A stretch of DNA of 64,000 nucleotides from Sphingomonadaceae bacterium (GTDB lineage Bacteria; Pseudomonadota; Alphaproteobacteria; Sphingomonadales; Sphingomonadaceae), in the NCBI GenBank assembly GCA_019239915.1, contig JAFAZF010000011.1, forward strand, positions 1 through 64,000, given 5' to 3'. A program made the position numbers and the translations under genes. Positions within the stretch are counted from its first letter, which is position 1. Every line of letters starts with the position of its first letter. Shown one piece after another: positions 1 to 64,000 of this stretch. Below the pieces are notes generated by a model. The model did not search any database. It worked only from the letters and a program-made list of their open reading frames with translations, and was not told the DNA's origin.

Positions 1-1
1 T

Positions 2-712
2 CCCGGAACTGACCTCGCACCCTATCACGACCTGCTTGACGCAATGGAGACGCGGCTAGACCTGGCCGGCCGCGGCGCCAAGACACCGGCTGATCGCGCC
101 GACGCGCTGGCGGCGGTGCTCGGCGGCGAATTCGGTTTTGCTGGCGATGCCGAGACTTATGATGATCCCGCCAATGCAGACCTCATCAGTGTCCTGGACC
201 GGCGTCGCGGGCTGCCGGTGAGCCTGTCTATCCTCTGGGTAGCGATGGCACGTCGACTTAGCTGGAGCGCCGACGTGCTCGATGTGCCAGGTCACGTCCT
301 CGTGCTGATCGGCGCCGAGGTGACACCGGTAATCGTCGATCCGTTCGCAGGCGGTATGCGCGTCGGTGCCGAGCGGCTCGCTGCGTTCCTCGAAGCGTCC
401 GCGGGCGGCGGCCGTGCGGTGACCCACGTTGCGGCTATGCCGAACCGCGCGGTGCTTGTCCGCCTCCTCCAGAACCAGGCGTCACGCGCCGAGCAAGCGG
501 GGCGGGGACGCCGCGCGCTCGAACTGTACGTCCGCATGACGACGATGGCACCGGACTACCCGCACGCCTGGTGGGAGCGAGCGCGGCTCGAGCTCGTCGA
601 CGAAAATATATCTCCCGCACGTAGTAGCCTCGGAGCGATGCTGGAGATCACGCGCGACGCAGAATTGCGTCGACGCCTGACCGAGACGCTCGAAGCGCTG
701 CCGGAGGACTGA
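2..712 (+). CDS. SirB1-family transglutaminase-like/TPR protein (5' partial)
   Basis: The reading frame is open to the left edge of the window, so the true start lies upstream and the ATG at 44 is internal. About 236 residues are visible. The middle part (LISVLDRRRGLPVSLSILW, then VPGHVLVLIG) matches the transglutaminase-like fold of the SirB1/YchA family, which in enterobacteria sits beside prfA/hemK. The last 80 residues (RALELYVRMTTMAPDYPHAWWERA) look like TPR helices. The family has no firmly established biochemical role, and the transglutaminase-type catalytic triad is often degenerate. No partner gene is visible because the upstream side is cut off. The family call is fairly secure and the function is not. 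Confidence 0.8.
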   Translation, partial: PGTDLAPYHDLLDAMETRLDLAGRGAKTPADRADALAAVLGGEFGFAGDAETYDDPANADLISVLDRRRGLPVSLSILWVAMARRLSWSADVLDVPGHVLVLIGAEVTPVIVDPFAGGMRVGAERLAAFLEASAGGGRAVTHVAAMPNRAVLVRLLQNQASRAEQAGRGRRALELYVRMTTMAPDYPHAWWERARLELVDENISPARSSLGAMLEITRDAELRRRLTETLEALPED

Positions 713-1498
713 TCCGATTTTTCCAAATCTTGGAAGATAGCCGCCAGTCCATCTGCATCGAAAGCTTGTGGCATAACCAAGTCAGGTTTTGCTCCGCTGG
801 CCGCGCGCAGCCATGGTGCAGCGTCGGCTGTGGAGCCCAGATGACTAAAAGGTTTAAGCGGAGGCGAGCCGTTGAGTTTGGCCGGGGTGGCTCCAACTTT
901 GCAAACCTCGATGCGCTCGGCAAGGTCGGGCGAGACGCTTGGCTATCCTGGGCGACGCTGCTGCGAGGCGGGATGGCCTCAGCACCTTCGTCAGCGGCGC
1001 TTTGCACCGAACGATTCCCCTTTGGGAACGGTACAGCATCGCCAATTTGTCTTCAGGCGCCAAGCCGATGCAGCAGGAAATTCGTGTGGCCTTTTGCTAT
1101 CGTGATCGCGGCGATTATCGCATACCAGCGCGATGATGTCCGTCAGCGCAGTGGCAAGGCGCGTCTCCGACAATCTTGATCGCAGCGCTGTCATCACGTT
1201 CGGCGGATGCATAGAAAACGTTCCACCGCAGCCAAGTTCACGGCACTTTCCTGCCGTAGGGTAACGCCGCCGCCGATGCTGGGGGAGACCGTGTCGGTCG
1301 AACCGCACGCTTCGGGCAACAGGTATATAACGCTGCGCATCCCCATCTATCGACCGAGACCATGGCTAGCGAGACGAGCTTCGACGAGAATATAAAGCAG
1401 CCCGGCGCCCTCCGGAGCGCGGTGCAGTGAAAGCCACATATGGGCTTGCGCCGCATCCATGCTACAGCGGTCTCGCAAGGATTGACCGGCAATCGAAC
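713..1498. other. 786-bp stretch with no convincing gene
   Basis: Short open frames exist on both strands, but none shows a recognisable domain, a good ribosome binding site or the third-position GC bias of the neighbours. Base composition is less GC-rich than in flanking genes. It may be a decayed gene or an old insertion remnant. I see no terminal inverted repeats and no transposase motif. Confidence 0.5.
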
Positions 1499-1687
1499 AT
1501 GGATCCGGACAAAGCAACAGAGTGTCTCGCGCTCATTCAGAGAGCGCTCATGCTGATTGATACATCCGGCCGACCGGAGGACATGGTCGCAGCCGCGCGC
1601 CTGTCTGGCGTCGGCCATGAGATCGCGCTGACCTATCAGCTGCCTTGGACCGAGGAATATAGCCAACGCGACGCCTCATCCATGTAG
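1499..1687 (+). CDS. small hypothetical protein (62 aa)
   Basis: A 62-residue acidic, mostly helical protein beginning MDPDKATECLALIQRAL. I chose the ATG at 1499 because the upstream in-frame extension is low in coding character. No domain is recognised. Its 3' end overlaps the 3' end of the oppositely oriented MarR-type gene by about 50 bp, which is unusual and lowers confidence that both are full length. The composition (helix-forming, no transmembrane segment, no signal peptide) suggests a small cytoplasmic protein. No function can be assigned. Confidence 0.45.
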   Translation: MDPDKATECLALIQRALMLIDTSGRPEDMVAAARLSGVGHEIALTYQLPWTEEYSQRDASSM

Positions 1688-2130
1688 ACGTCGAAGCTTT
1701 CCAAAGCGGTACGCGTGAGCCGAACATATCGGACCCGCTGGTCATTTTGAGAACGATAGCGCTCAACCAAGCCGCGGCGTTCCAAATTGGTCAGCCATCG
1801 TAGCGCCGTTGAGGGTGGCGCGCCCGATGCCAGGCCGAGCGAGGATACACCGGTTTCTACTCCACGCGCCTCACGTACATAGAGGTCGAGCAGCATTTCC
1901 CACGCGGGATCCGAGAACAGACCGTCGCCGAAGATACGACTACGCCCGCGTCGTGCTGCGAGCAGCCGCGCCGCCAGTTCATGGCGATAGGCTCTTCGCT
2001 CATCCTTCAACGCATCGTCGGCGACGGCAAGAATGTTGGTGACGCGTTCCGCTGCTTCGCGCAAATGCGAAAAGACAGCGCTCGCCTCCAAGCGCGCGAG
2101 ATCGAGCGCTGGCTCACCCTTAGCCGCCAT
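1636..2130 (-). CDS. MarR-family winged-helix regulator
   Basis: A 164-residue protein with an N-terminal helical region and a winged-helix DNA-binding domain in the second half. The recognition-helix region reads SGAPPSTALRWLTNLERRGL and is followed by a wing (RYRSQNDQRVRYVRLT), the usual MarR layout. These proteins act as dimers, usually repressing nearby genes and releasing on binding small phenolic ligands. I chose the ATG at 2130 because an AAAAGGGGGGGG tract sits just before it. An in-frame ATG at 2148 would add six residues read through that G-tract. The target is not obvious, since neither neighbour is a classic MarR target. Confidence 0.8.
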   Translation of the reverse strand: MAAKGEPALDLARLEASAVFSHLREAAERVTNILAVADDALKDERRAYRHELAARLLAARRGRSRIFGDGLFSDPAWEMLLDLYVREARGVETGVSSLGLASGAPPSTALRWLTNLERRGLVERYRSQNDQRVRYVRLTRTALESFDVYMDEASRWLYSSVQGS

Positions 2131-2133
2131 GGA

Positions 2134-2141
2134 CCCCCCCC
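2134..2141 (-). repeat. G8 homopolymer at the start of the MarR gene
   Basis: Eight consecutive G on the coding strand lie between two candidate ATG codons (2148 and 2130) and form the likely ribosome binding site of the MarR-family gene. Runs of this length can slip during replication, which would change Shine-Dalgarno spacing for the inner start and the frame from the outer start. Confidence 0.5.
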
Positions 2142-2148
2142 TTTTCAT

Positions 2149-2469
2149 GTCGCAACCATGATAAAGGATTTAACGGCCAGGATCAGCCAATTTGATGAGC
2201 AAGCCTAGCAATTTATGCCGACCGCGGCCGCAATGCGCAGGCACGACCGGTCCCGTCTGCTGATCGCGGCCATCCAACGCTGCGTCGTGCTGTGCCTCCG
2301 CGCTGGCCACGTGGAGCGGCGTCGCTGCCCTATGCTAACGCCAAAGCTAGCTAAGCACGAGACTTGCGCCAGCGGTCCTGAACGAGGACCTCTGAACACC
2401 GACTGGTGCGGGTCTGGCCGCAAAAAAGGATCAAGCACCGCTCGCTACGCCATCGGCGCTGGCAGGGCA
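2149..2469. other. intergenic region upstream of the MarR gene
   Basis: This 321-bp gap holds the 5' region of the MarR-type gene and lies downstream of the hybrid kinase stop. It has an AT-richer patch near 2150-2215 that probably contains the MarR promoter. No clear -35/-10 pair, operator dyad or gene could be defended by eye. Confidence 0.4.
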
Positions 2470-4605
2470 CTATGCCGCGTCGCGCAGCATCTCGCCGACC
2501 TGTCGGACGAGAGTGGGGCGGCTTCCCGCGTCGGCGTCTTCGAGCGCGTCCTCGAGATCCGCGGCGCGCTGGCCGAGCTCCGCGCGATCGAACATGCCCG
2601 CTGATCCGGCGAGCTTGTGCAGCAATCCTCGCAGCTGATCGATGTCGGCGTCGGCGAACAGTCCGGCGTGCCCGATCCGCTCCGCAAGATCGCGCAGCTC
2701 GCGCGTTCGCGTCGCGAACAGCGCATGGAGCCGCGGCTCGACGGCTAAAGCGGCGTCGGCGGGCGGGGGGCGGACCGTCTGCTCCGCCGGCGCCCACTTG
2801 GCGATCGCGGCGGCGAGGTCGCCGAACAGCACCGGCTTCGCAAGATGCCCCTGCATACCCGCCGCCAGACAGGCGTTGATGTCGTCCGCATAGGCGTTGG
2901 CGGTGAGCGCGATGACCGGCACTTTCTCCCGATCGGCCCTCAGCAGACGCGTCGCCGCGAGACCGTCCATCTCCGGCATCTGCATGTCCATCAAGACGAG
3001 GTCGAACGGCTTGTCCTCGCCGCGGCGGCGGCGAACGGCGGCGACGGCATCCTTGCCGTTGCCGACGACGACGGCCTGATGGCCGAGCTGCGCCAGCATC
3101 GCCTCGACGAGCGCCTGGTTGACGTCATGATCCTCGGCAAGGAGGATGCGCAACGCGCGTGTCGGCGCACTTGGCTGCGCTGCCTCGCGGCGGACCTGGC
3201 GCGGCGCCCGTTTTTCCGTCAGCGGAAGGCGTAACATAAACGTTGAGCCCTCGCCGGGCAGGCTTTCGACGCTCAGGCTGCCACCCATCAGCATCGCCAA
3301 TCGGTTGCTGATCGCGAGCCCGAGGCCACTGCCGCCGAACCGTCGTGCCGTCGATTGATCGGCCTGGACGAAGTGATCGAAGATCGCCGCTTGCCGCTCT
3401 TCCGGGATGCCGATGCCGCTATCCTGCACGCGGAACTCAATACTATCCAGCGACGGCTTGGCGACGCGTGCGCTGAACGCGATGCGGCCATGCTCCGTGA
3501 ACTTGACCGCATTGCCGAGCAGATTGAGCAGGATCTGCCGCAGCCGCAGTCCATCGACGGCGACGAACATCGGCAGATCGGGCGCGACCTCGAAGCAGAG
3601 GTTGAGCCCCTTCTGCGCGGCGGCGGGCTGGATGAGCCGGATGCAATTGCGCAACGTGTGGCGAAGATCGACCCGTTCCGGCGCGATTTCCATCCGCCCG
3701 GCCTCGATCCTCGAGATATCCAGGATGTCGTTGAGCAGTCGCATCATCGCCTTGCCCGAATCAACGATGAGTTGCGCGTAGCGCTGCTGCTCGGGCGTGA
3801 GTTCGCCGTGCAACAACAGATCGGCAAAGCCGAGCACGCCGTTCATGGGCGTGCGGATCTCATGGCTCATATTCGCGAGAAAGCTGGATTTCGCCTGCAG
3901 CGCCGCCTCGAGCGCGCCCTCGATCCGCGCCTGTTCGGCGATCTGACGCTGCTGCTGCGCGTTTGCATCGCGAAGGACCTCCAGCCGCTCGAGGCGTTCG
4001 CGATTGAGCGCGTAGGCGAGCGCGAGCACGAGCAAGCCGCAGACGCCAAACGCGATTTCCAGAGCATATTCGAGATCGCCCGAGCGGCGCAGGCGCAGCT
4101 GCAGCAGCCGATCCTCCTCGCCGCGCACCTCGGCGATCCGGGCAAGAATGTCGGTTGCGCCACCACGCGTGGACGGTTGGTCGATCAACGCAATCGCCTC
4201 GGCCTGCCGCTCTTGATCACGCAGCGCCATCACATGTCTGGCGAGCACGAGCCGCGCGATGACGGCGCTCGCGAGCCGCGGCACCTGCAGGCGCTGGTGC
4301 GGATTGTCCGCCGTCATGTGCTCCAGCGCGCGAAACGCAGCCGGGATGCGGGCGTCCAGCGCACCGACGTCGGCGCGATCGGCGGGGCTACCGGTCAGCA
4401 CATAGCCGCGCGCATAGATTTCGGCGCGAAGGCTGAGGATGCGGATATCGGAAAGCCGATCGGTGACTGCAAAGGTGTGCCGCACCCATCCGTCGGCGCG
4501 CTGCTTCTGCAGGATCGTCCACAACCCGGCACCGGCGCCGAGCAACAGGAACAGCAATATTGCCGCGATCATCAGTTGCGAACGGCGGTTTCCTTGCTCG
4601 ATCAC
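2470..4605 (-). CDS. CHASE3-type hybrid sensor histidine kinase with receiver and HPt domains
   Basis: A 711-residue membrane sensor. Visible order: TM helix (about 11-31), periplasmic helical sensor with CHASE3-like content (35-175), second TM (about 181-200), coiled coil, HisKA with phospho-acceptor H248 in the [11 protein letters not shown] box, HATPase (N box [14 protein letters not shown]1 [10 protein letters not shown]2 GGSGLGLAI), a receiver domain with D540 in [13 protein letters not shown], and a C-terminal HPt with H663 in LHKLAGSAG. It can therefore run an internal His-Asp-His relay and pass phosphate to a separate receiver. The divergent single-domain response regulator at 4765 is the natural candidate partner. 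The stimulus is unknown. Confidence 0.9.
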
Positions 4606-4764
4606 ATCTCGGCACTCCCGGAAAAGCGCCGGTCTATTCGTTGCCGGTTAACGCTTCTTGTGGATGCTGGCGGCATGGTTGCCGCGCCAGACACTAACTT
4701 CGGTTGCGACCGCAACGGTCACGAAACGTTGGGGGGTGCGGCAATAGCGGATGGATGAAGGCCG

Positions 4765-5136
4765 ATGGCGCGCATAATTGTGGCAGATGATGACGAGATC
4801 GTAGGCGAGATTGCATGCAACGCATTGATCGCGGCAGGTCATGGCGCGGGGCTGATCACCGATGGCGCTGAGGCGCTCCGCGTGATCAAGGCGCGCCAGC
4901 CCGATCTCGTCGTGCTCGATTGCAACATGCCCGGCTTGTCGGGTGTCCTCCTCGTTCAGGAATTGCGCAAGACCGCCGGTTTCGAGCAGCTTCCGGTGCT
5001 GATGCTGACCGGCCGACGCGGCAAAGCCGACGAGGAGCTCGCGCGCTTCGCCGGTGCCAACGACTATCTGAAGAAGCCCTTCGATCCCGAGGAACTGGCC
5101 TTCCGCGTCGACGAGCTGCTGAGCGTCAACGGCTGA
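4765..5136 (+). CDS. single-domain CheY-like response regulator
   Basis: A 123-residue stand-alone receiver. It has the acidic cluster VADDDE at residues 6-11, phospho-acceptor D52 in VVLDCNMPGLSG, the conserved Thr in LMLTGR and the Lys in DYLKKPF. There is no output domain, so it signals by protein contact. It is divergent from the hybrid kinase that ends in an HPt domain, which suggests a phosphorelay pair. Its last codons overlap the end of the convergent KpsC-like gene by 11 bp. Confidence 0.9.
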   Translation: MARIIVADDDEIVGEIACNALIAAGHGAGLITDGAEALRVIKARQPDLVVLDCNMPGLSGVLLVQELRKTAGFEQLPVLMLTGRRGKADEELARFAGANDYLKKPFDPEELAFRVDELLSVNG

Positions 5137-6787
5137 GGCGGCGTGCGATGCGGCCTTGCAGGGTTCGCAGGAGGATGAGCGGGGTCATGCGCGGCCGAGC
5201 ACCGGTCGCGAATCGGGCGAGCAAGACTTCAGGCGGACAGGGTAGGTCTGTCGAAGGATCGAGATAGCGCGGGTAGAGGATGAGCGCGCCGGCGATGAGC
5301 GCCGCGAGTGCTAGCGGCCGGCCTCGACGCGCGACCGGCGGCGCGAGATCGGTGGTCAAGCCCCAGCCCGCGTAAAACGGCTGACCGTGCGTCACCACCG
5401 GCTTGCCGCGCAGCAGCGCCTCGAAGCCGATCAGCGAGGTGAGCACGTGGACCGCGTCGACCTGCTCCACCGCGGCGATCGCGGTGCCGCCCCTGACGAC
5501 ATGATCGGCATAAGCGAGCGCCTCCTCGTCGGCGACGCGGCCGATGCGATGGCCGGCCTCGACGTCGGGATGGGGGCGGAACCAGATCTCCGCGTCCGGC
5601 TCGGCGGCACGCGCGCGGCGGAGGAGGTCGAGATTGCCCGCGACGCCGGCACCGCCGGTTGCGACCGAGAGATCGTCCTCGACCTGGCCCGCGACCAGCA
5701 CGAGCTTGCGGCCGCTCCGCTGCGGCCAACTGTCGTTCGCCTCGGCGACGCCATATTTGCTGATGCGGTTGGCGACCAGCGCGAGGGCGAGCCGTTCGGC
5801 GCGGGTGAGCAGGTCCGGCGTGAAGTCCGTCTCGGCGAGCAGCGTTTCGAGGTCGCTTGGGCCGCTCGGATCGAAATAGACACCGCGACTGTCGACCACG
5901 ATCGAATAGGGAAGGTGGAAGTTGCTGCCGAGCCCGATCGAGCGCACGAAACCGTCCTCGATCCGCGCGACCGGCACGCCGGCCGCCGTCGCCTCCTCGC
6001 GGAGCCTCTGCGGCGTGCGCGCCGGCCATACGGCCACGCCACCGCCTTCCTTCTTTGCCGCGCGAACGGCTTTCGCCGCATCGTGCGTGAAGCGGAGCGG
6101 CGTTCGCCGCCCGGTCCAGAGGAACGCGGCGATACGCCCGCGCTTCCACCAGGAGATGCCGGCTGCCGCGCCGATCGCGCGATTGGCGTCGAGGAGATGT
6201 CGCCAGAAGGCGAGCTGCGCGACCGCTTTCAGCGCATCGGCAACGCCGCCGTCATAAGGGTCGCGATAACGGACGCTGCCGAGAAGCGCATGCTGGAGAT
6301 CGGGCAGCGGCAGCGGCTCGGCGAGCGTTTCCGCCGGCACGCGCAGGATCGTGGCGAGCAGCAGCCATTCGTCGCCGGGATGCGCAAGCAACAGACGCGC
6401 ATGTACGAGCAGCGGCCACGGGTCGACATCGCCGCGCGCCGTCGCGACGCCTGCTCGGCGGCACGCCGCCTGTGCTTTGCGCGCCCATCGCGTCTTCGGC
6501 ACCAGGATAATGAGGCGATCGCGCTCGGCGGCGAAGCGGCGCAGGCTCGCGACGACGTCCCGCTGGCGCTCGGCCCGAACGACGATTGCGGGCTCGGAAG
6601 GTACGGGCGGCGAGGGGGCCCAGAAGCTTCCGCCGACGCGCGCCTCGCGAATAGCGGTGACGACGGCTTCGAGATTATCATCCGGGCTGGGCATCGGCGA
6701 GATAGTGAACGCGCTGATCGCGGCGACGTCGGTTCGCACGCCGGGATAAGGTGGCGACCGCAGCAACGGCAAACCGCCGCTCGTCAC
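5126..6787 (-). CDS. KpsC-like beta-Kdo glycosyltransferase (capsule polysaccharide protein)
   Basis: A 553-residue protein with the marks of the KpsC/KpsS (LipA/LipB) family: an N-terminal PLLRSPPYPG stretch, EDGFVRS near residue 277, RPHPDVEAG near 404 and GQPFYAGWGL near 466. The family adds beta-linked Kdo to phospholipid to make the capsule linker. KpsC has two transferase units. Here the first (about 1-200) is degenerate and only the second carries clear motifs. The start is a GTG at 6787 that overlaps the TGA of the upstream dioxygenase (GTGA), implying translational coupling. No capsule ABC export genes lie in the window, so the acceptor glycan is unknown. Confidence 0.8.
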   Translation of the reverse strand: MTSGGLPLLRSPPYPGVRTDVAAISAFTISPMPSPDDNLEAVVTAIREARVGGSFWAPSPPVPSEPAIVVRAERQRDVVASLRRFAAERDRLIILVPKTRWARKAQAACRRAGVATARGDVDPWPLLVHARLLLAHPGDEWLLLATILRVPAETLAEPLPLPDLQHALLGSVRYRDPYDGGVADALKAVAQLAFWRHLLDANRAIGAAAGISWWKRGRIAAFLWTGRRTPLRFTHDAAKAVRAAKKEGGGVAVWPARTPQRLREEATAAGVPVARIEDGFVRSIGLGSNFHLPYSIVVDSRGVYFDPSGPSDLETLLAETDFTPDLLTRAERLALALVANRISKYGVAEANDSWPQRSGRKLVLVAGQVEDDLSVATGGAGVAGNLDLLRRARAAEPDAEIWFRPHPDVEAGHRIGRVADEEALAYADHVVRGGTAIAAVEQVDAVHVLTSLIGFEALLRGKPVVTHGQPFYAGWGLTTDLAPPVARRGRPLALAALIAGALILYPRYLDPSTDLPCPPEVLLARFATGARPRMTPLILLRTLQGRIARRLSR

Positions 6788-7845
6788 GGCCCGGCGCTCG
6801 GCAACGGGGCGATCGGCGTCGTCCGGCCGATCGGCCGCCACGGCTGGCCGAGCAGGCGCGCCAGCCGGTCCCGCCCGCGCCACATCCAACCGATCCGTCG
6901 CTCGGCAAGGCCGGGCAGCGCGAGGAAGTCGAGCCCCGTCCAGGGCACGAACGGGTTGCGCCGGGCATAACCCCAGATTTCGACACGGGCGGAGGGCCGG
7001 CGCGCGATGCCACGCGCGTGGAAGCCCGAGGTATCGGCGACGATCAGCGTGTTGGCCGGTACGGCGAAGCAACGTGGCGGCGGCAGGCCGAGCCCCGCCA
7101 GCTCGGTTGCGGCGATGCGCAGCGAACCGCGCCCGGAGAGACGATCGGCGCCCCCGTGCTGGAGCGCGCGCGCATCCTCCCACGCGAGCCGTGCCGGCGT
7201 GCGGCGATGGGAGCCCGGCACGTAGCAGAAAGGGCCGTCTTCCTCGGCGACGTCGGTGAGGAACAGCCATGCCTTCATCGTCGCGTGGAAGGTGTCGCTG
7301 TGCAGCATGGTCTGCGGATCCTCGTCCCCCGGCAGCGCACGCGCGAAGATCGTCTGGACATAGGCGAGCGGCGCGCCAGCGAAACTCGCGACATAGCGCG
7401 TCATCCCGGACCACGGCGATCCGCCGAGCAGCGCGCGAAGCTCGGGCACCGCCGCGAGCATCGCGGAATCGATCGCCATGCGCCGCGTGATCGTGTTCCC
7501 CTGTACCTGCTCGCGAGCTTCGCCGGCATAGCCGAGAACGCCGTCGCGCAACCGCGCGAACAGATCTGGCGGCAACGCGTTCTCGCGGACGATGAAGCCG
7601 TCGCGCGCGAAGCTCCTGGCGTCGTCCGCTGAGATCAGCCGCGCCAGTCGCCGCCGTCGCGATGCCGCAAGCGCGCACGCCAGCCGGACGCGGCCACGGT
7701 GCAGCCCGAGCGCATTCAGCCGCCGCGAGCCGATCAGAGGATTGTCGATGAAGGATTTGGCGGTGGTGCCGAGCTGCAGCAGCCACCAGGGCGCGAGCGC
7801 ATAGCGGAGCACGCTGCTCTTGCCCCTGTCACCACGCACGCTCAC
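6784..7845 (-). CDS. phytanoyl-CoA dioxygenase (PhyH)-family Fe(II)/2-oxoglutarate oxygenase
   Basis: A 353-residue protein with the facial triad H182-x-D184 (LHSDTFH) and distal H276 (GFHARG), plus R287 as a likely 2-oxoglutarate ligand, and a GPFCYVPGSH segment typical of PhyH-like enzymes. Such enzymes hydroxylate small molecules, lipids or sugars. It is the first gene of a pair: its stop codon overlaps the GTG start of the KpsC-like transferase. That coupling suggests it modifies a glycan or lipid handled by the transferase. The substrate is not deducible. The upstream Anbu gene ends 46 bp earlier, so it could also sit at the end of that operon. Confidence 0.75.
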   Translation of the reverse strand: MSVRGDRGKSSVLRYALAPWWLLQLGTTAKSFIDNPLIGSRRLNALGLHRGRVRLACALAASRRRRLARLISADDARSFARDGFIVRENALPPDLFARLRDGVLGYAGEAREQVQGNTITRRMAIDSAMLAAVPELRALLGGSPWSGMTRYVASFAGAPLAYVQTIFARALPGDEDPQTMLHSDTFHATMKAWLFLTDVAEEDGPFCYVPGSHRRTPARLAWEDARALQHGGADRLSGRGSLRIAATELAGLGLPPPRCFAVPANTLIVADTSGFHARGIARRPSARVEIWGYARRNPFVPWTGLDFLALPGLAERRIGWMWRGRDRLARLLGQPWRPIGRTTPIAPLPSAGP

Positions 7846-7891
7846 CAGCGCCGACTAGCAAAGCCGGCGCGGTGCCTCAATCACTCAAGTT

Positions 7892-8680
7892 TCAGCCGCG
7901 GCGCGCGGCCGCAATGCCCGGGCCGTCCTCTCGCCACACGCCCATGAAGGGGGGGTCGGGAATGGTGTCGCGCGCCTCGTTGAGCATCAGCGACCATCGC
8001 GCCGAGAGATCGTTGAAATAGGCGTCGTCGGCCTCGATGCGGCGGCGGATGACCGGCAACGTGCGATCGCTCGGCAGCACGGTGAGGTCGAGCGGACGGC
8101 CTACTGCGAGGTTCGAGCGGATCGTGGAATCGAACGAGATCAGCCCGACCTTCACCGCCTCGTCGACCGGCGTTCCATATTTCAGCGCGCGATCGAGGAT
8201 CGGCTTGCCATATTTGGTTTCGCCGATCTGGAGGAACGGCTGGTCCGCCTGGCACTCGATGAAATTGCCCGCCGAATAGATGTGGTAGAGCTTCAGCGGC
8301 GCGTCGCCGATGCGGCCGCCGACGAGCACCGAGATGCCGGCGGAGACCTTCTCCTTCTCGAGGGCGGCGCGCATGTCCTCGCGTACCATCCGCACCGCGT
8401 CGCCGACGAGCTGGGCGGCGCGGAACATGCTGGGCACGTCGTGGAGCGTGCGCCTGCCTCCATCGTCATCTTCGCGCGGTAAGCCCTCCTCGAGCAGGCC
8501 GAGCGCCGTCTGGGTGATCGAGAGGTTGCCTGCCGTCGATGCGAGGATGAGGCGATCGTCGGCCTCGGCGAGCGTGTGCAGCTTGCGGTAGCTGGAGATG
8601 TTGTCGACCCCGGCGTTGGTGCGCGTGTCGGCGATCATCACCAGGCCGCCCTCTACGAGCATGCCGACGCAATAGGTCAT
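7892..8680 (-). CDS. Anbu, proteasome-like Ntn-hydrolase
   Basis: A 262-residue proteasome-type protein without a propeptide. Removal of Met1 exposes T2 as the N-terminal nucleophile. D18 (IADTR) and K33 (YRKLH) occupy positions close to the catalytic D17 and K33 of beta subunits. A C-terminal extension beyond the core (from about 200) is typical of Anbu rather than HslV or PrcB. Anbu proteins form lock-washer or ring-like oligomers and have no established substrate. The gene lies 12 bp downstream of the transglutaminase gene and ends the four-gene operon running from 12100. The genomic partnership is a known signature of this family. Confidence 0.9.
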   Translation of the reverse strand: MTYCVGMLVEGGLVMIADTRTNAGVDNISSYRKLHTLAEADDRLILASTAGNLSITQTALGLLEEGLPREDDDGGRRTLHDVPSMFRAAQLVGDAVRMVREDMRAALEKEKVSAGISVLVGGRIGDAPLKLYHIYSAGNFIECQADQPFLQIGETKYGKPILDRALKYGTPVDEAVKVGLISFDSTIRSNLAVGRPLDLTVLPSDRTLPVIRRRIEADDAYFNDLSARWSLMLNEARDTIPDPPFMGVWREDGPGIAAARRG

Positions 8681-8692
8681 GTCACGCCACCT

Positions 8693-9523
8693 CTAGCGCT
8701 GCGGCGCCGGGCCATCCAGGCGCTCGACGCGGACCGCGACCGTCAGTCGCTCGGCACCGCCGCCGATGCGTGCCCCGGATAGCGGAGCCGCGTCGCGATA
8801 GTCGAGTCCGATCGCCACGCGGACATAGCCATCGTCCGGGCAATGGTCGTTGGCGGGATCGAAGGCGATCCAGCCATAGTCGGCGAGCCAGACTTCCGCC
8901 CAGGCGTGCGTCGCGGGCTGATCCTCGTCGGGAGCGTCGGGCCGCCAGATATGGCCCGAGACGTAGCGTGCCGGATGGCCGAGCACGCGCGCCGCGGCAA
9001 TCATCGCATGCGCGTGATCCTGGCAGACGCCGCGCTCCTCGGCGAATGCCTGCCCCGCCCCGCGACCGATCTCGGCAGACGACGGATCGAACGCGATCCG
9101 CTCATGCAGTGCGCCCATGAGCGCGTGCAACGTCGAAAGCGCCGAATCCTGGGTTGCTGCGATCGTCGTCGCGAAGTCGGTGATCGGCTCGTCGGGGCGC
9201 GTCAGCGCGGACGGCCGGAGATAGAGCTGCGGCGGCAGCGGCTCGATCGCGCCCGCGACCATGCCGGCACGGTTCTCGGTCAGCACCTCGCCGCGCACGG
9301 TCACGTCGATCGCCTCGATCGGGCCGTCGACATAGAGCATCGTCGCCTCGTTGCCGAAGCCGTCGCGGCCGCTCTTGAGCCGCGCGTCGCAGTCGACGTC
9401 GATCTGCCAGTCGGCGACGTTCTGGCCGTAGCAGCTGAGCGGCGTCACCCGCAGCAACTGGACGAGGCGCTTCTGCGGCTCGGAGAAGCGATAGCCGGTA
9501 CGATGATGGATGAGCAGGCGCAC
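8693..9523 (-). CDS. transglutaminase-like protease, Anbu-operon type
   Basis: A 276-residue protein from a GTG at 9523, ten bases after the alpha-E stop. The N-terminal half is a beta-rich domain (VRLLIHHRTGYRF). The C-terminal half is a transglutaminase core with C167 in ERGVCQDHAHA, H206 in THAWAEVW and D222 in GWIAFDPANDH, so the full Cys-His-Asp triad is present. In this family the core is thought to act as a peptidase or amide-bond enzyme. A Ca-binding eukaryotic-type transglutaminase is unlikely. It is co-transcribed with ATP-grasp, alpha-E and Anbu genes. Confidence 0.9.
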   Translation of the reverse strand: MRLLIHHRTGYRFSEPQKRLVQLLRVTPLSCYGQNVADWQIDVDCDARLKSGRDGFGNEATMLYVDGPIEAIDVTVRGEVLTENRAGMVAGAIEPLPPQLYLRPSALTRPDEPITDFATTIAATQDSALSTLHALMGALHERIAFDPSSAEIGRGAGQAFAEERGVCQDHAHAMIAAARVLGHPARYVSGHIWRPDAPDEDQPATHAWAEVWLADYGWIAFDPANDHCPDDGYVRVAIGLDYRDAAPLSGARIGGGAERLTVAVRVERLDGPAPQR

Positions 9524-9533
9524 GGGGATCGTC

Positions 9534-10469
9534 TCAGGCGAAGCGGAATTGCGCGCCGATCGCCTGATCGAGCCGCGCGTTTTCGGCAATGAAGGCGGTG
9601 AGATATTCGTGCAGGCCGCCGTTGATGATGTTCCGCGTCGTCGCACGGGCGAGGGCGGTCTGTCGCAGGCGCGCGAGGCGATCGGCCTCGCCCTGCAGGC
9701 CTGTGCGCTTGCCAATGTTGGTGAGGATCATCGCGACCTCGTCGCAGGAGGCGGCGAGCGAACGCGGCATCTCCCCGCGCAGGATGAGGAGATCGGCGAC
9801 GTTGAGCGCCGTGAGCCCATCGCGATAGAGCCAGCGATAGGCGGTCACGGCCGAGACGGTCTGCAGGATCGTCGTCCACTGATCGCGATCGAGGACACCG
9901 CCGACCTTCTCTCCTTCTGGCAGCAGAAGATGATATTTGACGTCGATCAGCCGCGCGGTGTTGTCGCCACGCTCGACGGCCGCGCCGAGCCGCACGAAGT
10001 GGCTCGCCTCGTTGCGCAGCATCCGGTGGAGCGCGCCTTCGAAGCCGCGCGCCTCCGCCTTCAGGCTGTCGATCAGTGCCAGCGTTGCGCCCTGGCCGCC
10101 GGTGGACGCGCGGTCGCGCACGCCGAGCCAGGCGCGGTTGATCGACTCCCATGCTTCGCGGCTGAGCGCGGTGCGCACCGCGCGGGCGTTGCCCCGCGCG
10201 GCATCGAGGCAGGCGCGGATCGAGCTCGGATTGTCGTGGCTGAGCGTCAGATAGCGGCTGACGCTGGTCGGCGTCAGGCTCTCGCCGCTGATCGCGAAGC
10301 CATAATCGGCGGCGACAACCGCGAGCGCACTCTCCCAGGCGCCGGCACCGGCGGGCGTGTGGCTGAGCGAGTCGAGCCGCATCGTCGCTTCGATCAGCCG
10401 CGCGGTGAACTCCGCGCGCTCGACATAGCGCCCGATCCAGTAGAGCGAGGCGGCGGTGCGCGAGAGCAT
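9534..10469 (-). CDS. alpha-E domain protein
   Basis: A 311-residue all-helical protein starting MLSRTAASLYWIGRYVERAE, the hallmark of the alpha-E family (formerly DUF403). The conserved Glu/Arg-rich helices continue through the length, with ENARLDQAIGAQF at the end. Its biochemical role is unknown. It is nearly always encoded next to a circularly permuted ATP-grasp and a transglutaminase, and is presumed to work with them in peptide bond formation or modification. The ATG at 10469 shares its first base with the stop codon of the ATP-grasp gene, so the two are translationally coupled. Confidence 0.9.
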   Translation of the reverse strand: MLSRTAASLYWIGRYVERAEFTARLIEATMRLDSLSHTPAGAGAWESALAVVAADYGFAISGESLTPTSVSRYLTLSHDNPSSIRACLDAARGNARAVRTALSREAWESINRAWLGVRDRASTGGQGATLALIDSLKAEARGFEGALHRMLRNEASHFVRLGAAVERGDNTARLIDVKYHLLLPEGEKVGGVLDRDQWTTILQTVSAVTAYRWLYRDGLTALNVADLLILRGEMPRSLAASCDEVAMILTNIGKRTGLQGEADRLARLRQTALARATTRNIINGGLHEYLTAFIAENARLDQAIGAQFRFA

Positions 10470-12100
10470 CAGCGCTCGTCCGAGCTATCGTGCGCCGGAC
10501 CGGCGAGGGACTGGCTCTGGATCGTGTCGCCGAGCTTCTGGATCTGACCGCCCTGCGCCTGACCGAGGCCGATCGCGACGCTCATCCCGCCTTCCTGCTG
10601 GAGGAGCGATCGGTCGATCGATTGATCCTGCTGCTGCCCGGATTGCGATTGCGACTGACGCTGCCGTCGCTTCGCGCCGGCGAGGATCAGGCTATCCTTG
10701 GTGCCACCGCCCTGGCTCGAGTTGACAACCAGCGAACCCTCCCGGAGCGCGACCCGCGTCAGGCCGCCGGGCACGATCGTCACGCCGTTGGTGCCGGTGA
10801 GGCAGAAGGGCCGGAAGTCGACATGGCGCGGCGCGACGCCCTTGGCGGTGAGCGTCGGCACGGTGGAAAGGGCGAGCGTCGGCTGCGCGATATAGCGATG
10901 CGGTTCGGCGGCGAGCGCCTCGCGGAAGCGCTCGATCTCAGCCTTCGATGCGGTCGGCCCGACGAGCATGCCATAGCCGCCCGAGCCGTCAACCAGCTTG
11001 ACGACGAGCGACTCGAGATTGTCGAGCGTATATTGCAGCGCCTGCCCTTCGCGGCAGCGCCAGGTCTCGACATTGGGCAGCTTGGGCTCGCCGCCGGAAT
11101 AGTAGCGGACGATTTCGGGCATGTAGCTGTAGATCGCCTTGTCGTCGGCGACGCCGGTGCCGGGCGCGTTGGCGAGCGCGACGTTGCCGGCGAGATAAGC
11201 TGCCATCAGCCCGGGCACGCCGAGCACCGAATCCGGCCGGAAGACGAGCGGATCGATGAAGTCATCGTCGATGCGGCGATAGATGACATCGACGCGCACG
11301 CGCCCTTCGATCGTGCGCATCCAGACGAAATCGTCGTCGACCTCGAGATCGGCCGCCTCGACCAATTCGATGCCGAGATTGTCGGCAAGGAAGCTGTGCT
11401 CGTAGAAGGCCGAGTTGAAGTGGCCCGGCGTCAGCAGCACGCACACCGGCTCGTGCCCCGAGCCTCGCGGGGCAACCGAGCGCAGCGTTTCGCGCAACAT
11501 GTCGGGATAGGAGTCGACCGGCTCGACTTCGTAGGTGTCGAACAGCTCGGGACAGAGGCGGATCATCGCCTCGCGATTCTCCAACATATAAGAGACGCCG
11601 GAGGGGGTGCGGGCATTGTCCTCGAGCACGAAGAACTGGTCGGGCCCCGTGCGCACCATGTCGATCCCGCAGATATGCGCGTAGATGCCGTGCGGTGGGC
11701 GCGCGCCAGAAACCTCGGTGCGGAACTGCGGATTGCCGAAGATCAGCTCGGGCGGGATGATTCCGTCCGCGAGGATGCGCCGCTCGCCGTAGATGTCGTC
11801 GAGGAAGGCATTGATCGCGAGCACGCGCTGCTCGAGGCCCTCCTGCAGCCGCGCCCATTCGCCTGCCGAGAAGATGCGCGGCACGATATCGAACGGGATG
11901 ATACGTTCGGCGGATTCTTCCTCGCCATAGACCGCGAAGGTGATGCCGAGCTGGCGGAACGCCGCCTCCGCCGCATGTTGACGGCGCTCGAGCTCGGTCG
12001 CCGGTGTCTCCTCGATCCAGCGCGCCAACGCCGCGAACTCCTCGCGCGCACCCGCGGCATCGCTGCCATAGATCTCGTCGAACGCCTTGCCGCCGCTCAT
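10469..12100 (-). CDS. circularly permuted type-2 ATP-grasp protein
   Basis: A 543-residue protein of the family once called DUF404/DUF407. Family blocks include FDEIYG near the start, LEQRVLAINAFLDDIYGER, HGIYAHICGIDMVR, VLEDNARTPSGVSYMLENR and VVKLVDGSGGYGMLVGP (nucleotide-binding part). ATP-grasp enzymes join a carboxylate to an amine through an acyl phosphate, so a peptide ligase is the expected activity. The last 65 residues are a Gln/Ser-rich tail (RQRQSQSQSGQQQDQS) outside the domain. It is the first gene of the operon ending in Anbu, and its promoter should lie in 12101-12230, divergent from the kinase gene. Confidence 0.9.
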   Translation of the reverse strand: MSGGKAFDEIYGSDAAGAREEFAALARWIEETPATELERRQHAAEAAFRQLGITFAVYGEEESAERIIPFDIVPRIFSAGEWARLQEGLEQRVLAINAFLDDIYGERRILADGIIPPELIFGNPQFRTEVSGARPPHGIYAHICGIDMVRTGPDQFFVLEDNARTPSGVSYMLENREAMIRLCPELFDTYEVEPVDSYPDMLRETLRSVAPRGSGHEPVCVLLTPGHFNSAFYEHSFLADNLGIELVEAADLEVDDDFVWMRTIEGRVRVDVIYRRIDDDFIDPLVFRPDSVLGVPGLMAAYLAGNVALANAPGTGVADDKAIYSYMPEIVRYYSGGEPKLPNVETWRCREGQALQYTLDNLESLVVKLVDGSGGYGMLVGPTASKAEIERFREALAAEPHRYIAQPTLALSTVPTLTAKGVAPRHVDFRPFCLTGTNGVTIVPGGLTRVALREGSLVVNSSQGGGTKDSLILAGAKRRQRQSQSQSGQQQDQSIDRSLLQQEGGMSVAIGLGQAQGGQIQKLGDTIQSQSLAGPAHDSSDER

Positions 12101-12231
12101 GTGGCCTCGTGGCTGCTGTGGCGTGCAGACTGCAACGCATTGGTGCGGCGCACAAGAGGCGTTTGCGTGCGTAGACAGCAGCAGTGGATCATTCGCAAAC
12201 GCGCGCCGCTGCCGTGGTTATGGTTGCTTAT

Positions 12232-12256
12232 GGAACGGAAGCTTGACTGCACCGTT
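12232..12256 (+). promoter_or_regulatory. EcfG-type general stress promoter
   Basis: GGAAC at 12232-12236 and CGTT at 12253-12256 are separated by 16 bases. This fits the alphaproteobacterial EcfG sigma consensus (GGAAC, 16-17 bases, CGTT). The predicted transcript would begin near 12264, about 43 bases before the kinase start at 12307. This is a pattern match by eye only. Confidence 0.55.
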
Positions 12257-12306
12257 CGCGCACCACGAGGGAGTCGGTGGCGCGCATTGCGCCAGCCGGG
12301 GGATTG

Positions 12307-14265
12307 ATGACGGCCAAGCGTATACCTGCGATGACGAGCGAGCGGTTCGAGCTGCTCGTTCAAAGCGTTACCGACTATGCGATCTACATGCTCGATCCCG
12401 GCGGGCACGTCGTGAGCTGGAATGCCGGCGCGCTGCGGCTCAAGGGCTACACGCAGGACGAGATCGTCGGCGAACATTTCTCGCGCTTTTATACCGATGA
12501 GGACAGGGCCGCGGGTATCCCGGCTCTCGCATTGTCGCGGGCGGAGAGGGAAGGTCGGTTCGAGGCCGAAGGCTGGCGCGTGCGTAAGGACGGCGCGCGA
12601 TTCTGGGCCAATGTGCTGATCGATCCGATCCGCGATAGTTCAGGCACGCTGATCGGTTTCGCGAAGGTCACCCGCGATCTCACCGAGCGCCGCCAGGCCG
12701 AGGAGGCGCTTCGCCGCAGCGAAGAACGGTTCCGCCTGCTTGTCCAGAGCGTTACCGATTACGCGATCTATATGCTCGATCCTACCGGCCGGATCGTCAG
12801 CTGGAACCCCGGTGCCCAGCGCTTCAAGGGCTATCTGCCCGATGAGATCATCGGTGAGCATTTCTCGCGCTTCTATACCGAAGAGGACAAGGCCGCTGGA
12901 ATTCCCGCGTACGCGCTCGCCTGCGCCGAAAACGACGGGAAGTTCGAGGCCGAAGGCTGGCGCGTCCGCAAGGACGGCACGCACTTCTGGGCGAGCGTCG
13001 TCATCGATCCGGTGCGGGATGCTTCGGGGCGGCTGATCGGCTTCGCCAAGATCACCCGGGATCTCACCGAGCGCCGCGAGACGCAGCGCATGCTCGAGCA
13101 GGCGCGCGAAGCGTTGTTCCAGTCGCAGAAAATGGATGCGCTGGGAAAGCTGACCGGCGGCGTCGCGCATGACTTCAACAATCTGCTTGCGGTGATCGTC
13201 GGCAGCATCGATCTCGCCCGCCGCCGTTTGGCCGAGGGGCAGGACATCGGCCGCTTCCTCGACAATGCGATGCAGGCGGCCGAGCGCGGTGCGTCGCTCA
13301 CGCAACGCATGCTCGCGTTCGCGCGCCGCTCCGAGCTCACCTTCGAGGCGGTCGACGTTGCCGCGCTCGTTCATGGCATGGCCGATCTGCTGCAGCGGAC
13401 GCTCGGGCCGGACATCGCGATCGATACGCGGTTCCCGCTGCTGCTCGATCCGGTGGCAACCGATCCGCGGCAGCTCGAGCTCGCGCTGCTCAATCTCGTC
13501 GTGAACGCGCGTGACGCGATGTCGCGAGGCGGACGCATCGCCATCGTAGCCGAGCGTGTCGAGATCGCCGTCGACGAACCGCAGGGCCTCTCGGCAGGCG
13601 CCTATGTGTGTCTGTCGGTGATCGATCAGGGAGAAGGGATGGACAAGGAGACGCTCGACCGCGCCGCCGAGCCCTTCTTCACGACCAAGGGGATAGGCAA
13701 GGGCACCGGGCTCGGATTGCCGATGGTGCACGGCCTGGCCGAGCAATGCGGCGGTCGGCTGACGCTCGCGAGCGTCAAGGGTGAGGGCACGACGGCAATG
13801 CTATGGCTGCCGGTTGCGAAGCGCACCGTCGCCTCGGATGACACGCCGGCGCCGGAGGCTATAGCAAGCGCGCCGGCGGGCTGCTCGTCGCTCACTATCC
13901 TCGCCGTCGACGACGATCTGCTCGTGCTGATCAACACCGCGGCGATGCTGGAAGAGGCCGGCCACGAGGTTTTGCAGGCGACCTCGGCCGCGCAGGCGAT
14001 TGGGCTGCTGCGCGATCACCCGGTGGATCTGATCGTCACCGACTTTGCAATGCCGGAGACCAACGGCGCTGAGTTTGCCGAAGCGGTCGCGCGCGAATGG
14101 CCCGGTATGCCGGTGCTGCTTGCGACCGGATTTGCCGAACTACCCGCCGGCACCGCCATGAGCCTGCCCCGGATATCGAAGCCATTCCGCGAGGATCAGC
14201 TCGCTGCCGCTGTGGATGCCGCGGCACGTCGCGCCGCCGAGCGATCGGAGGCGGAGAAGCGCTAG
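12307..14265 (+). CDS. tandem-PAS hybrid histidine kinase with C-terminal receiver
   Basis: A 652-residue soluble kinase. I chose the ATG at 12307, which follows a GGGGG tract. Two PAS domains (about 14-130 and 142-258) are very alike, each with QSVTDYAIYMLDP, GEHFSRFYT and FEAEGWRVRKDG, so they arose by recent internal duplication. HisKA has H288 in GGVAHDFNNLLAVI, followed by HATPase (NLVVNARDAM, DQGEGM, GKGTGLGLPMVHG) and a receiver with D579 in IVTDFAMPE. No transmembrane helix is present. An EcfG-type promoter lies just upstream, so it may belong to the general stress regulon. The ligand of the PAS domains is unknown. Confidence 0.9.
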   Translation: MTAKRIPAMTSERFELLVQSVTDYAIYMLDPGGHVVSWNAGALRLKGYTQDEIVGEHFSRFYTDEDRAAGIPALALSRAEREGRFEAEGWRVRKDGARFWANVLIDPIRDSSGTLIGFAKVTRDLTERRQAEEALRRSEERFRLLVQSVTDYAIYMLDPTGRIVSWNPGAQRFKGYLPDEIIGEHFSRFYTEEDKAAGIPAYALACAENDGKFEAEGWRVRKDGTHFWASVVIDPVRDASGRLIGFAKITRDLTERRETQRMLEQAREALFQSQKMDALGKLTGGVAHDFNNLLAVIVGSIDLARRRLAEGQDIGRFLDNAMQAAERGASLTQRMLAFARRSELTFEAVDVAALVHGMADLLQRTLGPDIAIDTRFPLLLDPVATDPRQLELALLNLVVNARDAMSRGGRIAIVAERVEIAVDEPQGLSAGAYVCLSVIDQGEGMDKETLDRAAEPFFTTKGIGKGTGLGLPMVHGLAEQCGGRLTLASVKGEGTTAMLWLPVAKRTVASDDTPAPEAIASAPAGCSSLTILAVDDDLLVLINTAAMLEEAGHEVLQATSAAQAIGLLRDHPVDLIVTDFAMPETNGAEFAEAVAREWPGMPVLLATGFAELPAGTAMSLPRISKPFREDQLAAAVDAAARRAAERSEAEKR

Positions 14266-14319
14266 GTTGGCAAGTCGCCGACGCCGCCGCTAGACTTTGC
14301 CTCAAGCGGAGAGGCGGGC

Positions 14320-15258
14320 ATGCAGCGAACGATATTGGTGATCGGCGGCACCGGTCTGATCGGGGGCGCCGCGGCGCTGCATCTTCGCTCGCTCGGCCAC
14401 GCGGTGACGATCAACGGCCGGACACCGACAGCCGCGCCGGCGCTGGCGGGCCTCGATTTTCTCGCAGGCGACTATACGCGCGACGACATCGGACGATCGA
14501 CGCTTCGGGGTTTCGACACCGTCGTCTTCTGCGCGGGGCAGGACGGGCGCCGCATGCCGGTCGGGTCCGATCCGGCCGCCCACTTTCACCGCACCAACAT
14601 CGTCGCCGTGCCCGCATTTCTCGCCAAGGCGCGCGACGCCGGTGTCGAACGCTGCGTGTATGTCGGCAGCTATTATCCTTGCCTGCTCTCGCAGGAACGC
14701 GTGGATGCGGATCCCTATCTGATTGGGCGCCAGATTACCGACATGGAGGTGCGCAAGCTCGATCGGCCCGGCTTCACTGTCTGCTCGCTGGCAGCGCCGT
14801 TCGTGATGGGCTGGCTGGAGGGCGTGAAGGTCGAGCTGATCGAGCTGATCATCCGCTATCTCGTCGGCGAGATCGGCGGACCCGGGCCGCGCTTCATCTT
14901 TCCGGGCGGCTCCAACTATATGTCGACGCTCTCCTTCTCGGAAGCGATCGCCGGCGCGATCGAGCGAGGCGAGCCGGGAAAGGAATATCTGATGGGGGAC
15001 GAGAACCTCAGCTATTTCGCATTCTACGACGCGGTGCGCCGCGCGCTTGGCCTGCCGGATCCGGTTGAGGTGCGCGATGCGGACCATCCGGTCATCCCGA
15101 ACGGATCCTACATGACGTTGCGCGGCGGCATCCCCGCCTATGAGCCCGATCCCGAGATGGTCGCGAGGCTCGGCTACCGCCGGCACGACTTCCTGCGCGA
15201 GGTTGCGGACATGATCCCGAAATACGCCAGGGAACTGGGCATCGTGATCCCGGCCTGA
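14320..15258 (+). CDS. NAD(P)-binding epimerase/dehydratase-like protein
   Basis: A 312-residue Rossmann protein with the nucleotide-binding motif VIGGTGLIGG at residues 6-15 and extended-SDR character. The usual YxxxK catalytic pair is not obvious: the region after the nucleotide fold reads CVYVGSYYPCL, so it may be an atypical SDR or a reductase/binding protein rather than a sugar epimerase. The ATG at 14320 is preceded by GAGAGGCGGG. It is followed by an FMN-binding protein gene in the same direction, and both lie beside the LysR-linked oxidative cluster. The substrate is unknown. Confidence 0.75.
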   Translation: MQRTILVIGGTGLIGGAAALHLRSLGHAVTINGRTPTAAPALAGLDFLAGDYTRDDIGRSTLRGFDTVVFCAGQDGRRMPVGSDPAAHFHRTNIVAVPAFLAKARDAGVERCVYVGSYYPCLLSQERVDADPYLIGRQITDMEVRKLDRPGFTVCSLAAPFVMGWLEGVKVELIELIIRYLVGEIGGPGPRFIFPGGSNYMSTLSFSEAIAGAIERGEPGKEYLMGDENLSYFAFYDAVRRALGLPDPVEVRDADHPVIPNGSYMTLRGGIPAYEPDPEMVARLGYRRHDFLREVADMIPKYARELGIVIPA

Positions 15259-15384
15259 TCCCGAAGGCTCACGCCCGGCGACGCCTTGCAGCCGAACCGA
15301 CGCTTGGTTACGTCCCCATGCTCGCGTCGGAACACCAAGCCGAAGGTGCCCAGGCGTCGCGATCAAACCGAGAGGATGACAATC

Positions 15385-16425
15385 ATGGGCTTCGTGGAGG
15401 ATCTGCCGAACTCCGTGTTGGACGCGATGCGCGGCGCCATCGTCGGCGAATATGCGACCGTTAGCGCGGCCGGCGTTCCGATCGATACGCCGACCTTCAT
15501 CTTCGCCAGCGACGATCTGAGCAGTTTCGATATCGCGACGGGGCTGGCCTACCCAGCAAAGGCGGAACGCGCCCGCAAGAATCCCAAGACCGGCCTGTTG
15601 TTCGAGGGCGGCCAGGGCAAACCTGTGGTCTCGGTAGCCGGCAACGCCGCCGTCTGCGATGCCGATCTCCAGGCGAACATGAACCGCTATCTCGCCGAGA
15701 CGATCCTCGGGCCGCCGATCAGCCCCGATGTCATCGATTGGTCGGTCACCCGGCAGGCGGTCTGGTACCTCACGCGGATCATCGTCCGCGTCGCGCCGAC
15801 GCACATCCGTTGGTGGGAGAGCGCCGACGCGATGGACGCGGCGCCGCAGGAATGGCGTGCGCCCGAGGGCTTCGCCTTCCCGAAGTCCGATCCCGCCCCG
15901 GGTGGCGCGATCAGCCCGGCGCCGGCGTGGCCCCAGCCGACGTGGCGGGAGCTGGCCACGCGGGTGCTCGACAATCGCGGCGGGCTCGGCGGTGTCGGTG
16001 CCCCCGGTCATCTGACGCTGCTCGATCCGGACGGCTACCCGCTGCCGATCCGGGCAAGCGGGATCGAAGCCGCGGAACACGGCTTCCGGCTGACCGTGCC
16101 GAAGGGTGCGCCGTGGTCGGCCGGCAAGGCGACCCTGTCGTTCGGCGGTCTCGAGGTGTTCGTGGGCGAGGTGAAACCGGAGGATGGCGCGCTGTTAATG
16201 ACGGTCGAGCGTGCGCTGCCGGTGCTGCCGATGGTGCAGGATCCAGCGGAGGTCATCCAACCGACCGCGGATACGCGCATCAAGCTCATGGAGCGTCTTG
16301 AACATGAGACGAGCCGGCGTGGCCAGCCGATCCCGGTCGTCCCTGAGACGCCGCCAGCGCCCACGGCGGGAGCGCGGTTTCGCGCCGAGGCGATGGCTGC
16401 GGCGATGGCGCAGGCGGCGCACTGA
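15385..16425 (+). CDS. pyridoxamine 5'-phosphate oxidase-like FMN-binding protein
   Basis: A 346-residue protein. The N-terminal 160 residues (GEYATVSAAGVPIDTPTFIF, later RKNPKTGLLFEG) match the split-barrel FMN-binding fold of the PNPOx-like family. A second domain (about 195-320, from WRELATRVLDNRGG) looks like a diverged repeat of the same fold. The start was placed at 15385 because GAGAGG lies nine bases upstream. An ATG at 15376 abuts that tract and is less likely. Such proteins reduce or bind flavin-linked substrates. It is convergent with the LysR gene 36 bp away. Confidence 0.7.
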   Translation: MGFVEDLPNSVLDAMRGAIVGEYATVSAAGVPIDTPTFIFASDDLSSFDIATGLAYPAKAERARKNPKTGLLFEGGQGKPVVSVAGNAAVCDADLQANMNRYLAETILGPPISPDVIDWSVTRQAVWYLTRIIVRVAPTHIRWWESADAMDAAPQEWRAPEGFAFPKSDPAPGGAISPAPAWPQPTWRELATRVLDNRGGLGGVGAPGHLTLLDPDGYPLPIRASGIEAAEHGFRLTVPKGAPWSAGKATLSFGGLEVFVGEVKPEDGALLMTVERALPVLPMVQDPAEVIQPTADTRIKLMERLEHETSRRGQPIPVVPETPPAPTAGARFRAEAMAAAMAQAAH

Positions 16426-16461
16426 ACCGGCGCATTGCGGGCCGCGCCGCAGTGACCGCGC

Positions 16462-17367
16462 TTAGCGCGACCGCGATGCCATGATCGCGGCTGCGGTGTC
16501 GTGGACATGCAGCATCGCCATGCTCCGACTTCGCCCGGCGGGACGAACCAGCGCGAGCTCGGCGTCGTTCAGCCCGTTGCCCCCGTTCGGCAGGATTTCG
16601 TGCGCGCGGCCTTCCGCCAGTTCGCTTTCAAGCACTGCGTCACTGGCAAGCCAGATCATGTCCGTGCGGCTCATCGCCTGCCGCAAGACTTCATAATCAT
16701 CGCACTCGACCGTGGTGCCGAGCGGGCCGAACACGCCACGTAGCGAGGGCTCGACCGATGGCTGCGCGGTGCCGGCCGCGCGGGGAAAGGGTGCGAGGTC
16801 CGTCCAGCGGAGCGGGGTTTCGATCTGGGCGAGGGGGTGGCCGGCGCGCACGAAATAGCCGAGCCGGAGCGCGCCGATGCGCGTTACCGTCAGCGCCGGA
16901 TGGGCGCTGAGCTGGTTGGCCGCACAGACGCAGAAGTCGAGCCGGCCATCCAGAACCTTCTCAATCAGTGCATTGGTGGTGTCGATCGACGCGGTGATCT
17001 TCAGCGTCGGCCAGCGCGCGAGGCACTCGGCCAGTAGCGGCGCCAGGAGATAGCTCGCGGCGAGCGGACCCAGCCCGATCGCGACGCGCCCGGCCTCGCC
17101 GCGGCTCTGCAGCAGCAGATTCTGTTCGATCGCGGCGACTTGACCGAGGATCTGGCGCGCGTCGGCCACGAGATCGGCACCCGCCGCCGTCAGCGTGATG
17201 CCGAGCCGGCCGCGGTCGAACAGGCGCAGTCCGCAGGCTTGCTCCAGTTCGGCGATCGAGCGGCTGAGCGACGGTTGCGTCATGCCGAGGCGCTCGGCGG
17301 CGCGGGTGAAATTCTTCTCTTCGGCGAGCGCAACGAGCTGGCCGAGTTTGCGAAGGCTGAGCATCAT
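16462..17367 (-). CDS. LysR-family transcriptional regulator
   Basis: A 301-residue LysR-type regulator with an N-terminal winged helix (MLSLRKLGQLVALAEEKNFTRAAERLGMTQPSLSRSI, described here in pieces: KLGQLVALAEEKNFT then AAERLGMTQPSLSR) and a periplasmic-binding-like effector domain from about residue 90. It is divergent from the DUF1214-TauD-VOC-SDR-SDR operon. A T-N11-A dyad lies between them at 17400-17418. The expected role is effector-dependent activation of that operon, with autorepression. The effector is probably an intermediate of the pathway. Confidence 0.9.
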   Translation of the reverse strand: MMLSLRKLGQLVALAEEKNFTRAAERLGMTQPSLSRSIAELEQACGLRLFDRGRLGITLTAAGADLVADARQILGQVAAIEQNLLLQSRGEAGRVAIGLGPLAASYLLAPLLAECLARWPTLKITASIDTTNALIEKVLDGRLDFCVCAANQLSAHPALTVTRIGALRLGYFVRAGHPLAQIETPLRWTDLAPFPRAAGTAQPSVEPSLRGVFGPLGTTVECDDYEVLRQAMSRTDMIWLASDAVLESELAEGRAHEILPNGGNGLNDAELALVRPAGRSRSMAMLHVHDTAAAIMASRSR

Positions 17368-17399
17368 GCCTTTTTAGGTATGGAAGTTCTACACTCTAT

Positions 17400-17418
17400 G
17401 CATTGGACAATATGATGC
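17400..17418 (+). promoter_or_regulatory. candidate LysR operator (GCAT-N11-ATGC)
   Basis: GCAT at 17400-17403 and ATGC at 17415-17418 are separated by 11 bases, the T-N11-A form bound by LysR-type regulators. It lies 33 bp from the LysR start and about 70 bp before the first gene of the divergent operon. Confidence 0.5.
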
Positions 17419-17488
17419 GGCTCCGTCAACCTTCCGACGCCCAACAGCGAAACAGCGAGGGTGAGGATATGCAGGATCGGCGGCACTG

Positions 17489-18646
17489 ATGGCCCAAGAC
17501 TATAACGCTGCGTTGCTCGAAGCGTGGGATAGTTTCTGCGATCGGGTGAAGGCGGCGGGCAAGCTCGCCTTTCGCGAGCAGGCGCCGGACTCGCCGCTCG
17601 TGCGCGCGACGGGCGTGCGCTACATGGCGCGCTACATCTCCAAGGCGCTCGACCATGCGGTCAACTTCGCCGATCCGCTCTATCCGCAGCTCTGGCATCT
17701 GCAGACGCCGACCAACAAGTCGTTCGGCGACAATCCGGATTGCACCTATCTGGTCGGCGTGATCGACGGCGGTCATGATTATCGCATCGTCGGCAACCGC
17801 GGCACCGTGACCTGGGTGTCGTTCAAGGTCGGCGATGCGATCCTCCACAATCACAATCTGCAAGCAGAGTGGGACGGTTCGTTCGTCATCGAAGTGAGCG
17901 CGACCGAGAAACCGGGCAACTGGATGAAGCTCGAGCCGGGACTCCAGCGCGTGTTCATCCGCCAGTTCTTCGGCGAGTGGGATACCGAGGAGCCGATGCG
18001 GGTGCGGCTCGAGCGGCTCGACATGGATGCGCCGCCGCCGCCGCTGACGCCGCAGGAGGTGATCGACGGTCTCGCCGCCGCCGCCGACTGGTACGAAGAG
18101 GATTCGGCGCGTTGGCCGCCTTGGGTCGATGCGTTTCACGAGAACCCGAACGTCTTCACGGCCGGTGTGCCCAAGGCGATCCAGATGGATGGGCAGGAGG
18201 CCGCGCTCGGCCGTCTCCTCAATTTCGTCGGTTGGAAGATCCAGCCGGACGAGGCGCTGGTGATCGACGTGAAGCCGCCGAGCCCGTGCAGCTACTGGAA
18301 CTTCGAGCTTGGCGATCGCTGGTGGAACTCGACCGATTATCGCTACCGGCTGTCGTCGCTCAACTCGAAGCAGGCCGAACTGGCGGCGGACGGCAGCGTC
18401 TGGGCAGTCGTGTCGCATCAGGATCCGGGCATCGCCAACTGGCTCGACGTCGGCGGCAACATCGAGGGTTCGGTCAATCAGCGCTGGGTCGACGCGACGG
18501 AAAGCCCGCTGCCGCGTGCGCGGCTGGTGAAGATGGCGGAGCTCGACGGCATCCTGCCGAAGGAACTGCGCCGGCTCTCTCCCGAGGAACGCCGCGAGCA
18601 ATTGCGCCGCCGCAAGATCGGCGTCGATCGGCGCTTCGCCGTCTGA
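17489..18646 (+). CDS. DUF1214-like protein, first gene of oxidative cluster
   Basis: A 385-residue cytoplasmic protein without signal peptide. The C-terminal part has YWNFELGDRWWNSTDYRYR and NSKQAELAADGSVWAVVSHQDPG, which resemble DUF1214 proteins. These have no established activity and often sit in catabolic clusters. The N-terminal part is helical (ALLEAWDSFCDRVKAAG). It is followed after 42 bp by a TauD/TfdA dioxygenase and is divergent from a LysR regulator, so it probably belongs to one pathway with the following four genes. The family call is moderate and the function is unknown. Confidence 0.6.
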   Translation: MAQDYNAALLEAWDSFCDRVKAAGKLAFREQAPDSPLVRATGVRYMARYISKALDHAVNFADPLYPQLWHLQTPTNKSFGDNPDCTYLVGVIDGGHDYRIVGNRGTVTWVSFKVGDAILHNHNLQAEWDGSFVIEVSATEKPGNWMKLEPGLQRVFIRQFFGEWDTEEPMRVRLERLDMDAPPPPLTPQEVIDGLAAAADWYEEDSARWPPWVDAFHENPNVFTAGVPKAIQMDGQEAALGRLLNFVGWKIQPDEALVIDVKPPSPCSYWNFELGDRWWNSTDYRYRLSSLNSKQAELAADGSVWAVVSHQDPGIANWLDVGGNIEGSVNQRWVDATESPLPRARLVKMAELDGILPKELRRLSPEERREQLRRRKIGVDRRFAV

Positions 18647-18688
18647 CGCGCAACAAAGATTACCAAAGAGAACATCAAGGAAGAGACG

Positions 18689-19567
18689 ATGGCTACCAAA
18701 CTCGCACCGCCCGAACAGACCTTCACCACCCGCAAGGTGCATCCGACCATCGGGCTCGAGATCAGCGGTCTTGACGTTTCGAAGCCGCTCGACGCGGACA
18801 CTATCGCGGAGCTCACGCGGCTATCGTCCGAATACAAGGTGCTGATCTTCAAGGAGCAGAATCTCTCGTCGGAGCAGCTCGGCGTGTTCGCGCAGAACTT
18901 CGGGGACACCAAGCAGATCCCGCCCAAGATCGGCAACAATCGCGAGCGGCAGCACAATGTCTCGCGACTCGGCAATCAGGAAGAAGCCGGCGCCAAGCAT
19001 GTCGAGGTGTCGGGCTACGCCAAGGTAGCGCGCTTCTGGCACACCGACAGTTCGTGGCGTCCGATTCCGACCTGGCTGACGTTCCTCACCGCCGTCGAGA
19101 TCCCTGATAAGGACGGCGATACCGGCTTTGCGGACATGCAGGCCGCCTATGAGGCGCTCCCCGAGGAGAAGAAGGCGTTTCTCGCCGACAAGCATATGGT
19201 CCACAGCTGGCGGACGCTGCGCCACTACCAAACCGATATCGCGGCGATGGGCGACGACGAGAACGTGCCCCCGCCGATGACGCATCCGCTCATCCGCACG
19301 GTGGACGGCCGCAAGAGCCTCTTCCTGAACGGCCATGTCTGCTATTATGTCGGCGGCATGCCGTCGCTCGAGGAAGGCGAGGCGCTGTTCCGCGAGCTGA
19401 TCGACCACGCCACTTCGCAGCCCTTCGTCTACCAGCACAAATGGACGGTCGGCGATCTCGTCATGTGGGACGACCGCAGCACCATGCACCGCGCCATGCC
19501 GTGGGATTACAGCCAGCGTCGCGTGATGCATCGCGCCGAGGTGTGCGGCACCGAACCGCCGAAGTAA
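18689..19567 (+). CDS. TauD/TfdA-family 2-oxoglutarate dioxygenase
   Basis: A 292-residue enzyme with the Fe(II) triad H118-x-D120 (RFWHTDSSW) and H267 (DRSTMHRAMPWD), and C-terminal Arg residues (QRRVMHRAEV) that bind 2-oxoglutarate. AAGGAAGAGACG before the ATG is a good ribosome binding site. The family cleaves sulfonates, aryl ethers or sulfate esters by hydroxylating the carbon next to the heteroatom, or hydroxylates amino acids. No sulfonate ABC transporter is nearby, so taurine use is not supported. With the following VOC protein and two dehydrogenases it suggests oxidative opening of an organic substrate. Confidence 0.9.
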   Translation: MATKLAPPEQTFTTRKVHPTIGLEISGLDVSKPLDADTIAELTRLSSEYKVLIFKEQNLSSEQLGVFAQNFGDTKQIPPKIGNNRERQHNVSRLGNQEEAGAKHVEVSGYAKVARFWHTDSSWRPIPTWLTFLTAVEIPDKDGDTGFADMQAAYEALPEEKKAFLADKHMVHSWRTLRHYQTDIAAMGDDENVPPPMTHPLIRTVDGRKSLFLNGHVCYYVGGMPSLEEGEALFRELIDHATSQPFVYQHKWTVGDLVMWDDRSTMHRAMPWDYSQRRVMHRAEVCGTEPPK

Positions 19568-19585
19568 GCCGCGACAGTCAGGCGC

Positions 19586-19628
19586 CGCGGGCCCTGTCCA
19601 GGTGAACGGCACCTGGAGCAGGGCCGCG
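19586..19628. repeat. intercistronic hairpin between TauD and VOC genes
   Basis: A near-perfect inverted repeat: CGCGGGCCCTGTCCAGGTG (19586-19604), loop AACGG, then the matching arm (19610-19628) with small bulges. It lies in the 80-bp gap between two co-directional genes and ends about 20 bases before the VOC start. It could be an RNA-processing or stability element, or a weak attenuator. Confidence 0.5.
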
Positions 19629-19647
19629 GTCATGGGAGACAGACGAC

Positions 19648-20157
19648 ATGGCCACCATCAGCACCATTCCGCCACGCAAGAGCCTTGTCGCGGATACCAA
19701 TGCGCCGATGTTCAACGGGCTCTATCAGATGGGCTTCGTCACCTCGGACCTAGACGCCGCGCAGGAGCGCCTCGGCAAACGCTTCGGCATCAAGCAGTTC
19801 CGCGTGAAGCGCGACGCCGCGCGCATGTCGACGGCGCATGCTTATGCCGGCGATATGATGGTCGAGATCATCCAGCCCGGCCCGGAAGCCTCACCGGTCT
19901 ATCATGACGATGTGCCGACGGACGGCGCGGTGCGGCTGCATCATCTCGGCCATCTCGTGCCCGATCTCGAAACCTGGAAGGAGATCGAGACGATCGTCGA
20001 GCGCGAAGGCTGGGCGACGCCGATCAAGGGGACCGTCATGGACGGCAACCTCCACTTTCTCTACGTCGATTCGCGCGCCGACCTCGGCTACTATCAGGAA
20101 TATGTCTACCTGACCGGCCCGGCGCTCCGTCTCTATGATGACGTGCCAGCTAACTGA
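19648..20157 (+). CDS. VOC (glyoxalase/extradiol dioxygenase) superfamily protein
   Basis: A 169-residue protein with two VOC half-modules: GFVTSDLDAAQERLGKRFG near residue 30 and LHHLGHLVPDLETWKEI near 98, with an acidic metal-ligand candidate in MMVEIIQPG. The fold supports metal-dependent isomerase, lyase or dioxygenase chemistry, or simple ligand binding. It lies third in the LysR-linked cluster after the TauD-type enzyme, with GGGAGACAGACGAC before its ATG. It might act on the product of the oxygenase. No substrate can be named. Confidence 0.8.
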   Translation: MATISTIPPRKSLVADTNAPMFNGLYQMGFVTSDLDAAQERLGKRFGIKQFRVKRDAARMSTAHAYAGDMMVEIIQPGPEASPVYHDDVPTDGAVRLHHLGHLVPDLETWKEIETIVEREGWATPIKGTVMDGNLHFLYVDSRADLGYYQEYVYLTGPALRLYDDVPAN

Positions 20158-20189
20158 ACGGCGCAGCCGATCAGCATTTCGGAGGACAT

Positions 20190-20966
20190 ATGACGGATGT
20201 TGCTGCCGCGCTCGGCCACGCGTTCGGCCTTGCCGGCAAGACGGCTATTGTGACCGGCGCGGGCTCGGGCCTTGCGGAGATAATCGCCAAGACGCTTGCG
20301 CGCGCCGGCGCGAGCGTCGTCGCCGCGCACGACGACGCTGCCGAGGCCGAGCGGATCGCGGCGGCGATCCGCGAGGCGGGCGGCAGCGCCACCGCAGCCG
20401 CCTGCGACCCGACCGACGAGGCCGCCGTGGTCGCGCTGTTCGAGAAGCACGACGTGCCGGACATAGTCGTGCTCGGCGCGATGATGCAGGGCGGCGTACC
20501 GGCTGTGGACATGAGCGCCGAACAGTGGGACGCGATGTACGCGGTGAACGCGCGCGGCGCTTTCCTGACCGCGCGTGAGGCGATCAAGCGCATGATCGCG
20601 GCCAAGCGCGAGGGCCGGATCATCGCGCTGAGCACGATCGGCTCGGAGCATCCGGTTCTCCGCGGCAATGCCGCCTACGGCTCGTCCAAGGCCGCGCTTA
20701 ACGCGCTGTGTCGCAATCTCGCCTTCGAGCATGCCGGCGACGGGATTCGCGTCAACGCGATCCTGCCTGGCGCGATCCCGGGCACCGCGCCGCGCATGGC
20801 CGGGGCGGTCGCAGCCGGCGGCCCGGGCGCCAACCCCGATCGGCATCTGAGCGGCTTCGGCGAGCAGGTCGATGTCGGCTGGCTGGCGGTCTATCTCGCC
20901 GGGCCGGCGGCGCGCTACGTCACCGGCCAGACTTTCGTGATCGACGGAGGATTCCAGGTTGGCTAA
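20190..20966 (+). CDS. short-chain dehydrogenase/reductase (first of two)
   Basis: A 258-residue classical SDR with the cofactor motif TGAGSGLAE near residue 20 and the active-site pair AAYGSSKAAL, with an upstream Ser in LSTIGSE. It ends in YVTGQTFVIDGGF, the usual SDR C-terminus. CGGAGGA precedes the ATG. Its last 8 bp overlap the TTG start of the second SDR, so the two are coupled. The absence of an acidic residue right after the second beta strand leaves NAD versus NADP preference open. It probably oxidises or reduces an alcohol/ketone intermediate of the cluster. Confidence 0.9.
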   Translation: MTDVAAALGHAFGLAGKTAIVTGAGSGLAEIIAKTLARAGASVVAAHDDAAEAERIAAAIREAGGSATAAACDPTDEAAVVALFEKHDVPDIVVLGAMMQGGVPAVDMSAEQWDAMYAVNARGAFLTAREAIKRMIAAKREGRIIALSTIGSEHPVLRGNAAYGSSKAALNALCRNLAFEHAGDGIRVNAILPGAIPGTAPRMAGAVAAGGPGANPDRHLSGFGEQVDVGWLAVYLAGPAARYVTGQTFVIDGGFQVG

Positions 20967-21723
20967 GGCAACGAACGGCAATTCGCTCGCCGGCAAGACC
21001 GCGCTCGTCACCGGCGCGGCGTCGGGCATCGGCCGCGCCACCGCGCAGGCGCTGAGAGGCGAGGGCGCCCGCCTCATCCTCGTCGATCAGAATGCCGAAG
21101 GCCTGGCAGAGTTCACCGGCGCGGACGTGCACGCACTGCCGACCAATCTTGCCGATCGCGCCGCGCTGCTGAAGATGACGGAGCGGGCGATCGGGCACGG
21201 CTGGGGCGTCGACATCCTGATCAACGCCGCGGGGATCACCGGCCAGGGTTCCACTCTGCTGGAGACAAAGGAAGAGATCTGGGATCTCGTTCACGCGGTC
21301 AACAGCACCGCCCCTTTTCTGCTGATCCGCGAGATCGGCAAGCACATGGTCGAGCAGGGCAAGGGCGGGCGGATCGTGAACATCACGTCGAGCTCGGCGC
21401 ATCGCGCGCTCAGTTCGCAGACCTCCTACGGCGCGTCGAAGGCGGCGCTGGCGCAGCTCACCCGGATCGCGGCGGCGGAGCTCGGCAAGCATGACATCAA
21501 CGTCAACGCGATCGCGCCCGGGCTCACCCGCACGCCGATCGTCGATCGCGCGTTCACGCCGGAGGCGCTCGCCCAGGCGCTCGTCAGCGGGCCGATCGCC
21601 AACCTGCTGCAACGCATCTCCGAACCCGAAGACATCGCGGCGGTCGCGCTGTTCCTGTGCCAGCCTGTGAGCCGCCAGATCACCGGCCAGACCGTGCATG
21701 TGAGCGCCGGCGCGATCGTCTGA
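20959..21723 (+). CDS. short-chain dehydrogenase/reductase (second of two)
   Basis: A 254-residue classical SDR: TGAASGIGRA near residue 19, a DQN at the end of beta2 suggesting NAD use, NAAGITG, ITSSSAH and TSYGASKAAL with the catalytic Ser, Tyr and Lys. It starts at a TTG (20959) inside the end of the previous gene, with GGAGG at 20946-20950 giving ideal spacing. It is the last gene of the LysR-linked operon, and the tRNA-Cys gene follows in the opposite direction. Confidence 0.9.
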   Translation: MAKATNGNSLAGKTALVTGAASGIGRATAQALRGEGARLILVDQNAEGLAEFTGADVHALPTNLADRAALLKMTERAIGHGWGVDILINAAGITGQGSTLLETKEEIWDLVHAVNSTAPFLLIREIGKHMVEQGKGGRIVNITSSSAHRALSSQTSYGASKAALAQLTRIAAAELGKHDINVNAIAPGLTRTPIVDRAFTPEALAQALVSGPIANLLQRISEPEDIAAVALFLCQPVSRQITGQTVHVSAGAIV

Positions 21724-21766
21724 TCGTCTAACGCCTCTCGTCGGAGGGGCCGCCATGGCCGGTCGC

Positions 21767-21840
21767 TGGAGGCCCGAGCCGGAATCGAACCGGCGTGCAC
21801 GGATTTGCAGTCCGCTGCGTCACCACTCCGCCATCGGGCC
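21767..21840 (-). tRNA. tRNA-Cys (anticodon GCA)
   Basis: On the minus strand the 5' acceptor arm GGCCCGA (21840-21834) pairs with TCGGGCC (21777-21771), followed by discriminator T and an encoded CCA (21769-21767). The anticodon GCA lies at 21808-21806 within GACTGCAAATC, and the T arm is GCCGG-TTCGATT-CCGGC. The cloverleaf is complete and of normal length for a Cys tRNA. Confidence 0.97.
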
Positions 21841-21911
21841 CCGCGGCTGCGGCAAGGCCGCGCAGATGCGTGGCTTTTCCGCAGCCGTCAAGGCGCGATG
21901 GCGTGGAGCGC

Positions 21912-22505
21912 TCAGCGTGCCGCGGTGAGCGTCAGGCCGGTCTGCGCCGCCTGATAGCGGTTCAGCACCTCGAGCGCGGCGGTCACCTCGGCTTGCGACG
22001 GTGTCGCGACGCGCGGCGCCGCGATCGGTGCCGCCGAAGCGATCACCTCGTGCGCGGCGCAGGCGCCGTCCGCTTCCTGCGGCGGATCGCTGCGCTGGTC
22101 CGCGAGCGCGAACAGTGTGTCGGCCGAAGCTGCCGCGTCATCGGCGGTCTGCGCCGCCTCGTCGCAGGCGCCCTGCGTCGTCGAGGCGCCGCCATAGGCG
22201 TTGGCGAGCGAGGTCGCGAAGTGATCATAGGCGATCTGACCGCCCTCGCGGGAGAAATGCGCCTTGATCGCGGCATTGGCGAGATCGAGCTGCGCGTGCC
22301 GCGCGCTCACGAAGCCATTGTAGTGCGCCGAGATATCCATGCCCACGGCGTGGCAGCGCAAGGTCGCGGCCATCAGCATCGTCTGCAGATCACGTACGCG
22401 CGCCGCTGCGAGCGACGGGCTGTCCCAGCACTGCGCGACGCTGGGCGAAGCCACCAACGAGCTGCTGAGCGCACAGAGAATTCCTAGCTTTTTCAGGTTG
22501 TTCAC
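21912..22505 (-). CDS. hypothetical secreted protein
   Basis: A 197-residue protein. The start is set at a GTG (22505), which places a clean signal peptide at the N-terminus (NNLKKLGILCALSSSLVA, cleavage likely after PSVAQ). The mature part is Ala-rich and helical, with Cys residues in QCWDS, RCHAVG, ACDEAA and ACAAHE that could form disulfides. The block MDISAHYNGFVSARHAQLDL has the look of conserved alphaproteobacterial proteins of unknown function. It stands alone, divergent from the methyltransferase-TolC-PopZ run. The alternative ATG at 22550 would bury the signal peptide. Confidence 0.65.
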   Translation of the reverse strand: MNNLKKLGILCALSSSLVASPSVAQCWDSPSLAAARVRDLQTMLMAATLRCHAVGMDISAHYNGFVSARHAQLDLANAAIKAHFSREGGQIAYDHFATSLANAYGGASTTQGACDEAAQTADDAAASADTLFALADQRSDPPQEADGACAAHEVIASAAPIAAPRVATPSQAEVTAALEVLNRYQAAQTGLTLTAAR

Positions 22506-22773
22506 GAAAGCCCCCGGTCCTGGACGCGGACTGATTCCGCGATGCAGCATGGATGCGGGAGAGCCGGTTTTCGGAATTTGAAGGAACAGGCTTGGGCACG
22601 CGTTAACGTTTTATTTCTGCAGGTTACGCAATGTTTGCGGGTCTGATCGCGCGTGCGGCACCGATGTGGCGGTCCGTTGGCGCTTGGCGGATGTAACGGG
22701 ACGCGATAGGCCTTGCTCGCCGCCGGCGCGCCGGCTGTATTGCATCGCTAACACAGTTGTGTCAGGCAGGGGC

Positions 22774-23421
22774 GTGACCGAGCAGAATTTCGAACGAATG
22801 CGCCGCGCGATGGTGGCCAGCCAGCTGCGCCCGACCGGGGTCAACGACGCGCCGGTGCTCGATGCGCTCGGCGCTGTCCCGCGCGAGCGGTTCGTGCCGC
22901 CCGCCTGGCGATCGCTCGCCTATGTCGATGCGACGGTCCCGCTGGGTCACGACCGCGCGATGAGCCAGCCGGTCGTGCTCGGTCGCCTGCTCACGGAGGC
23001 GCGGCCGCGCGCCGGCGAGCGCGCGCTCGTCGTCGGCGCCGCGCTCGGCTACAGCGCCGCCGTGCTCGCGGCGATCGGGCTCGAGGTGATCGCGCTCGAG
23101 GAGCAGGCCGCGCTCGCCGGCGAGGCGCGGATCGCGCTCGGCGGTGTGGCGCGCGTCGTGGAAGGGCCGCTCAACCAGGGCTGGGCGAGCGGCGCGCCCT
23201 ATGACCTCATCCTGATCGACGGCGCGGTGGAGCGTGTTCCCGACGCGCTGCCGGCGCAGCTGCGGGAAGGCGGCCGCCTCGCGACGGCACTGAACGAGCG
23301 CGGCGTGACCCGGCTTGCAATCGGGCGGCGCGCCGGAACCGGCTTCGGCCTCGCATGCTTTGCCGATGCCGAAGCGGCGTCGCTGCCGGGGTTCGCGCCT
23401 GCGCCGCAGTTCAGCTTCTGA
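22774..23421 (+). CDS. protein-L-isoaspartate O-methyltransferase family protein
   Basis: A 215-residue protein from a GTG at 22774 preceded by AGGCAGGGG. The start (VTEQNFERMRRAMVASQLRP) and FVPPAWRSLAYVD, then MSQPVVLGRLL, are family blocks. The SAM-binding motif I reads VVGAALGYSAAVLAAIG instead of the usual GTGSGY, and the second half is short, so it may be a diverged member with weak or altered activity. It sits five bases before tolC, an arrangement often seen in alphaproteobacteria. Isoaspartate repair is the family role. I infer it only tentatively here. Confidence 0.8.
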   Translation: MTEQNFERMRRAMVASQLRPTGVNDAPVLDALGAVPRERFVPPAWRSLAYVDATVPLGHDRAMSQPVVLGRLLTEARPRAGERALVVGAALGYSAAVLAAIGLEVIALEEQAALAGEARIALGGVARVVEGPLNQGWASGAPYDLILIDGAVERVPDALPAQLREGGRLATALNERGVTRLAIGRRAGTGFGLACFADAEAASLPGFAPAPQFSF

Positions 23422-23425
23422 CGCG

Positions 23426-24907
23426 ATGCGCCGCGCGGGCCTGAGCCTTGCCGTGATCGCGCTCGCGTCCGTTTCGGCGCATGCGGCCACGCTGCGCGAC
23501 GCGCTCGTGCAGACCTACGCGAGCAATCCGACGCTGACGGCGGCCCGCGCCGGCCTGCGTGCCACCGACGAGACGGTCGGCATCGCCAAGGCGCCGGGCC
23601 GGCCGCAGGCGAGCGCCAACGGCCAGTTCACCCGGAACTACGAGAAGTTCGGCAATCTCTTCGAAGCCAACCCGCTGCAGGGACAGGCGGGCGGCACCGT
23701 CACCGTGCCGATCTATCAGGGCGGGCGCGTGCTCAACGCGACACGGGCGGCGAAGGCCCGCGTCGAGGCGGGGCGCGCGGATCTGCGCGGCACCGAGGGC
23801 GACACGTTCACCAACGCCGTCGGCGCCTATATGGACGTGATCCGCGACATCTCGATCGTCCAGCTCAACGCCAACAACGTGAAGGTGCTGGAGACCAACC
23901 TCCAGGCCACCAAGGACCGGTTCCAAGTCGGCGACGTGACGCGCACCGATGTCGCGCAATCGCAGGCGCGGCTTTCCGATTCGCGCACCCAGCTCGATTC
24001 GGCGCAGAGCCAGCTCACGGCGAGCCAGGAGAATTATCTGCGCATCGTCGGCACCGTGCCGAACGACCTGCAGGCGCCGCCTCCGCTGCCGACGCTGCCC
24101 GACACGCCGGATCGCGCCGTCGAGGTCGCGCTCGATAACAACCCGACGCTGATCTCGATCGCCGCGCAGGTGAAGGCGGCGCATTTCGACGTGGGCACAG
24201 CGCGCGGCGATCGTCTGCCGACGCTCTCGGCGGTGGGCAGCGGCGGCTACACGCATGTGTTCAGCGGCTCGGATCCGCTCGCCGGTGTCTACAACAACCA
24301 GGTCACCGCCAGCATCGGGCTGCAGGCGACCGTGCCGCTCTACCAGGGCGGGCTGGTCGGCGCCGAGGTCAGGCGCGCACAGGCGCTCGAAAGCCAGCTG
24401 CTCGAGCAGCGCGTCGCGGTCGAGCGCCAGGTGATCGACAATGCCCGCGCGGCTTTCGCCTCCTATCACGCCGCGCTGGCGGTGATCGATTCGAGCCAGG
24501 TCGCTGTGAACGCCAACACGCTCGCGCTGGAGGGCGCGCGCGCGGAGAACAGCGTCGGCACGCGGACCGTCCTCGATGTCCTGAACGCGGAACAGGAGTT
24601 GCTCAACAGTCAGGTCCAGCTCGTCACCGCACAGCATGATGCCTATGTCGCGGGCTTCGCGCTGCTGAACGCGATGGGGCAGGCCGAGGCGCGCTATCTC
24701 GGGCTCGACGGCGGCCCGCTCTACGATCCGACGGTCAACTATAATCGCGTCAGCAAGCGCATCTCGGACTGGAGCGACGATCCCCAGCCGGTGACGCAGG
24801 CGACGCGCACCGTGCCCGCCGTGGTCGGCACGCCACAGCCTCCCAAGATCGGCCCGATGCCCGAACCGCCGCCCGCCGATTCGGACGTGACAGCGCCGCG
24901 CCGGTGA
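23426..24907 (+). CDS. tolC: TolC-family outer membrane channel protein
   Basis: A 493-residue protein with a signal peptide (RRAGLSLAVIALASVSAHAA) and the two repeated halves of a TolC barrel/helical tunnel. Typical blocks are LRDALVQTYASNPTL at the mature start, TVTVPIYQGGRV near residue 92 and ATVPLYQGGLVGAEVRRA near 305, one per repeat. The C-terminal tail (after about 440) is Pro-rich and periplasmic. TolC trimers serve type I secretion and tripartite efflux. No ABC exporter or fusion protein lies next to it here, so its partners are elsewhere. The stop overlaps the next start (GTGA). Confidence 0.92.
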   Translation: MRRAGLSLAVIALASVSAHAATLRDALVQTYASNPTLTAARAGLRATDETVGIAKAPGRPQASANGQFTRNYEKFGNLFEANPLQGQAGGTVTVPIYQGGRVLNATRAAKARVEAGRADLRGTEGDTFTNAVGAYMDVIRDISIVQLNANNVKVLETNLQATKDRFQVGDVTRTDVAQSQARLSDSRTQLDSAQSQLTASQENYLRIVGTVPNDLQAPPPLPTLPDTPDRAVEVALDNNPTLISIAAQVKAAHFDVGTARGDRLPTLSAVGSGGYTHVFSGSDPLAGVYNNQVTASIGLQATVPLYQGGLVGAEVRRAQALESQLLEQRVAVERQVIDNARAAFASYHAALAVIDSSQVAVNANTLALEGARAENSVGTRTVLDVLNAEQELLNSQVQLVTAQHDAYVAGFALLNAMGQAEARYLGLDGGPLYDPTVNYNRVSKRISDWSDDPQPVTQATRTVPAVVGTPQPPKIGPMPEPPPADSDVTAPRR

Positions 24908-25386
24908 GAGATACCATGCGCATGGCGCAGTTCAGCTCCGATCCGTCGATGGAGGACATACTCGCCTCCATCAAGCGCATCATCGCCGAGGAGGAGCCGC
25001 AGCCCTCGCCGTCGACGGTGCGCACCGCGCGCAGCCCGCGGCGCGACGATGCCGAGACGCTCGAGCTCGAGGACGAAGCGCCGCCCGAGGACGTGCTGGA
25101 GCTGACGCGGCCGATCGGGCCGACCGTCGCGCGCGGCAGCGCCGCCAACGACAAGGGATCGGCGGCGCCCGATCTCATCTCGAACGTTACCGCCGATGCC
25201 AGCCGGAGCGCGCTCGCGGCGCTTTCGTCGGTCGCCGGGCAGGGGGGGACAGGCGGAAACGCGCTGGAGGGTCTCGTCCGCGAGCTGCTGCGCCCGATGC
25301 TGCGCGACTGGCTCGACGCCAACCTGCCGGCGATCGTCGAACGCCTCGTCGCCGGCGAGATCGCGCGGATCAGCGGCGGCCGCTAA
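24904..25386 (+). CDS. popZ: DUF2497/PopZ-like polar organising protein
   Basis: A 160-residue acidic, Pro-containing protein. It has the N-terminal signature SMEDILASIKRIIAEEE (about residues 16-32) that recruits client proteins and the C-terminal oligomerisation helices LEGLVRELLRPMLRDWLDANLP, the hallmark of the DUF2497/PopZ family. PopZ forms a polar matrix that anchors ParB and cell-cycle proteins in alphaproteobacteria. The GTG at 24904 overlaps the tolC stop codon. An ATG at 24916 or 24922 is possible. It is followed by a hairpin at 25392 before valS. Confidence 0.88.
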   Translation: MRDTMRMAQFSSDPSMEDILASIKRIIAEEEPQPSPSTVRTARSPRRDDAETLELEDEAPPEDVLELTRPIGPTVARGSAANDKGSAAPDLISNVTADASRSALAALSSVAGQGGTGGNALEGLVRELLRPMLRDWLDANLPAIVERLVAGEIARISGGR

Positions 25387-25391
25387 GGCCT

Positions 25392-25415
25392 CTCCCCTCC
25401 CTTAAAGGGAGGGGC
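25392..25415. repeat. palindrome after popZ (family B core)
   Basis: CTCCCCTCCC-TTAA-AGGGAGGGG forms a perfect stem in the gap between popZ and valS. It carries the same stem sequence as the longer GGGAGGGG-type repeats elsewhere in the window, without the GGGGTGGG tail. It may reduce read-through into valS. Confidence 0.6.
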
Positions 25416-25479
25416 TTCGTGCCAGCTTCGGCGCACATGCTTGGCTTTGCGCGCGACCGCCTGCTAGGCGCAGCCGATC

Positions 25480-28236
25480 ATGACCGAACTGCCCAAGACC
25501 TTCGACCCCGCTGCGATCGAGGCGCGCTGGTATCCGCATTGGGAGGAGCAGGGCCTGTTCCATCCCGAGCGGCCCGGCGCCGAGCCTTGGACGATCGTGA
25601 TGCCGCCGCCGAACGTCACCGGCTCGCTGCACATCGGCCACGCGCTCGACAACACGCTGCAGGACATCCTCACCCGCCACGCGCGCCTCAAGGGCCGCGA
25701 CGCGCTGTGGGTGTGCGGTACCGATCACGCCGGCATCGCGACGCAGATGGTCGTCGAGCGGATGATCGAGGCGGAGGGGCTGAAGCGCGCGGAGATGGGC
25801 CGCGACTCCTTCCTCGAGCGCGTCTGGACGTGGAAGGCCGAGAGCGGCGGCGCGATCACCCGCCAGCTCCGCCGGCTCGGCGCGTCGTGCGACTGGGCGC
25901 ATGAGCGCTTCACGATGGACGAGGGCTTCTCGAAGGCGGTGATCCACGTCTTCGTCGAGCTGCATCGGCGCGGGCTACTATATCGCGACAAGCGGCTCGT
26001 GAACTGGGACCCGCGCTTCCAGACTGCGATCTCCGATCTCGAGGTCGAGACCAGGGAAGTGCAGGGCCATTTCTGGCACCTGCGCTATCCGCTGGCGGAC
26101 GGCTCGGGCCATATCTCGGTGGCGACGACGCGGCCCGAGACGATGCTCGCCGACATGGCGGTCGCGGTGCATCCCGAGGATGCGCGCTACAAGGCGCTTG
26201 TCGGCACGATGGTGCGGCTGCCTATCACCGGGCGGCTGGTGCCGATCATCGCCGACGAACATGCCGATCCCGAGCTGGGCTCGGGCGCGGTCAAGATCAC
26301 GCCGGGGCATGATTTCAATGACTTCGAGGTCGGAATTCGCGCGGGCATCAAGCCTGGCGGGATGCTCAACATGCTCGATGCGCAGGGCCGCATTGTCCAG
26401 ACGACCGACGGCCTCGTGCCGGCCGAGCTGCTTGGTCTCGATCGCGTCGTGGCGCGCAGTCAGATCGTCACGCTGCTCGAAGCCGACGGCGCGCTGGAGA
26501 AGGTCGAGCCGCGCACTATCGCCACCCCCTATGGCGATCGATCGGGCGTCGTGATCGAGCCGTGGCTGACCGACCAATGGTATGTCGACGCAAAGACGCT
26601 CGCCGGCCCGGCGCTGGAAGCGGTGCGCACCGGCGCGATCAAGGTGGTGCCGAAGAGCTGGGAGAAGACCTATTACAACTGGCTGGAGAACATCCAGCCC
26701 TGGTGCGTCTCCCGCCAGCTCTGGTGGGGCCACCAGATCCCGGCTTGGTACGACGAGGATGGCAAGGCTTACGTCGCCGAGGACGAGGCGGCGGCACAGG
26801 CGCTCGCCGGCAACAAGCCGCTCCGCCGCGACCCCGACGTGCTCGACACCTGGTTCTCCTCGGCGCTGTGGCCGTTCGGCACGCTGGGCTGGCCGGATGC
26901 GGTTTCGGATCAGCCAGCCCCGTTCGTCCCGAGCGAAGTCGAGGGACGTGAGGTTGGCGGTGCGTTCGCTGCACGTACCTCGACTGCGCTCGGCACGAAC
27001 GGAGATTTGGAGGCGGGCAAGCCACGGCAGCTCGACGGTCGCTATCCCAACGACATACTCGTCTCCGGCTTCGACATCCTGTTCTTCTGGGATGCGCGCA
27101 TGATCATGCAGGGTTTGCAGTTCATGGGCGATGTGCCCTTTAAGACCCTGTATCTCCACGGTCTTGTGCGCGACGCACAGGGCGCGAAGATGTCCAAGTC
27201 GAAGGGCAACACGATCGATCCGCTGGGGCTGATCGATCGCTACGGCGCCGACGCCTTGCGCTTCACCATGGCGGCGATGGAGAGCCAGGGGCGCGACATC
27301 AAGCTCGATGAGAAGCGCGTCGAGGGCTATCGCAACTTCGCGACCAAGCTGTGGAACGCGGCGCGCTTCGCGCAGGCCAACGGCGTCGGTGCGTCGGCGA
27401 CGCTGGAGCCGCCAGAGGCCGCGCTGCCGGTCAACCGCTGGATCGTCGCCGAGACGGTGAAGACGGTACAGGCGCTCGATCTCGCGCTCGCCGATCTGCG
27501 CTTCGACGAGGCTGCCAACACCATCTACCATTTCACCTGGGATCGCTTCTGCGACTGGTATCTCGAGCTGATCAAGCCTGTCTCGAGCGAAGTCGAGAGA
27601 GGCGAAATCGGCGACGAGACGAAGGCGGTCGCCGGCTGGGTGCTCGATCAGATCCTGGTCATGCTCCACCCGTTCATGCCGTTCGTCACCGAGGAGCTGT
27701 GGCATGCGCTCGGCGAGCGGCCCTACGACCTCATCGTCGCGCGCTGGCCGATCGTGGATGCGCGCGCACTCGACGCCGAGGCAATCGGCGCGACGGAACG
27801 GCTGATCGAGCTGGTGCAGGGCATTCGCGCGGCGCGAACCGAGCTCGGCGTTCCGCCAGGTGCGCGCGTCGAGCTATTCGTCGAGAACCCGAGCGGCTGG
27901 GCAGTACGGCTCGCGGGCGAACCGACGCTCGGAAGACTTGCGCGCGTCACGCTTCGCGATGGCGTTCCCTTCGGCGCGCGCGCACCGGTGCTCGCGGGGA
28001 GCGACACCTTCTTCCTCTCGCTCGAAGGCGTGATCGATGTCGCCGCCGAGCAGGCGCGCCTGACCAAGGCCACCGCCGCTGCTGAGAAGGAGCGCGATTC
28101 GCTCGCCAATCGTCTCGGCTCGGAGGCATTTCTCGCCAAGGCCAAGCCCGAGGCGGTGGAAAAGGCGCGTGCGGATCATGCCGAGCGCGCCGGCGAAGCG
28201 GAGCGGCTGCGCGCGGCGCTCGCGCGGCTCGGCTGA
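25480..28236 (+). CDS. valS: valyl-tRNA synthetase
   Basis: A 918-residue class I synthetase charging tRNA-Val. It has the HIGH motif (SLHIGHAL, about 49-56), KMSKS ([10 protein letters not shown]570), the CP1 editing domain (about 200-370), the anticodon-binding domain ([14 protein letters not shown]) and a C-terminal coiled-coil arm ([14 protein letters not shown] to the end). An in-frame palindromic element occupies roughly residues 481-508, between GTLGWPDA and [13 protein letters not shown], where ValS proteins normally have a short link. A shorter related palindrome lies at 27577-27602. Both keep the frame, so the gene should be functional. It overlaps the MATE gene start (TGATG). Confidence 0.97.
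26921..27001. repeat. family A palindrome inside valS
   Basis: Left arm 26921-26949 (CGTTCGTCCCGAGCGAAGTC...) and right arm 26973-27001 are inverted copies with few mismatches. Read in the valS frame the left arm gives PFVPSEVEG and the right arm TSTALGTNG. The same palindrome occurs between many genes in this window. Confidence 0.85.
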
Positions 28237-29702
28237 TGGAGGCTACTGGGGAATCCGGCGGCGCAGCGGCGCGGGGCGATCTCACGCGCGGGCCGATCAC
28301 GCGTACGCTGCTCGTCTTCGCGCTGCCGATGCTTGGCTCGAACATCCTGCAATCGCTCAACGGTTCGATCAACGCAGTGTGGGCGGGGCGCTTCCTCGGC
28401 GAGAACGCGATCGCCGCGACCGCCAATGCGAACCTCATCCAGTTCGTGCTGTTTTCGCTGCTGTTCGGCTTCGGCATGGCGGCGGCGGTGCTGATCGGGC
28501 AGGCCTATGGCCGGCGCGACATCGTCGAAGCGCGGCGCGTGCTCGGCAGCGCGATGGCGCTGTTCTTCCTGATCGCCGTCGGCATCGCGCTGCTCGGTTT
28601 TTTCCTGGCGCCGGTGATGCTGCGGCTGCTCGGCACGCCGCCCGAGGTCTACGTGCTCGCGCGCGATTATCTGCGCGTGATCTTCATCGGTATGCCGCCG
28701 GCGCTCTTGATGGTGGTGCTTTCGATGGCGTTGCGCGGCGCCGGCGATTCGGTGACGCCGCTGTTCGTGATGGTGCTGAACGTGCTGCTCGACGCCGGCC
28801 TCAACCCGGTGTTCATCCTCGGCCTTGGGCCGGCGCCGCGGCTCGGCATCGCGGGCGCGGCGACGGCGACTGCGATCGCGGGCTACGGCACCTTCACCGC
28901 GCTGGTCGCGTTGATCTACCTGCGCAAGCAGCCGCTGCGGTTGCGCGGGCGCGAGTTCGGCTTCCTGTGGCCCGAGGCGCGGCTGATCCGGCCGATCCTG
29001 GTTAAGGGCCTGCCGATGGGGCTGCAGATGACCGTGATGTCGATCTCGGGGCTCGCGATGATGAGCTTCGTCGATCACACCGGCGCGCTCAACGTCGCCG
29101 CCTACGGCATGATCCAGCAACTGTGGACCTATGTGCAGATGCCGGCGATCGCGATCGGCGCCGCCGCGAGCGCGATGGCGGCGCAGAATGTCGGCGCGAA
29201 CCAGTGGGATCGCGTGGGTCGCGTGACGCGCTCCGCCGTCGTCAGCAACATCCTCTTCTCGACCGCCGCGATCCTGCTGCTGATGGCCGCCGACCGCCCG
29301 ATCCTCACGCTGTTCGTCGGCCATGACAGCCCCGCGATCCCGGTCGCGCAGCACATCTACCGCATCGGCAGCTGGTCGATGGTTCTGCTCGGTGTCTCGA
29401 CCTGCCTTTTCGGGACGATGCGCGCCACCGGCGTCGTGCTCGTGCCGCTCGCCGCGACCTTCATCGGCCTGTTTCCGGTGCGGCTCGGCTTCGTCTATCT
29501 CGCGGTGCCGCGGTTCGGTCTCGACATGCTGTGGCTCAGCTTCACGGTGGGGTCGGCGGCGGTGATGCTGATGGCGATGGTGCTGTATCTGCGCGGCGGC
29601 TGGCGACGCGGCCGGATGCTTGCGGTGCCCGACACCATCGAGGCCGAGGAACGTTCGCTCGCCGACAGCGAGCCGGGCGGCCGCCTCTACCCGACCGGCT
29701 GA
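28236..29702 (+). CDS. MATE-family efflux transporter
   Basis: A 488-residue membrane protein with about 12 transmembrane helices in two six-helix halves, each opening with a family block (LVFALPMLGSNILQSLNG and LIRPILVKGLPMGLQMT). MATE proteins expel drugs and organic cations in exchange for Na+ or H+. The ATG shares its A with the last base of the valS TGA, so translation may be coupled, although the functions are unrelated. The C-terminal 40 residues are a soluble tail. Confidence 0.93.
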   Translation: MEATGESGGAAARGDLTRGPITRTLLVFALPMLGSNILQSLNGSINAVWAGRFLGENAIAATANANLIQFVLFSLLFGFGMAAAVLIGQAYGRRDIVEARRVLGSAMALFFLIAVGIALLGFFLAPVMLRLLGTPPEVYVLARDYLRVIFIGMPPALLMVVLSMALRGAGDSVTPLFVMVLNVLLDAGLNPVFILGLGPAPRLGIAGAATATAIAGYGTFTALVALIYLRKQPLRLRGREFGFLWPEARLIRPILVKGLPMGLQMTVMSISGLAMMSFVDHTGALNVAAYGMIQQLWTYVQMPAIAIGAAASAMAAQNVGANQWDRVGRVTRSAVVSNILFSTAAILLLMAADRPILTLFVGHDSPAIPVAQHIYRIGSWSMVLLGVSTCLFGTMRATGVVLVPLAATFIGLFPVRLGFVYLAVPRFGLDMLWLSFTVGSAAVMLMAMVLYLRGGWRRGRMLAVPDTIEAEERSLADSEPGGRLYPTG

Positions 29703-29743
29703 GCACCGTTGCCGGGATCGGGCGGCGATCCTAGAGCAGCGCC

Positions 29744-30736
<993 letters not shown>

Positions 30737-30747
30737 GCGCGTGCCGG

Positions 30748-30792
30748 AAGGTCACAGCTAAGGTCACAGTTGCATGGGACGAAAGGTCACAG
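30748..30792 (+). repeat. three direct AAGGTCACAG repeats after hemB
   Basis: AAGGTCACAG occurs at 30748-30757, 30760-30769 and 30783-30792, with start-to-start spacings of 12 and 23 bp, so all three lie on about the same DNA face. They start 12 bp after the hemB stop. They resemble an array of regulator half-sites or a decayed repeat element. Confidence 0.6.
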
Positions 30793-30988
30793 GGTTTCGT
30801 GATCTTCGGCCCGAGCCGACGACACTCCGGGTGCGCGAATCAACGATGCAAAGAGCCGGCGCGAGGATGGCGCGGGCGGCGCTGTAGGAAAGTGAAATCG
30901 GCGCCCGAGACGCGAGGCAGTTGCGCCCGTCTTCGCTGGATAGACCCTCTTCGAGGATGCCTCCGTTTTCGCCCAATTCCGGCCATTC

Positions 30989-31022
30989 TCCCCTCCCTGG
31001 AAGGGAGGGGCTGGGGGTGGGT
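30989..31022. repeat. family B palindrome, left flank of the DUF559 gene
   Basis: A stem of CTCCCCTCCC-TGGA-AGGGAGGGG is followed by the tail CTGGGGGTGGGT. The inverted copy lies at 31399-31432 on the other side of the DUF559 gene. The rest of the 30737-31055 gap shows no gene. Confidence 0.8.
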
Positions 31023-31055
31023 GGCGGCACGCAAGGCGCCTGCTAAATCTCTCTC

Positions 31056-31409
31056 ATGCAGCGCGTTCCACCCGAGCTGACGAGCAGCGCCCGCCGCTTG
31101 CGCAGGGAGGCGACGGTCGAGGAGCGCCTGCTGTGGGCGGCGCTACGCCGCCGCCATCCGCGTTTCACGCGCCAGCTTGTCGTCGATCGCTTCATCCTCG
31201 ACTTCGCGTGCCGGAGCCTGATGATCGGCGTGGAGATCGACGGCGGACACCATGGCATCCGGATCGAAGAGGGCATGATCCGAACCGCTGCGCTCGAGCG
31301 GCGCGGATGGACGATCCTGCGGTTCTGGAACAACGAAGTGCGCGACAATCTCGAGGCCGTCGTCGACGCGATCACCGCAGCCGCGGCGCGCGCCTCGACC
31401 CACCCCTAG
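31056..31409 (+). CDS. DUF559 (Vsr/endonuclease-like) protein
   Basis: A 117-residue protein of the DUF559 family, related to the very-short-patch-repair/MutH-type endonuclease fold. Blocks: RRLRREATVEERLLWAALR, then RFTRQLVVDRFILDF, VEIDGGHHG (catalytic acidic centre) and RRGWTILRFWNNEV. The function of DUF559 proteins is unsettled. The gene stands between two inverted copies of the same palindrome, and its last residues and stop codon lie within the right-hand copy. This layout resembles a small mobile or hitch-hiking unit. Confidence 0.85.
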   Translation: MQRVPPELTSSARRLRREATVEERLLWAALRRRHPRFTRQLVVDRFILDFACRSLMIGVEIDGGHHGIRIEEGMIRTAALERRGWTILRFWNNEVRDNLEAVVDAITAAAARASTHP

Positions 31410-31432
31410 CCCCTCCCTTCCAGGGAGGGGAG
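31399..31432. repeat. family B palindrome, right flank of the DUF559 gene
   Basis: CCCACCCCTAG followed by the CCCCTCCC-TTCC-AGGGAGGGG stem is the reverse complement of the copy at 30989-31022 with two differences. It contains the DUF559 stop codon and separates it from the convergent hydrolase gene, where it could act as a terminator. Confidence 0.8.
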
Positions 31433-31466
31433 TTGACGATCCGCAATCCACCAAAAGCAGACTCCG

Positions 31467-32174
31467 TCACGCCTCGATCGGGGCGGCCAGCGCATCGAGG
31501 ATCGCGGCGATCGCGCTGGGTGCCGAGACGAAGCTCATGTGGCGGCAGTTCACCTGCATGGCGAGGTCGCTCTCGCCTTCGTTGCCGCGCGCGCAGGACG
31601 CGGCGACGATGCCGTCGCGCGGGCTCCAGATCGCGATCGTCGGCACCGGCGGCTTGACCGGCAGGTCGGCGGGGATCGGCGAATCCTCGATGCTGTGCCC
31701 GGCGACGCGTTCATAGAGCTTCCAGGCGCGATTGGCGCGTAGGCTGCCCGAGAAGGGGCTGCCGAGCGTCACCACGCGCTCGATGCGATCGGGGATGCGC
31801 TTGGCGAGTTCGCGCGCCATCAGCCCGCCAAGGCTCCATCCGACCAGCGCGACCTTCTCGTCCGGCGCGAAGACGTCGATGCGCTCCGCGAGCAGATCCA
31901 GGATATCGGCGCGCACGCCGCGATTCTGGCCGACGCCCCAGCCGGTCGCGCGGCGGCCGGCGGCGCGCACGGCGCGGCGGACCAGCCGCGTCATCCGATC
32001 GTCGGCAAGGAAGCCGGGGAACACCATCACCGGCGCGCCGCCGGCGAGCGCGCCTTCGCGCGCCGCGCCGATCCGGCTTGCCGAGATCCGGCCGAACCAG
32101 CGATCGACGACGGCGCCCGCTTCGCCGACGAAGTGCCACCACGCCGGCGGCGCGAGGTCGGCGGCGGTGCTCAA
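31467..32174 (-). CDS. alpha/beta-hydrolase fold protein
   Basis: A 235-residue hydrolase with the nucleophile elbow VGWSLGG near residue 108 and a likely catalytic His in NCRHMSFV near the end. GAPVMVFPGFLADDRMTR early in the protein provides the oxyanion-side loop. The TTG at 32174 overlaps the stop of msrB (TTGA), so the two are coupled. It resembles lipase/esterase-type proteins with an N-terminal GSPFSG block after the elbow. The substrate is unknown, and there is no signal peptide. Confidence 0.75.
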   Translation of the reverse strand: MSTAADLAPPAWWHFVGEAGAVVDRWFGRISASRIGAAREGALAGGAPVMVFPGFLADDRMTRLVRRAVRAAGRRATGWGVGQNRGVRADILDLLAERIDVFAPDEKVALVGWSLGGLMARELAKRIPDRIERVVTLGSPFSGSLRANRAWKLYERVAGHSIEDSPIPADLPVKPPVPTIAIWSPRDGIVAASCARGNEGESDLAMQVNCRHMSFVSAPSAIAAILDALAAPIEA

Positions 32175-32668
32175 GCGTGGCCGGGCTCGAAGCGCAGCGC
32201 GACGCCGTTCATGCAGTAGCGCAAGCCGGTCGGCTGCGGGCCATCGTTGAAGACATGGCCAAGATGGCCGCCGCAGCGGCTGCAATGGACCTCGGTGCGA
32301 TCGAAGCCGAGCGAGCTGTCTGTGGTGGTCGCGACCGCGCCCTTGATCGGCTGCCAGAAGCTCGGCCAGCCGGTGCCGCTGTCGAACTTCGTCTTCGATT
32401 CGAATTCCGGTTGACCGCAGCCCGCACAGGCGAACAGCCCGGCGCGATGCTCCTTGAGCAGCGGGCTCGAGAAGGGTGCCTCGGTATCCTGATGGCGGAG
32501 CACGCCGTAAGCGGCGGGGCTCAGCATCTTGCGCCACTGCGCGTCGGTGCGCTTGAATGGAAAGTCGCCCGGTGGCGCGTCGGCGGCATAGCCTTCGCGC
32601 GCGACCAGCAGCGCCGCCAGCCCGACACCCGCAAATCCGAACATCTCACGCCGAGTCGCCCCGCGCAT
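32171..32668 (-). CDS. msrB: peptide-methionine (R)-S-oxide reductase with Tat-type signal
   Basis: A 165-residue MsrB that reduces methionine-R-sulfoxide. Zinc ligands are C81/C84 (CAGC) and C129/C132 (CSRC), and the catalytic C152 is in RYCMNG. The substrate pocket is seen in SGTGWPSFWQP and GHLGHVFNDGP. The N-terminus ATRREMFGFAGVGLAALLVA looks like a twin-arginine signal, so it probably acts in the periplasm on oxidised exported proteins. The start at 32668 is chosen because AGGAGAGG lies just upstream. Confidence 0.92.
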   Translation of the reverse strand: MRGATRREMFGFAGVGLAALLVAREGYAADAPPGDFPFKRTDAQWRKMLSPAAYGVLRHQDTEAPFSSPLLKEHRAGLFACAGCGQPEFESKTKFDSGTGWPSFWQPIKGAVATTTDSSLGFDRTEVHCSRCGGHLGHVFNDGPQPTGLRYCMNGVALRFEPGHA

Positions 32669-33035
32669 CTCGCCTCTCCTCATTATGTGAGGTGGACAAG
32701 ATAGGACGCGGCGGCCCCGCGTGAAAGTGATGTCCGGCACAGCGCGAAGAGCGGTCGGTCACTCGACTTGTTCCCCGGAGAAAGCGGGGGTCGGGGCGGC
32801 GCGCTGCCGCGCGCATCCTTGTCTCGGACTGGACACCGGCTTCGCCGCGGAATGGCGGTGGTTGAAGGCGCGTATGCCGCTCGAGGCACCGGCCCGCGCC
32901 TCTTTGGACTTCGCGCCCTTCAGGGGAGGGGCGTAGGGGTGGGGTAGCGCTGAACGGGCGCGATGCTCGTGAAGCGCTTCTTGTGCCGCCACTCGACCCC
33001 AACCCCTTCCCCTGGAGGGGAGGGGCTTAGGGAGA
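32669..33035. other. intergenic region with a family B repeat pair
   Basis: This 367-bp gap between msrB and the ABC permease holds the msrB promoter side and two inverted GGGGAGGGG-type elements at about 32921-32945 and 32993-33027. They are separated by a short spacer with GAAGCGCTTC. No gene is visible. Confidence 0.6.
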
Positions 33036-34241
33036 TCACGTGCGTACGCTGCGCCCGACGAACGGCGCGGAGTTGAGCACGCTGCGGCGGAACAGGCCGG
33101 AGGAGATACGGATCGCGATGGCAATCCACAGCGCCTGCCAGGCGAGGCCGATCAGATGCGGCCACAGCGTCGGCAGCTCGGCGGCACGCGCGAACATCTC
33201 GAAGGGCGAGCTCCACGGGAAGATCGTCGCGGCAATCGCGGTGTGGCCGTTCGGGCGGCCGACGCCGGCGGAGGCGAAGGCGAACACGAGCAGCTGGCCC
33301 ATGGTGATCGGCATCGACAGCGTCTGCACCTCGCGGACCGACTTGGCCTGCGCGCCGATGCCGAGGAACACCGCGCCGAGCAGCAGATAGCTTGCCGAGA
33401 AGTAGAGCACGCCGAGCAGCGCGAACAGCGGCCAGCCCACCGCCGGCGTATCGAGCGTGAAATCCTGCGGCCATAACCCCTGATGGCTGATGAGCTCGTA
33501 GAGGCCGACGCCGATCGCGCTCCAGCAGACGATGCCGGTGAGCGACATCGCCAGCATCGCGACGAGCTTGCCGAGGAAGATCGCATCGACCGGCACGGCG
33601 GCGGCGAGGATCTCGATGACCTTGTTCGATTTCTCCTCGAGCAGGTTCGAAAGCAGCACGCCGCAGAGCAGCATCGTCAAGAAGACGAGCACGAACTGGC
33701 CGGTGCGCGCGGTGTCGGCGCCGGTCTGCTTGCGCGGCGGCGGGGCGGCGGCGGTGACGGCGCGGCGCGCCACCGCGACCTTGGTCGGCGCGCCGCCCTG
33801 GGCATCGAGCGCGCGCAGGTCGCGCGCTTCGTCGACCAGCGTGCCGACATCGGGCGTAAGATGATCGAGCGCGTCGGAGGCGCCTGTGAGCTGCGGACGA
33901 TCGAGGCCGCCGGTCAGCACGGCGGCATCGCCGCCGTCGAGCAAGCGGCGGGTCTGCGCGTGGAGGTCGCCGGTCGGCGGCTCGATGCGCAGCGAATCGG
34001 GCGCCTCGACGCGCTTGTGCGCGGCGGCGAGCGTGCGCGCGATGTCACCGTCGGCGATCGCGACGACGGTCGGCGCGGGGCCGGGGCCGCTGTCGCCCGA
34101 GATGCCGATGATGCTGAACACGCCGCCGAAGATGAGCGGCAGCAGTGGCCCGATCAGGAACAGCGCGAAAGTCTTGGAGAAGACGGTCGCGACATAGTCG
34201 CGGCGGCCGATCACCCACGCCGCGCGGATCAGCTCACGCAT
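33036..34241 (-). CDS. ABC-2 type transporter permease (NatB-like)
   Basis: A 401-residue permease with an N-terminal helix (about 20-45), a large extracytoplasmic loop (about 60-190) and five to six C-terminal helices. It resembles NatB/DrrB-like ABC-2 permeases with a big loop after TM1. The ATG at 34241 overlaps the upstream ATPase stop by 8 bp (ATGCGTGA). Pairing with the ATPase makes an exporter for Na+, drugs or lipids. Its substrate is not predictable. Confidence 0.88.
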   Translation of the reverse strand: MRELIRAAWVIGRRDYVATVFSKTFALFLIGPLLPLIFGGVFSIIGISGDSGPGPAPTVVAIADGDIARTLAAAHKRVEAPDSLRIEPPTGDLHAQTRRLLDGGDAAVLTGGLDRPQLTGASDALDHLTPDVGTLVDEARDLRALDAQGGAPTKVAVARRAVTAAAPPPRKQTGADTARTGQFVLVFLTMLLCGVLLSNLLEEKSNKVIEILAAAVPVDAIFLGKLVAMLAMSLTGIVCWSAIGVGLYELISHQGLWPQDFTLDTPAVGWPLFALLGVLYFSASYLLLGAVFLGIGAQAKSVREVQTLSMPITMGQLLVFAFASAGVGRPNGHTAIAATIFPWSSPFEMFARAAELPTLWPHLIGLAWQALWIAIAIRISSGLFRRSVLNSAPFVGRSVRT

Positions 34242-35241
34242 CGCCAGTCTCCTCGGGGATCGCTTTCGCCTCGGCAATGTCCTCCGAACCGATGGCGCCC
34301 CCGGCGATCGCGATGAAGGCGTCGTGAAGGCCGGGCCGTTCGATCGAGAGCTGCTCGATGCCGGCGCCGCCCTCGATCAGCGCCGAGAGCAGCGGCTCGA
34401 TGCCGCCGTCGGGCAGATCGAATTGCCAGTGGCCATCCTCCTCCGCGGCGTCGGGCGGCAGCGCGGCACGCCATGGTCCGTCGGTCGCGCGGGTGACGAG
34501 GCGGACGCGTTGCGCGAGCGTGGCACGGGCATCGGCGACGCTGCCCTCGAAGCGGATGCGGCCGCCGGCGATGATCGCGATGCGCTCGCACAGCCGCTCG
34601 GCATGGGCGATCACGTGGGTCGAGAACAGGATTGTGGCGCCGCCCTCGGCCTGCGCACGGATCAGCTTCTCGAGGCGGCCCTGGTTGAGCGCGTCGAGCC
34701 CGGAGAAGGGCTCGTCGAGCACGAGCAGGCGGGGCTTGTGGACGATCGTGCCGAGCAGCTGCACGGTCTGCGCCATGCCCTTGGAGAGCTGGCGGATCGG
34801 CTTGTGCTTGGCCTCGCCGAGGCCGTGGCGATCGAGCAGATCGTCGGCACGCGCGCGGCCCTCGTGGAGACCAAGGCCGCGGAGCGCGCCCATGAACGCG
34901 ATCGCCTCGCGCGCCGGCATCGAGGGATAGAGACCGCGCTCCTCGGGCAAATAGCCGACCTCGCGCGCCATCCGGATCGGGCGATCGGAGCCGAGCAGCC
35001 GGCGCGTGCCGCCGTCGACGTCGAGGATGCCGAGCAGCATGCGGAGCAGCGTCGACTTGCCGGCGCCGTTGGGGCCAAGCACGCCGTAGATGCAGCCCTG
35101 CGGCACGGCGAGATCGACGCCGTCGACCGCGCGCTTATCGCGATATTGCTTGACCAGCCCGTGCGCTTCGACCGCGAGCGCGGTCGTCGTTCGCGGCGCA
35201 GCAATCGGTGCGGATTGATTCATGGGCGCGGGTTGGTCCAT
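34234..35241 (-). CDS. ABC transporter ATP-binding protein
   Basis: A 335-residue ATPase with Walker A GPNGAGKST (about 55), signature LSKGMAQ, Walker B LLVLDEPFSGLD and H-loop STHV. A C-terminal extension of about 90 residues is typical of NatA/CcmA-like exporters. It is translationally coupled to the permease gene. The ATG at 35241 lies 9 bp from the GTG start proposed for the divergent queG, so the true start may be the ATG at 35223 (MNQSAP). Confidence 0.92.
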   Translation of the reverse strand: MDQPAPMNQSAPIAAPRTTTALAVEAHGLVKQYRDKRAVDGVDLAVPQGCIYGVLGPNGAGKSTLLRMLLGILDVDGGTRRLLGSDRPIRMAREVGYLPEERGLYPSMPAREAIAFMGALRGLGLHEGRARADDLLDRHGLGEAKHKPIRQLSKGMAQTVQLLGTIVHKPRLLVLDEPFSGLDALNQGRLEKLIRAQAEGGATILFSTHVIAHAERLCERIAIIAGGRIRFEGSVADARATLAQRVRLVTRATDGPWRAALPPDAAEEDGHWQFDLPDGGIEPLLSALIEGGAGIEQLSIERPGLHDAFIAIAGGAIGSEDIAEAKAIPEETGDA

Positions 35242-35250
35242 GCGGTTGCA

Positions 35251-36390
35251 GTGCTAGCGCTATCGCAGAGCGACACCAACAACTCGTTGACGACCCGGCT
35301 CAAACGCGAGGCGGCGGCGTTGGGGTTCGTCGCCTGCGGGATCGCGCGCGCCGACGCCGCGCCGGAGACCGCCGCGCGCCTCGACGCGTGGCTCGCGGAC
35401 GGCTGCCACGGCGGCATGCTGTGGATGGAGGAGACGCGGGCGCGGCGCGGCAGCCCGGCAGGGCTGTGGCCGGAGGTGCGCTCGCTGGTGATGCTCGGCA
35501 TGAGCTATGCGCCGGCGGAGGACCCGCTGCGGCTCGCGCGGGAGAAGGGGATCGGGCGCATCGCCAGCTATGCGCGGGGCGCGGACTATCACGACATCGT
35601 CAAGAAGTCGCTCAAGGCGTTGGCACGATGGCTGATTTCGGAAGCGGGAGGCGACCTCAAGGTGTTCGTCGATACCGCGCCGGTGATGGAGAAGCCGCTG
35701 GCGGCGGCGGCGGGGCTCGGCTGGCAGGGCAAGCATAGCAACCTCGTCAGCCGCGAGCATGGCAGCTGGCTGCTGCTCGGCGCGCTCTACACGACGCTCG
35801 AACTGGAGCCCGATGCGCCGGCGCGGCCGCGCTGCGGAAGCTGCGACGCCTGTCGCGCGGCCTGCCCGACCGACGCGATCCCGGCGCCCTATCGTGTCGA
35901 CGCGCGGCGCTGCATCTCCTACCTCACGATCGAGCATAAGGGGCCGATCCCGCGCGAATTTCGCGCAGCGATAGGCAACCGCGTCTATGGCTGCGACGAT
36001 TGTCTCGCGGTCTGCCCGTGGAACAAGTTCGCGCGCGCTGCCGCCGCCAACCGCGCCTTCGCGCCGCGCGCCGAGCTTGCCGCGCCCGAGGTCGGCGACC
36101 TGCTCGGGCTCGACGATGCCGGCTTCCGTCAGGTCTTCGCAGGCTCGCCGATCAAGCGCATCGGCCGCGACCGCATGGTCCGCAATGCCTTGATCGTTGC
36201 AGGGAACAGCGATGATCAAGGTTTCGTGGGGCGGGTGGAAACGCTGCTCGACGACAGCTCGCCGCTGGTTCGCGGCGCGGCGGTGTGGGCGCTGCGCCGG
36301 CTGGATCGGGAGCGGTTCGAAGCGGCCAAAGCAGCACGAATGGGCGACCCGGACGAGGGCGTTCGAGAGGAATGGCTCGGTGCGTTTTGA
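35251..36390 (+). CDS. queG: epoxyqueuosine reductase
   Basis: A 379-residue enzyme of the last step in queuosine synthesis, reducing epoxyqueuosine in tRNA. Two [4Fe-4S] cluster motifs are present: CGSCDACRAACPTDAI and CDDCLAVCPWN. The N-terminal cobalamin-binding part includes GMLWMEETRARRGSP and KPLAAAAGLGWQGKHSN. The C-terminal HEAT-like tail is RGAAVWALRRL. The GTG at 35251 is the best available start but has no clear Shine-Dalgarno. A TTG at 35287 is an alternative. Confidence 0.9.
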   Translation: MLALSQSDTNNSLTTRLKREAAALGFVACGIARADAAPETAARLDAWLADGCHGGMLWMEETRARRGSPAGLWPEVRSLVMLGMSYAPAEDPLRLAREKGIGRIASYARGADYHDIVKKSLKALARWLISEAGGDLKVFVDTAPVMEKPLAAAAGLGWQGKHSNLVSREHGSWLLLGALYTTLELEPDAPARPRCGSCDACRAACPTDAIPAPYRVDARRCISYLTIEHKGPIPREFRAAIGNRVYGCDDCLAVCPWNKFARAAAANRAFAPRAELAAPEVGDLLGLDDAGFRQVFAGSPIKRIGRDRMVRNALIVAGNSDDQGFVGRVETLLDDSSPLVRGAAVWALRRLDRERFEAAKAARMGDPDEGVREEWLGAF

Positions 36391-36393
36391 TCC

Positions 36394-36469
36394 GGTCGTC
36401 CCGAGCGTAGTCGAGGGACGTGCCTCAAGCGTTCCGCCAACGTGTCTCGACTTCGCTCGACACGAACGG
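36394..36469. repeat. family A palindrome at convergent junction (queG/lipoprotein)
   Basis: Arms 36394-36422 (GGTCGTCCCGAGCGTAGTCG...) and 36441-36469 are inverted copies of the palindrome seen in valS. It fills the gap between two convergent genes and could act as a bidirectional terminator. Confidence 0.85.
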
Positions 36470-36490
36470 GCAGTGGGATTGCCCCGATAG

Positions 36491-36853
36491 CTAGCGCCGC
36501 GTCAGCGCCGCGACGCAGGAGGCGCGATCCATGTCGTCGCCATTGGGCTGGCGCGCATCGAGCCAGGTGACGACCGGCTCCTTGCCTGGCGCGGATGGGT
36601 AGAGATAGGCGTCGAGCACGCAGGCCGGGCCGACGAAGACCATCCGCCGCGCCGTCTCTTCCTTCATGTCCTGATCGGGGGTGCCGAACAGCGCCTCGAG
36701 ATCGCGCGCCGACTTGCCGACGACGCGCTCGAGCCCGACCGTCGGCAATTTGAAGTGCGTCGGTGCCGGGCCGGGTGCGGGCCCCGGCGTCTGGCAGCCG
36801 GCGAGCCCCAGCGCGCCCGCGATCACGGCGGCCGTCGATATCCTTCGGCTCAT
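36491..36853 (-). CDS. small lipoprotein, hypothetical
   Basis: A 120-residue lipoprotein: RRISTAAVIAGALGLAGC gives a lipobox (LAGC) with the lipidated Cys at residue 20, then a Pro-rich linker and a compact domain (LPTVGLERVVGKSARDLEALFG, later MVFVGPACVLDAYLYP) resembling small outer-membrane assembly-type lipoproteins such as BamE-like folds, but not certainly so. The ATG overlaps the stop of the EI24 gene (ATGA), and GGAAGG precedes it. Probably exported by the Lol pathway; no function is known. Confidence 0.75.
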   Translation of the reverse strand: MSRRISTAAVIAGALGLAGCQTPGPAPGPAPTHFKLPTVGLERVVGKSARDLEALFGTPDQDMKEETARRMVFVGPACVLDAYLYPSAPGKEPVVTWLDARQPNGDDMDRASCVAALTRR

Positions 36854-37644
36854 TCCACCCTTCCGTGAAACAGATGCGCCGCCATCGCCGCGCCGAGCAC
36901 CGGCGCGAGCAGGTTGACGAGCGGAATCATGAAAAGCCCGGTGACGGCAAGCCCCAGCAGGAAGCGGTCGCCGCGCGTGGACGCGAGCAGGCCACGCCTC
37001 GCCCGTTCCCATCTCAGCTTTGCTGAGCCGGGTGCCGCACCAGCCCGCTCCCCCACCCGGCCTCCCACAGGATAATCAGGGAGGCCGGGTTGGGGAGCGG
37101 GCTGGTACGGCGCAAGATCATGCCGCACCGCGACCATTTCCCAGAGATCGCGGCCGACCGCGATCGCGTTGACGAACAGGAAGAGGACCAGTGGGCCGAT
37201 ACCCGTGACGAGCAGCAGCAGATAAAAGGGCAATGCAACAACGTTATAGGCGAGCAGCCTAAGTCCTGCACGCAGGCCAAGCCAGGCGATTTCGAGCTGG
37301 CCGGGATGACGCGCGGTGGCGAGGGCGGCCGGATAGTGCCGTGCCTCGACCGCGGCGATGACGCGCTCGGAGAACGAGCCCACGACGCCGATCGCGACTG
37401 CCGGGAAGAGCAGCCAGATGCCCAGCACCGTCAGCATCACCGCAGAGAAGGCGCCAGCGCCGGGATCGAGCGGGCAGGCGTCGAGCCCGACCAGGCCGCA
37501 CGGATCAGCGCCGGCGAGCGCGCGCCCGAGCACGACGCCGAGGATGGCGAACAGCGCCAGCGTGATCAGCAGCGAGAGGACGAGCACGCGCTGGACCGTC
37601 CGATCGCCGAGATCGCCGAGCGCGAGCGGAAGAACGCGAAGCAT
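36850..37644 (-). CDS. EI24/CysZ-like membrane protein with palindrome insertion
   Basis: A 264-residue membrane protein with about five helices (VLSLLITLALFAILG, VMLTVLGIWLLFPAV, LLVTGIGPLVLFLFV and others), matching the EI24/CysZ family. CysZ imports sulfate; the wider family has no fixed role. The region from about residue 180 to 203 is replaced by the translation of a 68-bp hairpin element in frame (reading PAPQPGLPDYPVGG). It lies in the cytoplasmic loop before the last helices, so the protein may remain intact. The ATG at 37644 is preferred over a GTG at 37665. Confidence 0.75.
   Translation of the reverse strand: MLRVLPLALGDLGDRTVQRVLVLSLLITLALFAILGVVLGRALAGADPCGLVGLDACPLDPGAGAFSAVMLTVLGIWLLFPAVAIGVVGSFSERVIAAVEARHYPAALATARHPGQLEIAWLGLRAGLRLLAYNVVALPFYLLLLVTGIGPLVLFLFVNAIAVGRDLWEMVAVRHDLAPYQPAPQPGLPDYPVGGRVGERAGAAPGSAKLRWERARRGLLASTRGDRFLLGLAVTGLFMIPLVNLLAPVLGAAMAAHLFHGRVE
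37039..37106. repeat. 68-bp hairpin element inside the EI24-family gene
   Basis: Arm 37039-37066 (ACCAGCCCGCTCCCCCACCC...) pairs with 37079-37106 with one mismatch in 28 across a 12-base loop. It has no match to the family A palindrome. It keeps the reading frame. Confidence 0.85.
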
Positions 37645-37723
37645 CGCTGGCAGGTGGCCGGGCACGGCGCGCGCGTCAATGATTGCGGTTCGGTGAGGGG
37701 ACGGCTAGGCGACCCGCCGAAAG

Positions 37724-37836
37724 CCCTCTCCCCTCGGGGAGAGGGTTGGGTGAGGGGGGACCGTCGTCGATAGCGGAGACGCTCGGCTGCACCTCGCGAC
37801 CCCTCACCCCGACCCTCTCCCCCAAGGGGAGAGGGA
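37724..37836. repeat. inverted repeat pair (CCCTCTCCCC family) before the adenosine kinase-type gene
   Basis: Left element about 37724-37757 (CCCTCTCCCCTCGGGGAGAG and a GGGTTGGGTGAGGGG tail) and its inverted partner about 37800-37836 enclose a 45-bp spacer. The right end stops directly before the AAGAAGGAG ribosome binding site of the sugar kinase. Confidence 0.75.
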
Positions 37837-37853
37837 GAAAGAAGGAGCCAGCC

Positions 37854-38849
37854 TTGTCCGCACCGACCCTCGACGTGCTCGCGATCGGCAACGCCATCGT
37901 CGACGTCATCGCCCGCGCCGACGACGCCTTCCTCGCCGCCGAGGGTATGGCCAAGGGCGGAATGCAGCTCATCGACGCCGCGACCGCGGAAGGGCTTTAT
38001 GGACGAATGGGCGCGGGGATCGAGGCGAGCGGTGGATCGGCGGCGAACACCGTCGCCGGGCTCGCCGCGCTCGGCCACCGCTGCGGCTTCATCGGACAGG
38101 TGGCGGACGATCAGCTCGGCGCCGTGTTCGGGCACGACATCCGGGCGCTCGGCGTGACGTTCGACGTCGCCCCGCGCGGCGGCACGGCGCCGACCGCGCG
38201 CTGCCTGATCCTCGTCACCGAGGATGGCCAGCGCACAATGAACACCTTCCTCGGCGCCTCGCAGTTTCTTCCCGAAGCGGCGCTCGACGCCGATCTCATC
38301 GCATCGGCCGCGATCCTCTATCTCGAGGGCTATCTCTGGGATCCCGAGGAGCCGCGCGCGGCGATGCGCAAGGCCATCGAGGTGGCGCGCGCCGCCGGCC
38401 GCCGCATCGCCTTCTCGCTCTCCGACGGATTTGTGATCGCGCGCCATGGCGGCGACTTCCATTCGCTGATCGGCGGCGGCTTGATCGACATCCTGTTCGC
38501 CAACGAGGCAGAGATCACCGCGCTCGCCGGAACGGACGATTTCGAGGCCGCGGTCGCCGCCGTCGCGCCGAAGGTGCCGCTGCTGGTTGTGACGCGCGGG
38601 GCGGACGGCGCGATCGCCGTGCAGGGAGCCACGCGCACCGAAGTTGGCGCCGAGCCGGTCGCCAAGGTGGTCGATACTACCGGCGCGGGCGATCTCTTCG
38701 CCGCCGGCTTCCTCGCCGGCCAGGCACAGGGCCGCGACGTGCGCGCCTCGCTGCGCATGGGTGCGATCGCTGCGGCGGAGGTCATCTCGCATTACGGCGC
38801 GCGGCCGGAGGCCGACCTCAAGGCGCTGGTCGCCGGCGCGCTGGGCTAA
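37854..38849 (+). CDS. adenosine kinase/PfkB-family sugar kinase
   Basis: A 331-residue PfkB kinase. The N-terminal GNAIVDVIARADDAFLA and the Gly-rich SGGSAANTVAGLAALG bind the sugar. The C-terminal DTTGAGDLFAAGFLAGQ carries the catalytic Asp and the anion hole. Alphaproteobacterial relatives are annotated adenosine kinases, which phosphorylate adenosine to AMP. The start is a TTG at 37854 with AAGAAGGAG six bases upstream. It stands alone behind an inverted-repeat pair. Confidence 0.85.
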   Translation: MSAPTLDVLAIGNAIVDVIARADDAFLAAEGMAKGGMQLIDAATAEGLYGRMGAGIEASGGSAANTVAGLAALGHRCGFIGQVADDQLGAVFGHDIRALGVTFDVAPRGGTAPTARCLILVTEDGQRTMNTFLGASQFLPEAALDADLIASAAILYLEGYLWDPEEPRAAMRKAIEVARAAGRRIAFSLSDGFVIARHGGDFHSLIGGGLIDILFANEAEITALAGTDDFEAAVAAVAPKVPLLVVTRGADGAIAVQGATRTEVGAEPVAKVVDTTGAGDLFAAGFLAGQAQGRDVRASLRMGAIAAAEVISHYGARPEADLKALVAGALG

Positions 38850-38876
38850 ACACCACCCCGAGCAAAGCCAAGCAGA

Positions 38877-39016
38877 ACCCGTTCGATTTGAGCGCTTCGA
38901 CTGCCTACAGGGCAGGCGCTCCGGATGAACTTCGATCCAGCGGCGCGAGGTCGAAGGACGTGCCCAGGGGCGCTGCGCCTTGCGGCACGCACTTGGACAT
39001 CGCTCAGTGCAAACGG
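38877..39016. repeat. degenerate family A palindrome (kinase/SRPBCC convergent gap)
   Basis: GTTCGATTTGAGCGCTTCGA at 38881 and CACTTGGACATCGCTCAGTG near 38990 are degenerate arms of the family A palindrome, with a second partial copy (GGTCGAAGGACGTGC, about 38950) between. It fills the gap of two convergent genes. Confidence 0.6.
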
Positions 39017-39057
39017 GTTCGGGGCTTGAAGTTGGGAGAAGCTGGTGCTCGGTGCGG

Positions 39058-39516
39058 TCAGCTCCCGCTCGGGCTCATGATCACCTCGCCGGTCTCGAGC
39101 AGCGACTTTAGGTTCGAGAGGATGCGCGGCCAGCCGGTCGAGACCGCCGCGACGAACGGTGAATCCGGCCGGTCCATGCTGTGCGTGACGGTGAGCTTCG
39201 CGACATCGCCCTCGGCCTCGATCTCGAAGATGCAGCGCGAAAAGCCTTCCGCTTTCAATTCCTCGCGAAACTCGTTGCGCCAGCGGATCGCGAGGCGGCG
39301 CGGCGGATCGCTCTCGAGGATCTTGCCGGTATCGGCGATTCGCCCGTCGGCGAAGACGAGGCGCCACGGCGCGCCGGGCGTCCAGTCGCTCTCGGCGCGC
39401 ACGCCCGACCAATAGCGAGCGGTGAAGTCGGGATTGGTGAGCGCCTGCCACAGCCGCTCGGGCGTGGTGCGGATATAAATGACGTAGGCGAAGCTGCTCT
39501 CATTCGGGCCGGTCAT
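39058..39516 (-). CDS. SRPBCC/AHSA1-like ligand-binding protein
   Basis: A 152-residue START-like protein of the AHSA1 group: YIRTTPERLWQALTNPDFTARYWSG at the start and GWPRILSNLKSLLETG at the end. It probably binds a hydrophobic ligand. Its ATG overlaps the end of the ArsR-type regulator by 17 bp, the classic ArsR-SRPBCC pairing in which the regulator controls its own operon. GGAGAAGAGC precedes the start. Confidence 0.88.
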   Translation of the reverse strand: MTGPNESSFAYVIYIRTTPERLWQALTNPDFTARYWSGVRAESDWTPGAPWRLVFADGRIADTGKILESDPPRRLAIRWRNEFREELKAEGFSRCIFEIEAEGDVAKLTVTHSMDRPDSPFVAAVSTGWPRILSNLKSLLETGEVIMSPSGS

Positions 39517-39832
39517 GCTCTTCTCCTTCGAGCGTGCGCTTGAGGTCGGCGAGCGCGTCGAGCTGCGGTCGCTGGAACTTGGCGATCCAGCGCTCGGCGA
39601 TCGCGTGGATGGGAACGGGGTTGAGATGATGGAGCTTCTCGCGGCCGCGCCGCTCGGTCGCGACGAGGTTGGCCGCTTCGAGGATGGCGAGATGCTTGGT
39701 CACCGCCTGCCTGCTCATCGCCAGCCCCTCGCACAGCGCGCCGAGCGTCTGGCCGCCGCGGCGGTGGAGGCGATCGAGCAGCTCCCGCCGGCTCGCATCC
39801 GCCAGCGCGTGAAAGACCGCGTCCTCGTTCAC
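39500..39832 (-). CDS. ArsR-family HTH regulator
   Basis: A 110-residue winged-helix protein (ADASRRELLDRLHRRGGQTL, then SRQAVTKHLAILEAANLV as recognition helix, and wing GREKLHHLNP). It has no metal-binding Cys pair, so it is not a metal sensor of the ArsR/SmtB type. A promoter overlapping a perfect dyad lies at 39839-39866, and the predicted transcript begins at or within a base of the GTG at 39832. I therefore favour GTG over the ATG at 39853, which lies inside the promoter. It probably represses its own operon with the SRPBCC gene. Confidence 0.85.
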   Translation of the reverse strand: MNEDAVFHALADASRRELLDRLHRRGGQTLGALCEGLAMSRQAVTKHLAILEAANLVATERRGREKLHHLNPVPIHAIAERWIAKFQRPQLDALADLKRTLEGEEHDRPE

Positions 39833-39838
39833 CGGAGC

Positions 39839-39866
39839 ATTATGCAACCACAAGGTTGCATGTCAA
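39839..39866 (-). promoter_or_regulatory. sigma-70 promoter with internal ArsR-type operator
   Basis: On the minus strand, TTGACA (39866-39861), 16-bp spacer, CATAAT (39844-39839). The perfect dyad ATGCAACC-N4-GGTTGCAT spans 39842-39861 and covers the spacer, so a bound regulator would block polymerase. Confidence 0.75.
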
Positions 39867-39888
39867 GCGGCACTTGTTTGGAGCCTAA

Positions 39889-39972
39889 CCGTTCGCACTG
39901 AGCGCAGTCGAAGTGCGTGCCATGGGCAATGCGTCCAGAGCACGTCCTTCGACTGCGCTCAGGACGAGCGGG
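39889..39972. repeat. family A palindrome between ArsR and permease genes
   Basis: Arms 39889-39919 (CCGTTCGCACTGAGCGCAGT...) and 39941-39972 are inverted copies. It lies upstream of the ArsR promoter and downstream of the APC permease gene. Confidence 0.85.
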
Positions 39973-39993
39973 TCATAGTTTGATTAAGCGGGT

Positions 39994-41571
39994 TCAGGCC
40001 GCTGGTTCGGCGGACATGTCCGGATCGTCGTCGACCTCGATGACGCCGCGGGCGACGTTCGAGTGGCGGTAGCCGTAGACGTAGTAGAGGACGAGTCCGA
40101 GCAGCGTCCAGACGATGAACAGCATCTTGGACTGGTAGCCGAGGCTCAGGAACAGCACGATGCAGCCGATGATCGAGAGAGGCGCGACGACGAACAGCGC
40201 CGGCGTGCGGAACGGGCGATGCCGCGTCCTGTCGGTGAAGCGCAGGATCATCACCCCGAGCGAGACCGCGGCGAAGGCGAACAGCGTGCCGGAGTTCGAA
40301 TAGTCGGCAAGCTGGCTGACCGGCAGGAAGGCGGCGGCGATTGCGGCGGCGATACCGGTGACGATCGTTACCACCCACGGTGTCCTGAAGCGCGGATGGA
40401 CGGCGGCGAGGCTACCGGGAAGGAGCCCGTCGCGCGCCATCACGAAGAAGACTCGGGTCTGGCCGTACATCATCAGCAGCACCACGGACGGAAGCGCGAT
40501 CGTCGCGGCGAGGCCCACGAGATTGCCGAGCGCCGGGCTGGATACCTGGCGCAGCACATAGGCGAGTGCTTCCTTCGAGCAGACCAGCGGCGCGCCCGCG
40601 CTGTGGCAGGCGGCGCTGGCGTAGAGTTCGGGCGAGCCCTCGACAAAATATTTGCCGGTCGCCGGATCGATCAGCGGCTGCGCGCCGAACGAGCCGATCG
40701 CGCTGCCGGCGACGAGCAGATAGAAGATCGTGCAGATGAGCAGCGACGCGATCAGGCCGATCGGTACGTTGCGCTGCGGATCGCGGGTCTCCTCCGCTGC
40801 GGTCGAGACCGCATCGAAGCCGACATAGGCGAAGAAGATCGAGGCGGCGGCGCCGAGCACGCCGGTGCCGGCGCTGCTCAGCGGATTGCCCCAGCCGCGC
40901 GGCACGAACGGCGTGAAATGTTCGCTATGGCCGAGCGCGAGCGGCAGCGTCACGACGACGAACAGCGTCAGCGCCGAGATCTTGATCGCAACGAGTACGG
41001 CGTTGACGGTCGCGCTCTCCTTGGTGCCGATCACCAGCAGCCAGGTGACGAAGGCGACGATCAGCACCGCCGGCAGGTTGAAGATGCCGCCGACCTCGCC
41101 GCCTTCGAGGAAGCCGCCGACCGAAATCTTGGGGCCGACGGTGATCGCATGGGGCAGGTGCAGGCCAAGCGAATCGAGCAGGCCTATGATGTGGCCCGAC
41201 CAGCCGACCGCGACCGCGCTCGCGCCGAGCGCATATTCGAGGATCAGCGCCCAGCCGACCAGCCACGCGACGAGCTCGCCCATCACCGCATAGCTGTACG
41301 TATAGGCCGAGCCCGCGACCGGAACCATCGAGGCGAGCTCGGAATAGCACAGCGCCGCCACCGCGCAGACGAAGCCCGCGACCATGAACGACACCATCAT
41401 GCCGGGGCCGGCCTTCTGCGCGGCGGTGGCAGTCAGCACGAAGATGCCGGTGCCGATCACCGCGCCGATGCCGAGCATCGTCAGCTGGAAGGCGCCGAGC
41501 GAGCGGTGGAGCGACTTCTTCTCGGCGGTCGCGAGGATCGCGTCGAGAGGCTTCACGCGCCCGAAGATCAT
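39994..41571 (-). CDS. APC-family amino-acid permease
   Basis: A 525-residue transporter with about 12-14 helices. The first helix carries the substrate signature GIGAVIGTGIFVLTATAA, and SELASMVPVAGSAYTYSY follows. It resembles cationic amino-acid (CAT/YfnA-like) permeases with extended C-terminus. The start at 41571 follows GGGGAGACTTGC. An upstream ATG at 41607 is less likely. It probably imports an amino acid with H+. Not linked to its neighbours. Confidence 0.92.
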   Translation of the reverse strand: MIFGRVKPLDAILATAEKKSLHRSLGAFQLTMLGIGAVIGTGIFVLTATAAQKAGPGMMVSFMVAGFVCAVAALCYSELASMVPVAGSAYTYSYAVMGELVAWLVGWALILEYALGASAVAVGWSGHIIGLLDSLGLHLPHAITVGPKISVGGFLEGGEVGGIFNLPAVLIVAFVTWLLVIGTKESATVNAVLVAIKISALTLFVVVTLPLALGHSEHFTPFVPRGWGNPLSSAGTGVLGAAASIFFAYVGFDAVSTAAEETRDPQRNVPIGLIASLLICTIFYLLVAGSAIGSFGAQPLIDPATGKYFVEGSPELYASAACHSAGAPLVCSKEALAYVLRQVSSPALGNLVGLAATIALPSVVLLMMYGQTRVFFVMARDGLLPGSLAAVHPRFRTPWVVTIVTGIAAAIAAAFLPVSQLADYSNSGTLFAFAAVSLGVMILRFTDRTRHRPFRTPALFVVAPLSIIGCIVLFLSLGYQSKMLFIVWTLLGLVLYYVYGYRHSNVARGVIEVDDDPDMSAEPAA

Positions 41572-41689
41572 GCAAGTCTCCCCACCGGGAAGGCGCGCGC
41601 CCTCCACTGTACCCGAGGGTCAGCCTATCGGGTAATCGGAGCGGCGCAATACATGATCATCCTCGCTGCATCGCAGGGGAGGAGGACCA

Positions 41690-41785
41690 TCCGCAGGATG
41701 GTGGAGGGGTTTCTCAGGTTGCGCATTTCCCTCCACCGCTCTTTGAGCGATCCCCCCTCCCCAAGCGAGCTTGGGAGGGTGAGCA
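41690..41785. repeat. inverted repeat in the permease/hisE gap
   Basis: CATCCGCAGGATGGTGGAGGGGTTT at 41688 and the inverted CCCTCCACCGCTCT near 41729, then GATCCCCCCTCCCCAAGCGAGCTTGGGAGG. It is a member of the CCTCCACC-type repeats also seen at 56868-57000. Confidence 0.5.
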
Positions 41786-41788
41786 GCC

Positions 41789-42199
41789 TTACCCCTTCCG
41801 GATCAGCGGGCGGCGCGAGGGGGGAGCAGGCGAGGCGGGCGAGGGCAGCGGCGCAGCGGCGGTCTCGGGCTTCGGCGGCGGCGCCTTCGGTCGCTCGGCT
41901 TTTTCCTCAAGCCCGGATTTGCCCTCGCGGCGATCGAGCTCGGCGAGCACGTCCTCGAACGGCACGCCGGTCGCCGACAGCAGCACCATGAGGTGGAAGA
42001 GCAGATCGGCGGCTTCGGACGCGATCGACTGGACGCTGCCGTCCATCGCCGCGATCACCGTCTCGAACGCTTCCTCGCCGAGCTTCTGCGCGATCCGCGG
42101 CAGGCCCTTGGTGAACAAGGCGGCGACATAGGAGGCGGCGGGATCGGCGTCGCGGCGCGCGGCGATCGTCGCTTCGAGGCGGGCGAGGGTATCGGGCAT
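41789..42199 (-). CDS. hisE: phosphoribosyl-ATP pyrophosphatase
   Basis: A 136-residue enzyme of the second histidine step, hydrolysing PR-ATP to PR-AMP. Core residues KLGEEAFETVIAAM and EAADLLFHLMVLLSATG form the MazG-like metal site. The last 40 residues are a Pro/Ala-rich tail (KAPPPKPETAAAPLP) not found in the usual ~105-residue enzyme. It lies last in the his run, separated from hisF by a small gene. Confidence 0.9.
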   Translation of the reverse strand: MPDTLARLEATIAARRDADPAASYVAALFTKGLPRIAQKLGEEAFETVIAAMDGSVQSIASEAADLLFHLMVLLSATGVPFEDVLAELDRREGKSGLEEKAERPKAPPPKPETAAAPLPSPASPAPPSRRPLIRKG

Positions 42200-42358
42200 G
42201 CCTGCCGAGTAAGGCGCAGAGCGCTCGAAAGGTCAACCGGGCGACGCTTGCCGGTCTCTCCATAGCGTCATCGCATCCGGGGTCGACAACCGGCTATGCG
42301 CGAGACCTTCCGGACCGAGCGGCAAGCTCGATCCTTCGTTCCAAGCGAACGCTGGCGT

Positions 42359-42538
42359 TCAGTCGGGCCGGGAGTCGTCGGATTTGCTGCCGCGCCGGCC
42401 GAGCAGCACACCGATCACGCCGGCGCCGAGCAGCGCGAGATCGGCGGCTACGGGCGCTCCGGGGACGCTCTGGGCGGAGGCGGGAGCGGCGAGGGCGAAC
42501 GCCGCGAGCGCGGCGCCGGCGAGGCGAAGAAAGGTCAA
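42359..42538 (-). CDS. small secreted PEP-CTERM-like protein between hisF and hisE
   Basis: A 59-residue protein from TTG 42538 (GGGGAACAGACC upstream). It has a signal peptide (LRLAGAALAAFALAAPASAQS) and a second hydrophobic segment (ADLALLGAGVIGVLLG) followed by the basic GRRGSK. The tripartite Pro, helix, Arg tail is reminiscent of PEP-CTERM/sorting-like anchors. The mature part is only about 35 residues. An ATG at 42574 is possible but hides the signal peptide. Confidence 0.6.
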   Translation of the reverse strand: MTFLRLAGAALAAFALAAPASAQSVPGAPVAADLALLGAGVIGVLLGRRGSKSDDSRPD

Positions 42539-42666
42539 GGTCTGTTCCCCGGCAGTCTGCGGAGGAAGACGCAAGTCCCTTGCCAGATTCAGAAAATCGC
42601 GAACGCGGGCGGCTTGGCTGGTTAATGCCGGTTAGCGCGACACGGTTAATGTAAGCGGCGCCGACG

Positions 42667-43431
42667 TTAACCCTCGCGGACCGGGAGCCCCGCCGCTGCC
42701 AGCGCCGCATGCGCGTCCGCGACGCTGTGCTGCCCGAAATGGAAGATCGAGGCGGCGAGCACCGCGCTGGCATGGCCTTGCGTCACGCCGGCGACGAGAT
42801 GGTCAAGGTTGCCGACGCCGCCGCTCGCGATCACCGGCACCGAAACGGCATCGGCGATGGCGCGGGTCAGCGGGAGATCATAGCCGTCGCGGGTGCCGTC
42901 GCGGTCCATCGAAGTGACGAGCAGCTCGCCGACGCCGCGCGAGGCGAGCTCGCGGGCATGCGCGACGGCGTCGATACCCGTCGCCTTGCGGCCGCCATGG
43001 GTGAAGATCTCCCAACGACCGGGGCCGACGCCGCGTGCGTCGATCGCGCCGACGACGCACTGGCTCCCGAACCGCTCGGCGATGTCGGCGACCAGCGCGG
43101 GCCGCGCCACCGCCGCCGAATTGACCGCGACCTTGTCGGCGCCGGCGAGCAGCAATGCGCGCGCGTCATCCGCCGAACGCACGCCGCCGCCGACGGTGAG
43201 CGGCATGAAGCAGACCGCGGCCGTCCGCGCGACGACGTCGAGGATGGTGCCGCGCGCCTCGTGGCTGGCGGTGATGTCGAGGAAGCAGAGCTCGTCGGCG
43301 CCGGCGGCGTCGTAGACGCGCGCCTGCGCGACCGGATCGCCGGCGTCGGCCAGATCCACGAAGTTGACGCCCTTGACCACGCGACCGCCGGCGACGTCGA
43401 GGCAGGGGATGACGCGCGTGCGGACGGTCAT
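42667..43431 (-). CDS. hisF: imidazole glycerol-phosphate synthase, cyclase subunit
   Basis: A 254-residue (beta-alpha)8 barrel that, with HisH, makes imidazole glycerol phosphate and AICAR. Seen: [19 protein letters not shown] with catalytic Asp, [41 protein letters not shown] with catalytic Asp, and [10 protein letters not shown]. The start is the ATG at 43431. A family A palindrome lies immediately upstream. Confidence 0.97.
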
Positions 43432-43454
43432 GCTGAGACGACTTGAACAGGAAA

Positions 43455-43540
43455 CCCGTTCGTCCTGAGCGAAGTCGAAGGACGTGACACAAGCGTCCTG
43501 CTCGCAGCACGCACTTCGACTTCGCTCAGTGCGAACGGAT
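43455..43540. repeat. family A palindrome between hisA and hisF
   Basis: Arms 43455-43486 (CCCGTTCGTCCTGAGCGAAG...) and 43508-43540 are close inverted copies. This is one of the best preserved copies. Confidence 0.9.
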
Positions 43541-43558
43541 CCGGTGTGGGACGGGTGT

Positions 43559-44311
43559 TCATCCCCGCGCCGCCCGGATCGCGTCGGCGAGATCGAGCCG
43601 CCCGTCATAGAGCGCGCGGCCGGTGATGACGCCTTCGATGCGGCCGGGCGCGATGCCGGCATTGGCGGCGACGAGCGCCTCGATGTCGGCGATACCGGCG
43701 ACGCCGCCGCTGGCGATCACCGGGATCGCGGTCTCGTGCGCGAGCGCCTGCGTCGCGGGCACGTTGCAGCCCTTGAGCAGACCGTCGCGGCCGACGTCGG
43801 TAAACAGCAGTGCGGCGACGCCGGTATCTTCGAAACGCAAGGCGAGCTCGGTCACCCGCACCTCGGACTGATCCGCCCAGCCCTTGGTCGCGACATAGCC
43901 GTCTCGTGCGTCGACCGCGACGACGATGCGGTTGGGGAAGTCGCGCGCCGCCTCGCGCACCAGCGCCGGGTCATCGAGCGCGGCGGTGCCGATCACGACG
44001 CGCGCGACGCCGAGCGCCAGCCAGCGCTCGATCGCGGCGCGATCGCGGATGCCGCCGCCGAGCTGGACGCGGCCGGGAAAGGCGCGGACGATATGCTCGA
44101 CCGCCTGCGCGTTGACCGCCTTGCCCGCAAAGGCGCCGTCGAGATCGACGACGTGGAGATGATCGGCCCCTGCTTCGGCAAACCGGCGCGCCTGTGCGGC
44201 GGGATCGTCGCCGTAGATGGTGGCGCGATCCATATCGCCCTCGGCGAGGCGGACGACCTGGCCTGCCTTGAGATCGATGGCGGGGAAGATGATGAACGGC
44301 TGAGAGGTCAT
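43559..44311 (-). CDS. hisA: phosphoribosylformimino-AICAR-P isomerase
   Basis: A 250-residue barrel enzyme of the fourth histidine step, isomerising ProFAR to [22 protein letters not shown] bears the first catalytic Asp, [17 protein letters not shown] binds phosphate, and [13 protein letters not shown] holds the second catalytic Asp region. It lies between hisH and hisF in the same direction, with palindromes on both sides. Confidence 0.97.
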
Positions 44312-44325
44312 TGAATCAGATCATT

Positions 44326-44417
44326 CCGTTCGTTTCGAGCGGAGGGTCGAGCCTGCCGAGACCCCTAGTCGAGAAGGTGCTTGCGGAGCCGGTTCTCGAC
44401 AAGCTCGAACCGAACGG
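44326..44417. repeat. family A-like palindrome between hisH and hisA
   Basis: CCGTTCGTTTCGAGC (44326-44340) and GCTCGAACCGAACGG (44403-44417) are outer arms of a diverged copy, with an inner inverted pair (GGGTCGAGCCTGC / GCCGGTTCTCGAC). Confidence 0.75.
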
Positions 44418-44428
44418 AGCGCAAAAGC

Positions 44429-45040
44429 TCACGGCCGCCATTCGAGGAACCTCGCCAGGAACGCCAGCCCATAAGCCTGGCTCTTCTCGGGGTGGAACTG
44501 GACGCCGACCAGGTTGTCGCGGCCGACCGCCGCGGTAACCGCACCGCCATGATCGGTCGCGGCGACGGTATCGGCGGCATCGGCGGGGTCGAACGCATAG
44601 CTGTGCAGGAAATAGGCTTCGCCGCGGGCGATCAGCGGATGCTCGCGCGCCGGCGTCACGTCGTTCCAGCCCATGTGCGGCACCTTGAGCGCCGGATCGG
44701 CGGGGGCGAGGCGGCGGACGCTGCCAGCGATCCAGCCGAGGCCGGGATGGCGGCCATGCTCCTCGCCCGCATCCGCCATCAGCTGCATGCCGATGCAGAT
44801 TCCCAGGAACGGTACGCCGCCGCCGATCACGCGCTCGTGCAGCGCCGGGACCATGCCGGGGATTGCCGACAACGCGTTCATGCAGGCCGCGAAGGCGCCG
44901 ACGCCGGGCAGCACGATGCGATCGGCGCCGCGCACGGCCTCCGGATCGGCGGTGACCTGCACGCCTTCGCCGCCGGCGGCCTGCAGCGCGTTGTGAACCG
45001 AGCGGAGATTGCCGGCGCCATAGTCGATGAGCGCGAGCAT
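44429..45040 (-). CDS. hisH: imidazole glycerol-phosphate synthase, glutaminase subunit
   Basis: A 203-residue class I glutamine amidotransferase supplying ammonia to HisF. The nucleophile Cys is in FLGICIGMQLM, and the His-Glu pair is in VQFHPEKSQ. IDYGAGNLRSVHNAL opens the protein and IVLPGVGAF forms the oxyanion side. The ATG at 45040 is used. Confidence 0.97.
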   Translation of the reverse strand: MLALIDYGAGNLRSVHNALQAAGGEGVQVTADPEAVRGADRIVLPGVGAFAACMNALSAIPGMVPALHERVIGGGVPFLGICIGMQLMADAGEEHGRHPGLGWIAGSVRRLAPADPALKVPHMGWNDVTPAREHPLIARGEAYFLHSYAFDPADAADTVAATDHGGAVTAAVGRDNLVGVQFHPEKSQAYGLAFLARFLEWRP

Positions 45041-45064
45041 CAGGCCATGTCCGCCACAAAGGAC

Positions 45065-45146
45065 CCTTTCGTCCCGAGCCCATCGAACGACGTGTCGCGA
45101 GCGCAGCGCTGGCCGCACGTGCTTCGACTTCGCTCGGCACGAACGG
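45065..45146. repeat. family A palindrome between hisB and hisH
   Basis: Arms 45065-45093 and 45116-45146 are inverted copies with a few mismatches (CTTTCGTCCCGAGC... / ...GCTCGGCACGAACGG). Confidence 0.85.
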
Positions 45147-45161
45147 ATTTGGAGAGAGTGA

Positions 45162-45758
45162 TCACTGGCCGCCCAGTGTGCCCTTGGTCGAGGGAACGCT
45201 GTCGGCCTTGCGCGGGTCGATCTCGATCGCGGCGCGCAGCGCACGAGCGAGCGCCTTGAACGCGCTTTCGACGATGTGATGGTTGTTGCGCCCATGGAGC
45301 GTCTCGACATGGAGCGTGATCCCGGCCGCCTGCGCGAAGCTGTGGAACCAGTGCTCGATCAGCTCGGTATCGAGCTCGCCCAGCCGGGGGACGCTGAAGC
45401 TCACCTTCCACACGAGATAAGGGCGCCCCGAAATGTCGAGCGCGACGCGGGTCAGCGTCTCGTCCATCGGCGCATAGGCGTGGCCGAAGCGGGTGATCCC
45501 CTTGCGATCGCCGAGCGCCTTGGTGAACGCCTCGCCGAGCGCGATCGCGCTATCCTCGACGCTGTGGTGGGGATCGATGTGGAGATCGCCGTCGACCTGC
45601 AAGTCAATGTCGATCAGCGAATGGCGCGAAAGCTGCTCGATCATATGATCGAGGAAGCCGATGCCGGTCGCGACGCGATAGCGGCCCTCGCCGTCAAGAT
45701 TGAGCCCGGCGGCGATCTTCGTCTCGCTGGTATCGCGGCGGATCGAGGCGGTGCGCAT
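45162..45758 (-). CDS. hisB: imidazoleglycerol-phosphate dehydratase
   Basis: A 198-residue monofunctional dehydratase (no phosphatase domain). The two metal-binding repeats show [16 protein letters not shown] and [17 protein letters not shown], then [16 protein letters not shown] and [19 protein letters not shown]. It is the first gene of the his run and divergent from sspB, so the his promoter probably lies in 45759-45914. Confidence 0.97.
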
Positions 45759-45914
45759 CGCGCAGCCCTATAGCGGCGTCGCGCTGCGGCGCAACGCGGA
45801 GCCTTCGCGATCTGGTGGCGCCGATATGCCGCGGATGCCGCATCCGTTCGCATCGGCCAAAGACTTCCCCGAACGCGCTTGACCCGAATTTCCCCAGCGC
45901 CCACAGCTAGCCGC

Positions 45915-46397
45915 ATGAGCGACGCGAGCGCCGACAGCCTGATTCCGTATGACGAGATCGTGCAGGAGGCGCTGCGCGCCGTTGTCGGCCGCGTGCTCGG
46001 CGAGGTCGAGCGCGGCGGCGTGCTGCCGGGCAACCATCATTTCTACATCACTTTCAAGACAGGCGCCGCCGGCGTCGACATCCCCGCGCACCTGATCCAG
46101 CGCTTCCCTGACGAGATGACCATCGTCATCCAGAACCGCTTCTGGGACCTCAAGGTCGAGGAGGAGCAGTTCTCGGTCGGACTGTCGTTCAACCAGGTGC
46201 CGGCCAAGCTGGTGATCCCGTTCGCTGCGGTGACCGGCTTCGTCGATCCAGCGGTCAACTTTGCGCTGCAGTTCCAGGCCCAGGCCGAGGAGGGTGAGCC
46301 CGAGAGCACCAACACTGCCGGCAACGATGCGCCCGCCGCGGTTTCGGTCGAGGATGGATCGAACGTCGTTTCCGTGGATTTCACGCGGAAGAAGTGA
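45915..46397 (+). CDS. sspB: SspB-family ClpXP adaptor
   Basis: A 160-residue alphaproteobacterial SspB. The core IPYDEIVQEALRAVVGRVL to HFYITFKTGAAGVDIPAHL binds ssrA-like tags. The Asn/Gly-rich tail and the short C-terminal SVDFTRKK resemble the ClpX-binding peptide. It delivers tagged peptides and regulatory proteins to ClpXP. The ATG at 45915 was chosen over an in-frame TTG at 45879. It is divergent from hisB. Confidence 0.9.
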   Translation: MSDASADSLIPYDEIVQEALRAVVGRVLGEVERGGVLPGNHHFYITFKTGAAGVDIPAHLIQRFPDEMTIVIQNRFWDLKVEEEQFSVGLSFNQVPAKLVIPFAAVTGFVDPAVNFALQFQAQAEEGEPESTNTAGNDAPAAVSVEDGSNVVSVDFTRKK

Positions 46398-46412
46398 CGC
46401 GGCGAACGGTTG

Positions 46413-46498
46413 CGTCATCCCGGACTCGATCCGGGATCTCGTGCCACGGGAGCGCGCTCCCCAGGATCAGGAGATCCCAGCTTCCGCTGGGATGACGG
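46413..46498. repeat. inverted repeat abutting the fumC start
   Basis: CGTCATCCCGGACTCGATCC (46413 on) and its partner ending ...GCTGGGATGACGG (46472-46498) form an interrupted palindrome. Each arm also folds on itself. The right arm ends three bases before the fumC ATG. Confidence 0.75.
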
Positions 46499-46501
46499 TT
46501 G

Positions 46502-47893
46502 ATGACCGCAACCCGCACCGAGACCGACAGCTTCGGGCCCATCGATGTTCCCGCCGACGCCTATTGGGGCGCGCAGACGCAGCGATCGATCGAGAATTTC
46601 CCGTTCGGACCAAGCGAGCGCATGCCGATCGGCATCGTCCATGCGCTCGCCTTGGTAAAGCAGGCGGCGGCGCGGGTGAATCGGCGGCACGGGCTCGCCG
46701 CCGATCTCGCGGATGCTATCGAGGCGGCTGCCGCTGCGGTCGCGGCGGGACAGCATGACGACCAGTTCCCCCTCGTCATCTGGCAGACCGGCTCGGGCAC
46801 GCAGTCCAACATGAACGTCAACGAGGTGATCGCCGGGATCGCCAACGAGGCGCTGACGGGGAAGCGGGGTGGCAAGGCCCCCGTCCACCCCAACGATCAT
46901 GTCAACATGAGCCAGTCGTCCAACGACAGCTTCCCGACCGCGATGCACGTCGCCGCGGCGCTCGCGACCAGGCGGCGCCTGTTGCCGGCGCTGGCGCGCA
47001 TGGAAGCGGCGCTGCTCGCCAAGGCGAAAGCATGGGGCGAGATCGTCAAGATTGGCCGTACGCACCTCCAGGACGCGACGCCGCTGACGCTCGGCGATGA
47101 ATTCTCCGGCTATTATGCGCAGATCCGCCACAATCGCACTCGCATAGAGGTGATGGCGGAGCGCGGACTGGCTGAACTCGCGCAGGGCGGCACCGCGGTC
47201 GGCACCGGTCTGAACGCGCCCAAGGGCTTTGGCGAAGCCTTCGCGGCGGAGATGACCGAGCTTGCGGGTAGGCCGTTCGAGACCGCATCGAACAAGTTCG
47301 AGGCGCTGGCGAGCCATGACGCGCTGGTCGATTTCTCGGGCCGCCTCAACACGCTTGCGGTATCGCTTTCCAAGATCGCCAACGACATCCGCCTGCTCGG
47401 CTCGGGGCCGCGCTGCGGGCTCGGGGAGCTGCACCTGCCCGAGAACGAGCCGGGCAGCTCGATCATGCCCGGCAAGGTCAATCCCACCCAATGCGAGATG
47501 CTGACGATGGTCGCCGCGCAGGTGATGGGCAATCACGTCGCGATTACCGTGGGCGGGCTGCAGGGCCATCTCGAGCTCAACGTGTTCAAGCCGCTGATCG
47601 GCGCCAACGTGCTGCGCTCGATCGATCTGTTGGTGACCGCTATGGAGAGCTTCACCGAACGCGCTCTCGATGGCCTCGAGCCCGATAGCGCGCGCATCGC
47701 CGAGCTGCTCGATCGCTCGCTGATGCTGGTCACCGCGCTCGCGCCCGAGATCGGCTACGACAACGCCGCCAAGATCGCCAAGCATGCGCATGCCGAGGGG
47801 CTGACGCTGCGCGAGGCCGGGCTGGCGCTGGGCCTGATCGACGCGGCGACGTTCGATCGGGTGGTGAGGCCCGAGGCGATGTTGGAGCGGTGA
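46502..47893 (+). CDS. fumC: class II fumarate hydratase
   Basis: A 463-residue fumarase of the TCA cycle interconverting fumarate and malate without an Fe-S cluster. The signature [15 protein letters not shown] is near residue 317, [14 protein letters not shown] near 95, and the B-site/A-site His in [19 protein letters not shown] near 135. The ATG at 46502 lies three bases after a palindrome, so the leader is repeat-derived and lacks a strong Shine-Dalgarno (only GGGATGACGG). Confidence 0.97.
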
Positions 47894-47899
47894 CCTGCT

Positions 47900-48000
47900 T
47901 CCCCTCCCTGGAAGTGAGGGGATCGAGGGGTGGGTAGACGCTAGGCGAGTGCATCGCGTGGGACGACCCACCCCCAACCCCTCCCTTTCAGGGAGGGGAG
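47900..48000. repeat. family B inverted pair between fumC and the DUF1697 gene
   Basis: Left copy about 47900-47937 (CCCCTCCCTGGAAGTGAGG with GGGGTGGGT tail) and right copy about 47967-48000 in opposite orientation enclose a 29-bp spacer. It fills a convergent junction and has the form of a small BIME-like unit. Confidence 0.8.
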
Positions 48001-48534
48001 CTAACCCGCCATCTCCTTGAGCTTCAGCACCGTGTTCCAGTTCCGCTGCGTCGTCGTCGTGCCCACGAGCCGGTCGAGCAGCGCCGGCGTCAGCTTAGAT
48101 TGGCCGGCGCCTTCGGGGTAGTGGATCGCGAGCGCGTCTGCGAAGACGGCGATGCGCTCGCCATTTTGCGCGCGTTCGGCGAGTGCATCCGCGGCGCCGG
48201 CGGAGGGCTTGGCCTTGGCGAGGAGCAGGAAGGTGCGGCTGGGCTCGTCCTTCGCCTCCGCCGCCATCGGAAAGGCGTCGATATAGCCTGCCCATTGCTT
48301 CGCGGTGCGCGCGATCGCCTCGATCGGCGCGCCCGCGTGCTTTTCGAGGATCGCCTCGACTGCCGCCTCGATCTTGGCCGCGCTCGTCCCGGCGCAGACG
48401 ATGTTGCCGCTCTGGATGTAGGTCGCGACCTCCGCGAGGCCGCCTTCTTCCAGCGCGGCACGCAGGTCCGCCATTGGCAGCTTGCGGTTGCCGCCGACGT
48501 TGACACCGCGCAGCAGGGTGACGATCCGGCCCAC
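48001..48534 (-). CDS. DUF1697 protein
   Basis: A 177-residue protein of the DUF1697 family. The start TLLRGVNVGGNRKLPMADLRAAL and YIQSGNIV are typical, as is the end TQRNWNTVLKLKEM. The family has no established activity. The GTG at 48534 gives the usual length of about 180. An upstream ATG in this frame is not near. It is divergent from gmk. Confidence 0.88.
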   Translation of the reverse strand: MGRIVTLLRGVNVGGNRKLPMADLRAALEEGGLAEVATYIQSGNIVCAGTSAAKIEAAVEAILEKHAGAPIEAIARTAKQWAGYIDAFPMAAEAKDEPSRTFLLLAKAKPSAGAADALAERAQNGERIAVFADALAIHYPEGAGQSKLTPALLDRLVGTTTTQRNWNTVLKLKEMAG

Positions 48535-48579
48535 GCGCTGGACATTGACGCGCGCGCGGCTCCCGACGCAAGAGCGGCC

Positions 48580-49248
48580 ATGACCGAGACCGGCCGCCGC
48601 CCCTCCCACCCGATCGAGCTCGAGCGGCGCGGGCTCCTCTTCGTGCTCTCCTCGCCGTCGGGCGCGGGCAAGTCGACGATCGCGCGGATGCTGCTCGAGG
48701 CCGACGGCCAGATCGAGATGTCCGTCTCGGCGACGACGCGGCCGATGCGTCCCGGCGAGACCGATGGCGCCGACTATCACTTCGTCGACGTTCCCCGCTT
48801 CAAGGAGATGGTGGCGGCAGGCGATTTCCTCGAATGGGCGCATGTCTTCGATCATCGCTACGGCACGCCGCGCGCCCCGGTGGAGGCGCTGCTCGCCGCC
48901 GGCCGCGACGTGCTGTTCGACATCGACTGGCAGGGCGCGCAGCAGCTCTACCAACAGGCCGGCGGCGACGTCGTGCGCGTCTTCATCCTGCCGCCGTCGG
49001 TGGACGAGCTCGAGCGGCGACTGCGCACGCGCGGCACCGACGACGCGCAGGTTGTCGCCGCGCGGATGGCGCGCGCGGCCTCAGAGATCAGCCATTGGGA
49101 CGGCTACGACTATGTGCTCGTCAACGACGATGTCGAGCGCTGCTTCGCGCAGGTCCGCCTGATCCTGCGAGCCGAGCGCTTGAAGCGCAGCCGTCAGATC
49201 GGGCTGATCGGCTTCACGCGGAAGCTGATGTCTCCGCCGGCCATGTAG
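48580..49248 (+). CDS. gmk: guanylate kinase
   Basis: A 222-residue kinase converting GMP to GDP. P-loop SSPSGAGKSTI is at about residue 24, the GMP-binding SVSATTRPMRPGE near 48, DYHFVDVPRF, and DIDWQGAQQLY. The N-terminal 18 residues (TETGRRPSHPIELERRG) are an extension. The ATG at 48580 lies between divergent starts, only 45 bp from the DUF1697 start. A family B repeat pair follows. Confidence 0.96.
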   Translation: MTETGRRPSHPIELERRGLLFVLSSPSGAGKSTIARMLLEADGQIEMSVSATTRPMRPGETDGADYHFVDVPRFKEMVAAGDFLEWAHVFDHRYGTPRAPVEALLAAGRDVLFDIDWQGAQQLYQQAGGDVVRVFILPPSVDELERRLRTRGTDDAQVVAARMARAASEISHWDGYDYVLVNDDVERCFAQVRLILRAERLKRSRQIGLIGFTRKLMSPPAM

Positions 49249-49249
49249 T

Positions 49250-49350
49250 CTCCCCTCCCTGGAAGGGAGGGGCTGGGGGTGGGTAGGAGGCTGGTGAAGC
49301 GCTCCGCTTCAATGCAACCCACCCGAAACCCCTCCCTTCCAGGGAGGGGC
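49250..49350. repeat. family B inverted pair downstream of gmk
   Basis: Left copy 49250-49284 (CTCCCCTCCC-TGGA-AGGGAGGGG, tail CTGGGGGTGGGT) and inverted right copy 49317-49350 flank a 32-bp spacer containing GAAGCGCTCCGCTTC, itself a small hairpin. Confidence 0.85.
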
Positions 49351-49417
49351 TTAACAGGGCGGCCTTCGCCGGTATGACGAATTGGTTTAGGCTGGCCGGA
49401 AACAAGGGAGACCGGCG

Positions 49418-49984
49418 ATGATCCGTGTCCTGATCGGCAGCATCCTAGGCGGGCTCGCCCAGTTCTTCGTCGGCTTCCTGTTCTGGGGAACGCCGCTCTC
49501 GAGGCTCGCCTTCACGGTCGCGCCGGACGCCGCCAACGCCGCGGTGCAGACCGCGCTCGCGCAGAACCTCACGGCCACGGGCACCGGCAGTTACTACGTT
49601 CCGTGGCCCGATACCGCGCAGGGCACGATCCTGCACGGGCGCGGACCGGTCGCGATGATCTTCTTCAACACCGGCGGCTTTCCGGCGATGTCCACCGGAT
49701 CGCTGATCGCCGGCCTGATCATCTCGATCGCCTCTATGCTGCTGCTCGGGCTCGGCTTTCACGCAATCGGCGGGCGCGTCACCGACTTCGCGACGCGGGC
49801 CAGAATCGTCGTGCTCGTGAGCGTCGCGACGGTGCTCTACTTCACGATCGGGATGCCGGTGTTCAACTATTACATGCCGTCGGGCTACTGGATCTATCTG
49901 GCGATCTCGCAGCTGGCCGGCTTCGTCGTCGGCGGGCTGGTGTTGGCGCGCTGGTTCCTGCCGGGCGAGCCGCGCAAGCTCTAG
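49418..49984 (+). CDS. hypothetical integral membrane protein
   Basis: A 188-residue protein with four likely transmembrane helices (IRVLIGSILGGLAQFFVGFLFWG, SLIAGLIISIASMLLLGLGF, IVVLVSVATVLYFTIGMPVF and LAISQLAGFVVGGLVLARWF, described here only by their first residues), and an extracytoplasmic loop with YYVPWPDTAQG. A GGGAG ribosome binding site precedes the ATG. No family can be named with confidence. Its end overlaps the convergent secreted-protein gene by 4 bp. Confidence 0.7.
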   Translation: MIRVLIGSILGGLAQFFVGFLFWGTPLSRLAFTVAPDAANAAVQTALAQNLTATGTGSYYVPWPDTAQGTILHGRGPVAMIFFNTGGFPAMSTGSLIAGLIISIASMLLLGLGFHAIGGRVTDFATRARIVVLVSVATVLYFTIGMPVFNYYMPSGYWIYLAISQLAGFVVGGLVLARWFLPGEPRKL

Positions 49985-50472
49985 CGGTCTTTGACGCGGC
50001 CGCTCCCGTCGAGTCCGCAGCGATCGAGCATCTCCGTTACGGCGCCTTCGCCGTCCGCATAGGTGAACGTCGCATCACGCGGCAGCCCGCGATGGTCGAT
50101 CACGCGGACGTAAAGCTTGGTGCTCGCGCGCAGCGCGGCGACGAAGCGTGGCGTATCGGCTGCCTCGAAGATGACGTCGGTCCGCTTCGCGTCGCCGCGC
50201 GTGGACAGCGGCGGCGCGCTGTCGAAGCGGTAATCGATCCGCGTTCCGCCGGTGAACGGACCGGCATGGGTGACGCCGATGAAGTTGTCGAAGATCACGA
50301 GCACGAGCAGGCGGTGCGTGCGCTCGGGCGCGCATCCCACCGTGAAGCCACCGCCATGATCGCTGAAACCGGCGGTGAAGCGCGGCTGGTCCGTAAGCGC
50401 ATCCTGGGTGGCGCCGAAGTGCAGATTTCCCGACAGAACGAGTTGCAGGCTCAGCAGGGCGGCGGCGAACAT
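49981..50472 (-). CDS. hypothetical secreted protein
   Basis: A 163-residue protein with a signal peptide (MFAAALLSLQLVLSG, cleavage near residue 16) and a beta-rich mature part (GGFTVGCAPERTHRLLVLVIFD, later THAGPFTGGTRIDYRFD, and a C-terminal Cys in MLDRCGLDG). Two Cys could pair. No family recognised. It lies 43 bp downstream of the ATP12 gene in the same direction and may be co-transcribed. Confidence 0.7.
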   Translation of the reverse strand: MFAAALLSLQLVLSGNLHFGATQDALTDQPRFTAGFSDHGGGFTVGCAPERTHRLLVLVIFDNFIGVTHAGPFTGGTRIDYRFDSAPPLSTRGDAKRTDVIFEAADTPRFVAALRASTKLYVRVIDHRGLPRDATFTYADGEGAVTEMLDRCGLDGSGRVKDR

Positions 50473-50515
50473 GATCCTTTTCTCGAACGGCGCGCGACCA
50501 CGCGTCAAGCGTCGT

Positions 50516-51199
50516 TCAGTCCAGAAGCGCCAGGAAGTGGGCGGCCGCCTCGAAATCCCGGCGCCGCGCGTCGCGCGCCTGCGTCGCGAGGCTGTCTTCG
50601 CCCCATTGTTCTTCCTGCCAGAGCTCGTCGAGCATCGCCGCCTGCCATGCGCCATCGAGCGTGACCGCGCCCTCGGCGAGCGCGAGCGCGATCACCAGCG
50701 AGCCGGATATGGTGACCAGCGGCGAGAATGCGGCGAGCGCGAAGGGAGCGCGCGCCGCGAGCGCCTCGCCCAGCCGCGTCAGCGTCGCCTTGGGCTGGGC
50801 GCGATGGACGATGCCGTTCGCGAGTTCGAAATGCACATCGTATCGCGTCCGCGCCCAATTGAGCAGCGGGTCCCAGCGCTCGGCCTGGCGCGCGACCAAC
50901 GCGGCGGGATGATCGGCGCGGTAATAGAGCAGGTCGCTTTCGGCATAGGCGGCGAGGCCGGCGCCGAATGTGACGGGATCGGGCGCGACGCGATCGATCG
51001 CGGCGTTGGCGAGGCCGGTGAGCGGCATCGCGCGTGGGTCGATCTCGTCACCCTGTGCGCGCCATTCCTCGGCCACCGCATCGGCGAGCGCGGTCGTCGG
51101 CAGCGCGAGCGGCGCGCGTGCCGGCGTCTTCACGGCGCGGCCGTCGAGCAGGATGCCGCCATCGTCGCCGGCCGCAACGTCCTTGTAGAAGCGCTTCAT
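50516..51199 (-). CDS. ATP12-family F1-ATPase assembly chaperone
   Basis: A 227-residue protein: MKRFYKDVAA, GILLDGRAVKTPAR (family opening), WRAQGDEIDPRAMPLTGLANAAID, and WDPLLNWARTRYDV. ATP12 binds F1 alpha subunit during ATP synthase assembly in mitochondria and alphaproteobacteria. Its ATG overlaps the stop of the PaiB-like gene (ATGA), part of the overlapping run from crcB. Confidence 0.92.
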   Translation of the reverse strand: MKRFYKDVAAGDDGGILLDGRAVKTPARAPLALPTTALADAVAEEWRAQGDEIDPRAMPLTGLANAAIDRVAPDPVTFGAGLAAYAESDLLYYRADHPAALVARQAERWDPLLNWARTRYDVHFELANGIVHRAQPKATLTRLGEALAARAPFALAAFSPLVTISGSLVIALALAEGAVTLDGAWQAAMLDELWQEEQWGEDSLATQARDARRRDFEAAAHFLALLD

Positions 51200-51804
51200 C
51201 GCAAAACACCGTCGATCGTACCGCCGCGCACCGCATCGGCCTCGCGCGTGCGGCCCTGTGTCGCCAATGCCTCGGCGAGCGCGTCGCGATCCGCGTCCGA
51301 TTTGTTCTGCCCCAGCTTAAGCGTGCCGCGCCAGGCATCGGGGATGAGCTCGAAGCAGCGGATCGCCTTCAGCATCGCGGCGAACCGCCCCGGCGTCATC
51401 TTGTCGCGCCTCCAGGCCGGCTTCGGCGGGAGCGCTGCCTCGAACGTCGCGCTCAGCGCGTCGAGCTGCTCCACCAGCGCCGCCTCGTCGAGCGCGCGCA
51501 CCGCGCCTTCGATCTCGACGGCGACATAGTTCCACGTCGGCACCTGGTCGGGCGATCGATACCAGTCCGGGCTGATGTAGCCATCGATATCGCTGACGCT
51601 CAGGATCGCGCGCATGCCTTCGAGGCGATCGGCGACGCGGTTGCTACGCGCGAGATGGAAGTGGATCGTGCCCCGCTCCGTAACGGTTAGCGGAGCGTGC
51701 GCGACCATCGGCCCGTCGATGCAGATATGCGCGAAGCCGCGCCGCGCGACGAAGGTCCGCATCGCGGCCTCGTCCATCCAGGCGAAGCGCGGATTGGGAT
51801 GCAT
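51196..51804 (-). CDS. PaiB-like FMN-binding protein
   Basis: A 202-residue split-barrel FMN-binding protein of the PaiB family. Seen: GFAHICIDGPMVAHAPL, HFHLARSNRVADRL, YISPDWYRSPDQVPTWNYVAV and the C-terminal IRCFELIPDAWRGTLKLGQNKSD. In Bacillus PaiB is a negative regulator of sporulation and protease genes, though in most bacteria the role is unknown. It lies between the RluA-type and ATP12 genes with one-base and four-base overlaps. Confidence 0.88.
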   Translation of the reverse strand: MHPNPRFAWMDEAAMRTFVARRGFAHICIDGPMVAHAPLTVTERGTIHFHLARSNRVADRLEGMRAILSVSDIDGYISPDWYRSPDQVPTWNYVAVEIEGAVRALDEAALVEQLDALSATFEAALPPKPAWRRDKMTPGRFAAMLKAIRCFELIPDAWRGTLKLGQNKSDADRDALAEALATQGRTREADAVRGGTIDGVLR

Positions 51805-52892
51805 CAGCCGCGGCCGCGCGTGCCCGAACGGCCTCGCCGCTCGCCGCGCCGGGCCTTGCGGCGATCCTTGGCGGCGGCGGTGGCGGCGCGCTTCTTGGCC
51901 TCGGGCGTGGCGCGCTTCGGCTCGTCGAGCGGCAGCGCGTCGCCCGCTTCCTCGTCGAAGCCGAGATCGCTCAGGCTCTCGGCGAAATGGTGCGGCAGGT
52001 CGGCGCGGACGTCGAGCGGGCTGCCGTCGGGATGGTCGATCTTCAGCCGGCGCGCGTGCAGATGCAGCTTGCGACTGATCGTGCCGGAGAGGAACGCGTC
52101 CTGCCCGCCATATTTGCCGTCGCCGACGATCGGATGGCCGATCGCGGCGAGGTGGACGCGAAGCTGGTGGGTGCGGCCGGTATAAGGCTGGAGCTCGAGC
52201 CAGGCGGTGCGGTTGCCGGCGCGCTCGATCAGGCGATAGCGCGTGCGGGCCGGCTGGCCCTCTTTCTCGTCGACATGCATCTTCTCGCCGCCGGTGCCGG
52301 GCTGCTTGGCGAGCGGCAGGTCGATCATGCCGTCCTCGATCGACGGCACGCCGACGACGAGTGCCCAATAGACTTTCCGCGCGGCACGGCCCGAGAAGCT
52401 CTTCGAGAAAAAGGCGGCGGCGCGGGCCGATCGGGCGAGCAGCAACGCGCCCGAGGTGTCCTTGTCGAGCCGGTGGACGAGCTTGGGGCGGTTCTCCGCC
52501 TCGAAGGTGAGCGCGTCGAGCAGGCCGTCGAGATGGCGCTCGGTCTTGGTGCCGCCCTGCGTCGCGAGGCCGGGCGGCTTGTTGACGACGATCGCATCAC
52601 GGTCGCGGTGGATGACGAGGCTCTGCGCGAACTCGGTATCCTCCGGCGAGAGCGGTTTGCGCGGGCGCTGGCCGCGCGCCGGCGCGTCTGCCTCGAGCGC
52701 CGGAACGCGGATCGTCTGCCCCGCCGCGATGCGCGCGCCCGGCGTGGTACGTTCGCCGTCGAGCCGGAGCAGGCCGGTGCGTGCCCAGCGCTCGACCAGC
52801 GCGTGCGCGGTGCCGGGCTGGTGACGCTTGAACCAGCGATCGAGCCGGATGCCGTCGTCGTCCGTGCCGACGATATGATCGCCGGCGCTCAT
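51804..52892 (-). CDS. RluA-family pseudouridine synthase
   Basis: A 362-residue rRNA or tRNA pseudouridine synthase. An N-terminal S4-like domain (HALVERWARTGLLRLDGER) precedes the catalytic core with Asp in HRLDKDTSGALLLA and the RTHQLRVHLAAIGHPIVGD motif. A basic C-terminal tail of about 45 residues (KKRAATAAAKDRRKARRG) may help RNA binding. RluC/RluD-type modification of 23S rRNA is likely. It overlaps crcB by 4 bp. Confidence 0.93.
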   Translation of the reverse strand: MSAGDHIVGTDDDGIRLDRWFKRHQPGTAHALVERWARTGLLRLDGERTTPGARIAAGQTIRVPALEADAPARGQRPRKPLSPEDTEFAQSLVIHRDRDAIVVNKPPGLATQGGTKTERHLDGLLDALTFEAENRPKLVHRLDKDTSGALLLARSARAAAFFSKSFSGRAARKVYWALVVGVPSIEDGMIDLPLAKQPGTGGEKMHVDEKEGQPARTRYRLIERAGNRTAWLELQPYTGRTHQLRVHLAAIGHPIVGDGKYGGQDAFLSGTISRKLHLHARRLKIDHPDGSPLDVRADLPHHFAESLSDLGFDEEAGDALPLDEPKRATPEAKKRAATAAAKDRRKARRGERRGRSGTRGRG

Positions 52893-53269
52893 GCGGTCGC
52901 GCGCACCAGCAGCACGCCCAGGAAAAGGGTGAGGATCGAGCCCGCCGCCGACGAGATCGCATAGCAGAGCGCCATGACGTTATCGCCGCGTACCAGCATG
53001 TTGTAGGCCTCGAGACTGAACGACGAGAAGGTGGTGAAGCCGCCGAGCACGCCGACGCCGAGGAAGAGGCGCAGCGGCTCGCCCTCGGCCGGCGTGAAGC
53101 GTGCGAGCGTGCCGGCGAGCACGCCCATCAGGAAGCCGCCGACGAGATTGATGATCCACGTTCCCCACGGAAAGCCCGGACCCAACAAGGCGAGCGCGAC
53201 GCGGCCGACGTGAAAGCGAAAGCCAGCGCCGATCGCGCCGCCGAGCATGACGATGAAAAGCGGTGGCAT
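52889..53269 (-). CDS. crcB: CrcB/Fluc fluoride channel
   Basis: A 126-residue protein with four transmembrane helices. Family residues: GGAIGAGFRFHVGR, TWIINLVGGFLMG with the conserved Asn, and GVLGGFTTFSSFSLE with the Phe box and central Ser/Thr. It exports fluoride as a dual-topology dimer. It is the first gene of the four-gene overlapping run. No clear fluoride riboswitch was seen upstream. Confidence 0.95.
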   Translation of the reverse strand: MPPLFIVMLGGAIGAGFRFHVGRVALALLGPGFPWGTWIINLVGGFLMGVLAGTLARFTPAEGEPLRLFLGVGVLGGFTTFSSFSLEAYNMLVRGDNVMALCYAISSAAGSILTLFLGVLLVRATA

Positions 53270-53577
53270 GGCGCGGCCTTAAGGGCTGGCTGCGGTCGCG
53301 GCAACGGCTCGGTCGCGCCAGGTGCGCGTCAGCGGCGGCGCATCGCCCAGGCGAGCAGGCGCATCAGCAGCGGTGCTGAACCGCAATGGCGGAAGGCGGT
53401 CTGCGTGGACATGCCGTCAAGGTAGCAGATCGGCATCTCGGGGCAATGACGACTGGGTTACAATTTGGCGAAATTGTGGCACAGTTCGCCGCCCTTCCGC
53501 CACATTGTGGGCATCAGGCAACCGGCGGCGGCGCGCTTCGTTCAACCTGCATCAAGACGTCTGGAGGAGGTGACGAC
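53270..53577. other. divergent promoter region between crcB and a small gene
   Basis: This 308-bp gap lies between divergent starts. It contains an AT-richer patch (GGGTTACAATTTGGCG, near 53454) and CCACATTGTGG (near 53499), a small palindrome. No gene or defined promoter could be fixed. Confidence 0.4.
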
Positions 53578-53763
53578 ATGCCGCGCGCGAAGGATTTTCT
53601 CGAGCCCGACGAGGTGCAGGAACCCTCCATTAGCGAGGAAAACCCGCCGCTGACTCCGATCGGTAGCGACAAGGATTGGCACGAGACGCTCGACGCGGGC
53701 CATGAACAGGGCCCGACCTCGACGCACGAAAATAAGGGTTGGCGGTCGATCAAGCCGTTCTGA
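53578..53763 (+). CDS. small hydrophilic hypothetical protein (61 aa)
   Basis: A 61-residue Glu/Asp/Pro-rich protein (PRAKDFLEPDEVQEPS, ending NKGWRSIKPF), predicted disordered. A very strong GGAGGAGGTG Shine-Dalgarno eight bases before the ATG supports a real, well-translated gene. No domain is known. It is convergent with the hemerythrin gene. Confidence 0.7.
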   Translation: MPRAKDFLEPDEVQEPSISEENPPLTPIGSDKDWHETLDAGHEQGPTSTHENKGWRSIKPF

Positions 53764-53868
53764 ACTTTTTTGGTTCGAGGGCTGGGGTTGGCACTGCGGG
53801 TCGAGCACTCGGGACGCATCGGCGTCGCTCGTTTCTTGAAATGGTTCGACTGGCTGATCTGCCAACAT

Positions 53869-53937
53869 CCGTTCGCACTGAGCGAAGTCGAAGGGCGGCC
53901 GTAGCGGACGGGCTTCGACAGCGCTCAGTGCGAAAGG
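53869..53937. repeat. family A palindrome between the 61-aa gene and hemerythrin
   Basis: CCGTTCGCACTGAGCGAAGT... (53869-53895) and an inverted arm (53913-53937) with the GTCGAAG/CTTCGAC core. It fills a convergent junction. Confidence 0.85.
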
Positions 53938-54003
53938 ATGATGCCGATCGAGATCAGTCGAATAGTGCTGGAGCTTTCGAAGCAAACGCTTCGGGGGGCC
54001 TTC

Positions 54004-54558
54004 CTATTTCGTTTCCGCGAGCGCCTCATCCTCGCTGAGCGGCTCGACATCGTGGCCGGATGCGATCTGATCGTAGAGGTCCGCCTGTCGCGCGCGAAGC
54101 TCCTCGCCGATCGCATCGAGATCGATCTTGCCCTTCTCATGGGCCTCGATCATCTCGGCGAAGAGCTCCTCGTCCTCCTCGTCGATGTGATGGATGGTCT
54201 GTTCGCCTAGGACGTGGACCTTCGACTTGAACAGCTCCTCGGAGCCGTCCATCGCGTCGATCTCGGCCATCAGCTGCTTGCCGGCCTCGTGCTCGACGAT
54301 GCCTTCGTCGACCTCGTCCGCATCGCCGACCTGCTTGCCGACCGGGTAGAGGATCTCCTCCTCGATCGTCATGTGGACGGTCAGGCGCAGGCTCAGTTCA
54401 CGTGCGACTTCAACCAGTTCGTCGCCTTCGGCGTCGTTGGCTTGGTCGAACAGCTCGCGAAACTTGTGATGCTCTTCCTTCAGCAACGCGATCGCCTTGG
54501 GATCGTCATCCTTGATCCGATGATCGCCTTCGCCGTTGCGCTTGGCATAGTCGCTCAT
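54004..54558 (-). CDS. hemerythrin-domain protein
   Basis: A 184-residue four-helix protein. Iron ligands are seen as EEHHKFRELF (His), HMTIEEEILYP (His and Glu), EHEAGK (His) and HHIDEEDEELF (His, Asp/Glu). It is highly acidic. Hemerythrins bind O2, NO or sense iron/oxygen. It lies 32 bp downstream of motB in the same direction, so it might be expressed with the motor genes. Confidence 0.88.
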   Translation of the reverse strand: MSDYAKRNGEGDHRIKDDDPKAIALLKEEHHKFRELFDQANDAEGDELVEVARELSLRLTVHMTIEEEILYPVGKQVGDADEVDEGIVEHEAGKQLMAEIDAMDGSEELFKSKVHVLGEQTIHHIDEEDEELFAEMIEAHEKGKIDLDAIGEELRARQADLYDQIASGHDVEPLSEDEALAETK

Positions 54559-54590
54559 TGCCCGATTACTCCCTGCGGGGGTTCGGGCGG

Positions 54591-55571
54591 TCAACGGGCG
54601 GGCAGGTTCGCCGTTCCTTGCGGCTCGCCGCCTTTCGCGCCTGTGCCTTTCGCCGCTTCGAGCGCGCTCGCCATCGTCTGGTCGTTCTGCTCGCCGCCGG
54701 CGGACCAGGCGAGCGTGATCGACATGCGACGGTTGCGGGGATCGTAGATGTCGTCGGCCACGTAAGGTTCGCGATCGGCGACGCCCTCGATCCGCGCGAA
54801 ACGCTTGGCGTCGACGCCCTTTTCGCCGAGCAGCCGCCGCGTCGCCTCGGCGCGATCGGAGGAGAGCGTCCAATTATTGACGTCGCGGCCGGCGGCGTAG
54901 GGCAAGCCGTCGGTGTGGCCGCAGATGATCACGTCGTTGGGAATCGTCGCGATCACCTGCGCGACCTGATCGACGAGCGCGGCGGCCTGCGGCGTGAGGT
55001 CGGCGGTGCCGATCTTGAACATCGAGAAGTCCGCCTGGTCGACGAGATCGATGCGAAGGCCCTCGCGCGTCTCCGAAAAGCGCACCATCGCGGCAAGACG
55101 GCGGAGCTGGGCCGTCGCCTTCATCTTTGCGGCGAGCTGCGCCTTCAGCTGCTGGAAGCGGGCATGATCGCGCGAGCGGATCGCGCCGGCGCCTTCCTTC
55201 TGGCCGCCGCTGGCGTCCTTCGGGATGGTGATGCTCTTGGTGCCGGTCTGCGAGGATTTATGGTTGTAATGCTCGTTGTCGACGATCGACTTGCCGCCGA
55301 ACGCGCCGTTCGAGCCCGCCGATTTCTGGCGCATCTCGACCAGCGTCGGCGTGAAATAGTCGGCGATGCCCTTGCGCTGCTTCTCGGTGGTGGCGCCGAG
55401 GATCCAGAGCAGCAGGAAGAACGCCATCATCGCGGTCACGAAGTCGGCATAGGCGACCTTCCAGGCGCCGCCGTGATGGCCGCCATGGCCATCGGCGATG
55501 ATCTTCTTGACGATGATGATCTTGGCGGGCTCGGGCTCGTTGCGCCCGGCACGGCGGGGAGGGGCTGCCAT
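54591..55571 (-). CDS. motB: flagellar motor stator protein MotB
   Basis: A 326-residue stator protein. A Pro/Lys-rich N-terminus leads to a single TM helix with the proton-conducting D43 (YADFVTAMMAFFLLLW), a plug segment, and an OmpA-like peptidoglycan-binding domain (PNDVIICGHTDGLPYA near 220, then RVNNWTLSSDRAEATRRLL). It anchors the MotA4MotB2 stator to the cell wall. A family A palindrome lies between it and motA, so the two are unusually spaced (158 bp). Confidence 0.95.
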   Translation of the reverse strand: MAAPPRRAGRNEPEPAKIIIVKKIIADGHGGHHGGAWKVAYADFVTAMMAFFLLLWILGATTEKQRKGIADYFTPTLVEMRQKSAGSNGAFGGKSIVDNEHYNHKSSQTGTKSITIPKDASGGQKEGAGAIRSRDHARFQQLKAQLAAKMKATAQLRRLAAMVRFSETREGLRIDLVDQADFSMFKIGTADLTPQAAALVDQVAQVIATIPNDVIICGHTDGLPYAAGRDVNNWTLSSDRAEATRRLLGEKGVDAKRFARIEGVADREPYVADDIYDPRNRRMSITLAWSAGGEQNDQTMASALEAAKGTGAKGGEPQGTANLPAR

Positions 55572-55609
55572 GACCTATGAGGCCTCTGACCGAGTCAGCG
55601 CATAACCAG

Positions 55610-55697
55610 CCGTTCGTGCTGAGCTTGTCGAAGCACTGTTCTTCCCTTCGGCGGCCGAGCAAGAAGGGCAGCCCTTCGACAGGCTCAGGGCGAACGG
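55610..55697. repeat. family A2 palindrome between motA and motB
   Basis: CCGTTCGTGCTGAGCTTGTC (55610 on) and inverted arm 55672-55697 (CCCTTCGACAGGCTCAGGGC...). The TTGTCGAAG core marks a subfamily shared with the copy in flgI. Confidence 0.85.
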
Positions 55698-55729
55698 AAG
55701 GAAGTGAGGTAGGCCGGTCATCATCATGA

Positions 55730-56593
55730 TCAGCGCCCGCGCATGCCGTCGAACACGTCGGCGAAGGCGGGCTGGAGGTTGTGCGCGATGCCCGAGCGCG
55801 CCGCCTCGATGACGAGCGGCAGCGGGTGGCCGTGCAGCGAGGCGATGATGATCTGCTTGACGACGTGGTAGATCGCGTCATCGCTCTCGATCACCTGCTT
55901 GCAGCGGCCTGCGAACGGCGCGACGATGCCGTAGGCGAGCAGCACGCCCATGAAGGTGCCGACGAGCGCCGAGCCGATCATGCCGCCGAGGATCGTCGGC
56001 GGCTTGTCGATCGAGCCCATCGTTTTCACGACGCCGAGCACGGCCGCGACGATGCCGAGCGCGGGCAGCGCGTCGGCGAGGTTCTGGAGCATGTCGGCCG
56101 GGCGGATCGCGTCGTGGTGGTGGGTCTTCAGCGCATTGTCCATCACCTCCTCGACCGCGTGCGGATCGAGCGTGCCGGACGAGACCACGACGAGGCGCAG
56201 CGTGTCGCAGATCAGGTGGACGAGGGTGGAGTCCTTGAGCAGGCGCGGATAATCGGCAAAGATCGTCGAGGATTTCGGGTCCTCGATATGCGGCTCGACC
56301 GCGACCGGGCCGTCGGTGCGCAGCATCTTCATCAAGGACGAGACCAGGAAGATCACGTCGAGAAAGTCCTGCTTCTTGTACTTCGGACCCTTGAAGATCT
56401 TGCCGAAGCCGCCGCCGAGCAGCTTGATCTCTTTCATCGAGTTGCCAGCGATGATCGCACCGAGCGCGGCGCCGCCGATGATCAGCATCTCGTGCGGGAT
56501 CGCCTCGAGCACGGGCCCGAGCGCGCCGCCGGTGATCGCGAAACCGCCGAACACCATTCCGAGGAGCACGACCAGACCGATCGCTGCAAACAT
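55730..56593 (-). CDS. motA: flagellar motor stator protein MotA
   Basis: A 287-residue protein with four TM helices: two near the N-terminus (VVLLGMVFGGFAITGG) and two near 175-240 (DALPALGIVAAVLGVVKTMG, GTFMGVLLAYGIVAPF). The large cytoplasmic loop carries charged residues that contact FliG. With MotB it forms the proton-driven stator. It is transcribed toward motB. Confidence 0.95.
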   Translation of the reverse strand: MFAAIGLVVLLGMVFGGFAITGGALGPVLEAIPHEMLIIGGAALGAIIAGNSMKEIKLLGGGFGKIFKGPKYKKQDFLDVIFLVSSLMKMLRTDGPVAVEPHIEDPKSSTIFADYPRLLKDSTLVHLICDTLRLVVVSSGTLDPHAVEEVMDNALKTHHHDAIRPADMLQNLADALPALGIVAAVLGVVKTMGSIDKPPTILGGMIGSALVGTFMGVLLAYGIVAPFAGRCKQVIESDDAIYHVVKQIIIASLHGHPLPLVIEAARSGIAHNLQPAFADVFDGMRGR

Positions 56594-57010
56594 TCGCCCG
56601 TTTCCCCACTCGAGACGATCCGCGCAGCGCGCGCGCGGCCGTTCGGCTCCGGAATAGGGTAAGGAAGGTAATGAAGTTCTTAACTAACGCGTCGGAAACC
56701 ATATTTTTGTGAGGGCGGAGCGCCCCGGCGTCATTGCGCGCGGAGCGAAGCAACCCAGCTCCGAGGTTGCGGCTGGATCGCGGCGGCGCGTTCCGCGCTC
56801 GCGATGACGAGGGACGCATGGCAGACAAGAAGGGCCGGCCCCGCAGGACCGGCCCTGTCATTCCTTGTCCTCCCCCGTCAGGGGGAGGGGGATCACCCGA
56901 AGGGTGGTGGAGGGGTTGGATGGCAGTGTCCTCGAAAGGCCAGCGCGACCCGCTCCGTCACCTTCGGTGCCACCTCCCCCTGTCGGGGGAGGATGATAGT
57001 CGACCCGAGC
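56594..57010. other. intergenic region upstream of motA with repeat elements
   Basis: This 417-bp gap between the OmpA-type gene and motA holds an AT-rich 5' region of motA (GAAGTTCTTAACTAACGCG near 56672), an imperfect palindrome GCGTCATTGCGCGCGGAGCG... / ...GCGCTCGCGATGACGAG (about 56729-56812), and an inverted pair of CCTCCCCC-type repeats (about 56868-56915 and 56970-57000). No gene is visible. Confidence 0.55.
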
Positions 57011-58084
57011 TTACTGGCCCGAGCCCGGCCCCATCGTGATCTCGACGCGGCGGTTCTGCGGCTCGCGCACGCCGTCGGCGGTGTGGACGAGCGGGTGGCT
57101 CTCGCCGAACGCCTGCGTCGCCATCGCGTCGGCGGGGATGCCCTTGCCGACGAGATAGGCTTTCACCGCTTCGGCGCGCCGCTTCGATAGCTTCATATTA
57201 TATTCGGCGGTGCCCGAGGCATCGGTGTGGCCCGCGAGCGTCACCGCGGCATGGCCGAGCTGCTGATACTCGGTCGCGACATTGTCGAGGATCGCAGAGG
57301 CTTCCGCGGTCACGTCGGCCTTGTCCCAGTCGAAGAAGACGATGAACGCGCTCGGCGCCATCGCCGGGGGCGGCGGCGGGGGCGGCGGAGGAGGGGGCGG
57401 AGGGGGCGGAGGCGGGGGCGGCGGAGGCGGCGGTGCCGCGTGGCCGAGATTGTAGATCAGGCCGCCGCTCAGCGTGTGCGCACGGATATTCTCGGTCGCG
57501 CCCGCGAACTTGAGATGCTCGACATTGAAGTAGCGATATTTGACCTCGGCATCGAGATGGCTCGAGAGCGCGATCTTGGTGCCGCCGATCAGCTGCCAGG
57601 CGAAAGCGGTGTCGTGCCCATCGAGAAACACCGGCGCGCCCGCGACGCGATAGTTGCTGTCGTCGACACGTGCGACGCCGACGCCGCCGCCGGCGAAGAA
57701 GCGCAGCGGATGGCCCGCGTTGAGGTTGACCAGCGCGTTCAGCATCGCGCTCTTGGAGACGGTGTGGCCGTCGCCCTCGTAGCGATTGCCGGGGACCGGG
57801 CCGCCCGGCAGCGGCACCGCCGCCTCGAAGCCCTCGATCGAAACGCGCTTGTAGCTGAGCTCGCCTTCGAGGCTGAGCGGACCGAAATCATAGCCGAGCA
57901 CGCCGCCGGCTTCCCAGCCCTTCTGCTTATCGACGTGCAGCACCTGATCGCCGCCGTCGTGGAAGCGGATGTGCGGCACGTAGACGCCGCCGCCCTCGAC
58001 CCCGACATAGCCGCCCTCGGCCAGTGCCGGCGCGCCAAGCGCGGACGAGGCGAGCGCCGCCGCCACAAACAACCTGCGCATCAT
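57011..58084 (-). CDS. OmpA-family outer membrane protein with 23-Pro linker
   Basis: A 357-residue protein: signal peptide (RRLFVAAALASSALGAPALA), an N-terminal beta-barrel of about 190 residues (GGYVGVEGGGVYVPHI to NIRAHTLSGGLIYNLG), a run of 23 consecutive Pro (about 218-240), and a C-terminal OmpA/MotB-like peptidoglycan-binding domain (FIVFFDWDKADVT, GHTDASGTAEYNMKLSKRRAEAV). It anchors the outer membrane to the wall. It lies between flgL and motA but is not a flagellar gene by family. GGGG before ATG 58084 supports this start. Confidence 0.9.
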   Translation of the reverse strand: MMRRLFVAAALASSALGAPALAEGGYVGVEGGGVYVPHIRFHDGGDQVLHVDKQKGWEAGGVLGYDFGPLSLEGELSYKRVSIEGFEAAVPLPGGPVPGNRYEGDGHTVSKSAMLNALVNLNAGHPLRFFAGGGVGVARVDDSNYRVAGAPVFLDGHDTAFAWQLIGGTKIALSSHLDAEVKYRYFNVEHLKFAGATENIRAHTLSGGLIYNLGHAAPPPPPPPPPPPPPPPPPPPPPPPAMAPSAFIVFFDWDKADVTAEASAILDNVATEYQQLGHAAVTLAGHTDASGTAEYNMKLSKRRAEAVKAYLVGKGIPADAMATQAFGESHPLVHTADGVREPQNRRVEITMGPGSGQ

Positions 58085-58166
58085 GTATCCCCTTTGTGTT
58101 CGAACAGACCCGACAGCCCACGTACAGATCATCGTGGGCGGCCGATCGCTTTCGACCACAAAAGTC

Positions 58167-59003
58167 CTAATTGATCATGGAGAAGAGGTTGGTCTGCGTC
58201 ACCTTGACCAGTAGAGCCTGCGCGGCCTGGAGGGTGGTCATCTTCGACTGAAGATCGGCGACGGTTTGCGTAATATCCGTAGCCTGTAACGTCTGCTGCT
58301 GCGCGTTGAGCGCGGTCGCCGAGTCGGTAAGGCGCGTGCCGGCGTCGCTGATCCGGCTTTCGCGAACGCCTTGCGCGGCGCGCGCGTCGGCGGTCTGGGT
58401 GATCGCGTTGCCGATCGTGGTGAGATCCGCGCTCGACGAATTGCCGCTGCTCAGCGTCGCGGCGGCGTTCGCGACGAAGGTCGAGAGATCGATCGTGCTG
58501 CCGTCGGCCTGGGTGATGGTGAAGACGTCGGCCTTGCTCGGCGTCGCCGCCACCGCCTCATTCTGTCCGATCGGCACCGCGAGCGCGGTCGATGGAAAGA
58601 GCGGCTGGCCGTTGGCGTCGGTCTGAGCTTCGTAGCTGGTGATGTCCTGCGCGATGCCGCTGAGCTCGGCGGCGGCGGAGGCGCGATCGGACGCGGTCGC
58701 GGTCGACGAGTTGGCGGAGATCAGCAGCTCCTGCACGCGGGTGAGCGCGGTCGCGATGTTGGACATCGTCGAATCCGCCGCGCTGGCGGTTGCGGAGGCG
58801 GTGTTGACGTTGCTCTGCCAGGCGCTCTGGTTGGCCTGCGTCTGGCGGATGCTGGCGAGCTGGGCGGCGGCGCCGGGATCGTCGGATGCCTGCTGGATGC
58901 GCTTGCCGGTCGAAACTTCGATCTGCAGCTTGGCGATATCGGACGAGAGCTGGTTCTGCCGAGCGACCTCGGCCTGCATGTTGCCTTGGGTGGCGCTGAG
59001 CAT
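58167..59003 (-). CDS. flgL: flagellar hook-associated protein FlgL
   Basis: A 278-residue flagellin-like junction protein. The N-terminal helix domain has SSDIAKLQIEVSTGKRIQQASDDP and the C-terminal helix TDITQTVADLQSKMTTLQAAQALLVK, as in FlgL/flagellin. The short central part (about 130-200) makes it smaller than typical FlgL. It joins hook (with FlgK) to filament. It lies 11 bp downstream of flgK. Confidence 0.88.
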   Translation of the reverse strand: MLSATQGNMQAEVARQNQLSSDIAKLQIEVSTGKRIQQASDDPGAAAQLASIRQTQANQSAWQSNVNTASATASAADSTMSNIATALTRVQELLISANSSTATASDRASAAAELSGIAQDITSYEAQTDANGQPLFPSTALAVPIGQNEAVAATPSKADVFTITQADGSTIDLSTFVANAAATLSSGNSSSADLTTIGNAITQTADARAAQGVRESRISDAGTRLTDSATALNAQQQTLQATDITQTVADLQSKMTTLQAAQALLVKVTQTNLFSMIN

Positions 59004-59014
59004 GGCGCTCTCCG

Positions 59015-60361
59015 TCAGTTGATGTTGAGGATGGCCTGGAAGGTGTCGCGCGCGGCCTGGATGATCTTGGCGGCACCCGAATAGGCCTGCTGGTAGCGAA
59101 GCAGATCGGCGGCCTCGGTGTCGAGGTCGATGCCGCTGGTCTCGTCGCGGGTCGACAGCGCGGAGTCGCGCACTGTATCCGCGCTGGTCGATTCGGCGTT
59201 GGCGGCCGACGTCATCTGCGCTTGGTCCGTGACCATCGAGGCCCACGCCGCTTCCGATCCGTCGGCGGTGCGCACCGTCTGCAGCGCGAGCAGATTGCCG
59301 TTGGCGACGCCGCCCGCGGCGGCAGGAACCTTGGCGGGATCGCTGGTGGTCGTTGCGATGGTGGCGGCGTCGCCGCCGATCGAGAGCAGCGGCTGGCCGG
59401 CAGCACCGTTTCCATCGGTGCCGCCCGCCGACCAGCTGTTCATCGAGCTGGTGAACTTGGTGGCGATCGCATCGAGCTGATCACGACGGTCGGCGACGGT
59501 GCCGGCGCTCTCGACGAGACCTGCGAGCGCGCCGCCGGGCGCGCCGACCGGGTTGCTGCCGCCCTTGGCGAGCGCGGAGACGGCGAGACGGCCGTCGCTC
59601 GCCTGCGCGATGGCGAGCCGCGCGCCGCCGGTTCCCGTCAGCGTGACCGAGCTATCCTGCGCGAGCGTCAGCGTCGCCGCGCCGGAAGGGGCGAGGCTGA
59701 CGGAGACGTCGAGATTGGCGGATATGCCGTCGATGAGCTGATCGCGCTGGTCCTGCAGCGTCGCCGCGGCGGCGGAGCCCGGCTGCGCGCGCACCAGCGC
59801 GGCGTTGATCTGATCGAGCTGGTCGAGGCTGGCATTGACCGACTGCACCGTGGACTGCGCCTGCGCCGCGATGCCGCTGGAGACGGTCGCGAGGCCCTGG
59901 GCGGTGCTGCGGATCGTGCTTGCCGCGCTGCTCAGCGCCGACAGGAACGCGCCGCGCGAGCTCGTGTCCGAAGGATCGCCGGCGAGCGCGTCGGCGGCGT
60001 TGTAGACCGCGGTAATCTGCGCGCCAACGCTGGTGGTGCTGTCGCTGTCGCCCATCGCCGTCTCGGCGGCCGAGAGCCAGGTGCTGCGTGCGTCGGCGCG
60101 ACCGGCAGCTGCGGTGGCGGTGCGCGTCGCCTGCGCCTGATAGTCGTTCCAGGCGCGACCGACGCTCGTCGCCATCGCGCCGCTGACGGTGAGGCCGCCG
60201 CCGGAACCGAGTCCTGAGCTGCCCATCGGTTGTTCGGCGATCGTAACGGTGCGCCGGGCATAGCCCTTGGTCTCGGCATTCGAGACGTTGTCGCCCACTG
60301 CCGCCAGCGCCGAGCTGTAGGCGGCGACGCCCGAGGCGCCGATACCGAGCAGGTCGCTCAT
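59015..60361 (-). CDS. flgK: flagellar hook-associated protein FlgK
   Basis: A 448-residue hook-filament junction protein. N-terminus SDLLGIGASGVAAYSSALAAVGDNVSNAETKGYARR and C-terminus GIDLDTEAADLLRYQQAYSGAAKIIQAARDTFQAILN are the conserved coiled ends (quoted in part). The central region is Ala/Ser-rich and shorter than in enterobacteria. Its ATG overlaps the flgJ stop (ATGA). Confidence 0.92.
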   Translation of the reverse strand: MSDLLGIGASGVAAYSSALAAVGDNVSNAETKGYARRTVTIAEQPMGSSGLGSGGGLTVSGAMATSVGRAWNDYQAQATRTATAAAGRADARSTWLSAAETAMGDSDSTTSVGAQITAVYNAADALAGDPSDTSSRGAFLSALSSAASTIRSTAQGLATVSSGIAAQAQSTVQSVNASLDQLDQINAALVRAQPGSAAAATLQDQRDQLIDGISANLDVSVSLAPSGAATLTLAQDSSVTLTGTGGARLAIAQASDGRLAVSALAKGGSNPVGAPGGALAGLVESAGTVADRRDQLDAIATKFTSSMNSWSAGGTDGNGAAGQPLLSIGGDAATIATTTSDPAKVPAAAGGVANGNLLALQTVRTADGSEAAWASMVTDQAQMTSAANAESTSADTVRDSALSTRDETSGIDLDTEAADLLRYQQAYSGAAKIIQAARDTFQAILNIN

Positions 60362-60771
60362 GATGCCGGCTCACTCGTCGAGGGCAGGGTGAAGCCGGCC
60401 GCGCTGGTCGCCGTGTTGAGCGCGAAGGTGGCGTTGTCGGCAGCCTGGTTGGCCGCACCGGCCTTGGCGCCGTCCTCGACGGCGCCAGCGGCGTGCGCGA
60501 GCTGCTTCTCGAGCATCTGCGCGATGCCGAGCACGCCGTGCTGCGCCATGGCATCGGCGGTCTTCGAATCCGCCATGTCCTGGAACTGCTTTGAGGCGTC
60601 GCTGTCGAAGATGCCGTCGCCGAGGCTCGCCTCGCGCATCGATCCGATCATCTGGCGGAGGAACACCGCCTCGAACGCCTGCGCGGCCGATTTGAGCTTG
60701 GCCGAATTGGCCTGTGCAGGATCGGTCGCCGCGGCGGCGGCCTGCGCGTTGGGAGTGAGCTTGGCGATCAT
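60358..60771 (-). CDS. flgJ: FlgJ-type rod scaffolding protein without hydrolase domain
   Basis: A 137-residue protein matching only the N-terminal rod-binding half of FlgJ (AQAFEAVFLRQMIGSMREAS, QFQDMADSKTADAMAQHGVLGIAQML). The C-terminal peptidoglycan hydrolase domain of enterobacterial FlgJ is absent, as is usual in alphaproteobacteria. It overlaps flgI and flgK by 4 bp each. Confidence 0.88.
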   Translation of the reverse strand: MIAKLTPNAQAAAAATDPAQANSAKLKSAAQAFEAVFLRQMIGSMREASLGDGIFDSDASKQFQDMADSKTADAMAQHGVLGIAQMLEKQLAHAAGAVEDGAKAGAANQAADNATFALNTATSAAGFTLPSTSEPAS

Positions 60772-61976
60772 AGCACGATGAGCTCCGCCTTCATGGCGCC
60801 CGCTTGCTTGAGCGCCTCGAGGATCGCGACGAGGTCGGCCGGGGATGCGCCGATCGCGTTCACCGCCTTGACGATGTCGGCGAGGCTCGCGCCCGGCTGG
60901 AAGTTGAACATCGGATGCTTCTCTTCCTCGACCGAGATGTTGCTGTTGGGCGTGACCACGGTCTGGCCCTGGCTGAACGGGTTGGGCTGCGAGACCTGTG
61001 GCTTCTCGTCGACCTTCACCGTGAGCTTGCCGTGGCTGACCGCCGCCGGTGCGATGCGGACCGCGCCGTTGATCACGACGGTGCCGGTGCGGGCGTTGAC
61101 GATCACGCGCGCGGCCGCTTCGGCGGGATCGACGGTGATGTCCTGGATACGGCTCATCAGCGCGGTGCGCACACCCGCGCCCAGCGGCGCCTGAATCGAT
61201 ACCGAGACGGCATCGATAGCAGTGGCGACCGGGGTACCCATCGTCTTGTTGATCGCCGCGGCGACGCGCTCGACCGTGGTGGCGTCGGCCTCGGCGAGGT
61301 TGAACGTCATCGTCGGCGCGGTCGCGAAGCCGGCGTCGACCGCGCGCTCCACCGTCGCACCGTCCGGAATGCGGCCCGAGGTCGGCACGTTGATGACGAC
61401 GTTGGAGCCGTCCTGTGCCGAAACGCCGAGGCCGCCGACCGCGAGATTGCCTTGCGCCATCGCATAGATTTGGCCGTCGGCACCGTAGAGCGGCGCGATC
61501 AGCAGCGTGCCGCCGCGCAAGCTCTTGGCCTTGCCGAGCGCCGAGACGGTGATGTCGAGGCGCTGGCCGGGCTTGGCGAAGGCCGGCAGATCAGCGGTGA
61601 CCATCACCGCGGCGGCGTTCTTGGTTTCCGGCTGGATGCCGGGGGGCAGTTGCAGCCCGAAGCGTTGCGCCGCGCCCTTCATCGCTTGCGTGGCATATTC
61701 GAGGCTGTCATCGCCGGTGCCGGCCAAGCCGACGACGATGCCGTAGCCGGTCAGCTGGTTGGGGCGGACGCCCTGGAACGTACCGAGGTCCTTGATGCGT
61801 TCGGCGGATGCGGGGGCGGTGACGAATCCAAGGCCGAGCACAACAAGCGCCAGAGCGGCGATGCCCCGCATGCCGTTCGGGCTGAGCTTGTCGAAGCCCT
61901 GTCCTTCCTTTCTCGCGAGGAAGAAAGAACGGCCCTTCGACAGGCTCAGGGCGAACAAAAGAGAGAGTCTGATCAT
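60768..61976 (-). CDS. flgI: flagellar P-ring protein FlgI
   Basis: A 402-residue reading from ATG 61976, or 367 from the internal ATG 61871. The mature P-ring protein (ERIKDLGTFQGVRPNQLTGYG to GASPADLVAILEALKQAGAM) is intact. A family A2 palindrome occupies codons between the first ATG and the signal peptide (GIAALALVVLGLGFVTAPASA), reading LFALSLSKG and FDKLSPNG. Thus either the signal peptide has a long n-region or translation restarts at the internal ATG, which has no clear ribosome binding site. FlgI assembles the periplasmic P ring around the rod. It lies 11 bp after flgH. Confidence 0.93.
   Translation of the reverse strand: MIRLSLLFALSLSKGRSFFLARKEGQGFDKLSPNGMRGIAALALVVLGLGFVTAPASAERIKDLGTFQGVRPNQLTGYGIVVGLAGTGDDSLEYATQAMKGAAQRFGLQLPPGIQPETKNAAAVMVTADLPAFAKPGQRLDITVSALGKAKSLRGGTLLIAPLYGADGQIYAMAQGNLAVGGLGVSAQDGSNVVINVPTSGRIPDGATVERAVDAGFATAPTMTFNLAEADATTVERVAAAINKTMGTPVATAIDAVSVSIQAPLGAGVRTALMSRIQDITVDPAEAAARVIVNARTGTVVINGAVRIAPAAVSHGKLTVKVDEKPQVSQPNPFSQGQTVVTPNSNISVEEEKHPMFNFQPGASLADIVKAVNAIGASPADLVAILEALKQAGAMKAELIVL
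61873..61956. repeat. family A2 palindrome in the 5' part of flgI
   Basis: Arms 61873-61899 (CCGTTCGGGCTGAGCTTGTC...) and 61932-61956 are inverted copies of the motA-motB intergenic element. Between them is a small hairpin TTTCTCGCGAGGAAGAAA. Confidence 0.88.
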
Positions 61977-61987
61977 GTTCGCTCGTC

Positions 61988-62656
61988 TCAGAAGGGGGCG
62001 ATGCGCGAGAAGAAGCGGCCGAGCCAGCCCTGGCTCGAGGCGCGCGCGATCTCGCCCTTGCCCGAATAGGTGATCTTGGCGTCGGCGACGCGTGTTGACG
62101 GCAGCGAATTGTCGGGGCCGATGTCGACCTCGCGGATCAGCCCGGAGATCTGGATCATCTCGTCGCCGCGGTTGAGCGTGAGATGCTTCTCGCCCTTCAC
62201 CAGCAGCGTGCCGTTGGGATAGATCTCGGCGACGGTGACGCTGATCGCGCCGGTGAGCTGGTTGGCCTGCGTCGCCTGACCCTTGCCAGCGAAGGTCGCG
62301 GCATTGCCCATGCTGAGGTCGGTGCCCTTGATGAAGGAGAGCGGCCCGGTCGGTGGCGGCATCACGCTGATGTTGCCGGAGCGATCGGTCGAGGCGCTGT
62401 TCGTCTTGGAGGATTGCGTCGCCTCGACGAGGTTGATCGTGACGATGTCGCCGACCATCGCGGCGCGCGCGCCGGACGTGATCGGCGCATAGCCGCTGGC
62501 GGCGTGGAAGATCGCACCGTCGGCGGGCGCGGCGACGGGCGCCGCCGGCGCCAGCGTCGCGGCATAGGGATTGACCTTCTCCTTGTCCTTCTTCGCGGCG
62601 GCCGGAGCCGGCGCGAGGGCGAGGAGCAGTCCGAGCGCGGTCAGCGTGCGGCGCAT
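61988..62656 (-). CDS. flgH: flagellar L-ring protein FlgH
   Basis: A 222-residue L-ring protein (VGDIVTINLVEATQSSKTNS, PNGTLLVKGEKHLTLNRGDEMIQISGLIR). The signal peptide (RRTLTALGLLLALAPAPAAA) is followed by KKDKEK with no lipobox Cys, whereas most FlgH are lipoproteins anchored in the outer membrane. It therefore appears to be a non-lipidated variant. It lies between flgG and flgI in the basal body operon. Confidence 0.93.
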   Translation of the reverse strand: MRRTLTALGLLLALAPAPAAAKKDKEKVNPYAATLAPAAPVAAPADGAIFHAASGYAPITSGARAAMVGDIVTINLVEATQSSKTNSASTDRSGNISVMPPPTGPLSFIKGTDLSMGNAATFAGKGQATQANQLTGAISVTVAEIYPNGTLLVKGEKHLTLNRGDEMIQISGLIREVDIGPDNSLPSTRVADAKITYSGKGEIARASSQGWLGRFFSRIAPF

Positions 62657-62663
62657 CGCAGCC

Positions 62664-63452
62664 TCAGACGTTCTGGTTGAGGTACTGAAGCATCTGGTCG
62701 GTCGCCGAGATCATCTTCGAGTTGACCTCATAGGCGCGCTGGGTCTCGATCATGTCGACGAGCTCCTCGACCACCGAGACGTTCGAGCTCTCCAGCGAGC
62801 CCTGCACGACCGAACCGCGGCCCTCGGTGCCGGGATCGCCGACCTGGGGCTCGCCCGACGCCTGCGTTTGCGCGAGCAGGTTGTTGCCGAGATCCTGCAG
62901 GCCGCCTGGGTTGACGAAGCGGGCGAGCTGGAGCTTGCCGATCTCCGTCGGCGTGGCGGAGCCCGCGACCGTCGCCGAGACGGTGCCGTCCGATCCGATC
63001 GTCACGCCGGTGGCGCCGTCGGGGATGTTCATGTTCGGTACTACCGGCTTGCCGTCCGAAGTGACGATCTGGCCGGTCGAGGACAGGCTGAAGGAGCCGT
63101 CACGCGTATAGGCGGTGGTCCCGTCCGGCATCTGCACCTGGAAGAAGCCGTTGCCCTGGATTGCGACGTCGAGGGCGTTGCCGGTCTGCTGCAGCGATCC
63201 CTGCGTGTCCGAGCGCGACGTGCTGACGAACTGGACGCCGGTGCCGAGCGAGGTGCCGGTGGCATATTGGTCGTCGCCCTGGCTGGTCGCGCCGGGTTGG
63301 GTGATCTGCTGATAGGCGAGCGTCTGGAAATTGGCGCGATCGCTCTTGAAGCCGGTCGTGTTCACGTTCGCGATGTTGTTCGCGATGACCTGCATGCGCT
63401 GCTGCTGAGCATCGAGGCCGGTTCGCGCGACGTGGAGGGCGGCGCTGGTCAT
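62664..63452 (-). CDS. flgG: flagellar distal rod protein FlgG
   Basis: A 262-residue rod protein with the N-terminal ARTGLDAQQQRMQVIANNIANVNTTGFK and C-terminal SSNVSVVEELVDMIETQRAYEVNSKMI (in part), the conserved coiled ends of rod/hook proteins. GGGAGCACCACCC precedes the ATG. It lies 24 bp downstream of flgF. Confidence 0.95.
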   Translation of the reverse strand: MTSAALHVARTGLDAQQQRMQVIANNIANVNTTGFKSDRANFQTLAYQQITQPGATSQGDDQYATGTSLGTGVQFVSTSRSDTQGSLQQTGNALDVAIQGNGFFQVQMPDGTTAYTRDGSFSLSSTGQIVTSDGKPVVPNMNIPDGATGVTIGSDGTVSATVAGSATPTEIGKLQLARFVNPGGLQDLGNNLLAQTQASGEPQVGDPGTEGRGSVVQGSLESSNVSVVEELVDMIETQRAYEVNSKMISATDQMLQYLNQNV

Positions 63453-63476
63453 GGGTGGTGCTCCCTAATATTCTAT

Positions 63477-64000
63477 TCAGTCGGACGGCAGGTTCATGAG
63501 CTGGGCGCCGGAACTGTCGATGTCCTTGGCGGCCGAGATCATCTTGGTCTGCGTGTCCCAGTCCCGGCTCGCCTGGATCATGTCGGTGAGCGCCTTGGCG
63601 GTAGAGACGTTCGAGCCTTCGAGCGCACCCGACGTCAGGCGCGCGTCGGGATCGGCAGCGAGCGTGCCGCCGTTCGCTTCGCGGAAGAGGCCGTCGAGGC
63701 CCTTCTTGATCGTCGAGCCCTGCGGGCTCACCAGCTTGAGCTGATCGACCTTCTGCATCTCGGCGCCCTGCTGCGATCCCTGCGGCAGGATCCAGATCGC
63801 GCCCGTGCCGTCGATCTTCACCTTGTCGGCGGGCGGGAGCGTGATCGGGCCCTGGTCGCCGACGACGGGCGCGCCATCGCCGGTGGTGAGCAGGCCGGAG
63901 TCCGAAAGCTGGAGATCGCCGCGGCGCGTATAGGCCTCGCTGCCGTCGGTCGCCTGCACCGTCAGCAGCGCGTCGCCGCTGAGCGAGACGTCGAGATCGC
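63477..64000 (-). CDS. flgF: flagellar rod protein FlgF (5' partial)
   Basis: The C-terminal 174 residues or so of a rod protein; the frame is open past the right edge so the start is outside the window. EAYTRRGDLQLSDSGLLTTGDG and NVSTAKALTDMIQASRDWDTQTKMI match FlgF, whose C-terminal helix differs from the FlgG type (RDWD in place of RAYE). It is the proximal rod protein and the most upstream gene of the visible flagellar operon. Confidence 0.9.
   Translation of the reverse strand, partial: DLDVSLSGDALLTVQATDGSEAYTRRGDLQLSDSGLLTTGDGAPVVGDQGPITLPPADKVKIDGTGAIWILPQGSQQGAEMQKVDQLKLVSPQGSTIKKGLDGLFREANGGTLAADPDARLTSGALEGSNVSTAKALTDMIQASRDWDTQTKMISAAKDIDSSGAQLMNLPSD

Follow-up and report, generated by a model that had tools for sequence, protein, structure and literature searches.

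A glutamine-alternating C-terminal tail is carried by different proteins of the Anbu operon and may serve its ATP-grasp/Alpha-E ligase

Introduction

What does the Anbu operon work on, and does a glutamine-rich tail on one of its enzymes offer a clue? The operon, which comprises genes for an ATP-grasp ligase, an Alpha-E protein, a transglutaminase-like protein and Anbu itself, was described in 2008-2009 (including Iyer 2009, as cited in PMC6376114 and PMC5666114). According to the portions of these two papers available to us, neither a role nor substrates have been established for it, and peptidase assays have been negative for several Anbu. We analysed a copy of this operon within a 64,000-nucleotide stretch of DNA (hereafter the window), where the ATP-grasp ligase ends in a Gln/Ser-rich tail. 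A tail that is found on different operon proteins, and that is kept by composition and spacing, supplies a concrete candidate peptide for work on the Anbu operon, and the pattern of its location hints at the target of the operon.

Results

The four genes were found adjacent to one another on the minus strand, in the order ATP-grasp, Alpha-E, transglutaminase-like and Anbu. The ATP-grasp ligase (12100-10469; 543 aa including the tail; PF14403, E 2.3e-162) is of the circularly permuted type 2, glutathione-synthetase-like kind, with 3n6x as its relative in the PDB (E 1.6e-182), followed among fold matches by glutathione and glutathionylspermidine synthetases. It shares one base (TGATG) with the gene for Alpha-E (10469-9534; 311 aa; PF04168, E 3.7e-80), the model of which is all-helical (AlphaFold2 mean pLDDT 90.9) and gave zero matches at E ≤ 0.001 in a fold search against the PDB. 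After a gap of 10 bases follows the transglutaminase-like gene (9523-8693; GTG start, 276 aa; PF01841, E 5.9e-23; PF08379, E 1.8e-18), and after a further 12 bases Anbu (8680-7892; 262 aa), a proteasome-like Ntn hydrolase for which the best matches of known structure are themselves Anbu (5loy, E 1.9e-69). The transglutaminase-like protein has an intact Cys-His-Asp triad, formed by C167 (9023-9025), H206 (8906-8908) and D222 (8858-8860), and Anbu begins Met-Thr-Tyr, with Thr2 (codon at 8675-8677) directly after the Met; the profile match begins with MTY, VTY or LTY in 174 of 175 surveyed Anbu. An earlier, sequence-only reading of this locus had given the same gene order, spacing, triad and exposed Thr, and had placed the operon among known types, all of which our coordinates and searches confirm. 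With the same four genes, order, families and active-site residues as the described system, the locus is an Anbu operon of the usual kind, but its tail is out of the ordinary.

The core of the ATP-grasp ends with GGGTKDSLIL at residue 473, and the tail occupies residues 474-543 (10472-10681, minus strand), with 16 Gln among its 70 residues, encoded by both CAA and CAG. In the AlphaFold2 model, residues 477-543 have a pLDDT <50 and the core is mostly confident, this being the only tail for which disorder was assessed by a model. The transglutaminase-like protein of the window ends in GPAPQR, with one Gln in its last 15 residues, and bears no Gln-rich tail. In the surroundings of the operon, an Rfam scan of positions 5000-15000 returned zero matches, and in a scan of 7600-12400 no promoter was found; the single terminator-like site in the latter interval lies on the opposite strand and is within chance. 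Sigma-54 matches with three mismatches numbered 85 across the window against 99 expected, and are thus not above chance; the one nearest the operon start, at 12119, is on the plus strand and directed away from the operon.

How unusual the tail is was judged with tail-calling rules that were set after the first tails had been seen. At least four Gln among the final 12 residues were counted in 71 of 167 transglutaminase-like proteins, in 7 of 271 ATP-grasps and in none of 1126 further long ORFs from the sampled loci, this background being made up of mechanically picked ORFs rather than annotated genes. Amongst 239 operon transglutaminase-like proteins, 139 had at least three Gln among the final 15 residues, 137 had Gln as the final residue and 190 had Gln within the last two positions; the corresponding figures were 1, 0 and 4 for 48 non-operon controls of the same fold, and 3, 0 and 0 for 19 further non-operon controls. 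The spacing of Gln was equally distinctive, as 46 non-redundant ATP-grasp tails showed a strong excess at spacing 2 (z 18.3) and spacing 4 (z 8.7), with spacings 1, 3 and 5 depleted (z −4.5 to −5.1). Excesses at spacings 2 and 4 (z 11.9 and 5.8) were also present in 88 non-redundant transglutaminase tails, where odd spacings were not depleted (spacing 1, z 2.1). The view that the tail is unusual and non-random is upheld by the empty background and this period of two; a conserved tail sequence among sphingomonad ATP-grasps, however, was rejected, composition and spacing alone being kept. With Gln at every second residue, the Gln side chains of an extended strand would all face one way.

These patterns bear on two readings in which the tail has no role as a peptide. 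One is neutral drift, whereby unconstrained C-termini fill with slippage-prone repeats; repeats of Q, S and G are common slippage products, and 19 of the 35 scoreable ATP-grasp-tailed operons have no adjoining Anbu. Both Gln codons are used in 42 of 57 ATP-grasp tails, however, and Ser codon use is mixed in 27 of 30, which together with the strict period of two, the control and background counts given above and at least 18 changes of ATP-grasp tail state on a tree argues that drift is quite unlikely. The other reading is selection at the nucleotide level, in which Gln codons ahead of the next gene would act as a ribosome-binding or coupling signal. The genes of the window do overlap or stand about 10 bases apart, but tails reach 80 codons (L259), the transglutaminase tail is still present in 19 operons in which Anbu is not close by, and a six-base period over many codons is unlike a Shine-Dalgarno pattern, so that we give this explanation very little credence. 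The tail recurs, keeps its spacing while its sequence drifts, and is much commoner on operon proteins than on controls.

In order to establish which protein bears the tail, operons of Pseudomonadota were surveyed, and the C-terminal alternating-Gln tail was found usually on the transglutaminase-like protein, often on the ATP-grasp and rarely on Alpha-E. After exclusion of 87 of 359 distinct operons because their transglutaminase-like gene was not complete, 272 remained (two of them, L078 and L496, with masked or unknown residues in the transglutaminase-like row), of which 150 had the tail on the transglutaminase only, 50 on the ATP-grasp only, 6 on both and 66 on neither; five ATP-grasps that were cut or lacked the GGGxKD motif were excluded. 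Gln-tailed Alpha-E proteins were seen in 4 of 318 closed Alpha-E, and in all four operons the operon-type transglutaminase gene was not found and the ATP-grasp end was Gln-poor. In 34 operons a profile search found no operon-type transglutaminase gene beside Alpha-E; the ATP-grasp was tailed in 9 of these, whilst 21 had no tail on either ATP-grasp or Alpha-E. In this count of gene neighbours, 47 of 320 operons were unscoreable. In Sinorhizobium meliloti 1021 (L438) the transglutaminase-like protein ends in QQGQSQAQN, and no Anbu was seen in that stretch. The location varies even within the window's own genus: the sequence-only reading had proposed that absence of the tail from the closest ATP-grasps would count against its idea, and the outcome was mixed, as the ATP-grasp bears a Gln tail in one of six complete operons of the genus, whereas in the other five it is the transglutaminase-like protein that has a Gln-rich end. 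The features proposed for a movable Gln-tail element (Gln with a period of two, at the C-terminus, on ATP-grasp, transglutaminase-like protein or Alpha-E) were all found, and by comparison of sequences the tail belongs to the operon rather than to one protein.

By raw counts, mutual exclusion of the two main tail locations is strong, but it was not significant in phylogenetically independent pairs (three attempts with trees), where, among 13 pairs, 2.8 were in opposite states and 1.0 in the same state, with a median p of 0.625. A strict rule of one tail per operon was rejected, given the operons with both or neither. An early count, in which 0 of 162 operons had both, relied on a pattern that missed MTQS-type tails; a wider rule (≥3 Gln) gave both tails in 4 of 239 and then 6 of 272, the latter being used here. 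Of the 56 ATP-grasp-tailed rows, 33 belong to Sphingomonas sets, and both tails are present in 6 of the 23 outside them.

We also compared what is lost and what is kept alongside the tail. Across the 272 operons, the transglutaminase Cys was lost in 106, whereas the His was kept in 271 and the Asp in 272. Where the ATP-grasp is tailed, the Cys was gone in 46 of 56 operons (13 of 23 outside the Sphingomonas sets), and in 45 of these 46 a search of six columns around the site gave no other Cys; where the transglutaminase is tailed, it was replaced in 28 of 156. Among 19 genomes searched for Anbu, 11 gave no match, all 11 bearing the ATP-grasp Gln tail, a figure that is not a rate because the genomes were chosen for an operon without Anbu or without the operon-type transglutaminase gene. 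By contrast with these losses, 13 of 14 checked positions were kept in 328 of 328 ATP-grasps and the remaining one in 327, with all 14 kept in 60 of 60 Gln-tailed ones; the constancy of Alpha-E and ATP-grasp is partly by construction, because later counting used Alpha-E as its anchor and the 14 positions had been picked among columns already invariant in a smaller set. Dependence of the tail on Anbu is rejected by the 11 tail-bearing genomes without a match, and general dependence on an active operon transglutaminase by the Cys losses and by ATP-grasp tails in operons where the profile found no operon-type gene. In most tailed operons a single protein bears the tail, which persists after loss of Anbu, of the transglutaminase Cys or of the adjacent transglutaminase gene.

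These counts weigh on the proposal of the sequence-only reading that the tail is a self-substrate, donating Gln to the operon transglutaminase for self-crosslinking or amine exchange. Such a role would suit the high density of Gln, the intact triad of the window, the Cys kept in 10 of 23 ATP-grasp-tailed operons outside the Sphingomonas sets, and the finding of some kind of transglutaminase-like gene in each of the 11 genomes searched. It is at odds, however, with the frequent replacement of the Cys in both classes of tailed operon and with tails where the operon-type gene was not found (9 of 34), and we regard it as improbable. As a general rule it fails, because of the Cys losses and the 11 tailed genomes without Anbu; for the window genome itself it may still hold, since the triad there is intact.

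Discussion

The explanation that we tentatively favour, at a likelihood somewhat short of even, is that of a transferable C-terminal tail of the ATP-grasp/Alpha-E ligase system, most likely a tethered acceptor or carrier strand. The tail would be a probably disordered peptide with Gln at every second residue, borne by any of three neighbouring proteins, and we infer that it serves the ATP-grasp/Alpha-E pair, as acceptor or docking strand, with this pair as its reader. Most likely it would lie as an extended strand on the pair, and the glutathione-synthetase-like enzyme would form an amide on it, probably at its C-terminal end or close to it. Often, the transglutaminase-like protein would be a mere bearer of the tail (a pseudoenzyme), and Anbu, where present, would trim or release the product. 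Only 5 of 57 ATP-grasp tails end in Gln, the remainder ending in R, S, G, A and more, which argues against strict C-terminal chemistry and is fitted equally well by a docking strand.

Docking is the main rival, and one that we hold to be possible though doubtful. Here an unmodified QxQxQ tail would join a partner as an edge strand, the partner being ATP-grasp, Alpha-E or some shared target, and would thereby keep the ligase, Anbu and the transglutaminase-like protein assembled or positioned at their target. A period of two without positional conservation is expected of a strand-addition or multivalent binding peptide, and a complex needs one anchor only, which fits a tail on different subunits. 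Docking alone nevertheless leaves unexplained the Gln in the last two positions of most operon transglutaminase-like proteins, and Yersinia Anbu pull-downs, in the portion of PMC6376114 available, gave no specific operon complex. Returning to the acceptor reading, its boldest form is that the Anbu operon's long-sought substrate is this tail, acting as a tethered carrier that shifts between subunits in evolution, is extended or amidated by ATP-grasp/Alpha-E and is cut back by Anbu if present; this we consider rather unlikely. That Anbu and the transglutaminase Cys have been lost repeatedly, whilst the ligase residues that were checked are retained, suggests that the ligase may be the operon core.

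Pup/proteasome tagging likewise involves a C-terminal Gln on a disordered protein, an ATP-dependent ligase and a proteasome relative. The comparison concerns only how the systems work, as Pup is a small free modifier with a ligase of glutamine-synthetase-like fold, whereas here the tails are fused to enzymes and the ligase is an ATP-grasp. Nearer in fold, as the closest solved structures after 3n6x, are the glutathione and glutathionylspermidine synthetases, which couple a short peptide, through its C-terminal carboxylate, to an amine, and which are not known to bear a Gln tail. Neither a Gln-alternating tail on several operon proteins nor recurrent loss of the transglutaminase Cys was found in the available portions of PMC6376114 and PMC5666114, and no report of such tails was found among the literature matches listed, as judged by titles and the starts of abstracts. 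The system of PMC12239564, as described in the part of that paper available, differs in having another ATP-grasp protein and in that the modified C-terminus is on a separate protein, but is alike in that an ATP-grasp ligase is paired with a peptidase and acts on a protein C-terminus.

The window operon and its neighbourhood

The sequence coordinates bear out four minus-strand genes with a 1 bp overlap and gaps of 10 and 12 bp, and family searches returned the families that the sequence-only reading had assigned to them: ATP-grasp (12100–10469), Alpha-E (10469–9534), transglutaminase-like (9523–8693) and Anbu (8680–7892). Anbu also matched solved Anbu structures, the ATP-grasp was confirmed via the solved structure 3n6x, and the transglutaminase-like triad residues are in place. 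The window gene set is a regular Anbu operon. PMC6376114 and PMC5666114 describe the same set without a confirmed role, with negative peptidase assays and one ATP-grasp that releases phosphate from ATP. A nitrogen-limitation link is reported for a related gene cluster of Burkholderia cenocepacia (PMC5491218), and is cited for Anbu (PMC6376114) and for Pseudomonas putida (PMC5666114); the window operon showed no indication of a sigma-54 site. The confident Alpha-E model (9534–10469) is all-helical, and a PDB fold search with it gave no match at E ≤ 0.001.

Divergent from the operon, across a gap of 176 bases, lies a plus-strand gene for a PAS histidine kinase with a receiver domain (12277–14265 as the longest ORF; 12101–14265 with the gap). 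Downstream, the minus-strand genes for a PhyH-family protein (6784–7845) and a capsule polysaccharide protein (within 5126–7845) showed no link to the operon. The window genome also has a second cluster on contig G000:C59 (loci L002, L333 and L336), comprising a large transglutaminase-like gene, an 894 aa ATP-grasp/Alpha-E reading frame and another transglutaminase-like gene; further transglutaminase-like genes lie on contig G000:C20 (L334).

Distribution of the Gln-rich tail

The window ATP-grasp has a core up to residue 473 and then a Gln/Ser-rich tail (474–543) with 16 Gln in 70 residues; in an AlphaFold2 model of this protein alone, residues 477–543 have pLDDT under 50, suggestive of disorder. 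Similarity to the window proteins served to gather operon loci from the window's own genus, family, class and phylum as well as from named contigs; the four proteins were located with profiles built from these loci, and their C-termini were read. The survey covers Pseudomonadota, plus one Bacillota and one Acidobacteriota plasmid locus, of which L436 has no tail and L437 is a second-cluster locus. Tail rules were set after the first tails had been seen; they ask for at least three Gln, either within the tail of the ATP-grasp or among the 15 C-terminal residues. Under an initial rule, 30 of 279 distinct ATP-grasps have a Gln tail, 27 have other long ends and 222 end in fewer than 12 residues. 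The C-terminus of tailless ATP-grasps is strikingly fixed, 171 of the 279 stopping exactly two residues past the KDTWVL-type core end. Gln-tailed ATP-grasps have a scattered distribution: they occur in Sphingomonas and its relatives, in several Hyphomicrobiales (Rhodoblastus L078, Beijerinckia L094, Methylocapsa L074, Pleomorphomonas L091) and, beyond the class, in genomes of family f193 (L274, L275, L277, L291). Compared across the survey, these tails showed no common alignable sequence; GGMTQ[ST]-type pieces recur in far-apart tails. The ATP-grasp tail of L033, on a contig labelled Actinobacteria bacterium 21-64-8, is identical to those of the own-genus sphingomonads L143 and L144, and this assembly is probably mis-binned.

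C-termini of the other operon proteins show that the Gln tail is a property of the operon and not of the ATP-grasp alone. At least four Gln in the last 12 residues were found in 71/167 operon transglutaminase-like proteins and in 0/1126 other long ORFs of the loci gathered by then. In a larger set of 239, 139 had at least three Gln in the last 15 residues, 137 ended in Gln and 190 had Gln within the last two positions. The corresponding counts were 1, 0 and 4 among 48 non-operon transglutaminase-like proteins (28 orthologues of a lone gene, 20 of the second-cluster gene), and 3 (L350, L357, L361), 0 and 0 among 19 further controls, mostly from genomes picked as lacking the operon-type gene. 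In another control, L352, a TQTQTQ stretch comes just before the last 15 residues. Given the 3/19, second-cluster transglutaminase-like proteins can evidently gain a similar tail. Alpha-E bears a Gln tail in 4/318 closed cases (L230, L248, L441, L443), all in operons without an operon-type transglutaminase gene by profile; L441 and L443 have a large transglutaminase-family gene nearby.

Of 359 distinct operons, 272 (window included) had a complete transglutaminase-like gene and entered the final count: the tail was on the transglutaminase-like protein only in 150, on the ATP-grasp only in 50, on both in 6 and on neither in 66 (odds ratio 0.05, Fisher p 7e-16, uncorrected for kinship). Independent pairs on a FastTree tree of Alpha-E (opposite 2.8, same 1.0 of 13 pairs) were not significant, nor were earlier runs on trees. 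Sphingomonas sets supply 33/56 ATP-grasp-tailed rows; with these removed (225 operons), a transglutaminase tail occurs in 6/23 operons with an ATP-grasp tail vs 149/202 without. Within the own genus the differing location is seen directly. The window and L306 carry the tail on the ATP-grasp, and their transglutaminase ends are tailless; five relatives (L307–L309, L331, L332) have 0 or 1 Gln at the ATP-grasp end and carry the tail on the transglutaminase (e.g. QRQSQSQ, GQTQ). Two of the ten own-genus genomes gave no ATP-grasp match, and in G504 that gene is cut.

Gln spacing and codon use

Non-redundant tails (46 ATP-grasp, 88 transglutaminase) were compared with shuffled tails. Gln pairs were in excess at spacing 2 (z 18.3 and 11.9, respectively) and spacing 4 (z 8.7 and 5.8); at spacings 1, 3 and 5 ATP-grasp tails had fewer pairs than shuffled ones (z −4.5 to −5.1), a deficit not shared by transglutaminase tails (z 2.1, 0.3, −1.3). 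Both kinds of tail follow the same grammar. Of 57 ATP-grasp tails, 42 use both Gln codons; of the 30 with three or more Ser, 27 mix Ser codons. Plain repeat slippage as the origin does not explain the spacing-2 Gln together with these mixed codons.

Variable and constant components

The sequence-only reading had proposed the ATP-grasp tail as a self-substrate of the operon transglutaminase. The catalytic Cys of that protein is lost in 106/272 operons (e.g. L306, L293, L294, L035), with His kept in 271 and Asp in all 272; it is replaced in 46/56 operons with an ATP-grasp tail vs 60/216 others, and in 13/23 ATP-grasp-tailed operons outside the Sphingomonas sets. Another Cys lies within six alignment columns in 12/106 Cys-less proteins, but in only 1/46 from ATP-grasp-tailed operons. 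These proteins are therefore recurrent pseudoenzymes, which merit a study of their own. Another transglutaminase-like enzyme may act on the tail, since some such gene occurred in 11/11 genomes searched, and the f193 genomes G807 and G841 have a large one close to the tailed ATP-grasp. Anbu gave no match in 11/19 genomes searched, all 11 of which carry a Gln tail on the ATP-grasp. The tail thus needs neither Anbu nor the catalytic Cys of the operon transglutaminase.

What stays constant is the ligase, Alpha-E (on which the later counts were anchored, so that its constancy is partly built in) and a Gln-rich tail, present in 206/272 operons. Fourteen conserved ATP-grasp positions, chosen for their invariance in a smaller set (52), are each retained in 327 or all of 328 proteins and in 60/60 Gln-tailed ones.

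A possible role for the tail

Glutathione and glutathionylspermidine synthetases, the nearest folds to the window ligase in a fold search, couple an amine to the C-terminus of a peptide. Because of this likeness and the constancy of ligase, Alpha-E and tail, we favour a model in which the tail would be a tethered peptide that lies on the ATP-grasp/Alpha-E pair as an extended strand and serves as acceptor or carrier; the transglutaminase-like protein would often be a mere bearer of the tail, and Anbu, where present, a trimming enzyme. Nearly as likely is that the tail is purely a docking strand, as just 5/57 ATP-grasp tails end in Gln.
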